A DNA stretch of 42,305 nucleotides from Reyranella massiliensis 521 (GTDB lineage Bacteria; Pseudomonadota; Alphaproteobacteria; Reyranellales; Reyranellaceae). Positions 1 through 42,305 of the stretch are shown here, piece after piece. Each line of letters opens with the position of its first letter. Within the stretch, counting starts at the first letter, position 1. The stretch covers positions 1 through 42,305 of the forward strand of contig CAMARK010000036.1 of NCBI GenBank assembly GCA_945860205.1, given 5' to 3'. A program made the position numbers and the translations under genes. A model generated the notes under the pieces. It worked only from the letters and a program-made list of their open reading frames with translations. It was not told the DNA's origin and did no database searches.

Positions 1-635
1 CGATCGCCTATCGTGACGGATCCCTCGGCCACATAGAGCGCGCGTTCGGCATGCTCGGGCGAGACGGCGATCTTCGCTCCTGCCGACAACTCGCCACCGA
101 CATAGAAGATCGGCGAGAAGTGCGTGGTCGGCGCGGTGCGCCCGGCATAGGTGCCGACGATCAGACGGAGCGCCGCGCCCTGCTCCTGCCACGCTGGCAG
201 TCGCGCCGCCTCGACATGCTCGAAAGCCGGCGCCGTCTCTTCGTGCGTCTTGGGCAGCGCCACCCAGGTCTGGACGCCATGCATGCGAAAGCCCGTCCGG
301 CGCATTTCCGGTTCCGTACGCTCGCTATGAACGATGCCGCGGCCGGCCGTCATCCAGTTGACGTCGCCGGGCTTGATCGCCTGCGCGAAGCCCAGCCCGT
401 CGCGATGGAATATCCCGCCGTCAAACAGGTAGGTCACGGTGGCGAGGCCGATATGCGGATGCGGCCGCACCTCCATGCCGCCACCCGGCGGCACGTCCAT
501 CGGGCCAAAATGATCGAGGAAGATGAACGGACCTACCATGCGACGCTTCACGCTGGGCAGCACGCGCCGCACGGCAAAGCCACCCCCCAAATCGTGGGCG
601 CGCCCCTGAATCAGAAGTTCGATCGGATCGGCCAA
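1..635 (-). CDS. Pirin family protein (3' end outside window)
   Basis: This is a cupin-fold pirin, truncated by the left window edge. The reverse-strand translation carries the classic pirin signatures MVGPFIFLDHFGP, RPHPHIGLATVTYLF, PGDVNWMTAGRGIVHSERT and GFRMHGVQTWVALP, with the metal-binding His residues of the HPHIGL and GIVHSE motifs. Family members bind iron; some act as quercetin dioxygenases and others as redox-sensing co-regulators, and the sequence does not tell which this is. The TTG at 633-635 is chosen because an AAGGGAG ribosome site sits 6 bases before it. An in-frame ATG at 669-671 is possible but lies only 2 bases from the divergent gene's ATG. Function is known by family only. 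Confidence 0.85.
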   Translation of the reverse strand, partial: MADPIELLIQGRAHDLGGGFAVRRVLPSVKRRMVGPFIFLDHFGPMDVPPGGGMEVRPHPHIGLATVTYLFDGGIFHRDGLGFAQAIKPGDVNWMTAGRGIVHSERTEPEMRRTGFRMHGVQTWVALPKTHEETAPAFEHVEAARLPAWQEQGAALRLIVGTYAGRTAPTTHFSPIFYVGGELSAGAKIAVSPEHAERALYVAEGSVTIGD

Positions 636-673
636 CTTGTTCTCCCTTACCACCTGTGCTGCAACGGCCATCC

Positions 674-2134
674 ATGACCGTTCCCGCCCGCGACCTCTCG
701 CCGTTCTTCGCACCCCGCAGCATCGCCGTCGTCGGCGCGGGCGAGCGTGCTACGTCATCTGGCGGCGCCATCATGCAGATGTTGCGCCACGCCGGATATG
801 GCGGTCGCGTGGTGCCGGTCAATCTCAAGGGCGGCACGATCTTCGGTTACGAGGCGGTGACCTCGATCGGCGCAATCGACCCGCCGGTCGACCTTGCCGT
901 CATCGTCATCCGGCCCGACGCGATCCTCGACGCGGTGCGCGAAGCGGCGGATCGCGGCATTCGCAACCTCCTCATCCTGCCCGGCGGCTTTGCCGAAGCA
1001 GGCCCGGTCGGCGAAGCGCGCAACGACGCTCTGCTGAAGCTCGCGGCCGACCGCGGCCTCACCATCGCGGGGCCCAATTGCGCCGGCGTTGTCCATCTCG
1101 ATCCGGCCTGGCGCTTCGCGGCGACCTTCCTGCGCGACCTGCCGCCCGGCGCCGTTGCCGGCTCGGGCAATGGCCTGGCCTTCATCTCGCAGTCCGGGGC
1201 GCTTGCCGAGGAGTTCATCGACAAGGCCAATGCCCGCGGCCTGCCGCTGATGTCCGTGGTCTCGGTCGGCAATGCCGTCCACCTCGGCGTCGAGGACTAC
1301 CTCGGCTGGCTGGGTGATCGTCCGGAAATTGGCGCGGCCCTGCTTTATGTCGAATCGATCGAAGATCATGAGCGCTTCCGCGAGGTCGCCCGTGCCGTGG
1401 CAGCGACCAAGCCGGTGATCGCCCTGTTCGGCGGCCGGACCGAGATCGGCGGGCGGGCGGCTTCGGCACATACCGGCGCCGTCGCCAACGACGATACCGC
1501 CATCGACGCCTTCTGCGCTTCCTGCGGCATCGTCCGGGTGAAAAGCCTGCGCCGGCTGCTACTGGCCGCCAAGGCGTTCGGCCGCTTCCCCCAGGGCCTG
1601 GGCAAGCGGGCGCTGATCCTGTCCAATTCGGGCGGTCCCGGGGTGCTCTGCGCCGACCGGGCCGTCCTCGAGGGGCTGGATCTCGGCACCCTGCCGACCG
1701 CCATGGCCGAGGTCCTGCGCCAGCAGCTGCCGTCCGAAGCCTCGGTCGCCAATCCGATCGACCTGCTGGCCGATGCCCGGGAGGATCGCTTCGGGCTTGC
1801 CGTCGAGGCAGCCACGGACCATGCCGCCCACGCCTACGACATGGTGCTGATGATCCACGTCGTGCCGTTCATGGTCGACGCCGCTCCGGTCATCGCCCGG
1901 CTGGCGGACCTCGCCGCAACCTCCCGGTTGCCTCTGCTCCACAGCATGATGGGCACCCTGCCGGACAAGGCTGGCTGGTTCGCCGCCATGGAGCGCGCGG
2001 GCGTTCCCATGTTCAACGATGTCGAGGAGATGGCCGAGGCCGCCGGCCTGCTGGCGAGCTATCCAGCCCTGCGGAAGTCGGCCCAGCGAAAGGTTCCATC
2101 CCCTGTGACCTTTCGTGACAGACGTCGTTCTTGA
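674..2134 (+). CDS. Acyl-CoA synthetase (NDP-forming) alpha-type subunit, CoA-binding
   Basis: The 486-aa protein matches the alpha half of ADP-forming acyl-CoA synthetases. It has an N-terminal CoA-binding Rossmann domain (FAPRSIAVVGAGE, residues 12-24; ILPGGFAEAG near 101-110) followed by succinyl-CoA-ligase-like domains (IAGPNCAGV, SQSGALAEEF, SNSGGPGVL). The presumed phospho-histidine is H266 in SAHTGAV. The ATP-grasp (beta) domain found in about 700-aa fused homologues is absent and no beta gene is adjacent, so a partner elsewhere would be needed for acyl-CoA/acyl-phosphate chemistry. The ATG at 674 is preferred; an in-frame GTG at 656 has no ribosome site. It is divergent from the pirin gene. 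Confidence 0.8.
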   Translation: MTVPARDLSPFFAPRSIAVVGAGERATSSGGAIMQMLRHAGYGGRVVPVNLKGGTIFGYEAVTSIGAIDPPVDLAVIVIRPDAILDAVREAADRGIRNLLILPGGFAEAGPVGEARNDALLKLAADRGLTIAGPNCAGVVHLDPAWRFAATFLRDLPPGAVAGSGNGLAFISQSGALAEEFIDKANARGLPLMSVVSVGNAVHLGVEDYLGWLGDRPEIGAALLYVESIEDHERFREVARAVAATKPVIALFGGRTEIGGRAASAHTGAVANDDTAIDAFCASCGIVRVKSLRRLLLAAKAFGRFPQGLGKRALILSNSGGPGVLCADRAVLEGLDLGTLPTAMAEVLRQQLPSEASVANPIDLLADAREDRFGLAVEAATDHAAHAYDMVLMIHVVPFMVDAAPVIARLADLAATSRLPLLHSMMGTLPDKAGWFAAMERAGVPMFNDVEEMAEAAGLLASYPALRKSAQRKVPSPVTFRDRRRS

Positions 2135-2149
2135 GGCATAAAGTCGTTA

Positions 2150-2155
2150 TATAAT
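2150..2155 (+). promoter_or_regulatory. Candidate -10 box of the M23 peptidase gene
   Basis: A perfect TATAAT lies in an unusually AT-rich patch directly after the preceding stop codon. No convincing -35 element is at the right distance; the sequence 17 bases upstream is poor. If used, it gives a leader of roughly 175 bases containing three hairpins. Confidence 0.3.
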
Positions 2156-2180
2156 AAGTAGTTACCTACATTGCGCGAGT

Positions 2181-2201
2181 GTTGCATTTTTGCAACTTTT
2201 T
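2181..2201 (+). terminator. Rho-independent terminator or attenuator hairpin
   Basis: A perfect 6-bp inverted repeat GTTGCA / TGCAAC with a TTTT loop is followed directly by five T residues. It lies 46 bases after the acyl-CoA synthetase stop codon, so it can end that transcript. If the TATAAT at 2150 is a real promoter, it would instead sit in the M23 leader. The stem is short and AT-rich. Confidence 0.5.
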
Positions 2202-2234
2202 GTTGGACTTGTGGATAGTCCGTAGCCAGTATCG

Positions 2235-2280
2235 CCCCGCGGAGGCATCGCGGGGGGCATCGACCTGGGGGAGGTCGATG
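2235..2280 (+). promoter_or_regulatory. Two tandem leader hairpins upstream of the M23 peptidase
   Basis: CCCCGCG (2235-2241) pairs perfectly with CGCGGGG (2249-2255) around a 7-base loop. Three bases later CATCGACCT (2258-2266) pairs perfectly with AGGTCGATG (2272-2280) around GGGGG. Neither has a T tract, so they look like leader RNA structure rather than terminators. I recognise no riboswitch class. Confidence 0.45.
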
Positions 2281-2336
2281 AATTCGTTGATTGGCCTCTA
2301 CGACAGTTTGTTTAGTTAATGGATCGGGAGAGGCCT

Positions 2337-3743
2337 ATGGCGTCCACGACTACGCGCGATGAGCGCGGCCAGCGCTGGCGAACCGTTCGCACCCTTGTGA
2401 CCGCCACTCTCGCCGTTTCAACGTTTCAGCTTTTCTGCGCCGCCGGGGCGATCGCCCAGGTCAAGGCGCCCAGCAAGAACCAGCTCAAGGCGCCGGCCAA
2501 GGCCGCCCCCAACGAAGACGTCCAGCCCTTTGCGATCGGCAGCGACGGCTTCGTCGTCGAGCAGCTCGTCAACCTCAAGGTCGACCCCACCGACGCGCGC
2601 GCCGCATCGGACGCTGTCAGCAAGGCGTTGAGCCAGTTGAACACCAAGGAAGCCAGTTCCGGCCGGGCCATCCTGGCCTCCCAGGGCGCCAACCAGCCCA
2701 AGCGCCTGGTGGCTCTGCAGCTCTTTTCCGCAAGCTCCCTTGCCGTGGAACTGGAGCGGACGGCCGACGGCTCCTTCGGCTTCAAGCTCGCCCCTGGGGC
2801 CACCGAGAACGACGACCAACGGGTCTCCACCGTCCCCAGCACGACTGCGGCTGCCGGCCCCGGCGCCCGCTCGGTCGTTGCCGGATCGGTCACCGTGGTC
2901 AAAGCCAGCAGCGCGACCTTGGTTACCAGCCTGGCGCCGGCTGGCACCAGTTCGGCGACGCTCAAGGAACTGACCCAGGCTCTGGCAGGTTTCGCGCCTC
3001 CCACCGAGAAGGTGGAAGTTCTCCAGGGCCGCACCGTCGATGGTGCTCCGCGCATCCTCCTCGCCAGCCTCGGCGACGGACAGAACAAGCAATCCTTCTG
3101 GTGGTTCGCCCCGCCGAATGAGCCGGAAGGCTGGTTCGACGAACAGGGCCGGCGGCTGGGTGGCACGGCACTCACCGATCCGCGGCCCGGCGCCCGGATC
3201 TCCTCGCCCTTCGGCACCCGCCGCTACTACGGTCGCAAGAGCGGCGGCGGCTTCCACAACGGTATCGATTTCGAAGGCAAGACCGGCGATCCGATCCTCG
3301 CGGCGGCCGACGGCGTGATCAACCACCAGGGCTGGTACTTCAATTACGGCCGCACCGTAAAAGTCAGCCACGCCGACAATTTCGAGTCGCTCTACGCCCA
3401 CATGTCGCGGTTCGCCGACGGCATGGGTCCCGGTACTCGCGTCCGCAAGGGCGACCTGATCGGCTATGTCGGCTCGACCGGCCGGTCGACCGGCGCGCAC
3501 CTGCATTTTTCGGTGATCGTGAACGGCCAGTTCGTCGATCCGGCGCCCTATATCTCCGATAAGGGCGGCGCCATTACGCTGAGCGGCGAGGCTTTGGTCT
3601 CCTACCGCCAGTGGCAGCAGGAAGTCCGCGCAGCCAGCAGCCGCGGCAAATCGCGGTCCTTCGGCGATTGGTTCCGTGGCTCGCAGGATTCCGAGCCCTG
3701 GTCGAAGAACCCGTTCGGCGCCCAGGGCGCGGATCGCCTCTAG
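2337..3743 (+). CDS. Secreted M23 family peptidoglycan endopeptidase
   Basis: The 468-aa protein has an N-terminal hydrophobic export segment ending AGAIA|QV, a long low-complexity and unassigned middle part, and a C-terminal LytM/M23 zinc peptidase domain. The domain shows the zinc ligands of HxxxD (H307, D311 in FHNGIDFEG) and of HxH (H388, H390 in GAHLHFSV), so it should be catalytically active in cutting peptidoglycan cross-links in the periplasm. The start at 2337 is chosen over the ATG at 2319 because GGGAGAGG sits just before it. The gene stands alone, with a structured leader upstream. The specific substrate bond and any role in division are not visible. Confidence 0.88.
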   Translation: MASTTTRDERGQRWRTVRTLVTATLAVSTFQLFCAAGAIAQVKAPSKNQLKAPAKAAPNEDVQPFAIGSDGFVVEQLVNLKVDPTDARAASDAVSKALSQLNTKEASSGRAILASQGANQPKRLVALQLFSASSLAVELERTADGSFGFKLAPGATENDDQRVSTVPSTTAAAGPGARSVVAGSVTVVKASSATLVTSLAPAGTSSATLKELTQALAGFAPPTEKVEVLQGRTVDGAPRILLASLGDGQNKQSFWWFAPPNEPEGWFDEQGRRLGGTALTDPRPGARISSPFGTRRYYGRKSGGGFHNGIDFEGKTGDPILAAADGVINHQGWYFNYGRTVKVSHADNFESLYAHMSRFADGMGPGTRVRKGDLIGYVGSTGRSTGAHLHFSVIVNGQFVDPAPYISDKGGAITLSGEALVSYRQWQQEVRAASSRGKSRSFGDWFRGSQDSEPWSKNPFGAQGADRL

Positions 3744-3754
3744 TCACCGCCCGT

Positions 3755-3790
3755 CAGAGTTTCCCGACCCGGCAGAGTGTCCCGAGCCGG
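3755..3790. repeat. 18-bp tandem duplication after the M23 gene
   Basis: Two adjacent 18-base units beginning CAGAGT (3755-3772 and 3773-3790) match at 16 of 18 positions. They lie 11 bases beyond the M23 stop codon in non-coding DNA. No function is evident. Confidence 0.6.
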
Positions 3791-3903
3791 CGGGGCGGCG
3801 TTGCGCTGACGCGCTTGATCGCCTACGAATCGCCCTATCGCCCGTGAACGGTCACGCAAGTCGGCCGGCCGGGAGTTCAGAGGCAACCACGAGGGAAGAC
3901 CAG

Positions 3904-4929
3904 ATGTTGAATAAATTTTTGGCCGCCGGCGTCGCCGCGGTCACGCTGGCTGGTGTCGCCACAGCGGCATACGCCGGCAAGGAACTCGACGCCATCAAGG
4001 CGCGCGGCCAGCTCATCTGCGGCGTCAGCACGGGCGTCGCGGGCTTTGCGTCTGCCGACAGCCAGGGCAAGTGGACCGGAATCGACGTCGATGTCTGCCG
4101 CGCCGTCGCCGCGGCGCTCTTCGGCGATGCCGACAAGGTGAAGTACGTCCCCACCACGGCCCAGCAGCGCTTCACGGCGCTGCAGTCGGGCGAGGTCGAT
4201 CTGCTCGCGCGCACCACGACCTACACGCTGACGCGCGACACCGCGCTCGGCTTCGACTTCACTGGCGTCAACTACTATGACGGCCAGGGCTTCATGGTGA
4301 ACAAGAAGCTCGGCGTGAAGAGCGCCAAGGAGCTGAATGGAGCCACGGTCTGCGTGCAGCCGGGCACCACCACCGAGCTCAACCTCGCCGACTATTTCCG
4401 CGCCAACAAGATGAGCTTCAAGCCGGTCGTCATCGAGAAGATCGAGGAAGTGCGCGCCGCCTTCTTCGCCGGCCGTTGCGACGTGTTCACGACGGACGCC
4501 TCGGGCCTTTACGCGACCCGCGCCGCCAACGCACCGACGCCGGATGACTACATCATCCTGCCGGAGATCATCTCGAAGGAGCCGCTGGGACCGGTGGTGC
4601 GCCATGGTGACAACCAGTTCGCCGACATCGTGCGCTGGTCGCTGTTCGCCATGATCGAGGCCGAGGAGTACGGCATCACGTCGAAGAACATCGACGAGAT
4701 GATGAAAAGCGACAATCCCACGATCAAGCGCATCCTCGGCGTGACGCCGGGCATGGGCAAGGCTCTCGGCGTCGACGAGAAGTGGGTCTACAACATCATC
4801 AAGCAGGTCGGTAACTACGGCGAGAGCTTCGACCGCAACGTCGGCATGGGCTCGCCGCTGAAGATCGCCCGTGGCCAGAACGAGCTGTGGACCAAGGGCG
4901 GCCTGCAGTACGCCCCACCGATCCGCTGA
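3904..4929 (+). CDS. aapJ: Amino-acid ABC transporter substrate-binding protein, copy 1 (AapJ/BztA type)
   Basis: A 341-aa periplasmic binding protein of the general L-amino-acid (Aap/Bzt) family. A signal peptide (residues 1 to about 24, cleaved after AAYA) is followed by a family-3 solute-binding fold beginning GKELDAIKARG and ending GGLQYAPPIR. The ligand-contact loop GVSTGVAGF resembles ordinary AapJ, but the second loop reads LLARTTTYTLTRD where family members usually have an RNTTWT-like sequence. A GAGGGAAG ribosome site precedes the ATG. It is the first gene of the transporter cluster and is followed by a strong terminator. It is about 87% identical to the next gene by hand alignment. 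Confidence 0.9.
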   Translation: MLNKFLAAGVAAVTLAGVATAAYAGKELDAIKARGQLICGVSTGVAGFASADSQGKWTGIDVDVCRAVAAALFGDADKVKYVPTTAQQRFTALQSGEVDLLARTTTYTLTRDTALGFDFTGVNYYDGQGFMVNKKLGVKSAKELNGATVCVQPGTTTELNLADYFRANKMSFKPVVIEKIEEVRAAFFAGRCDVFTTDASGLYATRAANAPTPDDYIILPEIISKEPLGPVVRHGDNQFADIVRWSLFAMIEAEEYGITSKNIDEMMKSDNPTIKRILGVTPGMGKALGVDEKWVYNIIKQVGNYGESFDRNVGMGSPLKIARGQNELWTKGGLQYAPPIR

Positions 4930-4961
4930 TCCGCCTGCGATAAAGACCGGACTACCGATAG

Positions 4962-4990
4962 CCGCCGCCCTGAAAGGGGCGGCGGTTTTC
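4962..4990 (+). terminator. Strong Rho-independent terminator between the two aapJ copies
   Basis: CCGCCGCCC (4962-4970) pairs perfectly with GGGCGGCGG (4977-4985) around TGAAAG, followed by TTTTC. The GC-rich 9-bp stem and T run make this the clearest terminator in the window. It should separate copy 1, expressed as a short transcript, from copy 2 and the permease genes, or allow partial read-through. Confidence 0.8.
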
Positions 4991-5060
4991 ATTTGGCCTG
5001 TTGCTTGCAAGGGCGCCGGGGAGGACACTCCCGCTAGGGGAAACGAACAGGGGCAAAAAA

Positions 5061-6098
5061 ATGCACAATGTCACCAAGGCGGTAACCGCCGGATTTTTCG
5101 CAATCGCGCTCGGCGTCGCGGGCACGGCACAGGCCGGCAAGGAACTCGATGCCATCAAGGCGCGAGGCAGCCTCATCTGTGGAGTCGGAATAGGCACGGC
5201 CGGCTTCATGTTGTCCAACAGCCAGGGCAAGTGGGTGGGCCTGAACGTCGATGTCTGCCGCGCGGTTGCCGCAGCCATCTTCGGCGATGCCGACAAGGTG
5301 AAATATGTGCCACTGACCTCGCAGCAGCGCTTCACGGCGCTCCAGTCGGGCGAAGTCGACCTTCTGTCCAACAACACCACCGTTACGCTGACGCGCGACA
5401 CCGCGCTCGGCTTCGACTTTACCGGCGTCACCTACTATGACGGCCAGGGCTTCATGGTGAACAAGAAGCTCGGCGTGAAGAGCGCCAAGGAGCTGAACGG
5501 CGCCACGATCTGCGTCGCCCCGGGCACCACCACCGAACTCAATCTTGCCGACTACTTCCGCGCCAACAAGATGAACTTCAAGCCGGTGGTCATCGAGAAG
5601 GTCGACGAAGTTCGCGCCGCGTTCTTCTCCGGCCGCTGCGATGTCTACACCACGGATAATTCGAGCCTCTACGCCACGCGGGCAGCGAATGTACCGCCGC
5701 CGCTGACGGTGGATGATTTCATCATCCTCCCCGAAGTCATCTCCAAAGAGCCGCTGGGACCGGTGGTGCGCCACGGCGACAGCCAGTTCGCCGACATCGT
5801 GCGCTGGTCGCTGTTCGCCATGGTCGAGGCCGAGGAATACGGCATCACCTCCGCGAACGTCGATGAGATGATGAAAAGCGACAATCCGACGATCAAGCGC
5901 ATCCTCGGCGTGACGCCGGGCATGGGCAAGGCTCTCGGCGTCGACGAGAAGTGGGTCTACAACATCATCAAGCAGGTCGGTAACTACGGCGAGAGCTTCG
6001 AGCGCAACGTCGGCATGGGATCGATCCTCAAGATCGCCCGTGGCCAGAACGAACTGTGGACCAAGGGCGGCCTGCAGTACGCCCCGCCGATCCGTTGA
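5061..6098 (+). CDS. aapJ: Amino-acid ABC transporter substrate-binding protein, copy 2 (AapJ/BztA type)
   Basis: A 345-aa paralogue of the preceding gene with its own signal peptide (residues 1 to about 24, cleaved after TAQA). The C-terminal part is almost identical to copy 1, but the N-lobe loops that touch ligand in this family differ: GVGIGTAGFMLSNSQGK replaces GVSTGVAGFASADSQGK, and LLSNNTTVT replaces LLARTTTYT. There is also a 3-residue insertion (PPLTVDD). A different amino-acid preference delivered to the same AapQMP permease is a reasonable inference. The ATG at 5061 follows an AGGGG ribosome site; no stop blocks a longer start from 5001, but the signal peptide supports 5061. Confidence 0.9.
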   Translation: MHNVTKAVTAGFFAIALGVAGTAQAGKELDAIKARGSLICGVGIGTAGFMLSNSQGKWVGLNVDVCRAVAAAIFGDADKVKYVPLTSQQRFTALQSGEVDLLSNNTTVTLTRDTALGFDFTGVTYYDGQGFMVNKKLGVKSAKELNGATICVAPGTTTELNLADYFRANKMNFKPVVIEKVDEVRAAFFSGRCDVYTTDNSSLYATRAANVPPPLTVDDFIILPEVISKEPLGPVVRHGDSQFADIVRWSLFAMVEAEEYGITSANVDEMMKSDNPTIKRILGVTPGMGKALGVDEKWVYNIIKQVGNYGESFERNVGMGSILKIARGQNELWTKGGLQYAPPIR

Positions 6099-6113
6099 TC
6101 CGCACCTGAAGCA

Positions 6114-6153
6114 GATCGTCCGCTCCGCAAGAACCGGGCCATGGCGGACGATC
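6114..6153 (+). repeat. 10-bp inverted repeat between aapJ copy 2 and aapQ
   Basis: GATCGTCCGC (6114-6123) and GCGGACGATC (6144-6153) are perfect inverted repeats with a 20-base spacer. There is no T tract. A hairpin after a binding-protein gene often stabilises the upstream message and sets binding-protein excess over permease; that role is inference here. Confidence 0.5.
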
Positions 6154-6272
6154 GCTTCATCCGGCGGCTGTGTTCGTTTGGCCGGTTGCAAGCCCCGAAT
6201 TCCCTCTTACACTGGCTCGAACTTGGACCGAATCGCATGCGGATAAACCGCAGCAAGCAGGGGGACTAGCGT

Positions 6273-7463
6273 ATGGCAGTCGCGGCACTCGGCTCCGCGC
6301 CTCGCGTGAAGGTGGCGCCTTGGAATGATCCGGTCATCCGCGGCTGGGTCTTTCAGGTCGTGGTCGTCGGTCTCGTCGCCGGACTCGCCTGGTATCTCGT
6401 CAGCAACACCATCGAGAACCTTGCCCGCCAGAAGATCGCCAGCGGGTTCGACTATCTCGGACGCGAAGCTGGCTTCGAAATCGGCGACTCGATGATCGAG
6501 TACTCGCCGGCAAGCACCTATGCCCGGGCGATCTGGGTCGGCATTCTCAACACGCTGCGCGTCGCCGTCCTCGGCATCATCCTCAGCACCATCCTGGGCA
6601 CGATGGTCGGCGTCGGCCGCCTGTCGCCCAACTGGCTGCTCGCCAAGATCTGCGAATGGTACGTCGAGGCGTTTCGCAACGTGCCCCTGCTGCTGTGGCT
6701 GTTCCTGTTCTACAAGCTGATCAGCGAAGCCTTCCCCGGCCCCAAGCAAGCGATCAGTGCGCTGTGGGGCTCGCTGTTCCTCAGCAACCGCGGCCTCTAC
6801 TTCCCGGTGCCGATGGCAGACCCCATCCACAAATGGATGGGGGTCGCGCTGGTGGTCGGCATCGTCGGCGCCGTCATGCTGCATCGCTGGGCGAAGAAGC
6901 GCCAGGAGGCGACCGGCCAGCCCTTCCCCTCGATCATGGCCGGCCTCGGCGTCGCATTAGGCCTGCCGTTGCTGGTATGGCTCGCCGCCGGCGCACCCAG
7001 CGCCATGAGCTGGCCCGCGCTCAAGGGCTTCAATTTTGAAGGCGGCACGGTGATCCAGCCGGAATTCACCGCGCTGCTGGTCGGACTGGTGCTCTACACG
7101 TCGGCATTCGTGGCCGAGATCGTACGCTCGGGTATCCTGGCGTTGCACAAGGGCCAGAGCGAGGCCGCGGCGGCGATCGGCCTGTCGCGTGGCCAGTCGA
7201 TGCGGCTGGTGCTGCTGCCGCAGGCGCTGCGCGTGATCGTACCGCCGATGACCAGCCAGTATCTCAACATCACCAAGAACAGCTCGCTGGCCATCGCCAT
7301 CGGCTATCCCGACCTGGTGGCCTCGATCAACGTCACGATCAACCAGACTGGCCAGGCGATCGAGAACATCCTCCTCATCATGGCCGCCTACCTGTCGGTC
7401 AGCCTGTCGATCTCCGCGTTCATGAACTGGTACAACAAACGCATCGCCCTGACGGAGCGCTGA
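6273..7463 (+). CDS. aapQ: Amino-acid ABC transporter permease AapQ-type
   Basis: A 396-aa inner-membrane permease of the His/Glu/Gln family. It has an N-terminal membrane helix near residues 24-45, then the conserved permease block starting ILNTLRVAVLGIILSTILGT. There is a long insertion in the middle, typical of AapQ/BztB. The EAA coupling loop that docks the ATPase is seen as SEAAAAIGLSRGQSMRLVLLPQALR. The next gene starts 2 bases after the stop, and AapM is its expected heterodimer partner. The ligand would be polar or general L-amino acids, by family. Confidence 0.92.
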   Translation: MAVAALGSAPRVKVAPWNDPVIRGWVFQVVVVGLVAGLAWYLVSNTIENLARQKIASGFDYLGREAGFEIGDSMIEYSPASTYARAIWVGILNTLRVAVLGIILSTILGTMVGVGRLSPNWLLAKICEWYVEAFRNVPLLLWLFLFYKLISEAFPGPKQAISALWGSLFLSNRGLYFPVPMADPIHKWMGVALVVGIVGAVMLHRWAKKRQEATGQPFPSIMAGLGVALGLPLLVWLAAGAPSAMSWPALKGFNFEGGTVIQPEFTALLVGLVLYTSAFVAEIVRSGILALHKGQSEAAAAIGLSRGQSMRLVLLPQALRVIVPPMTSQYLNITKNSSLAIAIGYPDLVASINVTINQTGQAIENILLIMAAYLSVSLSISAFMNWYNKRIALTER

Positions 7464-7465
7464 GC

Positions 7466-8749
7466 ATGTCCGACGATGCCCTGCCGTCCGGCGAACGCCG
7501 GCAACTCGCCCCACCCATCACCGACACCGGTGCGCTCGGCTGGATGCGCCGCAATCTGTTCAGCAGCTGGGCCAACGGCATCACCACCGTGGTGCTGGTC
7601 GGGTCCGTCGGCTGGATCCTCGCCGGGTTCCTCGAGTGGGCGCTCTTCACCGCGACCTTCACGGCGGCCACCGGCGCAGAATGTCGTGGCGGCGGCGCCT
7701 GCTGGGCGCTGATCCGGGAAAAATACCGCTACATCTTCTTCGGTTCGTTCCCCTACGAGCAGCATTGGCGGCCGTTGTTCGCCGTCATCGCCATGCTGGC
7801 GATGCTCGTCCTGAGCGCCGACCGCCGCATGTGGAACTGGTGGCTGCTCGTCATCTGGGGCGTCGGCTCGTTCGTCACCTTCCTGCTGATGTTCGGGCAG
7901 ATTCACATCCCGCTCAGTCTCTTCCTTTTCGTGGCGTTCGTTGTCGGCGGCATCGGCATGAGCCTGCGCCGCGGCATCGCCGACGCCGGCGAAATGAACG
8001 CCTATCGCGCCCTGGCCGCGATCGGCCTGATCGGCCTGGTGCTCCGCATCGCCGGCATCCTGCCGGCCTGGAGTCTCGCCATCGCGCCGCTCAGCTACGT
8101 CGAGACCAGCCTGTGGGGCGGCATCCCGGTCACCATGATCCTGGCCACCTATGGCCTGGCCTTCGCCTTCCCCTACGGTGTCCTGCTGGCGCTCGGCCGG
8201 CGCTCCAACCTGCCGCTGATCAAGGGCCTGTGTGTGGGCTTCATCGAGTTGATCCGCGGCGTGCCGCTGATCAGCCTGCTGATCATGGCCTCGGTCATGC
8301 TGCCCCTGTTCCTGCCGTCCGGCACCACCATCGACAAGTTCCTGCGCGCCCAGGTCGCCGTCATCCTGTTCGCCGGCGCCTACATCGCCGAGGTCATCCG
8401 CGGCGGCCTGCAGTCGTTGCCCAAGGGCCAGTTCGAGGCGGCCGATGCGATGGGCCTCAGCTATCCGCAGAAGACCCTGTTGATCATCCTGCCGCAGGCG
8501 TTGCGCGTGGTGATCCCGCCGCTGATCAACACCTTCATCGGCTTCTTCAAGGATACCTCGCTGGTGCTGATCATCGGCATCTTCGACTTCCTGAACACCG
8601 CCAACCAGGCCCTCGTCGATCCCAACTGGGCGGGCTTCCCGGCCGAGGTCTACCTGTTCGCCGCCTTCGTCTACTTCATCTTCTGTTACTCGATGTCGCG
8701 ATACAGCAAGTATCTCGAGATCGAGCTCAACAAGGGGACGCGCCGCTAG
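7466..8749 (+). CDS. aapM: Amino-acid ABC transporter permease AapM-type
   Basis: A 427-aa permease with several hydrophobic helices before the conserved HisM-like block (GGIPVTMILATYGLAFAFPYGVLL). The EAA motif is FEAADAMGLSYPQKTLLIILPQALR, followed by the conserved NTFIGFFKDTSLVLIIGIFD. The length and extra N-terminal helices fit AapM/BztC rather than a minimal HisM. It lies between aapQ (2-base gap) and the ATPase gene (21-base gap), so all are one transcription unit. Confidence 0.92.
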   Translation: MSDDALPSGERRQLAPPITDTGALGWMRRNLFSSWANGITTVVLVGSVGWILAGFLEWALFTATFTAATGAECRGGGACWALIREKYRYIFFGSFPYEQHWRPLFAVIAMLAMLVLSADRRMWNWWLLVIWGVGSFVTFLLMFGQIHIPLSLFLFVAFVVGGIGMSLRRGIADAGEMNAYRALAAIGLIGLVLRIAGILPAWSLAIAPLSYVETSLWGGIPVTMILATYGLAFAFPYGVLLALGRRSNLPLIKGLCVGFIELIRGVPLISLLIMASVMLPLFLPSGTTIDKFLRAQVAVILFAGAYIAEVIRGGLQSLPKGQFEAADAMGLSYPQKTLLIILPQALRVVIPPLINTFIGFFKDTSLVLIIGIFDFLNTANQALVDPNWAGFPAEVYLFAAFVYFIFCYSMSRYSKYLEIELNKGTRR

Positions 8750-8770
8750 GCGCGCTCAAGGAGCATCCTC

Positions 8771-9541
8771 ATGGCCGCCACCGCCGCACGCGACGTCTCC
8801 GGCACCTCCTCCGTCATCGAGATGAGGAACGTCAACAAATGGTACGGACAGTTCCATGTGCTGTCCGACATCAACCTCGAGGTGAAGGAAGGCGAGAAGA
8901 TCGTCATCTGCGGGCCGTCGGGTTCGGGCAAGTCGACGCTGATCCGCTGCATCAACCGCCTGGAAGAGCATCAGGCCGGCGATATCGTCGTGGACGGCGT
9001 GACGCTCAGCAACGACGTCACGCACATTGAGGCGATCCGCCGCGAAGTCGGCATGGTGTTCCAGTCCTTCAACCTCTTCCCGCACCTCACGATCCTCGAC
9101 AACCTGACACTGGCGCCGATCTGGGTGAAGAAGATGCCCAAGAAGGACGCCGAAGAGATCGCCATGGGTCTGCTGAAGCGGGTGCGCATCCCCGAGCAGG
9201 CGCTGAAGTATCCTGGCCAGCTCTCGGGCGGCCAGCAGCAGCGCGTCGCGATCGCCCGCGCGCTTTGCATGCGCCCCAAGATCATGCTGTTCGACGAACC
9301 GACCTCCGCCCTCGACCCGGAAATGGTCAAGGAAGTGCTCGACGTCATGATCGAGCTCGCCCGCGAAGGCATGACCATGCTGGTCGTGACGCACGAGATG
9401 GGCTTTGCCCGCGCCGTCGCCGACCGTGTGATCTTCATGGACCGCGGCGAGATCGTCGAGCAGAACGAGCCGGAGGAGTTCTTCGCCAATCCGAAGAACG
9501 AACGGACCAAGCTCTTCCTCGGCCAGATCCTGCACCGTTGA
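8771..9541 (+). CDS. aapP: Amino-acid ABC transporter ATP-binding protein AapP-type
   Basis: A 256-aa ABC ATPase with an intact Walker [11 protein letters not shown]-loop [11 protein letters not shown], signature [15 protein letters not shown], Walker [13 protein letters not shown] and switch His in VTHEMGFA. This is the polar-amino-acid subclass that works as a dimer under AapQM. It is the last transporter gene; its stop codon overlaps the TTG start of the dTDP-glucose dehydratase gene, so the two may be translationally coupled although their functions are unrelated. Confidence 0.95.
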
Positions 9542-10593
9542 GAATTCTCGTCACCGGCGGCGCGGGGTTCATCGGCTCGGCCGTCGTCCGCCACATCATC
9601 CGCGACACCGACTGGTCGGTGGCCAATGTCGACAAGCTGACCTACGCCGGCAACCTGGAATCCCTGGCCGACGCGCGCACCAGCAACCGTCACCGCCATT
9701 TCAAGGTCGACATCTGCGACCGCGCCGCAATCGACGCGGTCTTCCAGGAAGTACGGCCCGACGCCGTGCTGCATCTCGCGGCGGAAAGCCATGTCGACCG
9801 CTCGATCGACGGCGCCGCGCCCTTCATCGAGACCAACATCACCGGCACCTATACCCTCCTGGAGTCGACGCTCGCCCACTGGCGCAGTCTCGACGAGGTG
9901 GCGCGCACGCGCTTCCGCTTCCAGCACATTTCGACCGACGAGGTCTTCGGGTCGCTCGGCGCCACCGGCCAGTTCACCGAGACCACGCCTTACCAGCCCA
10001 ACTCGCCCTACTCCGCCAGCAAGGCCGCGTCCGATCACCTGGTCCGCGCCTGGCATCACACCTATGGACTGCCGACGCTCGCCACCAACTGCTCGAACAA
10101 CTACGGGCCCTATCATTTCCCCGAGAAGCTGATCCCGCTCGTCATCCTGCGCGCGCTGAGCGGCGAGAGCCTGCCGGTCTACGGCAAGGGCGAGAACGTG
10201 CGTGACTGGCTGCACGTCGAGGACCACGCGGAGGCACTGACCCTGGTGCTGCGCCGGGGCCGGCCGGGCGAGACCTACAACGTCGGCGGCGACAGCGAGC
10301 GCAAGAACATCGAGGTCGTGCACGCGATCTGCGCCCTGCTCGACGAGATGCTGCCTGGGAGTCCCAACCGGCCGCATGAGAGACTGATCAAGTTCGTCAC
10401 CGACCGGCCCGGCCACGACGCGCGCTATGCCATCGACGCCACCAAGATCAAGACCGAACTCGGCTGGCGCCCGCGCCACAGCTTCGACAGCGGCCTCAAG
10501 GACACCGTCCGCTGGTTCCTCGACAACCGCCCCTGGTGGGAGCGCGTCATGAGCGGCGCCTATCGCGGCGAGCGGCTGGGCCTTTCCACATAG
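9538..10593 (+). CDS. rfbB: dTDP-glucose 4,6-dehydratase
   Basis: A 351-aa extended SDR. It begins [16 protein letters not shown] (NAD-binding TGxxGFIG), continues with the RmlB hallmarks [22 protein letters not shown] (dehydration triad Thr-Asp-Glu) and [10 protein letters not shown] (catalytic Tyr/Lys), and has [18 protein letters not shown]. It converts dTDP-glucose to dTDP-4-keto-6-deoxyglucose. The TTG start is forced by the conserved N-terminus and overlaps the aapP stop in TTGA. No rmlA, rmlC or rmlD is adjacent, but FdtA- and FdtB-like genes that use its product lie 0.7-2.2 kb downstream on the other strand. Confidence 0.93.
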
Positions 10594-10982
10594 GCATTCG
10601 GCGCCGGAAAGTGGACCATTTCCCGGCACACCTCGCTGTGCCGTGGGTTGTCCCCCTGCCTGTGCCACGAACCATAGCCAAGTCTTTGATTGGGCGGCGC
10701 AATCCCGCCCTGATCGGTTGTGCCAACACATCCGGCAAGTTTGCGTCATGAGTGTGTGCCGGCCGGGTCGCGATGGCCGGAGCACGGAAGCAAAGACAAA
10801 CGCCCTGCGGATCTCTCTGCCGGGCGTTACATCAGGGCTTCTCCAGCCTATCGAGAATTATAGCCAGAACCTGCTGATCCTGCAAGTCAACGGATTATGG
10901 CCAAAGGATGTTACCTGCAACGGCGGCAGGAACGACCGACAGACGACCGAGTTGACTCCCTAGCCAACGAAGGAGGCCCATC
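10594..10982. other. 389-base gap after rfbB; possible mobile-element scar and hairpin
   Basis: I see no credible gene here. Two things stand out. First, CCGGAAA...TTTCCCGG around GTGGACCA (10604-10626) looks like sequence often found at IS21-type element ends, but no transposase is present. Second, AACGCCC (10799-10805) pairs with GGGCGTT (10822-10828) around a 16-base loop without a T tract. The last bases hold the AAGGAGG ribosome site of the lipoprotein gene. Confidence 0.4.
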
Positions 10983-11306
10983 ATGAGATCCATCAATATC
11001 GTGGCGGTGGCGGCGCTTGCCGCGGTCGCCGGAGGATGCGCGTCAGACCCTTACTACGCGCGCAGCAACGCCTATCGGGCGCCGAGCTATGGATACGCGT
11101 CGCAATCGCCGAACTACGCCTATTCGCCCGGGTATGTGTACGCGCCGGCGCCGACTTATTCCTATGCACCGCCGCCGGGCTACCGGAACACGTCCTATTA
11201 TACGTATCCGCAGCAGAATACGCCGCGGAGCAATTACGACGGCTATTGGGATTACCAGCGTAACTACCGGGGCATCAACGGCAGCCCGGAGTTCAGCTCG
11301 ATGTAG
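10983..11306 (+). CDS. Small tyrosine-rich lipoprotein
   Basis: A 107-aa protein with a lipoprotein signal (MRSINIVAVAALAAVAGG|C, lipobox AGGC at residues 16-19). The mature part is very rich in Tyr, Pro, Ser and Asn, with repeated SYGYAS, NYAYSPGYVYAP and YSYAPPPGY segments, suggesting a disordered surface or periplasmic tether. A strong AAGGAGG ribosome site 6 bases upstream supports expression. It overlaps the tail of the convergent aminotransferase gene by 14 bases. I do not recognise a family; placement beside sugar genes suggests an envelope role but proves nothing. Confidence 0.75.
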   Translation: MRSINIVAVAALAAVAGGCASDPYYARSNAYRAPSYGYASQSPNYAYSPGYVYAPAPTYSYAPPPGYRNTSYYTYPQQNTPRSNYDGYWDYQRNYRGINGSPEFSSM

Positions 11307-12414
11307 CGTGACTCTGGCTTAGTATCGCGCGGACGGTGGCGGCGACTTCGTCCACCGTATCGAGTTTCATTTGAGGTCCCATCGGCAGGCTGAGGACCGT
11401 TTGCGCAAGTTCCTCGGCCAACGGATAACTGCCCTTGACCTGCTTCAGGTCGGCGTAAGCCTCCTGAAGATGGGGTGGGATGGGATAGTGAATGAGCGAT
11501 CCGATGCCCGCCTTGTCGAGTGCCTTGACGAGGTCGGCGCGACGCTTTGTGCGGACAACGTAGAGATGCCACACCGGCTCGGCCCATTGAGGCGCACGCG
11601 GCAGGCCGAGGCCGGGGATTCCGGCCAGCTTGTCGCCGTACCGCGCAGCGACAAGCCGGCGGCGCTCGTTCCAGAAATCGAGCTTGGGCAGTTTGACGCG
11701 CAGGAAGGCTGCCTGCAGCTCGTCGAGCCGCGAATTGTAGCCGCGCTCTAGGTTCACATACTTCACGCGGCTGCCGTAGTTGCGCAAGGTCCGCAGCCGC
11801 TCGGCGAGCTTGGGATCGTCGGTGGTGACCGCGCCACCATCGCCATAGGCGCCGATGTTCTTGGTCGGAAAGAAACTGTGCGCCCCGGCATGTCCGATGG
11901 CGCCGGCGCGTCGGCCACGCACTTTAGAGCCCTGCGCCTGGGCCACATCCTCGATCACCTTGATTCCCTGGCGATCGGCCAGCGCCATGATGGCGTCCAT
12001 ATCAGCCGGCTCACCGTAGAGATGGACCGGCATGATCGCCCGGGTGCGCGGCGTGATCGCCGCGGCGATGCGGTCGGGATCGATGTTGGGGCCGGCGGGC
12101 GTCGGCTCGACCGGAACGACCTTGGCGCCCACAGCCGTCACCGCGAGCCATGTCGCAATATAAGTATTGGACGGTACGATGACCTCGTCGCCGGGGCCGA
12201 GATCCCAAGCGCGCAGTACCAGCTCCAGCGCTTCCAGGCCGTTGGCGAGCCCAACGCAGTGCTTCGTCCCGCAGAACGCCGCGTACTCGGCTTCGAACGC
12301 CTCGACTTCCTTGCCGAGGACGTACCAGCCGGACTCCATCACACGGGCATAGGCGGCATCGAGTTCCGGCTTCAACTCGGCATAGATCGACTTCATATCG
12401 AGAAAGGGGATCAT
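11293..12414 (-). CDS. fdtB: DegT/DnrJ/EryC1/StrS aminotransferase, FdtB/QdtB-like
   Basis: A 373-aa PLP-dependent sugar aminotransferase. The family start is IPFLDMKSIYAEL, and the PLP lysine is K185 in SFFPTKNIGAYGDGGA. GYNSRLDELQAAFLRVKL and HLYVVRT are also present. Next to an FdtA-like isomerase it most likely transaminates dTDP-3-keto-6-deoxyhexose at C3 to give dTDP-Fuc3N or dTDP-Qui3N. It is the last gene of the minus-strand operon and overlaps the FdtA gene by ATGA. Other StrS enzymes act at C4, so the C3 assignment rests on the neighbour. Confidence 0.88.
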   Translation of the reverse strand: MIPFLDMKSIYAELKPELDAAYARVMESGWYVLGKEVEAFEAEYAAFCGTKHCVGLANGLEALELVLRAWDLGPGDEVIVPSNTYIATWLAVTAVGAKVVPVEPTPAGPNIDPDRIAAAITPRTRAIMPVHLYGEPADMDAIMALADRQGIKVIEDVAQAQGSKVRGRRAGAIGHAGAHSFFPTKNIGAYGDGGAVTTDDPKLAERLRTLRNYGSRVKYVNLERGYNSRLDELQAAFLRVKLPKLDFWNERRRLVAARYGDKLAGIPGLGLPRAPQWAEPVWHLYVVRTKRRADLVKALDKAGIGSLIHYPIPPHLQEAYADLKQVKGSYPLAEELAQTVLSLPMGPQMKLDTVDEVAATVRAILSQSHATSS

Positions 12415-12842
12415 GTCGTCCTGCCCGCGGCCGCGCGCTTGAAGGTCTCATAGTCGCGCAAATACTCAGCCTCGTCGTAAAGCGTGGAGGCGATGACAAG
12501 AATCACCGCCTGCGGCGTGAAATCCGTGAGCTCGTGCCAGACGAGGGGGCCGATATGGACGGCCTGCGAAGGATCGTCGAGCACGACCGTTTCTTTCACC
12601 TTGCCGTCGTCCAGGTGAACCTTGCAGGAGCCATTCAGCAGCAAGGTGACCAGGTGCGACTCGCGATGGCCGTGACGGCCGCGCCACTGGCCGGGCGCGA
12701 TGTGATGGAGCCAGAAAAGACGCTTCGGCACGAAACCGAGTTTGTCGTCGAACGACAGGAAATTGACCTGGCCGCGCGCATCGGCAGCGCCTGGAATCGA
12801 GATCCAGCGGCAACCGCGTGTTTTGAGTGTGGGATTGGTCAT
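12411..12842 (-). CDS. fdtA: dTDP-4-oxo-6-deoxyglucose 3,4-ketoisomerase (FdtA/QdtA/WxcM cupin)
   Basis: A 143-aa single-domain cupin. It matches FdtA/QdtA throughout: RLFWLHHIAPGQWRGRHGH with the active-site HxH pair, LLLNGSCKVHLDDG, VHIGPLVWHELTDF and ASTLYDEAEYLRDY. It would move the keto group from C4 to C3 of the RfbB product, ready for the aminotransferase that overlaps it. FdtA (galacto product) and QdtA (gluco product) cannot be told apart by eye. It starts 16 bases after the upstream EamA stop, so it is probably part of the same operon. Confidence 0.88.
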   Translation of the reverse strand: MTNPTLKTRGCRWISIPGAADARGQVNFLSFDDKLGFVPKRLFWLHHIAPGQWRGRHGHRESHLVTLLLNGSCKVHLDDGKVKETVVLDDPSQAVHIGPLVWHELTDFTPQAVILVIASTLYDEAEYLRDYETFKRAAAGRTT

Positions 12843-12858
12843 CGTCGGGAAGTCTATC

Positions 12859-13779
12859 TCAGCGGTGTGTCGTCTGCAGCTTGCGCCATTGCATGTAGAC
12901 CACGCCGCTCAATGCCACGAGGCCGCCCACGATCTGATAGGCATTGGGCATAAAGCCATAGGCCATTGACCACAATATGGCGAAGAACGGAACGAGGTTG
13001 ACCCACAGCGAGGCCACCGCGACCCCGAGGCGGCTCGCCCCCACGTTCCAGAAATAGCCGCCCAGCGCACTCGCAAACACCGCGACGGCCAGGAGCTGTG
13101 TCCAGACCCAGGGGTCGGTCACGGTCACCGGAGAGCGCGTCCATCCCAGCCCGATCAGCACAAGGCTGAACATCACCATCCAGCTCATGGCCGACAGCGA
13201 GGCAACATAGGTGCGGTGAAGCTGGCTTGCCCGATCGAACCACGCCTGCGCCTTGAGGCTGTAGAGCGTCCATAGGGCGTTGGAGAGCAGCACGACGAAC
13301 TCACCGCCTCCCAGGGTGACGGAACCGCTGCCCAGGAGACTACCGGCGACCAGGATCGCGCCGCCCAGCAGGGTCAACCCCAGAGCAACGGCGAATCCCG
13401 GATCGAACCGGGCGCCGGTGACCGCGCGCACGGTCGCGGCGGCGACCAACGGACCCGCGACCTGGACAGCCGCCGCCGAGATCGGATTGCTGAACTGGAT
13501 GCCTAGCGTATAGAGCGCGAAGAAGCCCCCCATCATCAGGCCGAGCAAGGCAAAGCGGCGAAGGCCGACATCGATCCGGAGGCCGCCGACGCCCTCGACC
13601 ATCGCCACCAGCAGCGCCAGGATGACGGCACCCGACGCCGTCCGGATCGCCGACATCGGGATCAGGTCGAAATGCTCCAGCATCACCTTCGACACCGGCA
13701 CGTTGGCGCCCCAGCTTATGCCCACGAACACCATGGCCGCGAATGCGCCCAGCAGGTGGCGATGCTCGCGGGCGATCAT
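12859..13779 (-). CDS. EamA (DMT) family transporter, second of a tandem pair
   Basis: A 306-aa inner-membrane protein with about ten hydrophobic helices in two EamA repeats (MVFVGISWGANVPVSKVML at the start; GGEFVVLLSNALWTLYSLKAQAW opening the second half). Drug/metabolite transporters of this class usually export small polar metabolites; the substrate is unknown. The start at 13779 overlaps the preceding EamA gene by ATGA, suggesting paired expression and possibly a heterodimer. It sits between folate/pteridine genes and amino-sugar genes in one operon. Confidence 0.85.
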   Translation of the reverse strand: MIAREHRHLLGAFAAMVFVGISWGANVPVSKVMLEHFDLIPMSAIRTASGAVILALLVAMVEGVGGLRIDVGLRRFALLGLMMGGFFALYTLGIQFSNPISAAAVQVAGPLVAAATVRAVTGARFDPGFAVALGLTLLGGAILVAGSLLGSGSVTLGGGEFVVLLSNALWTLYSLKAQAWFDRASQLHRTYVASLSAMSWMVMFSLVLIGLGWTRSPVTVTDPWVWTQLLAVAVFASALGGYFWNVGASRLGVAVASLWVNLVPFFAILWSMAYGFMPNAYQIVGGLVALSGVVYMQWRKLQTTHR

Positions 13780-14714
13780 CCTGCGCGCCGGGTGGACCGG
13801 GCGGCCCGCATCTGGCGGATCTGCAATTGCGCGATGCCGCCCATCACGACGGCGCCGCCCGCGAGCTGCAGCCAGCTCGGCTCGAACCCCATCAGGGCGG
13901 CGAGACCGATGGCGAAAACCGGCGCGGAGTTGGAGAACAGCGAGGCCACCGGCACGCCGACCAGCGACACGCCGGTGTTCCACAGCAGCACCGCCACGGC
14001 GACACCCAGCACGCCGATCCAGACCAGCATGCCGCCTTCGAGCGGCGTTGGCGCCCGCGTCGGCAGGTCGAGGCCGAGCGTCGCCCAGACGACGAGGCAG
14101 ACCACGGCCAGCAGCACGCTCGCCACGCTCGAGGTCAGCGCCGACAGCGCCATCTGGCCGCGATCCGCCAGCCATTGCTGGGCCCGGATCGAATACCAGC
14201 TCCAGCAGAGCTGGGCGATCACCAGCAGGAGTTCGCCGCCCTCGATCCCGAGACCACCGGCCGCGCGCCCCGGCGTGCCCAGCACGACGAGCACGCCGCC
14301 ACCGACCACCAGCACGAGGGTGAGATAAAAGCCCGGTGGCGGCATGGCATGCAGCAGCAGGCGCGACAGGATGGTGGCCCAGATCGGCCCACACATCAGG
14401 ACGATGGCGGCCGTGGCGGGATGGGCGTTCGCGACACCGAAGGTGTAGAGCACTGAAAAAGCCGCCATCGCCGCCCCGAGGCGGAACAGACGCCCCGGCT
14501 GCAGCGGTCGCGGCACCGCAACGGGCGGCGTGCTGCACAGGACCGCGAGCCACAGCACCGGCAGGCCCAGCACATAGCGCGACCATGACAGCAGCCACTT
14601 GTCGTAATGTTCCGCCAATGCCGCCAGCACCGGGATCATCGAGCCCCAGATCAGTGCCGCGAGGAGCAGCACCAGGGTCGCGCGCCTGAGCGCGCCGGTG
14701 GACGGGTCGGCCAC
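13776..14714 (-). CDS. EamA (DMT) family transporter, first of a tandem pair
   Basis: A 312-aa membrane protein with about ten helices. LVLLLAALIWGSMIPVLAAL opens the first EamA repeat and GGELLLVIAQLCWSWYSIRAQQW the second. It is a paralogue of the next gene (similar repeat openings, same length). The GTG at 14712-14714 is chosen because it starts 13 bases after the folB stop; an upstream GTG at 14807 would run 80 bases into folB. The start is therefore uncertain. Substrate unknown. Confidence 0.82.
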   Translation of the reverse strand: MADPSTGALRRATLVLLLAALIWGSMIPVLAALAEHYDKWLLSWSRYVLGLPVLWLAVLCSTPPVAVPRPLQPGRLFRLGAAMAAFSVLYTFGVANAHPATAAIVLMCGPIWATILSRLLLHAMPPPGFYLTLVLVVGGGVLVVLGTPGRAAGGLGIEGGELLLVIAQLCWSWYSIRAQQWLADRGQMALSALTSSVASVLLAVVCLVVWATLGLDLPTRAPTPLEGGMLVWIGVLGVAVAVLLWNTGVSLVGVPVASLFSNSAPVFAIGLAALMGFEPSWLQLAGGAVVMGGIAQLQIRQMRAARSTRRAG

Positions 14715-14727
14715 GTGGGTTGCCGGC

Positions 14728-15111
14728 TCAGCCGGCGGCGCGGCGGCGCACCGCTTCGTAGCCGACACGGCAATCCTTGTAGACGTCGGGCTTCTCGGTC
14801 GAGACACGCGCCTCGATCACACCGGGTTGCCCCAGGCAAATGTCCAGGATCGCCTCGACCAACGTCTCCTGCAGGTTGAAGTGGCGGCTTTTGGCCAGCG
14901 CCACGATACCGTCGTGCACGACATCGTAGTTCAGCACATTGGCGATCCTGTCGCCGTGCGCCGCCTTGGCCGAACCCAACAGGAGATCGACGTTCACGAC
15001 GACGGTCTGCGGCCCGTCCTTCTCGAAGTCGTGAATCCCGATCGAGACCTGCAGTCGAAGGTCGCGGATGAAGATGCGGCGTTCCATCTCGGGGGCCATC
15101 TCGGAGGTCAT
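14728..15111 (-). CDS. folB: Dihydroneopterin aldolase (FolB)
   Basis: A 127-aa protein with the FolB fold and motifs RIFIRDLRLQVSIGIHDFEK, the NYDVVHDGIV segment, FNLQETLVEAI and a C-terminal EARVSTEKPD. It releases glycolaldehyde from 7,8-dihydroneopterin to give 6-hydroxymethyl-dihydropterin for folate, and FolB can also epimerise to dihydromonapterin. It starts one base after the stop of the pteridine-reductase-like SDR gene, which fits a pterin-linked pair. Confidence 0.9.
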   Translation of the reverse strand: MTSEMAPEMERRIFIRDLRLQVSIGIHDFEKDGPQTVVVNVDLLLGSAKAAHGDRIANVLNYDVVHDGIVALAKSRHFNLQETLVEAILDICLGQPGVIEARVSTEKPDVYKDCRVGYEAVRRRAAG

Positions 15112-15112
15112 G

Positions 15113-15871
15113 TCACTTTTTCTTCTGGTCGAAGGCGATGTCGCGCGGACGCCCGGTCAGATGCTCACCGCTGTCGACGAGCAGCGTATCGCCGGTATAG
15201 GTCGGGGTCGCCACGATGAAGCGAAGTGCCCGAACCAGGTCGTCGGTGGTGACGCCGACGCCCAGCGGATTGGCGGCATGCTGGTCGGCAAAGCGGGCGT
15301 CGGTCTGGCTGCCGCTGCGCAGAGTGAGGCCGGGCGCGATACCGGCCACCCTGAGACGCGGCGCGAAGGACTGGGCGAGAAGCGTGGTGAGCCCGTGCAG
15401 GCCGATCTTGGAGAGGGTGTAGCTCAGGAAATCCGGGTTGAGATTAAAAAGCTTCTGGTCGAGCATGTTCACGATCAGGCCGCTCTCGCCGTCCGGAAGT
15501 TGCCGCGCCAGCGCCTGCGACAGCAGCAGCGGGGCGCGCAGGTTGATCGCCACATGCATGTCGAAATCGGCGGCCCTGGCAGTCGGCGTGCGATCGAGCT
15601 TGAACAGCGAGGCGTTGTTCACCAGGCAGGTGAGCCGCACGCCACGGGCCCAGCATTTGCCGATCAACGCTTCGGCCTGGCGGGCAGACGACAGGTCGGC
15701 GCGCACCGCCTTGGCGCGGCCACCCGCCGCGGCGATGGCCGCCACGGTCGCCTTTGCGCCAGCGGCAGAGCGGTTGTGATGGACAAAGACGAAGAATCCG
15801 TCGGCCGCCAGCGCCATCGCCAGCGCACGGCCGATCCGCAATCCCGCCCCGGTGACCAACGCGCCCTTCAT
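15113..15871 (-). CDS. folM: SDR oxidoreductase of pteridine reductase / FolM type
   Basis: A 252-aa short-chain dehydrogenase whose details match pteridine reductases rather than ordinary SDRs. The cofactor motif is TGAGLRIG (residues 7-14), the TGxxxRxG form. In place of the usual catalytic Ser there is D138 (NMLDQ), 13 residues before Y151 and 17 before K155 (SYTLSK), the Asp-Tyr-Lys spacing of PTR1/FolM. It probably reduces dihydromonapterin or dihydrofolate with NADPH. It is the first gene of a six-gene minus-strand operon, directly before folB. The symbol is a family-level assignment. Confidence 0.8.
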   Translation of the reverse strand: MKGALVTGAGLRIGRALAMALAADGFFVFVHHNRSAAGAKATVAAIAAAGGRAKAVRADLSSARQAEALIGKCWARGVRLTCLVNNASLFKLDRTPTARAADFDMHVAINLRAPLLLSQALARQLPDGESGLIVNMLDQKLFNLNPDFLSYTLSKIGLHGLTTLLAQSFAPRLRVAGIAPGLTLRSGSQTDARFADQHAANPLGVGVTTDDLVRALRFIVATPTYTGDTLLVDSGEHLTGRPRDIAFDQKKK

Positions 15872-15926
15872 GCTGCGAAACCCGCCTTTTCGTGACTAAA
15901 AGAACGGCGGGTTCTAGCATGGGGGC

Positions 15927-17045
15927 ATGAGTTCGTCCCCGTTCGAAACTGTCGACTGCGTTGTGATCGGTGCAGGCGTCGTGGGCCTTGCCGTCGCCCG
16001 CGCCCTTGCCCTTGCCGGCCGTGAGGTCATCGTGGTGGAGGTCGCCGAAGGCATCGGCACCGAGACCAGTTCGCGCAATTCCGAGGTCATCCACGCCGGC
16101 ATCTACTATCCCAAGGGCAGCCTGATGGCGCGGACCTGCGTCGAAGGCCGCCACCTGCTCTATGCCTACTGTGCCGAGCACGGCGTGCCGCACCTGAACT
16201 GCGGCAAGCTGATCGTGGCGACCAACGAGGCCGAGAGCGAGAAGCTGGCCGAGATCAAGGGCCGCGCCGAAGCCAACGGCGTCGAGGGCATGCGGCTCCT
16301 GAGTGCGGCCGAGGCGATGGCGATGGAGCCCAACCTGCATTGCACGGCGGCACTTCTGTCGCCCCGTACCGGCATCGTCGACAGCCACTCCTACATGCTG
16401 GCGCTGCAGGGTGATGCCGAAAGCCACGGCGCGATGTTCGCCTTCCATAGCCCGGTGAAGCAGGGCCGGGTCGTCGAGAGCGGCGTCGAGATCGAGGTCG
16501 GCGGAACCGAACCGATGAACCTCCGTTGCCGTCTCGTCGTGAACTCTGCCGGGCTGCATGCGCCGGGGCTGGCACAAAAAATCGCCGGCCTGCCATCCGA
16601 TCGCATCCCGCCTGCGTACTACGCCAAAGGAAACTATTTCACCTTGGCTGGACGCTCCCCCTTCTCGCGCCTGATCTACCCTGTCCCCGTGCCGGGTGGC
16701 CTTGGCGTGCACATAACCGTCGATCTCGGCGGCCAAGCCAAGTTCGGCCCGGACGTCGAATGGATCCCGAGTATCGACTACACCGTCGATCCGCACCGCG
16801 CCGACAAGTTCTACGCCGCCGTGCGCCGCTATTGGCCGGACCTCAAGGACGGCGCCCTTCAGCCGGGCTATGCCGGTATCCGCCCCAAGATCGTGCCGCA
16901 AGGCGCACCGGCCCAGGACTTCACGATCCACGGACCGGCCGACCATGGCGTGCCCGGCCTCATCAATCTGTTTGGCATCGAATCGCCCGGCCTCACCGCG
17001 TCGCTGGCGCTGGCTGATCGGGTACGCGACATTGCTTCCGCATGA
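15927..17045 (+). CDS. lhgO: FAD-dependent oxidoreductase, L-2-hydroxyglutarate oxidase-like
   Basis: A 372-aa DAO-superfamily flavoprotein. The FAD dinucleotide fold is [19 protein letters not shown] with the acidic end [18 protein letters not shown] is the L-2-hydroxyglutarate dehydrogenase/oxidase signature; the C-terminal FAD contact is [17 protein letters not shown]. It probably oxidises L-2-hydroxyglutarate to 2-oxoglutarate, a metabolite-repair step, though related 2-hydroxyacids are possible. It is divergent from the folM gene (55 bases) and overlaps the next esterase gene by ATGA. Confidence 0.85.
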
Positions 17046-17872
17046 CCTTGGCGCGTCGCGGTATCCTCTCGGGGTTGCTTGCGGCGCTGACCGGCTGCTC
17101 GCCAGCGGCCCTCCTCAACACGACCGTCTCGCGCAAAGGCTACGCGCTGGACTCCGACATTGCCTACGGGCCGCTGCCACGACAGAAGCTTGACCACTAC
17201 CGACCGGAAACGCCGCGCCCGGATGGCAAGACGGTGGTGTTCTTCTACGGCGGCAACTGGGACAGCGGCGCCAAGAGCGACTATCTGTTCGTCGCCCAGG
17301 CGCTCGCCGCGCGCGGCATCGGGGTGATCGTCGCCGATTATCGCCTCTATCCCGAGGTGCGCTTTCCCGCCTTCATCGAGGACGGTGCGCTGGCCGTGCG
17401 CTGGGCCGCAGACAAGGTCGGTATCGACAAGCTCTTCCTGATGGGCCACTCCGCCGGCGCGCAGATCGCGCTCATGCTGGCCGTCAACACACCCTATCTC
17501 GCGGCAGCCGGCGTCGACCGCATCAAGCTCCGGGCCGTGATCGGTCTATCCGGCCCCTACGATTTCCTGCCGCTCACCTCGCGAAAGCTGCAGGACATTT
17601 TCGGCGGACCATCGCGACCCGAGACGCAGCCGATTACTTTTGCCAAGGCCCCTCTGCCGCCGGCGCTGTTCATCCACGGCACCGGCGATACCATCGTGAA
17701 GCCCGGCAACAGCGAACGCCTGGCCGCCGCGTGGCGGGCAGCCGGCGCGCCGGTCGAACTCAAGCTCTACCCCGATGTCGATCATGTCGATGTCGTAGGG
17801 TCGTTTGCCGATCTCCTGCGCGCCCGCGCCCCGACCCTGGCCGACGTCACCGCCTACATCGACAGCCACTGA
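17042..17872 (+). CDS. Lipoprotein alpha/beta hydrolase (esterase)
   Basis: A 276-aa alpha/beta hydrolase. It carries a short signal with a lipobox-like LTGC (Cys19), so it may be a lipoprotein. Catalytic features are visible: an oxyanion segment FFYGGNW (an HGGxW variant), nucleophile elbow GHSAGA, acid Asp in HGTGDTIV and His in DVDHVD. This is the BD-FAE/HSL-like carboxylesterase group. The ATGA overlap with the flavoprotein gene suggests co-translation, but no shared pathway is obvious. Confidence 0.82.
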
Positions 17873-17941
17873 TCCTAGCAGGCGATCCGCGCTGCGGAAG
17901 GCAATTCCGGGGCTGGCCGCTGCCGTCGCGTTTCGCTAATG

Positions 17942-17961
17942 CTTGGGGCAACAAACCCAAG
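17942..17961 (+). promoter_or_regulatory. Small hairpin before the nitronate monooxygenase gene
   Basis: CTTGGG (17942-17947) and CCCAAG (17956-17961) form a 6-bp stem with an 8-base loop ending 14 bases before the ATG, next to the ribosome site. It could affect translation initiation; it may also be chance. Confidence 0.25.
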
Positions 17962-17975
17962 TGGGGAACCGGCAG

Positions 17976-18950
17976 ATGATCAAGACGCGCTTCACCGAGA
18001 TGTTCGGCATCAAGCACCCGATCGTACAGGGCGGCATGCAGTGGGTCGGCCGCGCCGAGCTTGCATCGGCGGTGTCGAATGCCGGCGCTCTCGGCATCCT
18101 GACCGGCCTCACGCAGCCGACACCCGAGGACCTGCGCAAGGAGATCAAGCGCTGTCGCGAGATGACGGACAAGCCGTTCGGCGTGAACCTCACCATCCTG
18201 CCGACCCTGGTGCCCCGGCCCTACGGCGAATACATCGACGCCATCATCGATTCGGGCATCAAGATCGTCGAGACGGCGGGCAACAATCCCAAGCCCTTCC
18301 TGCCCAAGCTCAAGGAAGCCGGTATCAAGGTCATCCATAAATGCACCTCGGTGCGTCATGGCATCTCGGCCGAGAAGGTCGGCGTCGATGCGATTTCCAT
18401 GGACGGCTTCGAATGCGCCGGCCACCCCGGCGAGGACGATGTGCCGAACCTGGTGCTGCTGCCGGCGGCGGCCGATGTCATCAAGATCCCGATGCTGGCG
18501 TCCGGCGGCTTCGGCGACGCGCGCGGCTTGGTCGCGGCGCTGGCACTGGGCTGCGACGGCATCAACATGGGCACGCGCTTCATGGCGACCAAGGAAGCGC
18601 CGATCCACGACAACGTGAAGAAGGCGCTGGTCGAGAGCGACGAACGTTCCACCGCCCTGATCTTCAGGACCTTGCGTAACACCAGCCGCGTCTACGGAAA
18701 CTCCGTCGCCAAGAAGGCGATCGAGATGGAGCATGAGGGCAAGACCATCCAGGAGATCGGCCCGATCGTGGCCGGCGCCAAGGGCCGCGTGGTCTACGAG
18801 ACCGGCGACATGGAGCACGGCGTGTGGTCGGCCGGCACGGTGATGGGAATCATCAACGACGTTCCCTCCTGCAAGGAACTGGTCGAGCGAATCGTGTCCG
18901 AGGCCGAGGAGATGATCCGCGGCCGGCTGGCGAAGGCGATCGCAGCTTAA
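17976..18950 (+). CDS. Nitronate monooxygenase (2-nitropropane dioxygenase family)
   Basis: A 324-aa TIM-barrel flavoprotein. Family motifs are HPIVQGGMQWVG, FGVNLTILPT, the active-site region GFECAGHPGEDD and the FMN-phosphate region ASGGFGDARGLVAALALGCDGINMGTRF. It would oxidise alkyl nitronates or related compounds with FMN. The ATG at 17976 follows GGGGAA; a GTG or other start upstream would add non-conserved residues. Its stop overlaps the convergent membrane-protein stop by 4 bases. Confidence 0.9.
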   Translation: MIKTRFTEMFGIKHPIVQGGMQWVGRAELASAVSNAGALGILTGLTQPTPEDLRKEIKRCREMTDKPFGVNLTILPTLVPRPYGEYIDAIIDSGIKIVETAGNNPKPFLPKLKEAGIKVIHKCTSVRHGISAEKVGVDAISMDGFECAGHPGEDDVPNLVLLPAAADVIKIPMLASGGFGDARGLVAALALGCDGINMGTRFMATKEAPIHDNVKKALVESDERSTALIFRTLRNTSRVYGNSVAKKAIEMEHEGKTIQEIGPIVAGAKGRVVYETGDMEHGVWSAGTVMGIINDVPSCKELVERIVSEAEEMIRGRLAKAIAA

Positions 18951-19339
18951 GCGGCGGGTGCCCGCCGGCGTTTCAACCAGCGCCAAAGAAGACCGCCGAA
19001 AGGCGGCAGGAGACAGAGGCCGGCGACGAGGATCGCCATTGCAGCCACCAGGCAGTTCCAGCCGGTCCGCGCGCCGACCACGCACTCCCAATCGGCGGCC
19101 ATGAAGCCGAGCGCCGCCAGCATCACGGGACTGGCGAACACGGCGACCGGCCAGAGCTTCCAGGCGACAGCCTCGACCCCGGGCCACCACTGACAGACAA
19201 AGCTACTGACGAGGGCACCGCCGAACAGGCCCACGGCGCCGATGAAAGCCATCTGCGGATTGATAAAGGCGCCTGCGATGGCGCCGGTCATGACGGCGCC
19301 GATCAGGTGACCCATGACGAAGGGATGAATGCGCAGCAT
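18947..19339 (-). CDS. Small integral membrane protein, unknown function
   Basis: A 130-aa protein with about four hydrophobic helices (around residues 8-30, 33-50, 61-84 and 92-115) and a basic tail WRWLKRRRAPAA that predicts a cytoplasmic C-terminus. Two Cys residues (WECVV, WNCLV) flank the loop before the last helix. I do not recognise a family. It begins 4 bases after the alpha/beta hydrolase stop, so the two are probably cotranscribed. Confidence 0.7.
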   Translation of the reverse strand: MLRIHPFVMGHLIGAVMTGAIAGAFINPQMAFIGAVGLFGGALVSSFVCQWWPGVEAVAWKLWPVAVFASPVMLAALGFMAADWECVVGARTGWNCLVAAMAILVAGLCLLPPFGGLLWRWLKRRRAPAA

Positions 19340-19343
19340 GGCC

Positions 19344-20159
19344 TCATGTCGCGATCAGCCTGGCGACCGCTTCCGGATGGGTGTCCAGCATACCGTGATT
19401 GGCGCCGGCCAGTCCCTCCGTTCGCGCATTGGGCAATAGCGTCACCAGGGCCCGCGCGATCGAGCGCACGACTTCCTGGCTGGTTCCGCCATCGACGATG
19501 GTGACCGGCTGCTTCAAAGAGGCCAAGTCCGCCGCCGTGCTGGTGCAGACGAAGCAACTGCGGACGTCGATGGCGTTGCGCGCTGCCGCGGCGCTGAGGT
19601 AGCCGCGCACCGGATCGGGCATGCGGCCGAAGGCGCCGTCGCCAAACCAGTAATCGATCATCAACCGCACGACCTCGGGCTCACCCGCCGTTGCACGCCG
19701 CGCGTAGTCCTCGAAATGAGCAGCCGCCGGTTTTAGCGCGGTATCGTCGGCGGTGAGTTGCAGCGCCCGAAAATAGACCGGCTCGAACAGCACGATCCGT
19801 TCGACCGCGCCGGCCTGCAATTGCATTGCTGCCTGCAAAGCGATGTTGCCGCCGAAGGAATGACCAATCAGATGCACCGGCTCGCCCAGCGAGTCGACCA
19901 GACGCGCCACGGCGGTGCCCATGGCCGCCATCCGCCCGGCCGGTACATCGTCCTCCAGGCGATCGGAGCCGCCATAGCCTGGCAGATCGGGACAGATCGT
20001 GCGAAAGCGCTCCTTGAGATGCGGCACGACGCGGCCCCACGAGCGGCCCTCGCCGGGCGAGCCATGGACCATGACCAGCGGCGGGCCGCTGCCGTCCTCG
20101 CGATAGGCGAGCTTGCGGCCATTGGGCAAATCGAGCGTGGGCAAGTCGAGCGTGGGCAT
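19344..20159 (-). CDS. Alpha/beta hydrolase
   Basis: A 271-aa alpha/beta hydrolase of the HGSPG type. MVHGSPGEGRSWG gives the oxyanion region, LIGHSFGGNIAL the nucleophile Ser, and GANHGMLDTHP the catalytic His; TIVDGGTS is the acid-strand region. The substrate is not predictable. The ATG at 20157-20159 begins a near-perfect 5-residue repeat (TLDLP TLDLP). The gene is divergent from marR across the palindromic operator and may also be under MarR control. Confidence 0.82.
   Translation of the reverse strand: MPTLDLPTLDLPNGRKLAYREDGSGPPLVMVHGSPGEGRSWGRVVPHLKERFRTICPDLPGYGGSDRLEDDVPAGRMAAMGTAVARLVDSLGEPVHLIGHSFGGNIALQAAMQLQAGAVERIVLFEPVYFRALQLTADDTALKPAAAHFEDYARRATAGEPEVVRLMIDYWFGDGAFGRMPDPVRGYLSAAAARNAIDVRSCFVCTSTAADLASLKQPVTIVDGGTSQEVVRSIARALVTLLPNARTEGLAGANHGMLDTHPEAVARLIAT
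20124..20159. repeat. 15-bp tandem repeat at the hydrolase 5' end
   Basis: GGGCAAATCGAGCGT (20124-20138) and GGGCAAGTCGAGCGT (20139-20153) differ at one base and are followed by a partial third unit GGGCAT containing the start codon. On the coding strand they encode the repeated TLDLP. It is a length-neutral (multiple of 3) slippage tract. Confidence 0.75.
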
Positions 20160-20276
20160 CAGCGATTTCCATTCATGATGAGACCTGTCCACTTGCCGTG
20201 CACCGCCGGCCTCCGTCGATGACCAGTCCGCCGTTTTTCTTGCCCATTCTGCCGGGAATGGCTCCCAAGGTCTTTC

Positions 20277-20298
20277 CATGTATATACATGCAATGTAT
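20277..20298. promoter_or_regulatory. Overlapping palindromes, probable MarR operator
   Basis: CATGTATATACATG (20277-20290) is a perfect 14-bp palindrome. Overlapping it, ATACAT (20284-20289) and ATGTAT (20293-20298) are perfect inverted repeats around GCA. The site ends 11 bases before the marR ATG, inside the 150-base divergent region with the hydrolase gene. MarR proteins typically bind AT-rich palindromes of this size next to their own gene. Confidence 0.6.
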
Positions 20299-20309
20299 AG
20301 AGATGCGCA

Positions 20310-20762
20310 ATGTCGAAGAAAACACGATCCCCCAAGACGCTGCGCACCGACGCCCGGGCGGCCCTGGAAGTCTGCGCCGGATGGAACGTCCGGCTGGCAG
20401 CGCGGCGCATCACCCAGTTCCTCGAGCAGCGCATGGAGGGCTCGGGGCTCTCCTTCGCCCAGTTCGGGCTGCTGGCGGAGATCGCCTCGGCGGCCGACGA
20501 CACCATCACGGCGCTGGCGGAGCACATCGGACTCGACCAATCGACCCTGTCGCGCACCTTGCGCACGCTCGAAGGCGAGGGCCTGGTCGAGATCGCCATC
20601 GTCGAAAGCGACCAGCGCAAGCGCATGGTCTGGCTTACGGAGACGGGCGCACGCCGCCTCGAAGCCTCCCTCGTCTCTTGGCGGCAGGCCCATGCCGAGC
20701 TGGGTAAGGTTCTGTCGACCGATCTCGTGCAACGGCTGGCCCTGGAGGCCCAAAAGATATGA
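20310..20762 (+). CDS. MarR family transcriptional regulator
   Basis: A 150-aa winged-helix MarR protein. The HTH is LAEHIGLDQSTLSRTLRTLEGEGLVE and the wing contains SDQRKRMVWLTETGARRLE. It probably represses itself and the two overlapped MFS genes through the palindrome just upstream, with release by a small ligand. Its stop overlaps the first MFS start by ATGA. The ligand is unknown and should resemble the transported substrate if the regulon is local. Confidence 0.9.
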   Translation: MSKKTRSPKTLRTDARAALEVCAGWNVRLAARRITQFLEQRMEGSGLSFAQFGLLAEIASAADDTITALAEHIGLDQSTLSRTLRTLEGEGLVEIAIVESDQRKRMVWLTETGARRLEASLVSWRQAHAELGKVLSTDLVQRLALEAQKI

Positions 20763-21991
20763 CGACGAACCCCGCCCTACTCGACAGCCGCACCGCCTGG
20801 ATCACCGCGACGGCGGCGCTGGTCATCCTGACCCTCTGCTACGGCGCACCGCTGGTCTCGGTGGTCGCCATGAAGCCGATCGCGGCCGAACTCGGGACCT
20901 CGCGCTCCGGCCCGGCCGGTGCCGGCTCCGTCGTCTATATCGGCGCGGCTGTCGGCGGCATCGTCGCGGGCTGGCTGGCCGGCAAGCTGGGCGTGCGCCG
21001 GGTGGTGATGTTCGGCGGCACGATGGTGGCCGCGGGCCTCGTGCTCTCGGCGTCGGGCGGCATGCTGGAGCTTTACGCCGGCCACGGTGTGCTGATGGGC
21101 CTGTTCGGCACGGCGTGCATGTTCTCGCCGCTCATCACCTACGTCAGCCGCTGGTTCGAACGCCGCCGAGGTGCTGCGGTGGCGTTGATCTCGTCGGGGC
21201 AGGCCGTCGCCGGCGCGGTCTGGCCGCCTTTGTTGCAGCTCGGCGTCGATACGCTCGGCTGGCGCTGGACCATGGTCGCGTTCGCCATCCTGGTCGTCGT
21301 CGCGGTGGCAGCACTCACCATCATATTCCTCCATCCGCCGCCCGAGGAATCGGCGGCGTCAGTGAATGCGACGGACCGGCCGCAGTCGAGCGGCGACGTC
21401 CTCGGCATGCCACGCAACAGGCTCATGATCCTGCTGATGGCCGCCGTGTTCTGCTGCTGCGTGCCGATGGCGGTGCCGATGCACCACGTGCCGGCCTTCT
21501 GCAGCGACCTCGGCATGACACCGCAATACGGCGCCGCCATGCTGTCGGTGCTGCTGGGCAGCGCCTTCGTGGCGCGGCAGTTCTGGGGCTGGGTTGCCGA
21601 TCGCATCGGCGGCCTGCAGACCCTGCTCTGGGCCTCGCTCGTGCAGGCAACGGCCTTGACCGGCTTCCTGCTGACCAAGGATCAGGCCGCCTTGTTCGCC
21701 ATCTCGGCTGTCTTCGGCATCGGACTGTCGGGACTGTTGCCCGCCTACGTGATCACCGTCCGCGAGTATTATCCGCTCGAGGAAGCTAACTGGCGGATCC
21801 CCACGGTGCTGTTCGCCGGCCTGCTGGGCATGGCGACGGGCGGCTGGGGCGCGGGCTTCCTCTACGACGCGTTCGGCGACTATCTCTCGTCCTTCGCGGT
21901 CGGCATGGCGTTCAACCTCGTCAATCTCGCAGTGCTTCTATTCCTTGTTGGACGAAAACTCCGGCCCATCCGTGTCCTGGCCGCCGTATAA
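20759..21991 (+). CDS. MFS transporter, first of a tandem pair
   Basis: A 410-aa major facilitator with about 12 helices. The loop 2-3 motif is GWLAGKLGVRRVVMFGG and the equivalent second-half loop is GWVADRIGGLQTLL. VREYYPLEEANWRIP is shared with the next gene. The fold resembles the OFA/monocarboxylate-type MFS group, so an organic acid is plausible but not shown. An FCCC segment in helix 7 (FCCCVPMAVPMHHV) is conserved in both copies. It overlaps marR by ATGA. Confidence 0.88.
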   Translation: MTTNPALLDSRTAWITATAALVILTLCYGAPLVSVVAMKPIAAELGTSRSGPAGAGSVVYIGAAVGGIVAGWLAGKLGVRRVVMFGGTMVAAGLVLSASGGMLELYAGHGVLMGLFGTACMFSPLITYVSRWFERRRGAAVALISSGQAVAGAVWPPLLQLGVDTLGWRWTMVAFAILVVVAVAALTIIFLHPPPEESAASVNATDRPQSSGDVLGMPRNRLMILLMAAVFCCCVPMAVPMHHVPAFCSDLGMTPQYGAAMLSVLLGSAFVARQFWGWVADRIGGLQTLLWASLVQATALTGFLLTKDQAALFAISAVFGIGLSGLLPAYVITVREYYPLEEANWRIPTVLFAGLLGMATGGWGAGFLYDAFGDYLSSFAVGMAFNLVNLAVLLFLVGRKLRPIRVLAAV

Positions 21992-21997
21992 TGGGGC

Positions 21998-23245
21998 ATG
22001 ACGAACAACAGCGGTGAGCTGGACGGCCGCGCCGCCTGGACCGTGGCCGCGGCGGCGGTTGCCATCCTGACCATCGCCTACGGCGCGCCGCTGATTGCCG
22101 TGCTGGCCATGAAGCCCATCGCGACCGAGCTGCAGACGCAGCGCTCCGGGGCGGCGGCGGTCGGCGCTTTCGTCTACGTCGGCGCCTCGATCGGCGGCAT
22201 TCTGGCGGGCTGGCTGGCGGGCCGGTTGGGCGTCCGCCGCATCGTGATGTTCGGCGCGGTCATGATGGCCGCGGGCCTCATCCTCTCCGCATCGGGCGGC
22301 CTGCTCGAGCTCTATGCCGGTCATGGAGTCCTGATGGGGCTGTTCGGCAGCGCCTGCATGTTCTCGCCCCTTCTCACCTACGTCAGCCGCTGGTTCGAGC
22401 GCCGGCGCGGCTCCGCGGTGGCGCTGATCTCATCGGGCCAAGCGGTCGCCGGCACGATCTGGCCGCCGCTGCTGCAGTTCGGCATCGACGAGATCGGCTG
22501 GCGCCGCACCATGATGCTGTTCGGGTTGTTCCTGATCCTGGCGGTGATCGCCCTGGCCGCGATCTTCCTGCGGCCGCCGCCCGACGTGCCGGCGCCGGCC
22601 GTCGCCGCGGCGCGCGGTGTGCACCACCCGGCAGGCGTCGTCGGCCTGCCGCCCAACCTGGCGATGGCGCTCCTGATGCTGGCGATCTTCTGCTGCTGCG
22701 TGCCCATGGCGATGCCGATGCAACACGTCGTCGCCTACTGCGGCGACCTGGGATTCGCCTCGCAGTATGGAGCGGCGATGCTGTCGGTGCTGCTGGGCAC
22801 GGCGTTTCTGGCGCGGCAATTCTGGGGCTGGCTCTGCGATCGCATCGGCGGCCTGCAGACCCTGGTGCTGAGCTCGATGGCGCAGATCACGGCCTTGACC
22901 GGCTTCCTGCTGACCCAGGACGGCGTTGCGCTCTTCTTCGTCTCCTCGGCCTTCGGCTTCGGCCTCGCGGGGTTGGTGCCGGCCTATGTGATCGTCGTCC
23001 GCGAATACTATCCCCTGGAGGAAGCGAACTGGCGTATTCCGACGGTGCTTTTCGGCGGCACCATGGGCATGGCGGCCGGCGGCTGGGGCGCCGGCCTGCT
23101 GTTCGATCAGTTCAGCAGCTACCTGCCGGCGTTCGGGACCGGCGTTGCCTTCAACATGCTGAACTTCCTCATCCTGATGTTTCTTTTCACCCGCTCGCGC
23201 GGGCTTCACACCAGGTTGATGCGGCAGCCGCAGACCTCGACCTGA
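21998..23245 (+). CDS. MFS transporter, second of a tandem pair
   Basis: A 415-aa paralogue of the preceding MFS gene, starting 6 bases after it. It keeps GWLAGRLGVRRIVMFGA, YVSRWFERRRGSAVALISSGQAVAG, FCCCVPMAMPMQHV and VREYYPLEEANWRIP. Divergence is greatest in the N-terminal tail, the central loop (PPPDVPAPAVAAARGV) and the C-terminal tail. A related substrate is likely. The last 40 bases overlap the 3' end of the convergent VOC gene. Confidence 0.88.
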   Translation: MTNNSGELDGRAAWTVAAAAVAILTIAYGAPLIAVLAMKPIATELQTQRSGAAAVGAFVYVGASIGGILAGWLAGRLGVRRIVMFGAVMMAAGLILSASGGLLELYAGHGVLMGLFGSACMFSPLLTYVSRWFERRRGSAVALISSGQAVAGTIWPPLLQFGIDEIGWRRTMMLFGLFLILAVIALAAIFLRPPPDVPAPAVAAARGVHHPAGVVGLPPNLAMALLMLAIFCCCVPMAMPMQHVVAYCGDLGFASQYGAAMLSVLLGTAFLARQFWGWLCDRIGGLQTLVLSSMAQITALTGFLLTQDGVALFFVSSAFGFGLAGLVPAYVIVVREYYPLEEANWRIPTVLFGGTMGMAAGGWGAGLLFDQFSSYLPAFGTGVAFNMLNFLILMFLFTRSRGLHTRLMRQPQTST

Positions 23246-23955
23246 GACGGCCCCCGCTTCTTGCCGCGCTTCTCCGCCGCCGCCAGGACGCGTTCGCGGT
23301 CGACGACCCTCACGTCATAAGCCGACACGCCGGGCCCACGCCCATCGACGATCGGCACGAAGCGAATCTGCGAGCCGTCGAGCCGGATGATGTCGTCCTC
23401 GACCGGACGGTTCAGGATTTTCGCCCAGGTGGCGGCAGCCTTGTCCGGATCCTCGTGCTGGATCTCGACGCCGTCCAGGCCGTTGGTCACGTCCGAGCGC
23501 GCGTGCTTCAGCCAGCCTTTCTCGGCCGGCGGCCACCACAGCGCCGGATCGACGCCCGGTGGTGCAAAGGTCGTGTCGAGCGACAGCAGAACGCCCGTCG
23601 TGTCCGACGGATGGAAGTGAGTGTACTGATATTCCGGCAGGTCCTTCTGAGCCACCGCGCGCACGCCGAGGTCGGTCACGCGCTTGCGCTCGGCAGCGGC
23701 GTCGGGAACCTGGAGGATGACCATGTAGCCGCCGTCGCCCTTGCGCCGCTCGATGTAGCGGCCCGCCGACGTGCCCTGCTGGAACGGCGTCACGATCTCG
23801 AGGAAGTCGTGGCCGGTCGGGCAGACAACATTGACCAGGCCCCATTTGGCGACGCCGGGGTCGCGATAGGCGACCTCGATGCCCAGGATATCGCAGAGCT
23901 CCTCGCGCGTGCTTTCGAGATCGCCGCAGACGAAAACGCATTGCCTGAGTCGCAT
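23206..23955 (-). CDS. VOC superfamily (glyoxalase-like) protein
   Basis: A 249-aa protein with two VOC half-domains: LRQCVFVCGDLESTREELCDILGI opens the first and NGLDGVEIQHEDPDKAAATWAKIL the second. Possible metal ligands include His and Glu in FLEIVTP and YTHFHPSD. Enzymes of this fold include dioxygenases, isomerases and lyases, and none can be named from sequence alone. A strong GGGAGGG ribosome site precedes the ATG at 23955. It is divergent from the LivM-like gene (43 bases). Confidence 0.72.
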   Translation of the reverse strand: MRLRQCVFVCGDLESTREELCDILGIEVAYRDPGVAKWGLVNVVCPTGHDFLEIVTPFQQGTSAGRYIERRKGDGGYMVILQVPDAAAERKRVTDLGVRAVAQKDLPEYQYTHFHPSDTTGVLLSLDTTFAPPGVDPALWWPPAEKGWLKHARSDVTNGLDGVEIQHEDPDKAAATWAKILNRPVEDDIIRLDGSQIRFVPIVDGRGPGVSAYDVRVVDRERVLAAAEKRGKKRGPSQVEVCGCRINLV

Positions 23956-23998
23956 CGCATCCCTCCCTTTCCTTGGCTGTCCGGTCTATCGTAACGCC

Positions 23999-24931
23999 AT
24001 GCGGACCGTGTGGACCATGGGCTTCGTGGCGGTGGCCGCGCTTTCGTTCTGCTTCCCGGATTTCATCGTCTTCCGCTTCACCCAGGCCGTGATCTGGGCG
24101 ATCGCGCTGGTGGGCCTGGTGATCCTGTGCGGTGTGAGCGGCCAGTTCTCCTTCGCCCAGGCCGGCTTCTTCGGCATCGGCGGCTACACTGCCGCCATCC
24201 TGGGCGCCCATACGCCGCTTTCGCTCTACTGGGCGATCGCGCTCGCACCGCTGATGGGCTACGCCGCCGGTTACGGCCTCGGCCGGGTCACCGCCGGCCA
24301 CAGCCTGTGGACCCAGGCCCTGGTGAGCTACGCCTTCGCCATCGCCTTCCCGCAGCTCCTGCGCTGGCGGCTGATCGAGCAGTGGACCGGCGGCGTGCAG
24401 GGCCTCTATCTCGACTTTCCCACTTCACCGGGCGGCCTCCTGAGCGACGACCGCTGGGGCTTCCTGATGGCGCTGGCGTTGCTCGGGGCCGGCCTCTGGC
24501 TTGCCACCAACCTCCTCCAGAGCCGTTCCGGCCGGGCGATGAGGGCCGCGCGCGACCATGATCTCGCAGCATCTGCGCAAGGGGTCCGCGTCGTGCAGGT
24601 GCGGGCGGCGGCATCGGGCGTGGCCGGCGCCTACGTGGCGCTGGCCGGTTGCCTCTCGGCCTTCCAGTTCGGGTTCGTCGGACCCACCAGCTACAACTTC
24701 GCGCTGTCGGTCCAGATGCTGTTCGGCCTGGTGATCGGCGGCATGCAGTCGCTCCCGGGCGCGATCCTGGGTGGCCTCTTCCTGCAGTTCTTCCCCGACG
24801 TCACGGCCGGCCTCGGCAAGGGCTTCTCGGCGCTGCTCTATGCCGCGCTGCTGATCCTGGCCGTGGTGGCGATGCCGAACGGCGTGGCCGGCGCGCTCAG
24901 CCGCCTCGCCGTCCGGCTTCGTCGTCAGTGA
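23999..24931 (+). CDS. Branched-chain amino-acid type ABC permease, LivM-like, solitary
   Basis: A 310-aa inner-membrane protein with the LivM block GVSGQFSFAQAGFFGIGGYTAAIL, an ARDHDLAASAQGVRV coupling-loop region and GGMQSLPGAILGGLFLQFF. LivM needs LivH, LivG, LivF and a binding protein, none of which is nearby. Either those genes are elsewhere or this copy is a remnant or uses partners in trans. The ATG at 23999 is used because upstream residues look like translated antisense of the VOC gene. Its TGA lies inside a tandem repeat shared with the next gene. Confidence 0.82.
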   Translation: MRTVWTMGFVAVAALSFCFPDFIVFRFTQAVIWAIALVGLVILCGVSGQFSFAQAGFFGIGGYTAAILGAHTPLSLYWAIALAPLMGYAAGYGLGRVTAGHSLWTQALVSYAFAIAFPQLLRWRLIEQWTGGVQGLYLDFPTSPGGLLSDDRWGFLMALALLGAGLWLATNLLQSRSGRAMRAARDHDLAASAQGVRVVQVRAAASGVAGAYVALAGCLSAFQFGFVGPTSYNFALSVQMLFGLVIGGMQSLPGAILGGLFLQFFPDVTAGLGKGFSALLYAALLILAVVAMPNGVAGALSRLAVRLRRQ

Positions 24932-24980
24932 CCCTTGAAGACCTCAGTGACCCTTGAAGCCTCAGTGGCCTTTGAAGACT
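24926..24980. repeat. Three tandem copies of a stop-codon-bearing gene tail
   Basis: Units beginning CAGTGACCCTTGAAG start at 24926 and 24945, and a diverged third (CAGTGGCCTTTGAAG) at 24963; spacings are 19 and 18 bases. On the minus strand each reads FKGH-stop, the C-terminus of the enoyl-CoA hydratase gene. On the plus strand the first copy supplies the TGA of the LivM-like gene. Confidence 0.8.
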
Positions 24981-25753
24981 GGCGCGCGCTTCTCAACGAA
25001 AGCGCGGGCCGCTTCCTTGTGGTCCTCGGTCTCGCCGGTGCGGATCATGCGCGCGGCCTCGCTGTCGAGCGCTTCGGAGAGGGTGCCCTCTTCCGCCACC
25101 TTCATGTTCTTTTTCACGTGCCACCACGCCACCCTGGGGCCGGCCGCCAGCTTTTTGGCGAAGCCCATGGTCTCGCTGTCGAGACTGGCATCGTCGATGA
25201 CGCGGTTGGCGAGGCCCAGCTTCTCGATCTGCTCGGCGTTCAGGATTTCCGCCGTGAAGTAGAGTTCGCGCGCCTTAGAAGTGCCGACCAGCTTGTGCAG
25301 AAAATAGTGCGAGCCGAAATCACCCGAGAAGCCCACTTTGGCGAAGGCCGTCGTCATGCGCGCACTCTTGCCGACGAAACGCATGTCGGCCGCCAGCGCG
25401 ATCGACAGCCCGGCGCCTGCGGCCACGCCATTCACCATGGCGATGGTGGGTTTGCCCATCTCGTGCAACAGCTCGGAGACCTTCATGCGCTCGCGGATGT
25501 CGTGGACCTTGTCTTCGTAGGTCTTGTCCTGGTCGCGGCCCGCAGCCATCGACTTGACGTCGCCGCCGGCACAGAAGGCCTTCTCGCCGGCGCCGCGCAC
25601 GACGACGCAGCCGATATGCCGGTTGGCCGCTGCTTCCTCGAGCGCATCGCTGAGACCACTCATCATGTCGCGGTTGAGCGCATTCATCGCGTCGGGGCGG
25701 TTCAGCACGATCTTCATCACGCCGTCTTCGACGGTCTTGAGCACATACGACAT
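24962..25753 (-). CDS. Enoyl-CoA hydratase/isomerase family protein
   Basis: A 263-aa crotonase-fold protein. NRPDAMNALNRDM, GAGEKAFCAGGDVK (CoA/oxyanion) and GVAAGAGLSIALAADMRF are clear. The segment that carries the two hydratase Glu residues reads AFAKVGFSGDFGSHYF: the first Glu is replaced and an Asp sits near the second position, so isomerase-type or other crotonase chemistry may be more likely than plain hydration. GGAGGAA precedes the ATG at 25753. The gene ends in PVFKGH, inside the tandem repeat. Confidence 0.85.
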   Translation of the reverse strand: MSYVLKTVEDGVMKIVLNRPDAMNALNRDMMSGLSDALEEAAANRHIGCVVVRGAGEKAFCAGGDVKSMAAGRDQDKTYEDKVHDIRERMKVSELLHEMGKPTIAMVNGVAAGAGLSIALAADMRFVGKSARMTTAFAKVGFSGDFGSHYFLHKLVGTSKARELYFTAEILNAEQIEKLGLANRVIDDASLDSETMGFAKKLAAGPRVAWWHVKKNMKVAEEGTLSEALDSEAARMIRTGETEDHKEAARAFVEKRAPVFKGH

Positions 25754-25886
25754 AGGCTTCCTCCGGGATTGCAGTCCGTCACAGTTGCGGCGATGGTTTC
25801 TTAAACCAAGCATTCGCGCAACGACATTCCGCCTCGCATCGCGGAACCATCCAATAGACCGTAAAGTCACGCGCTACGAGGCGCGC

Positions 25887-26309
25887 CTAGAGCCTGAGCA
25901 CGTACATGGCGAAGGGCTCGGCGGGCGCACTGCGCGATTCGTAGAGATATCTGGCCGGAACATTATCCGGCTCCGTGCCCACCCAGGCTTCCTGGCAACC
26001 CAGTTCCTTGGCGAACGTCAACATGGCGTCGAGCAAGCGTCGTGCGATGCCCTCCCGTTGTCGCGTCGGTGCCACCGCCACTTCATCGATATAGAGCTCG
26101 GTCGGCCGGCCATCGGGATGCCGGTGCACGACGGCGGCGACCTGGCCCACGACCTCGCCGTTTGCGATCGCCACCATGAGGTGATGGCCCGGCGTGGCGA
26201 GATAATGGGTGAGCTGACGACGCTCGATCGGATGGTCGAACACGTCGGGCGCCACGCGATCGAACAGATCCTCATCACCAGGGCCGACATAGCGGATTTC
26301 GACGGTCAT
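25887..26309 (-). CDS. GNAT family N-acetyltransferase
   Basis: A 140-aa single-domain acetyltransferase. Acetyl-CoA motif A is seen as LYIDEVAVAPTRQREGIARRLLDAM (R/Q-x-x-G-x-A), and the C-terminal part is EAWVGTEPDNVPARYLYES. The layout resembles the AAC(3)-I-like branch of GNATs, but the substrate cannot be assigned and no resistance should be assumed. It starts 17 bases after the TetR gene's stop, so it is probably cotranscribed with it. Confidence 0.82.
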   Translation of the reverse strand: MTVEIRYVGPGDEDLFDRVAPDVFDHPIERRQLTHYLATPGHHLMVAIANGEVVGQVAAVVHRHPDGRPTELYIDEVAVAPTRQREGIARRLLDAMLTFAKELGCQEAWVGTEPDNVPARYLYESRSAPAEPFAMYVLRL

Positions 26310-26326
26310 CGGCTTTCTATAGCCCA

Positions 26327-26860
26327 CTAGCGCAGCGCCGCCACCAGGGCGCGGGCGATGGCCGCGGGCGACTTGCCGCCCGGCCGATACCAGGTCGGCG
26401 TCCAGTTGAGGGCGCCCAGCAACTGCAGGCGCCACAGGGTGCGGTCGATGGCCGGCGATAGCGCCAACGCGGCCACCAATTCGACGAAGCGCCTCTCGTA
26501 GCCGTCGCGCATCACCACCAACCGGCGGCGCAGGCGCGCATCGAGGCGGCTGAGATCGGCCGTCATTACGGCGGCGTGGGCCCTGTCAGCCAGCAGCGAG
26601 CCGAGATGGGCGATGCAGGCGGCCTCCAGCCGGCTCCATGGCGTGCGCGCCCGGGCAACAGCGGCATCGACCGCCGCGCCGATCTCGGCCACGCCCGATT
26701 CGTAGACCGCGGCGATCAGCTCGTTCTTGGAAGGGAAATGGTAGTACATCGAGCCTGCGAGCATGCCGGCCTCGCCCGCGATGTCGCGCATTGACGTGGC
26801 TTCGAAGCCACCTTTCGCAAAGCGGCGCGCCGATATCGCCAGAAGCCTGTCGCGGGACAT
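26327..26860 (-). CDS. TetR family transcriptional regulator
   Basis: A 177-aa regulator. The N-terminal HTH is FEATSMRDIAGEAGMLAGSMYYHFPSK, typical of TetR, and the C-terminal ligand domain resembles TetR_C regulators of lipid or acyl-CoA genes (RRFVELVAALALSPAIDRTLWRLQLLGALNW). It is divergent from the P450 operon across a perfect palindrome and probably represses that operon and itself. The ATG at 26860 is used; a TTG at 26875 would lie inside the palindrome. Confidence 0.88.
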   Translation of the reverse strand: MSRDRLLAISARRFAKGGFEATSMRDIAGEAGMLAGSMYYHFPSKNELIAAVYESGVAEIGAAVDAAVARARTPWSRLEAACIAHLGSLLADRAHAAVMTADLSRLDARLRRRLVVMRDGYERRFVELVAALALSPAIDRTLWRLQLLGALNWTPTWYRPGGKSPAAIARALVAALR

Positions 26861-26874
26861 GAGGCATTGTAGCA

Positions 26875-26892
26875 ACCAAACACTTGTTTGGT
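26875..26892. promoter_or_regulatory. 18-bp palindrome, probable TetR operator
   Basis: ACCAAACA (26875-26882) and TGTTTGGT (26885-26892) are perfect inverted repeats with a 2-base CT centre. The site lies 14 bases from the TetR ATG and 26 bases before the P450 ATG, where it could control both promoters. Confidence 0.75.
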
Positions 26893-26918
26893 AAGTCGCA
26901 GGGCGCTAGCCTCGGGCC

Positions 26919-28142
26919 ATGGCCTATGTTTTCGACCTCGGCAATCCGGCGACCAACGCCAACCCCTTCCCCGAATTCGCGCGGCTCCGCGTCGAAGATC
27001 CGGTGCACTGGTCGCCTGCCATGAAGGCGTGGATCGTGACGCGCCATGCCGACGTGAAGCAGGTGGCGCTGAACAATCGGCAGATTTCGGCCGACCGGCT
27101 GACGCCGTTCTTCAAGACCAATCCCGAGTACCAGAAGGGCTCGATCGAGAGCCTGGTGCGCTACCTCAACCACTGGATGGTGTTCCGCGACCCGCCGGAT
27201 CACACCCGCCTGCGCCGATTGTTCAACAAGGCCTTTACGCCGACCTCGGTCGAGAATCTGCGGCCCAACATCGAGGGCATCGTCGCCCACCTGATCGACG
27301 GCATGGAGGCCAAGGCCCGGCGCGGCGAGACCGTCGACTACATCGCCGACTTCGCCTACCCACTGCCCGCCTCGGTGATCATGGATCTGCTAGGCGTGCC
27401 ACGCGCCGACCTGGAACGCGTAAAGGTGTGGTCGGACGATATCGCGCTCTTCATCGGCACCGCCCAGGTCGCCGGCAACAAATACCTGCGCGCCGAATCC
27501 GGCGCCAAGGCGATGTCAGACTACTTTCGCGTCCTGGTCGAGGATCGCACCGACCAGCCACGCGACGACATGATCAGCCATCTGGTGTTGGCGCGCGACG
27601 ACCGCGATGCACTCAGCACCGACGAGATCATCGGTACCGCTATCCTGCTGCTGTTCGCCGGCCACGAAACCACCAGCAACCTGATCGGCAACGGCTTTTT
27701 CTATTCAATGAAGAAGCGCGGCCAATGGGAGCGCCTGATCGCCGATCCGTCGCTCGCATCGACGGCGGTCGAGGAGTTCCTGCGCTACGACGGCCCATCG
27801 GGCGCACTGGCGCGCGTCGTCTCGGCCGATCTCGAGATGAACGGCAAGGCGATACGCGAGGGCCAACGCGTCTTCGCTTTCGTGAATGCAGCGAACCGCG
27901 ATCCCGAGGCCTTTGACGACCCCGAGCGTTTCGACATCGGCCGCGTGCAGAACCCACATCTCACCTTCGGCCACGGTATCCATTTCTGCCTGGGCGCGCC
28001 GCTGGCCCGGCTGGAGGCGCAGATCGCCGCCATCCGGCTGACGGAACGCCTGCCTCACATCCGCCTTTCCGGCGGCGAGCCGGAATGGCACGACTCCCTC
28101 ATCCTGCGCGGCGTCAAGCGGCTGCCAGTAGAGTTCGGCTAA
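26919..28142 (+). CDS. Cytochrome P450
   Basis: A 407-aa soluble bacterial P450. The I-helix oxygen-activation motif is FAGHETTS, the K-helix ExxR is EEFLR, and the haem loop FGHGIHFCLGAPLARLE has ligand C357. RDPPDHTRLRRLFNKAFTP is the usual C-helix region. It hydroxylates an unknown substrate and needs ferredoxin and reductase, not encoded nearby. It is followed at 13 bases by a thiolase, reminiscent of pathways that oxidise a terpenoid or steroid side chain before beta-oxidation; that is inference. Confidence 0.93.
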   Translation: MAYVFDLGNPATNANPFPEFARLRVEDPVHWSPAMKAWIVTRHADVKQVALNNRQISADRLTPFFKTNPEYQKGSIESLVRYLNHWMVFRDPPDHTRLRRLFNKAFTPTSVENLRPNIEGIVAHLIDGMEAKARRGETVDYIADFAYPLPASVIMDLLGVPRADLERVKVWSDDIALFIGTAQVAGNKYLRAESGAKAMSDYFRVLVEDRTDQPRDDMISHLVLARDDRDALSTDEIIGTAILLLFAGHETTSNLIGNGFFYSMKKRGQWERLIADPSLASTAVEEFLRYDGPSGALARVVSADLEMNGKAIREGQRVFAFVNAANRDPEAFDDPERFDIGRVQNPHLTFGHGIHFCLGAPLARLEAQIAAIRLTERLPHIRLSGGEPEWHDSLILRGVKRLPVEFG

Positions 28143-28155
28143 GGAGACGACGGAC

Positions 28156-29358
28156 ATGGCCTCTGGCATTCGCGACAAGGTCGCCATTCTAGGCATGGGA
28201 TGTACGCGTTTCGGCGAACACTGGGACAAGGGCGCCGAGGACTTGATGGTCGACGCCTTCGAGGAGGCGATGGCCGACGCCGGCATCGAGCGCAAACAGG
28301 TCGACGCTGCCTGGCTTTCGACCTGCCTCGACGAAGTCCATGTCGGCAAGTCTGGCCTACCCCTCTCGGAAACGCTTCGCTTCGACTACATACCCGTCAG
28401 TCGCGTGGAGAACTACTGCGCTTCAGGGTCCGATGCCTTCCGCTCCGCCGTCTATGCCGTTGCAGCGGGCGCTTGCGACATTGCGCTCGCTCTGGGTGTC
28501 GAGAAGCTGAAGGACACCGGTTTCGGCGGCCTCCCCGGCCTCAATGCCGGCACGGGCGCCCCGCTGTGGTGGGCCAATCTGACGGCACCTGGCAGCTTCG
28601 CCCAGCTCGCCTCGGCTTACCGTGCCAAACACGACATCAGCCGCGACGAACTCAAGCGCGCGATGGCACACATCTCGGTCAAGAGCCACGCCAACGGCGT
28701 CAGGAACCCCAAGGCCCATCTGCAGCGCGCCATTACCGAGGCCGACGTGCTGAATGCGCCGCTGATCGCCGACCCGCTCGGGCTTTACGATTGCTGTGGC
28801 GTGAGCGATGGCGCAGCGGCCGCCATCGTGACGACACCCGAGATCGCGCGCAGCCTGGGCAAGAGGGATATCGTCTCCGTGAAGGCGTTGCAGATCGCCG
28901 GGTCCAACGGCATCGAGGAACAGCACAACACTTGGGACGGCAGCTACTTCGCCACGGCCCGGGTCGCCGCCAAGCGTGCCTACCGCGAGGCCGGTATCGA
29001 CCGGCCTCGCGAGCAGCTGAGCCTGGTCGAATGCCACGACTGTTTCTCGGTCACCGAGCTGGTGACGCTTGAAGACCTTTACATCTCGCCCGAAGGCGGC
29101 GCCGTGAAGGACGTTCTGGACGGCTTCTACGACTCGGACGGCCAGGTGCCGTGCCAGATCGATGGTGGGCTGAAATGCTTCGGCCATCCGATCGGCGCCT
29201 CGGGCATCCGCATGATCTACGAGATGTACCTCCAGCTGCAGGGCCGGGCCGGCGCCCGCCAGCGTCCCGACGTTCGGTTCGGCCTTACCCACAATCTCGG
29301 CGGTTTCCCGGCTCGCAACGTCTGCTCCGTCGCCATTGTCGGGGCCCTGAACGCCTGA
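28156..29358 (+). CDS. Thiolase, SCP2-type acetyl-CoA acetyltransferase
   Basis: A 400-aa thiolase. The nucleophile C88 lies in VENYCASGSDAF, and the C-terminal catalytic region is KCFGHPIGASG (H344). The remote ends, GIRDKVAILGMGCTRFGE and THNLGGFPARNVC, match the SCP2-type group that acts on bulky or branched acyl chains. It would cleave a 3-ketoacyl-CoA, fitting the P450 upstream and the oxidoreductase downstream. It is the middle gene of a three-gene operon. Confidence 0.9.
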   Translation: MASGIRDKVAILGMGCTRFGEHWDKGAEDLMVDAFEEAMADAGIERKQVDAAWLSTCLDEVHVGKSGLPLSETLRFDYIPVSRVENYCASGSDAFRSAVYAVAAGACDIALALGVEKLKDTGFGGLPGLNAGTGAPLWWANLTAPGSFAQLASAYRAKHDISRDELKRAMAHISVKSHANGVRNPKAHLQRAITEADVLNAPLIADPLGLYDCCGVSDGAAAAIVTTPEIARSLGKRDIVSVKALQIAGSNGIEEQHNTWDGSYFATARVAAKRAYREAGIDRPREQLSLVECHDCFSVTELVTLEDLYISPEGGAVKDVLDGFYDSDGQVPCQIDGGLKCFGHPIGASGIRMIYEMYLQLQGRAGARQRPDVRFGLTHNLGGFPARNVCSVAIVGALNA

Positions 29359-29371
29359 CGGAGTCAATGCC

Positions 29372-30379
29372 ATGAAGGCCATGATCTGCCGCCGATGGGG
29401 CGGTCCCGAAGACCTGCGGCTGGAAACCGTGGAGCCAGCGCCGCTCGAGACCGGACAGGTCCGCATCAAGGTCCATGCCGCCGGCGTGAGCTTCGCCACG
29501 ACGCTGGTGATCGCCGGCAAATACCAGCGCCGCCCGCCCTTCCCCTTCGCACCAGGCACCGAAGCGTCTGGCGTCGTGACCGAGGTCGACCCGGCCTGCC
29601 GGCGCCTAAAGGTCGGCGACGAGGTGGTGGCCGTGCTCGACTGGGGCGGCCTCGCCGAGGAAGCGGTGGCGCACGAGGTCAATGTATTCCCCAAGCCGAA
29701 GAACCTTGGGTTCGTCGAGGCGATCCAGCTCGCCATCTCCTACCCGACCTCGGCGGGCGCGCTGACCTGGCCGATGGCACTGGACGTCCAAAAGGGCCAC
29801 ACCCTCCTGGTCCATGCGGCGGCGGGCGGTGTCGGCATGGCGGCCGTCGAGATCGGCAAGATCCTGGGTGCCACGGTGATTGCCACGGCCGGCGGCACAC
29901 GCAAGACCGAATTCGCCAAGGCGCATGGCGCCGATCACGTGATCGACTACACCGCCACCGATTTCCGCGAGGAAGTGCTGAAGCTGACCAATGGCCGCGG
30001 CGTCGACCGCGTCTACGATCCGGTCGGGGGTGACGTCTTCGCCCAGTCCCTGCGCTGCATGGCGGTCGAGGGACGCATCTGTCCGATCGGCTTTGCCGGC
30101 GGCACGATCCCGCAGATCCCGGCCAACATCCTGCTGGTCAAGACCTTGGCGGTAACTGGCTTCAATTACGGCTATTACGTCGGCTGGAGTCCGCACGATG
30201 CGCGCTTCGAGGAAGCGGGCCGCACCTTCACCCTGATGGAACGCATTCGCGGCTGGTGCGAGGCGGGACTTTGCCGGCCTCACGTCGACCGAACCTTCAA
30301 GCTCGATCAGGCGGCCGAAGCGATGCGCGCCCTATTGGAGCGCAGCGTCACCGGCCGCGTGGCGATCATGATGGAATGA
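29372..30379 (+). CDS. NADPH:quinone oxidoreductase family (MDR) protein
   Basis: A 335-aa medium-chain reductase of the zinc-free quinone oxidoreductase branch. PFPFAPGTEASGVV, the Rossmann motif HAAAGGVGMAAVEIGKILGA and GADHVIDYT are visible. No zinc-binding Cys cluster is present. Related enzymes reduce quinones or act as enoyl reductases on alpha,beta-unsaturated compounds. It begins 13 bases after the thiolase stop and probably completes the TetR-controlled operon. Confidence 0.87.
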   Translation: MKAMICRRWGGPEDLRLETVEPAPLETGQVRIKVHAAGVSFATTLVIAGKYQRRPPFPFAPGTEASGVVTEVDPACRRLKVGDEVVAVLDWGGLAEEAVAHEVNVFPKPKNLGFVEAIQLAISYPTSAGALTWPMALDVQKGHTLLVHAAAGGVGMAAVEIGKILGATVIATAGGTRKTEFAKAHGADHVIDYTATDFREEVLKLTNGRGVDRVYDPVGGDVFAQSLRCMAVEGRICPIGFAGGTIPQIPANILLVKTLAVTGFNYGYYVGWSPHDARFEEAGRTFTLMERIRGWCEAGLCRPHVDRTFKLDQAAEAMRALLERSVTGRVAIMME

Positions 30380-30400
30380 CCGCTACGCGACCGGGGTTGG

Positions 30401-30757
30401 CTACTTCTTTGTGAGCTTGCCTTCGAACAGGCAATAGCCGTCGAGCATGATCTTCGGGTCGTTGTCCTGGAGGGAGCCGACGACGTCGATGGTGTTGTTG
30501 TTGCCGACGATGGCCTTGGTCTTGAATTTCTTGTCGGCGCCCATCGATACGTTGAAGAAGCGCTGCGTGCGGCCTTCCTGCAGGAAGAGACCCTTCACTT
30601 CGTTGCCTGCCGTCGTGATGTCGATGGTCATCTTGTAGGTCGGGCACTTGCCCGAACCGACGCCATAACCGGTCCAAGTGTAGGCTGGCCCATCAGCATG
30701 GGCCGCACCAACGAACAGAACGGTTGCGAGAGTTCCCAGTGCGATTGCCTTGAACAT
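30401..30757 (-). CDS. Small secreted protein, unknown function
   Basis: A 118-aa protein with a signal peptide (MFKAIALGTLATVLFVGAAHA, cleavage before DG). The mature part of about 97 residues has two Cys (SGKCPTYKM and DGYCLFEG) that could form a disulfide, and a repeated beta-type pattern (KMTIDITTAGNEVKG, FFNVSMGADKK). I do not recognise a domain. A GGAG ribosome site precedes the ATG at 30757. It is convergent with the oxidoreductase gene. Confidence 0.72.
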   Translation of the reverse strand: MFKAIALGTLATVLFVGAAHADGPAYTWTGYGVGSGKCPTYKMTIDITTAGNEVKGLFLQEGRTQRFFNVSMGADKKFKTKAIVGNNNTIDVVGSLQDNDPKIMLDGYCLFEGKLTKK

Positions 30758-30902
30758 CGAATCCCTCTCCTTGAGAACAAAGTGCCTGATAATCAACGGC
30801 TCGCCGCCTGTCGTGTTCCATTGCATATGCGGCTTCACCAAACCTAGCCAATTTCGGTGACAAAATCGCCTTTTTGAGGGCATTGCGGGGAGTTTTGGAG
30901 GG

Positions 30903-31733
30903 TTAGCGACCCTTGAAATTGGGCTCTCGCTTTTCGAGAAAAGCTTTGATTCCTTCCGTCATGTCTTCGGTCTGCATCAGTGGCAAAAGTTGCAGAAAAA
31001 CATGATGAACATGCTCGTTAAAGGGCTCGTTCCACGCCATGCGCATCATGCGCTTGGCAGCCTGGATGGCGAGCGGCGCATTGGCGGCGATTTCCAGGGC
31101 AAGATCGCGGGCCGCGCCCATGACCTCGGCGTCGGCCACCACCTTGTTGACCAAGCCAATTTCCAGCGACTGGGCGGCGCTGAGCGTGCGGCCAGTGAAG
31201 ATCAGCTCGGCGGCCTTGGCCCAGCCCAGCATCCGCGGCAGGTACCAGGTGCCGCCCGATTCCGGCAGCACGCCGCGCTTGGCATAGGAGGCCGCGAGCT
31301 TGGCCGACTGCGCCATGAGCCGGATATCGGCGCCCAGCGCCAGGTCGAGCCCGTAGCCCGCCGCCGAGCCGTTGAGTGCGGCGATCACCGGCTTGTCCAT
31401 GGCATGCAGAACCGGCGGCGGCGTGTTGCGCAGGTCGATATTGGTGGGCGTCGCCCCCGAGCCGACGCTGAGATTGTCGGTGCCCTTGGATTGCGCCTCG
31501 AGATTGAGCCCGGCGCAGAAGGCGCGGCCGGTGCCGGTCAGGATCACCACCCGCACGGCCGGGTCCTCGCTCGCCCTGACCAGCGCCTCGGTGAGCTGCT
31601 TCAACATCGGGCCAGAAATGGTGTTCATGCGCTGCGGCGCGTTCAATGTGACGGTCGCGATGGCGCCGTCGACACCGTAGAGCAACTCATCGGGCATTAG
31701 CGCCGGTGTGGGCTGGGCCGCAAACTGGCTCAT
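30903..31733 (-). CDS. Enoyl-CoA hydratase/isomerase family protein
   Basis: A 276-aa crotonase-fold protein. NAPQRMNTISGPML, GTGRAFCAGLNLE and GSAAGYGLDLALGADIRL form the CoA/oxyanion site, and KRGVLPESGGTWYLPRMLG carries an acidic residue in the second catalytic position, as in PaaG-like isomerases/hydratases. It ends in PNFKGR. The substrate is unknown. It is divergent from the threonine aldolase gene by 54 bases. Confidence 0.88.
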   Translation of the reverse strand: MSQFAAQPTPALMPDELLYGVDGAIATVTLNAPQRMNTISGPMLKQLTEALVRASEDPAVRVVILTGTGRAFCAGLNLEAQSKGTDNLSVGSGATPTNIDLRNTPPPVLHAMDKPVIAALNGSAAGYGLDLALGADIRLMAQSAKLAASYAKRGVLPESGGTWYLPRMLGWAKAAELIFTGRTLSAAQSLEIGLVNKVVADAEVMGAARDLALEIAANAPLAIQAAKRMMRMAWNEPFNEHVHHVFLQLLPLMQTEDMTEGIKAFLEKREPNFKGR

Positions 31734-31787
31734 GTTTCCTCCCTCTGCCTTATGCGGCTATGGTGGCGCAGGAGAACACGCCACGCC

Positions 31788-32831
31788 ATGCAAAACCGTT
31801 TCATCGACCTTTACAGCGACACCAAGACCAAGCCCTCGCCCGGCATGCGAAAAGCCATGGCCGACGCCGAGGTGGGCGACGAGCAGAAGATGGAAGACCC
31901 CACCGTCAACCGCCTGCGCGATCGAGTCTGCGAACTCCTGGGTAAGGAGGACGCGGTTTTCCTGCCGAGCGGCACCATGGGCAACCAGATCGCCATCCGC
32001 GTTCATTGCCGGCTGGGCGACGAGGTCATCGCCGACCGCACCGCGCACATCATCAATGCCGAGGGCGGCGGCACCGCCGCCAATGCCGGCGTCATGATCC
32101 GCATGCTCGATGGCCCCTATGGCGTCTTCACCGGCGAGCAGGTCAAGGAAGCTTTGCGCGACCCCAACAGCCGCAACGCGCCGCGCTCGCGCCTGGTCTC
32201 GATCGAGAACACGTCCAACGGCGGCTGCGGCACGGTCTGGCCACTCGCCACCATGCAGGGCGTGACCAAGGTGGCGCGCGAAGCCGGTCTTAGCCTCCAC
32301 ATGGATGGCGCACGACTTTGCAACGCCGCCGTCAAATCCGGCACTAAGGCCAGCGACTACGCGGCCTGCGTCGACTCGCTCTGGCTCGACTATACCAAGG
32401 GGCTGGGCGCCCCGGTCGGCGCGAGCCTTGCCGGTTCGAAGGACTTCATCAAGGAAGCCTGGCGCCAGAAGCAGATGCTGGGCGGCTCGATGCGCCAATC
32501 GGGCGTGATCGCCGCGGCGGCGCTCTATGCGCTCGAGCACAACTGGGACCGCCTCGCCGAGGACCACGATAACGCACGCCATCTCTCCGAGGGCATTGCC
32601 AACATCAAGGGCCTGAAAATCGACGTGCCGCGCATGGAGACCAACCTGGTGTTCTTCGAGATCACCAAGCCGGGCTGGACCACGGCCAAGCTGGTCGAGG
32701 CCTGCAAGGAGCGCGGCGTCGGCATGGGCACCTCGTCTGGCAACCGCATCCGCGCCGTCACCCATCTCGACGTCAACCGCGCCGAGATCGACACGGCGCT
32801 AAAAGTCATCGGCGACGCGCTCGCCGCCTAG
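31788..32831 (+). CDS. Low-specificity L-threonine aldolase
   Basis: A 347-aa PLP enzyme of the beta-eliminating-lyase fold. It starts FIDLYSDTKTKPSPGMRKAM, with FLPSGTMGNQIAI, the PLP-stacking and Asp region LHMDGARLCNAAV, and PLP lysine K204 in LDYTKGLGAPVG. It cleaves L-threonine/allo-threonine to glycine and acetaldehyde. The molybdenum hydroxylase gene follows after 6 bases, so they are probably cotranscribed, though a shared pathway is not evident. Confidence 0.9.
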   Translation: MQNRFIDLYSDTKTKPSPGMRKAMADAEVGDEQKMEDPTVNRLRDRVCELLGKEDAVFLPSGTMGNQIAIRVHCRLGDEVIADRTAHIINAEGGGTAANAGVMIRMLDGPYGVFTGEQVKEALRDPNSRNAPRSRLVSIENTSNGGCGTVWPLATMQGVTKVAREAGLSLHMDGARLCNAAVKSGTKASDYAACVDSLWLDYTKGLGAPVGASLAGSKDFIKEAWRQKQMLGGSMRQSGVIAAAALYALEHNWDRLAEDHDNARHLSEGIANIKGLKIDVPRMETNLVFFEITKPGWTTAKLVEACKERGVGMGTSSGNRIRAVTHLDVNRAEIDTALKVIGDALAA

Positions 32832-32837
32832 ATCGCC

Positions 32838-35138
32838 ATGAACGCGCCGCTGAAGCTCGGCCAGTCGATCGCGCGGCGCGAGGATCGGCGGTTCCTGACC
32901 GGCAAGGGCCGCTACACCGACGACACCGCACCGGCGGGAACGCTGGCTGTCCTGTTCGTGCGCTCGCCGCATGCCCATGCCCGGATCGCCGGGATCGACA
33001 GCGAAGCGGCACGCGCGTCGCCGGGCGTCGCCGCCGTTTACACCGCCCAGGACACGGCCACCGACAAGCTCGGCCATCTGCCCGCCATCAGCGAGATCAA
33101 GGACGAGGCCGGCAACCGCCACCGCGAGCCGCCGCACCTGCCGATGCCGGTCGGCAAGGTGCGTCGCGTCGGCGATATCGTCGCCATGATCGTGGCCGAC
33201 ACGCTCGACCAGGCGCGCGACGCAGCCGATATCCTGGTCGTCGACTATGAGGAACTGCCCGCCGTCGTGACGGTGGCGCAGGCGCTCCGCCCCGGCGCGG
33301 CACTGGTCCATGACGATGTGCCCGGCAACCTGATGTGCCGCTGGAGCAAGGGCGACGCCGCCGCGACCGAAGCTGCCTTCGCGAAGGCAGCGCACGTCGC
33401 GAAGCTCTCGATCCGCTCGCCGCGCCAGATCGTGCACTACATGGAGACCCGCGCCGCCTGGTCGGCCTACGACGCCGGCGCCGACCTCGTCACCGTCACC
33501 TTCGGCTCGCAAGGCGTGCAGATCCCGCACCGGCTGATGTGCGAGCGCGTGCTCAACGTGGCCAAGGACAAGCTCCGTCTGGTCACCGAGGACGTGGGCG
33601 GCGGCTTCGGGCCGAAGTATCCGATCTATGCCGAGCCGACCCTGATCGCCTGGGCGACACGCAAGCTCGGGCGCGGCTTGCGCTGGACCGCCGATCGCGC
33701 CGAACTCGCCCTGGCCGACAGCCACTCCCGCGACCTCGTGGCGACGGGCGAACTGGCACTCGACGCCGCCGGAAAATTCCTGGGCGTGCGGGTCAAGGCC
33801 GAAGCCAACTACGGCGCTTACGTCTCGATGTTCGCGCCCACCATAGCGACCACCGGAATGGCCAAGGTGATCTCCGGCCTCTACCGCATCCCGGCGATCC
33901 GCCTCGACTTCGACTGCGCCTTCACCAACACCGTGCCGGTCGATGCGATCCGCGGCGCCGGCAAGCCCGAGGCGCTGTTCCTGCTCGAACGGCTGGTCGA
34001 CATAGCGGCCCACGAGACCGGCCGCACGCCTGTCGAGTTGCGCCGCCTCAATCTGCTGCGGCCCGAGGACATGCCTTACGCGGCAGCGAGCGGCTACACC
34101 TACGATGCGGCGGACTGTCCGCGGCTGTTCGAGACGGCCTTGCGCGAAGCCGACGTTCCAGGCTTCGACGCGCGGCGCGCCGCCAGCGAGGCCGTGGGCA
34201 AGCGGCGCGGTCTTGGCCTCTCCTGTCATCTGCACGGCACCGGCGGCATCGCCGACGAGCATGTCGTGGTCCAAGTCGAGCCCGACCGGCTGGTGGCGAG
34301 CCTCGGCACGCAAAGCCAGGGCCAGGGGCACGAGACGATCTTCGCCCAGCTGTTGGCGTCGGCGCTTGGCGTGCCGGTCGAACGCATCGAAATCCGCCAG
34401 GGCGACACGCGGAGCATCCCGCGCGGCGGCGGCACCGGTGGCTCGTCCTCGACCATCATCAGCGGCACCACACTCGCGCGCGCCGCCGACGTCGTGATCC
34501 AGCGCGGCCGCGATCTTGCCGCCGAGCGGCTGGAGACGGCGCCGGCCGACATCGCCTACCGCGACGGCGCCTTCGAGGTCGTGGGCACCGACCGCCGCGT
34601 CGGCCTGTTCGAGCTGGCGGCCTGGAAGCCGTTCGACGGCGACGCGGTGTTCGCCGACAAGATCGAGGCCTTCCCGACGGGCGTCATGGTCTGCGAGGTC
34701 GAGGTCGATCCCGACACCGGAGCGACGCGCATCGACCGCTTCACTGCCGTGGCCGACACCGGTGTGGTGGTGAACCCGCGCCTGCTGGAAGGCCAGATGC
34801 ACGGCGGCATCGTGCACGGGCTCGGCAATGCGCTGATGGAGGAGGCCGTCTACGACGCGGACACGGGCCAGCTGCTCAGCGGCACCCTGATGGACTATGC
34901 CCTGCCGCGTGCCGACGACGTGCCGGGCCTGCATGTCGAGACGATCGCCACCCCCTCGCCCAACAATTTCCTCGGGCTGAAAGGCATGGGTGAACTGCCG
35001 ACCAACGGCGCGCCGGCGGCACTGGGCAACGCCATCGTCGATGCGCTACGCCCGCTCGGGGTGCACCATATCGACATGCCGATAACGGCCCCTAAAATAT
35101 GGCAAGCTTTGAAAAGCAGCAGAGGAAACGAACAATGA
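32838..35138 (+). CDS. Xanthine dehydrogenase-family molybdopterin-binding subunit (large subunit only)
   Basis: A 766-aa large subunit of a molybdenum hydroxylase. It begins GQSIARREDRRFLTGKGRYTDD, has the glycine-rich VTEDVGGGFGPK, the AIRGAGKPEA loop, SQGQGHETIFAQ, and the catalytic-Glu segment GLKGMGELPTNGAP near the C-terminus. The CO-dehydrogenase active-site loop with its Cys is not present, so it is not a true CoxL. The [2Fe-2S] and FAD subunits that normally accompany it are not in this window. It overlaps the Bug-protein gene by ATGA. Confidence 0.9.
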   Translation: MNAPLKLGQSIARREDRRFLTGKGRYTDDTAPAGTLAVLFVRSPHAHARIAGIDSEAARASPGVAAVYTAQDTATDKLGHLPAISEIKDEAGNRHREPPHLPMPVGKVRRVGDIVAMIVADTLDQARDAADILVVDYEELPAVVTVAQALRPGAALVHDDVPGNLMCRWSKGDAAATEAAFAKAAHVAKLSIRSPRQIVHYMETRAAWSAYDAGADLVTVTFGSQGVQIPHRLMCERVLNVAKDKLRLVTEDVGGGFGPKYPIYAEPTLIAWATRKLGRGLRWTADRAELALADSHSRDLVATGELALDAAGKFLGVRVKAEANYGAYVSMFAPTIATTGMAKVISGLYRIPAIRLDFDCAFTNTVPVDAIRGAGKPEALFLLERLVDIAAHETGRTPVELRRLNLLRPEDMPYAAASGYTYDAADCPRLFETALREADVPGFDARRAASEAVGKRRGLGLSCHLHGTGGIADEHVVVQVEPDRLVASLGTQSQGQGHETIFAQLLASALGVPVERIEIRQGDTRSIPRGGGTGGSSSTIISGTTLARAADVVIQRGRDLAAERLETAPADIAYRDGAFEVVGTDRRVGLFELAAWKPFDGDAVFADKIEAFPTGVMVCEVEVDPDTGATRIDRFTAVADTGVVVNPRLLEGQMHGGIVHGLGNALMEEAVYDADTGQLLSGTLMDYALPRADDVPGLHVETIATPSPNNFLGLKGMGELPTNGAPAALGNAIVDALRPLGVHHIDMPITAPKIWQALKSSRGNEQ

Positions 35139-36097
35139 AGATGCTGAAGGGGGCGCTCGCTGGTGCCCTGATGCTCCTGTCGGTCGACGCAATGGCCCAG
35201 ACCTGGCCCAACAAGCCGATCAAGCTCATCGCTCCCTATCCGCCCGGCGGTCAGACCGACGTCGTCGCGCGCTATTTCGCCGAGAGACTCACGGGCGTGC
35301 TTGGCCAACAGGTGATCGTCGAGAACAAGGCCGGCGCGCAGGGCATGGTCGGCGCCGAGATCGCCAAGAACGCCGCTCCCGACGGCTACACGTTCGTCTA
35401 CGTCAACTCGTCGATGATGTGCATCAACCCCTACGTCTACAAGAAGATGCCGTACGACGGTTTCAAGGACTTCGTGCCGGTGACGCAGCATGGCCTGGCA
35501 CCATTGGCCATGGTGGTGCTACCCACACTCGGTCCGAAGTCGGTGAAGGAGTTCGTCGTCTGGGCCAAGGAACGCAAGGGGAAGGTCAACTACGCCTCGT
35601 TCGGTCTCGGCTCCTCGTCGCACATCTGGGGCGAAATGTTGAACCAGGCCGAAAAACTCGACATGACGCACGTGCCCTACAAGGGCGCGGGCCCGGCAAT
35701 CCAGGATACGCTGGCTGGCCACATCCCGGTGACCATCCAGGATCTCGCTTCCAGCGGGCCCGCGATCTCCGGCGGCAAGCTCTTGCCGCTTGCCGTCACC
35801 TCGGCGGTGCGCTGGCCACGCCTGCCCGACGTGCCGACGTTCGGCGAGGCCGGCTACAAGATCGACCTGGTCGGCTGGAACGGCATCCTGGCACCGGCCG
35901 GCACGCCCAAGGAGATCGTCGAGCGCGTGAGCGCCGAGATCCGCAAGCTTGTGCAGACGCCGGAAGGCAAGGAGAAGCTCCTCGACATGGGCCTGCTCGC
36001 CACCGGCACCACGCCGGCGGAGATGACCGAGATCATGAAGACCGGCTGCGCCGCCTGGGGCGAAGCCGTGAAGCGGGCCGGGGTCGAACCCGAATAA
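35135..36097 (+). CDS. Bug family tripartite tricarboxylate-type substrate-binding protein
   Basis: A 320-aa periplasmic binding protein with a signal peptide (MKMLKGALAGALMLLSVDAMA|QT) and the Bug/TctC fold: WPNKPIKLIAPYPPGGQTDVVAR, ENKAGAQGMVGAE, PYKGAGPAIQDTLAGH and DVPTFGEAGY. Ligands of the family are carboxylates and related small molecules. No TctA/TctB membrane genes are adjacent. The ATGA overlap with the molybdenum hydroxylase suggests the bound compound could be that enzyme's substrate or product. Confidence 0.92.
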   Translation: MKMLKGALAGALMLLSVDAMAQTWPNKPIKLIAPYPPGGQTDVVARYFAERLTGVLGQQVIVENKAGAQGMVGAEIAKNAAPDGYTFVYVNSSMMCINPYVYKKMPYDGFKDFVPVTQHGLAPLAMVVLPTLGPKSVKEFVVWAKERKGKVNYASFGLGSSSHIWGEMLNQAEKLDMTHVPYKGAGPAIQDTLAGHIPVTIQDLASSGPAISGGKLLPLAVTSAVRWPRLPDVPTFGEAGYKIDLVGWNGILAPAGTPKEIVERVSAEIRKLVQTPEGKEKLLDMGLLATGTTPAEMTEIMKTGCAAWGEAVKRAGVEPE

Positions 36098-36114
36098 GGG
36101 GCCGGAACGAGGAA

Positions 36115-36444
36115 CTAGCGTCGGCTCTGCTTCGCCAGCGCCGACGCAATCGCCTCCCGGGTTGCCGCGGGCTGGTCGGCGATCGCCTTGGCGATCAGGT
36201 CGAGCTGGCCGCGCAGCGTATGCACCTGGTCGACCAGGTCGATCACGACGGCGACCGTCTCGTCGTCGAGGCCGAGGTCGTCCGTCAATTCGACCAGCAG
36301 ATGCGTGCGCGCCACGTCGACCGTCTCGAACGTCCATGAATCGGCATCGCCGCCGGGCCGCAGCAGGCCGCGCGCCACCCAGCGTTCGACATGGACGGTG
36401 GTGAGACCGCCGTGCTGGCGCAGCAGGTCGTCGAGGGTCGTCAC
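36115..36444 (-). CDS. cbpM: Chaperone modulator CbpM
   Basis: A 109-aa small protein with a MerR-like winged-helix start (LRQHGGLTTVHVERWVARGLLRP) and a C-terminal coiled helix (VVIDLVDQVHTLRGQLDLIAKAIA). CbpM binds the J domain of CbpA and blocks its stimulation of DnaK. The GTG start at 36442-36444 forms a GTGA overlap with the cbpA stop, which fixes both the start and the operon. Confidence 0.85.
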   Translation of the reverse strand: MTTLDDLLRQHGGLTTVHVERWVARGLLRPGGDADSWTFETVDVARTHLLVELTDDLGLDDETVAVVIDLVDQVHTLRGQLDLIAKAIADQPAATREAIASALAKQSRR

Positions 36445-37373
36445 GTGAACTGCTCCATGGCCTTGCGCGGATCGTAGGCGCGCCCCGCTTCCCATTTCTC
36501 GAGGAACTCCTTCAACTTCTCGTCGGGCTGCTCGGGCAGCGTGACCTTCAACTTCACGTACTGGTCGCCGCGCTGGCCGGACTTGCGGTCGAGCAGGCCA
36601 CGGCCCTTGAGGCGGAGCGACGTGCCGGTGTTGGAGGCGGCCGGAACATTCAGCATGACCGCGCCGCCCACGGTCGGCACACGGATCTTGCCGCCCAGCG
36701 CCGCCTCGGTCACCGTCACCGGTAGTTCGACATGGATGTCGTTGTCGCGAGTCTCGAAGAAGGCGTGCGGCTCGACATGGATTTCCACATAGGCATCGCC
36801 CGCCGGCCGGCCTTGCGTGCCGGGCATGCCCTGCCCCTTCAGCCGCAACGTCTGGCCATCGCTCGTGCCTTCGGGAACGTCGATGTCGAGCGTCTTGCCG
36901 TCAGGCAAGGTGACGCGCTGCTTGCCGCCGCGCGCGGCCACCAGGAAGGGAACACGCAGGCTGTAGGTCACCGGCATGCCGCCAATGTCGAAGCCGCCGC
37001 CGGGCCCACCGCCGAAGCCGCGCCGCTCGCCGAACATCTCGGAAAAGATGCCCCCCATGTCGACGAAGGATTCATGACCGCCCGCATGCGCGTACTTGGC
37101 GCCGCCGGGGCCGCCCGCCTGATCGCGATAAAAGCCGCGCGGTGGCATCTCCTGGCCGGTGTCGTCGATCTCGCCGGCATCGAACCGGCGGCGCTTCTCG
37201 ACGTCCGAAAGAAGATCGTTCGCCTGCGAAATCTCCTTGAACTTCGCTTCGGCCGCCTTGTCGCCCGGATTGAGATCGGGATGGTGCTTCTTGGCGAGCT
37301 TGCGGAACGCTTTGCGGATGTCGTCTTCGGAAGCGGTTCGCGGCACGCCGAGCACTGAGTAGGGATCGCTCAT
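36441..37373 (-). CDS. cbpA: DnaJ-class co-chaperone CbpA
   Basis: A 310-aa type-II J protein. The J domain covers residues 1 to about 70 with HPD in KKHHPDLNPGDK. A Gly-rich linker (FGGGPGGGFDIGG) follows, then two beta-barrel client domains (LRLKGQGMPG and LRLKGRGLLD repeats). The CxxCxGxG zinc fingers of DnaJ are absent. It delivers clients to DnaK, and its immediate neighbour encodes the CbpM inhibitor. The ATG at 37373 gives the normal family N-terminus MSDPYSVLGV. Confidence 0.9.
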   Translation of the reverse strand: MSDPYSVLGVPRTASEDDIRKAFRKLAKKHHPDLNPGDKAAEAKFKEISQANDLLSDVEKRRRFDAGEIDDTGQEMPPRGFYRDQAGGPGGAKYAHAGGHESFVDMGGIFSEMFGERRGFGGGPGGGFDIGGMPVTYSLRVPFLVAARGGKQRVTLPDGKTLDIDVPEGTSDGQTLRLKGQGMPGTQGRPAGDAYVEIHVEPHAFFETRDNDIHVELPVTVTEAALGGKIRVPTVGGAVMLNVPAASNTGTSLRLKGRGLLDRKSGQRGDQYVKLKVTLPEQPDEKLKEFLEKWEAGRAYDPRKAMEQFT

Positions 37374-37641
37374 ATTCCTAGAAATGTGGTGTGGATTGCC
37401 TTCTTGCAAGGACTCGGGCGCTGGAGCCCTGCTGGCCAACATTGCCCGGACGTGAACGCGAATTGAGCGTCGGGGCTCTTTCCCTCAAGAACGGCAAATA
37501 CCACCTCCTCGATCAAGGCCCCCTGTGGTCGAGCAACTCTCCGAGATATTCATGAGCAATCCTAACAGGTTAACCAAGAATCGAAGCGGGCGGCCCTTGC
37601 AGTGGGCGTCGATGTTATCGCATATCAACTGAAGTTAGTAT

Positions 37642-37669
37642 TTGACCTGACGGCTGGCTTTGCTACGGT
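37642..37669 (+). promoter_or_regulatory. Candidate sigma-70 promoter of the NRPS-PKS genes
   Basis: TTGACC (37642-37647) and TACGGT (37664-37669) are spaced by 16 bases. The -35 matches the TTGACA consensus at 5 of 6 positions; the -10 is weak. Transcription would begin about 100 bases before the ATG. Confidence 0.35.
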
Positions 37670-37686
37670 CGGGTTGGGGACAAGTG

Positions 37687-37734
37687 ACGGTGTTGGGAAA
37701 CGCCGTCTTTGTGGGGCGTCGGGTCGGGAACCCG
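37687..37734 (+). promoter_or_regulatory. Two leader hairpins before the NRPS gene
   Basis: ACGGTGTT (37687-37694) pairs with AACGCCGT (37699-37706) around a GGGA tetraloop, with one G-U pair, and is followed by CTTTG. Then CGGGT (37720-37724) pairs with ACCCG (37730-37734). They could form an attenuator-like leader; there is no long T tract. Confidence 0.35.
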
Positions 37735-37777
37735 GCGCAGGAACGACTTTGGTTGTTTCGAAGTGGATGGACAGACA

Positions 37778-39679
37778 ATGGTTGGGTGGCGACCCGGCGC
37801 AGCGGTGCCCGCGGCGCATCGTGGCGACGACGATTCCGAACTCGGAGCGATCGGCGAAACAATAACGAAGCGGTTTGCCGCGAGCGTGCAAGCTGCCGCT
37901 TCGGCTGTCGCCGTTGTGCAAGGCGTCGAAAGTCTGACCTACGCCGACCTCGATCGGCGTTCGAACCAGCTCGCTCGCTTCCTGCACCACCAGGGCGTGC
38001 GCGCGGGAAGCGTCGTGGCGTTGCACGCCGGGCGTTCGATCGCGTCGGTTCTGGCCATTCTGGCCACGCTCAAGACCGGTGCCGCCTATATGCCGTTGGA
38101 TCCGACGGCTCCGATTGCCTACCACGACTGGATCCTGCGCGACTGCGGCGCCGACATGGCCCTGTCCGGCAGCGACCGGATCGCCGAGTTTTCCGTGCCG
38201 ACGATGAACCTCGAGGAGACACTCGCCGCTGCCGAGTCCGAGCCCGAGGCCGCGCTGGAAATCGCCTGCGGACCGGCTGACATCGCCTGCATCATGTACA
38301 CCTCCGGCTCGACCGGCCGCCCGAAAGGCGTGCTGATCCCCCACCGCGCCGTGGTGCGTCTGGTCATCGACCAGAGCTACGCCCATTTCGGCCCGGACGA
38401 GGTCTTCCTCCACAACGCGCCGCTCGCCTTTGACGCCAGCACGTTCGAGATATGGGGCACGCTGCTGCACGGCGCGCGAGGCGTCCTCATCGAGGACGAC
38501 CGTGCGTCGCTTCAATCGATCGTCGACACCATCCAGGAGCACCGCGTCACGACGGCCTGGTTCACGGCCGGCCTTTTCCATGCGCTGGTCGACCATCAGC
38601 TCAACGCGCTCGAAGGCCTCCGCCAAATCCTCGCCGGCGGCGACGTGCTGTCGCCCACCCATGTGCTGCGCGCGCAGGCCGCGCACCCGGACTGCCAGCT
38701 GATCAACGGCTACGGCCCGACGGAGAATGCCACTTTCACCTGTTGCTACCGGATTCCGCGCGAGGGCTGGGGCGGCGGGCCGGTGCCGATCGGCGTGCCC
38801 ATCCGCGGAACCTACGTCCGCCTTCTCGACGACGACATGAAGCCCGTGGCCGAGGGCGAAGTCGGCATGCTCTATGCCGGTGGCCTGGGCCTCGCGTCCG
38901 GCTACCTGGGCGATGCACGGCATTCGGCAACGCAGTTCGTTGCCGATCCGCTGCACGTCGGCGCGACGCTCTATCAAACCGGCGACCTCGCGCGACTCCG
39001 CGCCGACGGCAACGTCGATTTCATCGGCCGCCGCGACCGCCAGATCAAGATCGACGGCAAGCGCGTCGAACTCAGCGAGATCGAAGAGGCCATGCGGTGC
39101 AGCAGTGGCGTCGCAGACGCCGTCGTGACGGCGGTCCGAAACGAAGCCGGTGCGACCCTGCTGACCGCCTACATCAAGTCGGTATCGAGCGTTCATGATC
39201 GCGCGGCGCTGGTATTAGAGGCGCGCGCAAGGCTTTTGCGGGCGTTGCCACCCCACATGCAGCCTTCACAGGTCGTCGTTCTCGACGAATTTCCACTGAC
39301 GCAGAACGGCAAGGTCGACCAGGAACGCCTGCCCGTGCGCCGGTTGAGCGAGGCACCTCCGGCGCGTTCCGCAACAGGTAAAACCGCAGGGATCCTGAGT
39401 GGCATCTTCGCGCGCACGCTCGGCCTGCGCGACATCGGACAGGACACCAACTTCTTCGACCTCGGCGCCACGTCGCTGAAGCTGGTCGAGGCCCATGCGT
39501 TGATCGCGCTGATCTGGCCCAGCGTCGACGTCCTCGCCCTCTTCCAGCATCCCAACATCCGCGAACTCTCCCAGGCGATCGAGGGACGGGCCGCGTCGGT
39601 CCAGAGCGCCGGACAGCACCGGGCGCAGCAGCAGGCCGCAGCCCTGCGGCGGCTGCGAACGTCCAGGCGGGCGGAATGA
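37778..39679 (+). CDS. NRPS adenylation-thiolation didomain protein (valine-type)
   Basis: A 633-aa protein with one adenylation and one carrier domain and no condensation domain. Core motifs: A3 YTSGSTGRPKGV, A4 FDASTFEIWG, A5 NGYGPTENATF, A7 YQTGDLARLRADG, A8 GRRDRQIKIDGKRVELSEIEE, A10 NGKVD. The carrier Ser is S566 in DLGATSLK, a variant of the usual GGxS core. Aligning to GrsA by eye gives the ten-residue pocket code D-A-F-W-L-G-G-T-F-K, one residue from a known valine code. It should load an amino acid, probably valine, as a starter for the PKS that overlaps it by ATGA. Confidence 0.9.
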   Translation: MVGWRPGAAVPAAHRGDDDSELGAIGETITKRFAASVQAAASAVAVVQGVESLTYADLDRRSNQLARFLHHQGVRAGSVVALHAGRSIASVLAILATLKTGAAYMPLDPTAPIAYHDWILRDCGADMALSGSDRIAEFSVPTMNLEETLAAAESEPEAALEIACGPADIACIMYTSGSTGRPKGVLIPHRAVVRLVIDQSYAHFGPDEVFLHNAPLAFDASTFEIWGTLLHGARGVLIEDDRASLQSIVDTIQEHRVTTAWFTAGLFHALVDHQLNALEGLRQILAGGDVLSPTHVLRAQAAHPDCQLINGYGPTENATFTCCYRIPREGWGGGPVPIGVPIRGTYVRLLDDDMKPVAEGEVGMLYAGGLGLASGYLGDARHSATQFVADPLHVGATLYQTGDLARLRADGNVDFIGRRDRQIKIDGKRVELSEIEEAMRCSSGVADAVVTAVRNEAGATLLTAYIKSVSSVHDRAALVLEARARLLRALPPHMQPSQVVVLDEFPLTQNGKVDQERLPVRRLSEAPPARSATGKTAGILSGIFARTLGLRDIGQDTNFFDLGATSLKLVEAHALIALIWPSVDVLALFQHPNIRELSQAIEGRAASVQSAGQHRAQQQAAALRRLRTSRRAE

Positions 39680-42305
39680 GCATTCCGGAGAACGCCATCG
39701 CCATCATTGGCGTTTCCGGCAGGTTCCCTGGCGCCGACGACCTGGAGCAGTTCTGGGCCAACATCCGCGCCGGCAAGATCTCGATCAGCCGCTTCTCTGA
39801 TGCCGAGTTGGAAGACGCCTTTCCTCCCGATATTCGCAACGCCACCAACTTCGTGCGGGCGCGGCCAATCCTCGCCAACGTCGACAAGTTCGATGCCGAG
39901 TTCTTCGGCATGCTGCCCCGCGAGGCGGCGCTCACCGATCCGCAACACCGGCTTCTGCTCGAGTGCGCCTGGTCCGCGCTCGAGGATGCTGGCTACGATC
40001 CCGCGCGATATTCCGGCGCGATCGGCGTGTTCGCCGGTTGCAGCATGAACACCTACCTGCTCACGAACGTCCTCGCCGAACGGCTCGATGCGGATCGGTT
40101 CGCCAGCGACTACCAGGTCGGATCATACGATGCGTTGCTCGGCGCCCTGCCCGACACGCTGGCAACGCGCATTGCCTACAAGCTGAACCTGCGCGGTCCG
40201 GCCATGACGGTGCAGAGCGCCTGTTCGACGTCGCTTCTCGCCATCGCCGAGGCCTGCCAGAGCCTGCTGCTCTACCAGTCGGACATGGCGCTGGCCGGCG
40301 GCGCCTCCATCACCTTCCCTCAGAAGCGCGGCTATCAGCATCTGGACGGCGGCATGGTGTCGCCCGACGGCGTTTGCCGCCCGTTCGACGACGGCGCCGC
40401 GGGCACCATCTTCGGCGATGGTGCTGCGATCGTGCTGCTGAAGCGCCTCGCCGACGCCATCGAAGACCGGGATCATATCTATGCCGTCATTCGCGGCAGC
40501 GCAGTCAACAACGACGGCAGCGACAAGGTCGGCTTCACCGCGCCCAGCGAGCGGGGACAGGCGTCGGTCATCGCCTCGGCGATCGCCTCGGCCGGCGTGG
40601 ACGCGGCGTCGATCGGCTATGTCGAATGCCATGGCACCGCGACTCCTCTCGGAGACCCCATCGAATTCGCCGGGCTGGTGCAGGGCTTCGGATCGTCGCG
40701 GGTCGACCGGCCCCATTGTGCGCTGGGTTCCGCCAAGGCGAACATCGGCCATCTGGACGTAGCCGCTGGCGCCGCGGGACTGATCAAGGCGACGCTTGCA
40801 CTCAATCATCATGAGATCCCGCCGCTGGCGAACTTCCACAAGCCCAACCGGCACATCGACCTCGCCGGAACACCGTTCTACTTCCCGAAGGCCCCGGTCG
40901 CCTGGCCGCAGGGACGTTCCCCGCGACGCGCCGGCGTCAGTTCCTTCGGCGTCGGCGGCACAAACGTGCACGTCGTGCTCGAGGAAGCGCCGTCTGCTGT
41001 ACGGGTTCGCGAAGCAACGCAGCGCCGCCACGTCCTGCCGCTGTCGGCCAGGAACGATGCGGCGCTCGCCGCCGCTGCGACAAACCTCGCGGACCATCTC
41101 GCCCGCAACCCCGACACGGCGCTGGAGGATGTCGCCCATACGCTACAGGTGGGCCGCCGCGCCTTCGCGCGCCGAGCCGCGGTCGCCTGCTCGTCCCGCG
41201 AAGAGGCGATAGAGGCGCTGCGTGCCCTCACCACGCCCGCGCCCTGGCCGGCCGGACGGGCGCCGCTGATTTTCATGTTTCCCGGACAGGGCGCGCAGTA
41301 TCCGGGAATGGCGCGCGACCTCTACCGCGATCACGCGACCTTCAGGGCGTTGATGGACGAGGGCATCGCGATTGCGGACCCGACCGTCGGCGCCGGCCTG
41401 CGCGCACAGCTGCTGGAGCCCGAGGCGACCGGCGGCGACGCGACTCTGCTCGCACAACCGGCCCTGTTCATCTTCGAATACGCGCTGGCGAGGCTCTGGA
41501 TGTCCTGGGGCCTGCGCCCTGATGCCATGGTGGGTCACAGCGTCGGCGAGTTCGTCGCGGCTTGTCTGGCCGGCGTCTTCTCCTTCGAGGAAGGCTGCCG
41601 GCTCATCGCCACACGCGCGCGGATCATGCAAACGATGGCACCGGGCGCCATGCTGGCGGTGCGCCTCCCGGAGGCCGAACTCCGCGCGGAACTGGGGGAG
41701 GCGCTCGACCTTGCCGCCATCAATGCGCCGTCGCTTTGCGTCGCCTCGGGCTCGCGCGAACAAATCGACGCTCTGAACGACAGGCTGACCAAGCGCGGCG
41801 TCGCCTGCCGGCTTCTCGCCGTCTCGCATGCCTTCCATTCACGCTCGCTCGATCCGGCGCTGGCAGAGATCGAGCGCGCCACTGGCGCCGTGCCGCTGGC
41901 ACCTCCGCAGATTGCCTTCGCATCGAGCGTCACGGGCGGTTGGGTGGAAGCAGCGCAAGCGATCGACCCCAAGTACTGGGCGCAGCATGGCCGGGCGCCG
42001 GTTCGATTTGCCGACGCACTTGCCACGGTGGCGCAGGACGGCCAGCCGTTCCTGCTCGAAGTCGGGCCTGGTCGCACCCTGTCGGCTCTGGCGGCGCAGA
42101 CCATCGACCGGCGCCGGATGCGCGGCGTAACGGCGAGCCTCGCGGATATCGACACCGATGGTCTGTCCGAGGCGCTCGCCGCGCTGTGGCGTGCGGGCTT
42201 CACGCCGGACTGGAACGCCGTCGCGGGCACACATGGCCGCCGCATCCCGTTGCCGACCTATTGCTTTCAGAGATCGCGCCATTGGATCGACCGTGCGGGA
42301 AAGCG
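39676..42305 (+). CDS. Type I polyketide synthase, KS-AT (3' end outside window)
   Basis: 876 codons are visible. The ketosynthase has C183 (VQSACSTSLL), H319 (ECHGTATPLGDPIE) and H359 (KANIGHLDVAAG), so the active triad is complete. The acyltransferase has S622 in GHSVGEFVAA and HAFH at 718-721, the malonyl-CoA type motif (methylmalonyl types usually have YASH). A post-AT linker PLPTYCFQRSRHWI ends the visible part, so a reductive or carrier domain should follow beyond the window. It overlaps the A-T gene by ATGA, and the KS probably accepts the aminoacyl starter from that protein. Confidence 0.93.
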   Translation, partial: MSIPENAIAIIGVSGRFPGADDLEQFWANIRAGKISISRFSDAELEDAFPPDIRNATNFVRARPILANVDKFDAEFFGMLPREAALTDPQHRLLLECAWSALEDAGYDPARYSGAIGVFAGCSMNTYLLTNVLAERLDADRFASDYQVGSYDALLGALPDTLATRIAYKLNLRGPAMTVQSACSTSLLAIAEACQSLLLYQSDMALAGGASITFPQKRGYQHLDGGMVSPDGVCRPFDDGAAGTIFGDGAAIVLLKRLADAIEDRDHIYAVIRGSAVNNDGSDKVGFTAPSERGQASVIASAIASAGVDAASIGYVECHGTATPLGDPIEFAGLVQGFGSSRVDRPHCALGSAKANIGHLDVAAGAAGLIKATLALNHHEIPPLANFHKPNRHIDLAGTPFYFPKAPVAWPQGRSPRRAGVSSFGVGGTNVHVVLEEAPSAVRVREATQRRHVLPLSARNDAALAAAATNLADHLARNPDTALEDVAHTLQVGRRAFARRAAVACSSREEAIEALRALTTPAPWPAGRAPLIFMFPGQGAQYPGMARDLYRDHATFRALMDEGIAIADPTVGAGLRAQLLEPEATGGDATLLAQPALFIFEYALARLWMSWGLRPDAMVGHSVGEFVAACLAGVFSFEEGCRLIATRARIMQTMAPGAMLAVRLPEAELRAELGEALDLAAINAPSLCVASGSREQIDALNDRLTKRGVACRLLAVSHAFHSRSLDPALAEIERATGAVPLAPPQIAFASSVTGGWVEAAQAIDPKYWAQHGRAPVRFADALATVAQDGQPFLLEVGPGRTLSALAAQTIDRRRMRGVTASLADIDTDGLSEALAALWRAGFTPDWNAVAGTHGRRIPLPTYCFQRSRHWIDRAGK

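Follow-up and report, generated by a model that had tools for sequence, protein, structure and literature searches.

The locus at the contig end

The DNA analysed here, called the window below, is contig CAMARK010000036.1 (C36) of the Reyranella assembly GCA_945860205.1, from position 1 to 42,305, and its frames were searched for Pfam domains. At its right end lies the beginning of a hybrid NRPS-PKS operon. The features of this region are the following.

36441..37442, minus strand: DnaJ-type chaperone gene (Pfam DnaJ and DnaJ_C), the left neighbour, outside the cluster
37443..37777, no strand: divergent intergenic region ahead of the operon, with no sigma-70-like site (sequence)
37778..39679, plus strand: free-standing A-T protein of 633 aa, pocket DAFWLGGTF (Pfam, start and motif reading)
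39676..39679, plus strand: ATGA overlap of the A-T stop and the PKS start (sequence)
39676..42305, plus strand: PKS-NRPS, first 876 codons (KS-AT), cut by the contig end (Pfam; R. massiliensis orthologue)
39691..40836, plus strand: ketosynthase domain, both Pfam halves (Pfam, motifs)
41269..42111, plus strand: acyltransferase domain (Pfam, motifs)

To the left of the cluster, a MerR-type protein gene and the DnaJ gene are present, both on the minus strand (Pfam), and the preliminary description was right to place a housekeeping chaperone gene ahead of the cluster. It also gave the operon a promoter-like sequence of its own. This was not recovered, as a sigma-70 consensus scan of 37380-37860 gave 0 sites, other promoter types being outside the scope of the scan. 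The ATGA overlap at 39676-39679 is there as described; the translational coupling of the two genes is what the overlap itself suggests. The PKS does continue beyond the window, its frame (39676-42303) running off at 42305, but this position is the end of the assembled contig and not merely that of the window. The genome amounts to 4.98 Mb in 210 contigs and holds one modular KS; the other five KS matches are in frames of 400-484 aa.

The starter protein and the KS-AT module

The open frame of the A-T protein (37709-39679) carries AMP-binding (E 9.5e-80), AMP-binding_C and PP-binding domains in Pfam. It opens with a TTG at 37709, and the likely start is the ATG at 37778, since this gives an N-terminus like those of the relatives. 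The A-domain motifs and the carrier motif LGATSL are present, which bears out the reading as a free-standing A-T protein. Against the amino acid adenylation model TIGR01733, the starter scores 374.8 bits, over the cut-off of 317.4, and the priming by an aminoacyl group proposed earlier is supported as probable. The binding pocket (A1) is of the amino-acid type and begins with DA. The pocket was read at the GrsA positions, anchored on motifs. The code DAFWLGGTF is found exactly in 13 of the 30 family loci described below and with one letter changed in 5 more. The remaining 12 differ, for example DAFLLGAVM, or DFWNIGMVH in Bosea, which is presumably Thr-like; valine is therefore no rule for the family. 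For the window itself, a valine-type pocket is probable, since the same code is tabulated as Val for MlcM in PMC9113097.

The PKS frame matches ketoacyl-synt (2.5e-69), Ketoacyl-synt_C and Acyl_transf_1 (6.9e-52) in Pfam. The KS residues Cys180, His319 and His356 and the AT motifs GHSVGE and HAFHS are all present, and the type I KS-AT with complete catalytic residues stands as first described. We take the HAFH motif to be malonyl-type. With A, T, KS and AT domains bearing their catalytic motifs in Reyranella, a hybrid NRPS-PKS in an alphaproteobacterium is likewise upheld. The model NF045894 ('PKS plus SDR') was set aside: it gives 832.6 bits, below the curated cut-off of 1740, and covers positions 2-879 only, and the second half of the orthologue is AMT-C-A-T.

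The remainder of the cluster

In R. massiliensis 521, the operon consists of the A-T protein, a KS-AT-T-AMT-C-A-T protein of 2544 aa, a C-TE protein of 743 aa in which no T domain was found, and an alpha/beta hydrolase, with a phosphopantetheinyl transferase (PPTase) on the other strand. The four same-strand genes overlap by four bases each. The AMT domain, a PLP-dependent class-III aminotransferase, resembles glutamate-semialdehyde aminomutases. The hydrolase of R. massiliensis has a weak PETase-like Pfam match, and the core hydrolase has a hydrophobic N-terminus. Gene order is unchanged in G013 and G054 (loci L077 and L085), the nearest relatives, whose PKS is 91 and 93% identical to that of the window; in another genome, G056, the PKS frame is interrupted (2012 aa).

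A search for the remainder elsewhere in the window's genome by its condensation domain gave nothing, as the profile had no match anywhere in the assembly. It was a DNA search that located the right end on contig C1, which opens with the last 17 codons of C-TE, followed by the hydrolase, the PPTase, a GST, an acyl-CoA dehydrogenase and a ligase. Hence about 7.2 kb of the cluster between C36 and C1 is unassembled, as measured on L085 (positions 6954 to 14188). Both ends are thus present in the genome, while the AMT, the C-A-T and most of C-TE are known from relatives. The cluster is very probably complete, at about 12-13 kb. We infer that the missing 7.2 kb resembles that of the relatives, and what is said of the AMT, the second A domain (A2), the terminal C and the thioesterase Cys in this genome would carry over from them.

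It had been proposed to look to the right for further modules, a thioesterase and a PPTase. Further carrier domains, a thioesterase and a PPTase are present in the relatives, and the hydrolase, the PPTase and the C-TE tail lie on the genome's own C1. There is also an NRPS module beyond the PKS in the relatives, but the modules are not many: one PKS, one NRPS and one degenerate terminal module. In the cluster core, no export or resistance gene was recognised. A siderophore was considered on account of a FecR-type gene beside the R. massiliensis cluster and was rejected; a protein search matched it in no other of the regions searched, and the gene was placed outside the core because it is found in only one of them.

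A family of related clusters

The family set was drawn from 80 of 263 contig loci, two plasmid regions and eleven Reyranella regions, and 30 loci with an AMT, a terminal C and a TE were kept; five duplicates of G genomes were removed, together with truncated loci and those of another architecture. Its members include Reyranella, Rhizobium, Chelativorans, Pseudaminobacter, Bosea, Camelimonas, Novosphingobium, Rhodobacter, Defluviimonas, Hyphomonadaceae, Paraburkholderia, Marinobacterium and a gammaproteobacterium, among others. In a quick KS-AT tree of 53 rows, 15 Reyranella-clade rows, the window included, group together (SH-aLRT 100). Support is weak (36) at two deep forks, and L088 and L092, the two loci whose last A domain is of full length, branch outside the alphaproteobacterial rows. 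Clustering of conserved neighbours was clouded by shadow frames and served as a lead only.

The domains of the assembly line are well kept. The AMT lies after the PKS module in 30/30 loci, the closest orthologues included (the set was selected for it), and its lysine (TYGKV) is found in every one. The internal C domain has HH in 29/29. The A2 pocket is of the DILQ type, which we take to be glycine, in 14 of 28 loci; it reads DVTQ or DVAQ in 10 and DAP in 2 Reyranella-clade rows, and DALWLGGTF in 2. In the pairs measured, dN/dS of the domains is well below 1 (0.06-0.24 for the AMT). No published description or product of this cluster was found in the literature searched, which was mostly judged short of full text.

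The terminal condensation domain and the thioesterase

In the terminal C domain, the second His of the motif HHxxxDG is replaced in 24 of the 30 loci (HS 6, HA 7, HG 1, HQ 10), among them all 13 complete Reyranella-clade loci. The other 6 keep HH, two of these with DC for DG. The first His, the Asp and the Gly of the motif are invariant in 11 aligned C-TE proteins, and dN/dS is 0.07-0.37 in seven pairs, similar to or somewhat above that of other domains. Judged by these ratios, the domain is still under purifying selection.

The relatives differ in what surrounds this domain. The order in Marinobacterium (L088) is C(HH)-A-T-TE, and its A motifs are intact. In L092, C(HQ) is accompanied by an A domain that is of full length but lacks the TSGSTG and YGPTE motifs. 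In Loktanella (L158), a weak AMP-binding_C remnant lies ahead of the T domain (E 0.00099, below Pfam's cut-off). C-T-TE is found in Rhizobium and Chelativorans, and C-TE in Reyranella, Novosphingobium, Paraburkholderia and Bosea. These intermediates (live A, dead A, A remnant, no A, no T) suggest a stepwise decay of the terminal module. Against a neat series, HH is kept without an A domain in Bosea, Rhodobacter and Defluviimonas; because of these three genera and the weak deep forks of the tree, the order of decay is plausible, not proven.

The nucleophile of the thioesterase is a Cys in 30/30 loci, and in the 11 aligned C-TE proteins this residue is invariant, along with an Asp and a His. In the structure model of the C-TE protein (mean pLDDT 76.7, pTM 0.51), the invariant Asp comes directly after a strand. 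A Foldseek search with the model returned ordinary condensation domains (e.g. TomBC 8qnf and CmnI 9uay) and AB3403 (4zxh), and gave no functional hint. AB3403 is described in PMC11298585 as a Cys thioesterase with its Asp at position I.

Distribution and gene neighbourhood

A PKS match of at least 71% identity is found in 27 of 65 genomes of the genus, the window's included, five of the 27 being partial or split. Among 10 genomes of other genera of the same family, none reaches E 1e-100 for the PKS. DnaJ was looked for in eight Reyranella genomes that lack a PKS orthologue. It was matched in seven (E<=1e-100), and six of these were read (G035, at a contig edge, was omitted). Beside DnaJ in these six, there is no match to A-T, KS, AMT or C-TE. 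A frame for the acyl-CoA dehydrogenase begins about 30 bases past the DnaJ frame in two of them (G025, G011) and lies about 1.1-3.7 kb from it in G051, G033 and G006; in G009, the ligase alone was recognised. These genomes agree with the left border that had been set at DnaJ. One minus-strand frame of G006 matches the PKS-NRPS query at 80.6 bits and was taken for an AMP-ligase.

In R. massiliensis, the cluster is found on the opposite side of the dehydrogenase and ligase genes, and in Reyranella G048 it adjoins an MdoG gene and a glycosyltransferase. Across these genomes, the cluster behaves like an accessory element that is inserted at much the same position in some members of the genus.

Outside Reyranella, the neighbourhood is of another kind. 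The distance from the KS to Poly_export and Bac_transf markers was taken in 29 genomes or records, namely all 17 non-Reyranella family loci, SL42, Loktanella and 10 of the 13 complete Reyranella-clade genomes. Of the 15 non-Reyranella genomes, 14 have a marker no more than 25 kb from the KS, as do 4/4 plasmid records (18/19 together); this limit was set once the rows had been seen, and genomes of the same genus do not count as independent. A random place would have a marker this near with a chance of 0.048 on average for those 15 genomes and of 0.08-0.40 for the plasmids. The one exception is Marinobacterium, whose 58 kb contig has no marker. In Reyranella, 0/10 have a marker within 25 kb, several of their contigs being short; in two complete chromosomes, the distance to the nearest is 337 and 781 kb. 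In Rhizobium CCGE531 and SL42 and in Loktanella, the cluster sits amid annotated EPS loci. A TIGR04325 methyltransferase gene is also beside or near the cluster in Reyranella (L081, L098, G055), Marinobacterium, Bosea, Rhizobium and Loktanella, the family assignment being confirmed for G055, L088, L096, L157 and L158. It lies about 15 kb away in G056, has a weak edge match in G017 and was not found beside the window's cluster on C1.

Predicted chemistry and role

Taken as a whole, it is probable that this compact operon makes a short hybrid peptide-polyketide by the steps given here. Valine or a similar branched amino acid would be loaded on the free-standing A-T protein, and the KS-AT would add one malonyl unit to this starter. 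Such an extension of an aminoacyl starter gives a gamma-amino-beta-keto intermediate, whose beta-keto group the embedded PLP aminotransferase domain would convert to an amine. The resulting intermediate would be a 3,4-diamino-5-methylhexanoyl thioester, a beta,gamma-diamino acid; these are unusual building blocks. The C-A-T would then add one further amino acid, its pocket being glycine-type in half of the relatives and changed in Reyranella. The C-TE protein would release the product through its Cys-His-Asp thioesterase, its C domain being the presumed remnant of a lost elongation module, and the hydrolase and the PPTase would complete the core. The substrates, the reaction order, the product and its role are all inferred from sequence. 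For MycA and PuwE, it is reported in PMC4219810 that a PKS module with an aminotransferase places an amine at the beta position, and by analogy with their logic, valine, a malonyl unit, transamination and one amino acid would follow.

The preliminary description expected the gamma-amino-beta-keto compound itself as the product, in which case the AMT would be inactive or acting elsewhere. The established logic of the KS-AT step does yield that beta-keto intermediate. It is nevertheless expected to become an amine because the AMT follows the PKS module in all relatives kept, and the lysine of the AMT in 30/30 of them and its low dN/dS also speak against a ketone, which makes a very improbable end product. 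Another reading holds that the terminal C domain still forms an amide bond, with a free amine as the acceptor instead of a carrier-bound amino acid. Its presence in 30/30 loci (the set was selected for it) under low dN/dS, the HH retained in 6/30 and the other invariant motif residues speak for such activity. The second His is lost in the other 24, all complete Reyranella-clade loci included, and the dead or truncated A domains of relatives suggest that the acceptor module of the terminal C has gone; this reading is an unlikely one. It could also be asked whether the thioesterase forms a strained ring (for instance a beta-lactam or beta-lactone) like those of sulfazecin and obafluorin. According to PMC11298585, the thioesterases of SulM (sulfazecin) and ObiF1 (obafluorin) also use Cys, as the family does in 30/30 relatives, while ring formers have Asp at position II, and SulM has Gln-Cys-Asn. 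In the family, the invariant Asp follows a predicted strand, which is read here as position I, and the residues flanking the Cys differ, with no Gln-Cys-Asn; ring closure can hardly be credited.

Two readings concern the role of the diamino-acyl peptide. The chances are about even that it is a free, secreted, amine-rich, dipeptide-like metabolite (a protease inhibitor, antimetabolite, metal binder or signal), for which the polysaccharide neighbourhood would reflect a common site of insertion or common regulation. Assembly lines of this kind usually end in release by a thioesterase, and in Reyranella the cluster is an apparent accessory insertion next to housekeeping genes with no polysaccharide locus near; the lack of a recognised export or resistance gene in the core and the polysaccharide association across many genera argue against a free metabolite. 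It is rather doubtful that the peptide is instead a polysaccharide partner, either transferred by C-TE or the hydrolase to a sugar residue of a polymer (exopolysaccharide, capsule or periplasmic glucan) or acting on that polymer. The marker counts, set against chance, the annotated EPS loci of Rhizobium and Loktanella, the adjoining TIGR04325 gene in several genera and the MdoG and glycosyltransferase neighbours in G048 all favour such a partnership. Reyranella and Marinobacterium do not, and nearness is not function, apart from the post hoc limit and the dependence among members of a genus. A wider scheme is more doubtful still: a dedicated NRPS-PKS line widespread in Proteobacteria, whose beta,gamma-diamino-acyl peptide would be a substituent or partner of surface polysaccharides, with the decayed module as a transfer platform and with the line uncoupled from the polysaccharide locus in Reyranella. 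A causal polysaccharide link, if true, would connect two fields usually treated separately.

If the short hybrid peptide-polyketide is the right reading, the clusters of these soil, plant-associated and aquatic proteobacteria make up one coherent family of short assembly lines. The earlier interpretation is corrected in two respects: a beta-amine is expected in place of a beta-ketone, and the line is short. As the terminal module seems to decay in steps while its C domain stays selected, the role of a C domain without its catalytic His becomes testable.

Comparison with known systems

MycA (mycosubtilin, iturin family) and PuwE (puwainaphycin) have the same order of PKS module, aminotransferase and NRPS module, leading to a beta-amino acyl unit, as given in PMC4219810. 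The order KS-AT-T-AMT-C-A of the iturin and mycosubtilin type is found in the R. massiliensis orthologue, but not the fatty-acyl ligase starter. MycA and PuwE start from a fatty acid through such a ligase and lead to cyclic lipopeptides, whereas the window's family has an amino-acid-type A starter and one complete NRPS module. PMC12403116 concerns an NRPS-PKS with biofilm-promoting products and was not used as evidence. The novelty lies in the family itself, in an end module that is decayed yet under selection, and in the gene neighbourhood.

The plasmid clusters of Rhizobium and Loktanella (L055, L157, L158) share the A-T, the KS-AT-T-AMT-C-A-T, the terminal C and TE, and the PPTase, with a PKS about 50-55% identical. 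They differ in lying within annotated polysaccharide loci and in keeping the last T; in L055, A2 is glycine-type. In the PDB match tables, the titles of 8xjz and 8xjy name no product. Among PDB sequences, 8xjz_C ('Peptide synthetase') is one of the top matches of the A-T protein, though it is a chain of 1634 residues and not a free-standing A-T. The best match of the window's PKS is 8xjy ('Polyketide synthase'), with E 1.3e-217.

Related lines and a second synthase

Related KS-AT-T-AMT lines (AMT, aminotransferase domain) are also present in Bacteroidota, Verrucomicrobiota and Cyanobacteria. In the Bacteroidota and Verrucomicrobiota lines (L133, L138, L141, L151 and L152), the A domain is fused N-terminal of the KS; the cyanobacterial ones (L106, L108, L109 and L123) have separate frames for C-A-T, KS-AT-T-AMT and C-A-T-TE. 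In L092, a relative whose terminal C-TE protein still has an A domain, that domain (L092:8741-12802) is full-length and is devoid of the ATP-binding and A5 motifs; the adjoining C domain carries HQ instead of HH. As judged from these motifs, the A domain is a putative standing pseudo-enzyme.

Many Reyranella genomes also carry a second, unrelated PKS (32-34% identity), with frames of about 2480-2520 aa (G010, G011, G012, G017, G021, G022, G027, G034, G050, G064, G066 and G067). This megasynthase is possibly conserved.

Neighbouring genes

Window 11293-12842, (-): FdtA (PF05523) and DegT aminotransferase (PF01041) pair, about 25 kb left of the cluster
L067:137-1159, (-): FecR-type anti-sigma gene, adjoining the R. 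massiliensis cluster
L070:453-3745: genes for MdoG (periplasmic glucan) and a family 2 glycosyltransferase, in Reyranella genome G048, upstream of its cluster by a few kb
L157:30603-32264: GINT1_N-domain protein, Rhizobium plasmid

An FdtA and DegT aminotransferase pair is typical of 3-amino-sugar synthesis; no transferase genes were recognised around the pair in the window. No sigma factor was recognised adjoining the FecR-type gene of L067. In Rhizobium, the position of the alpha/beta hydrolase is occupied by the GINT1_N-domain protein, GINT1_N being a Pfam family linked to glycosyltransferases.
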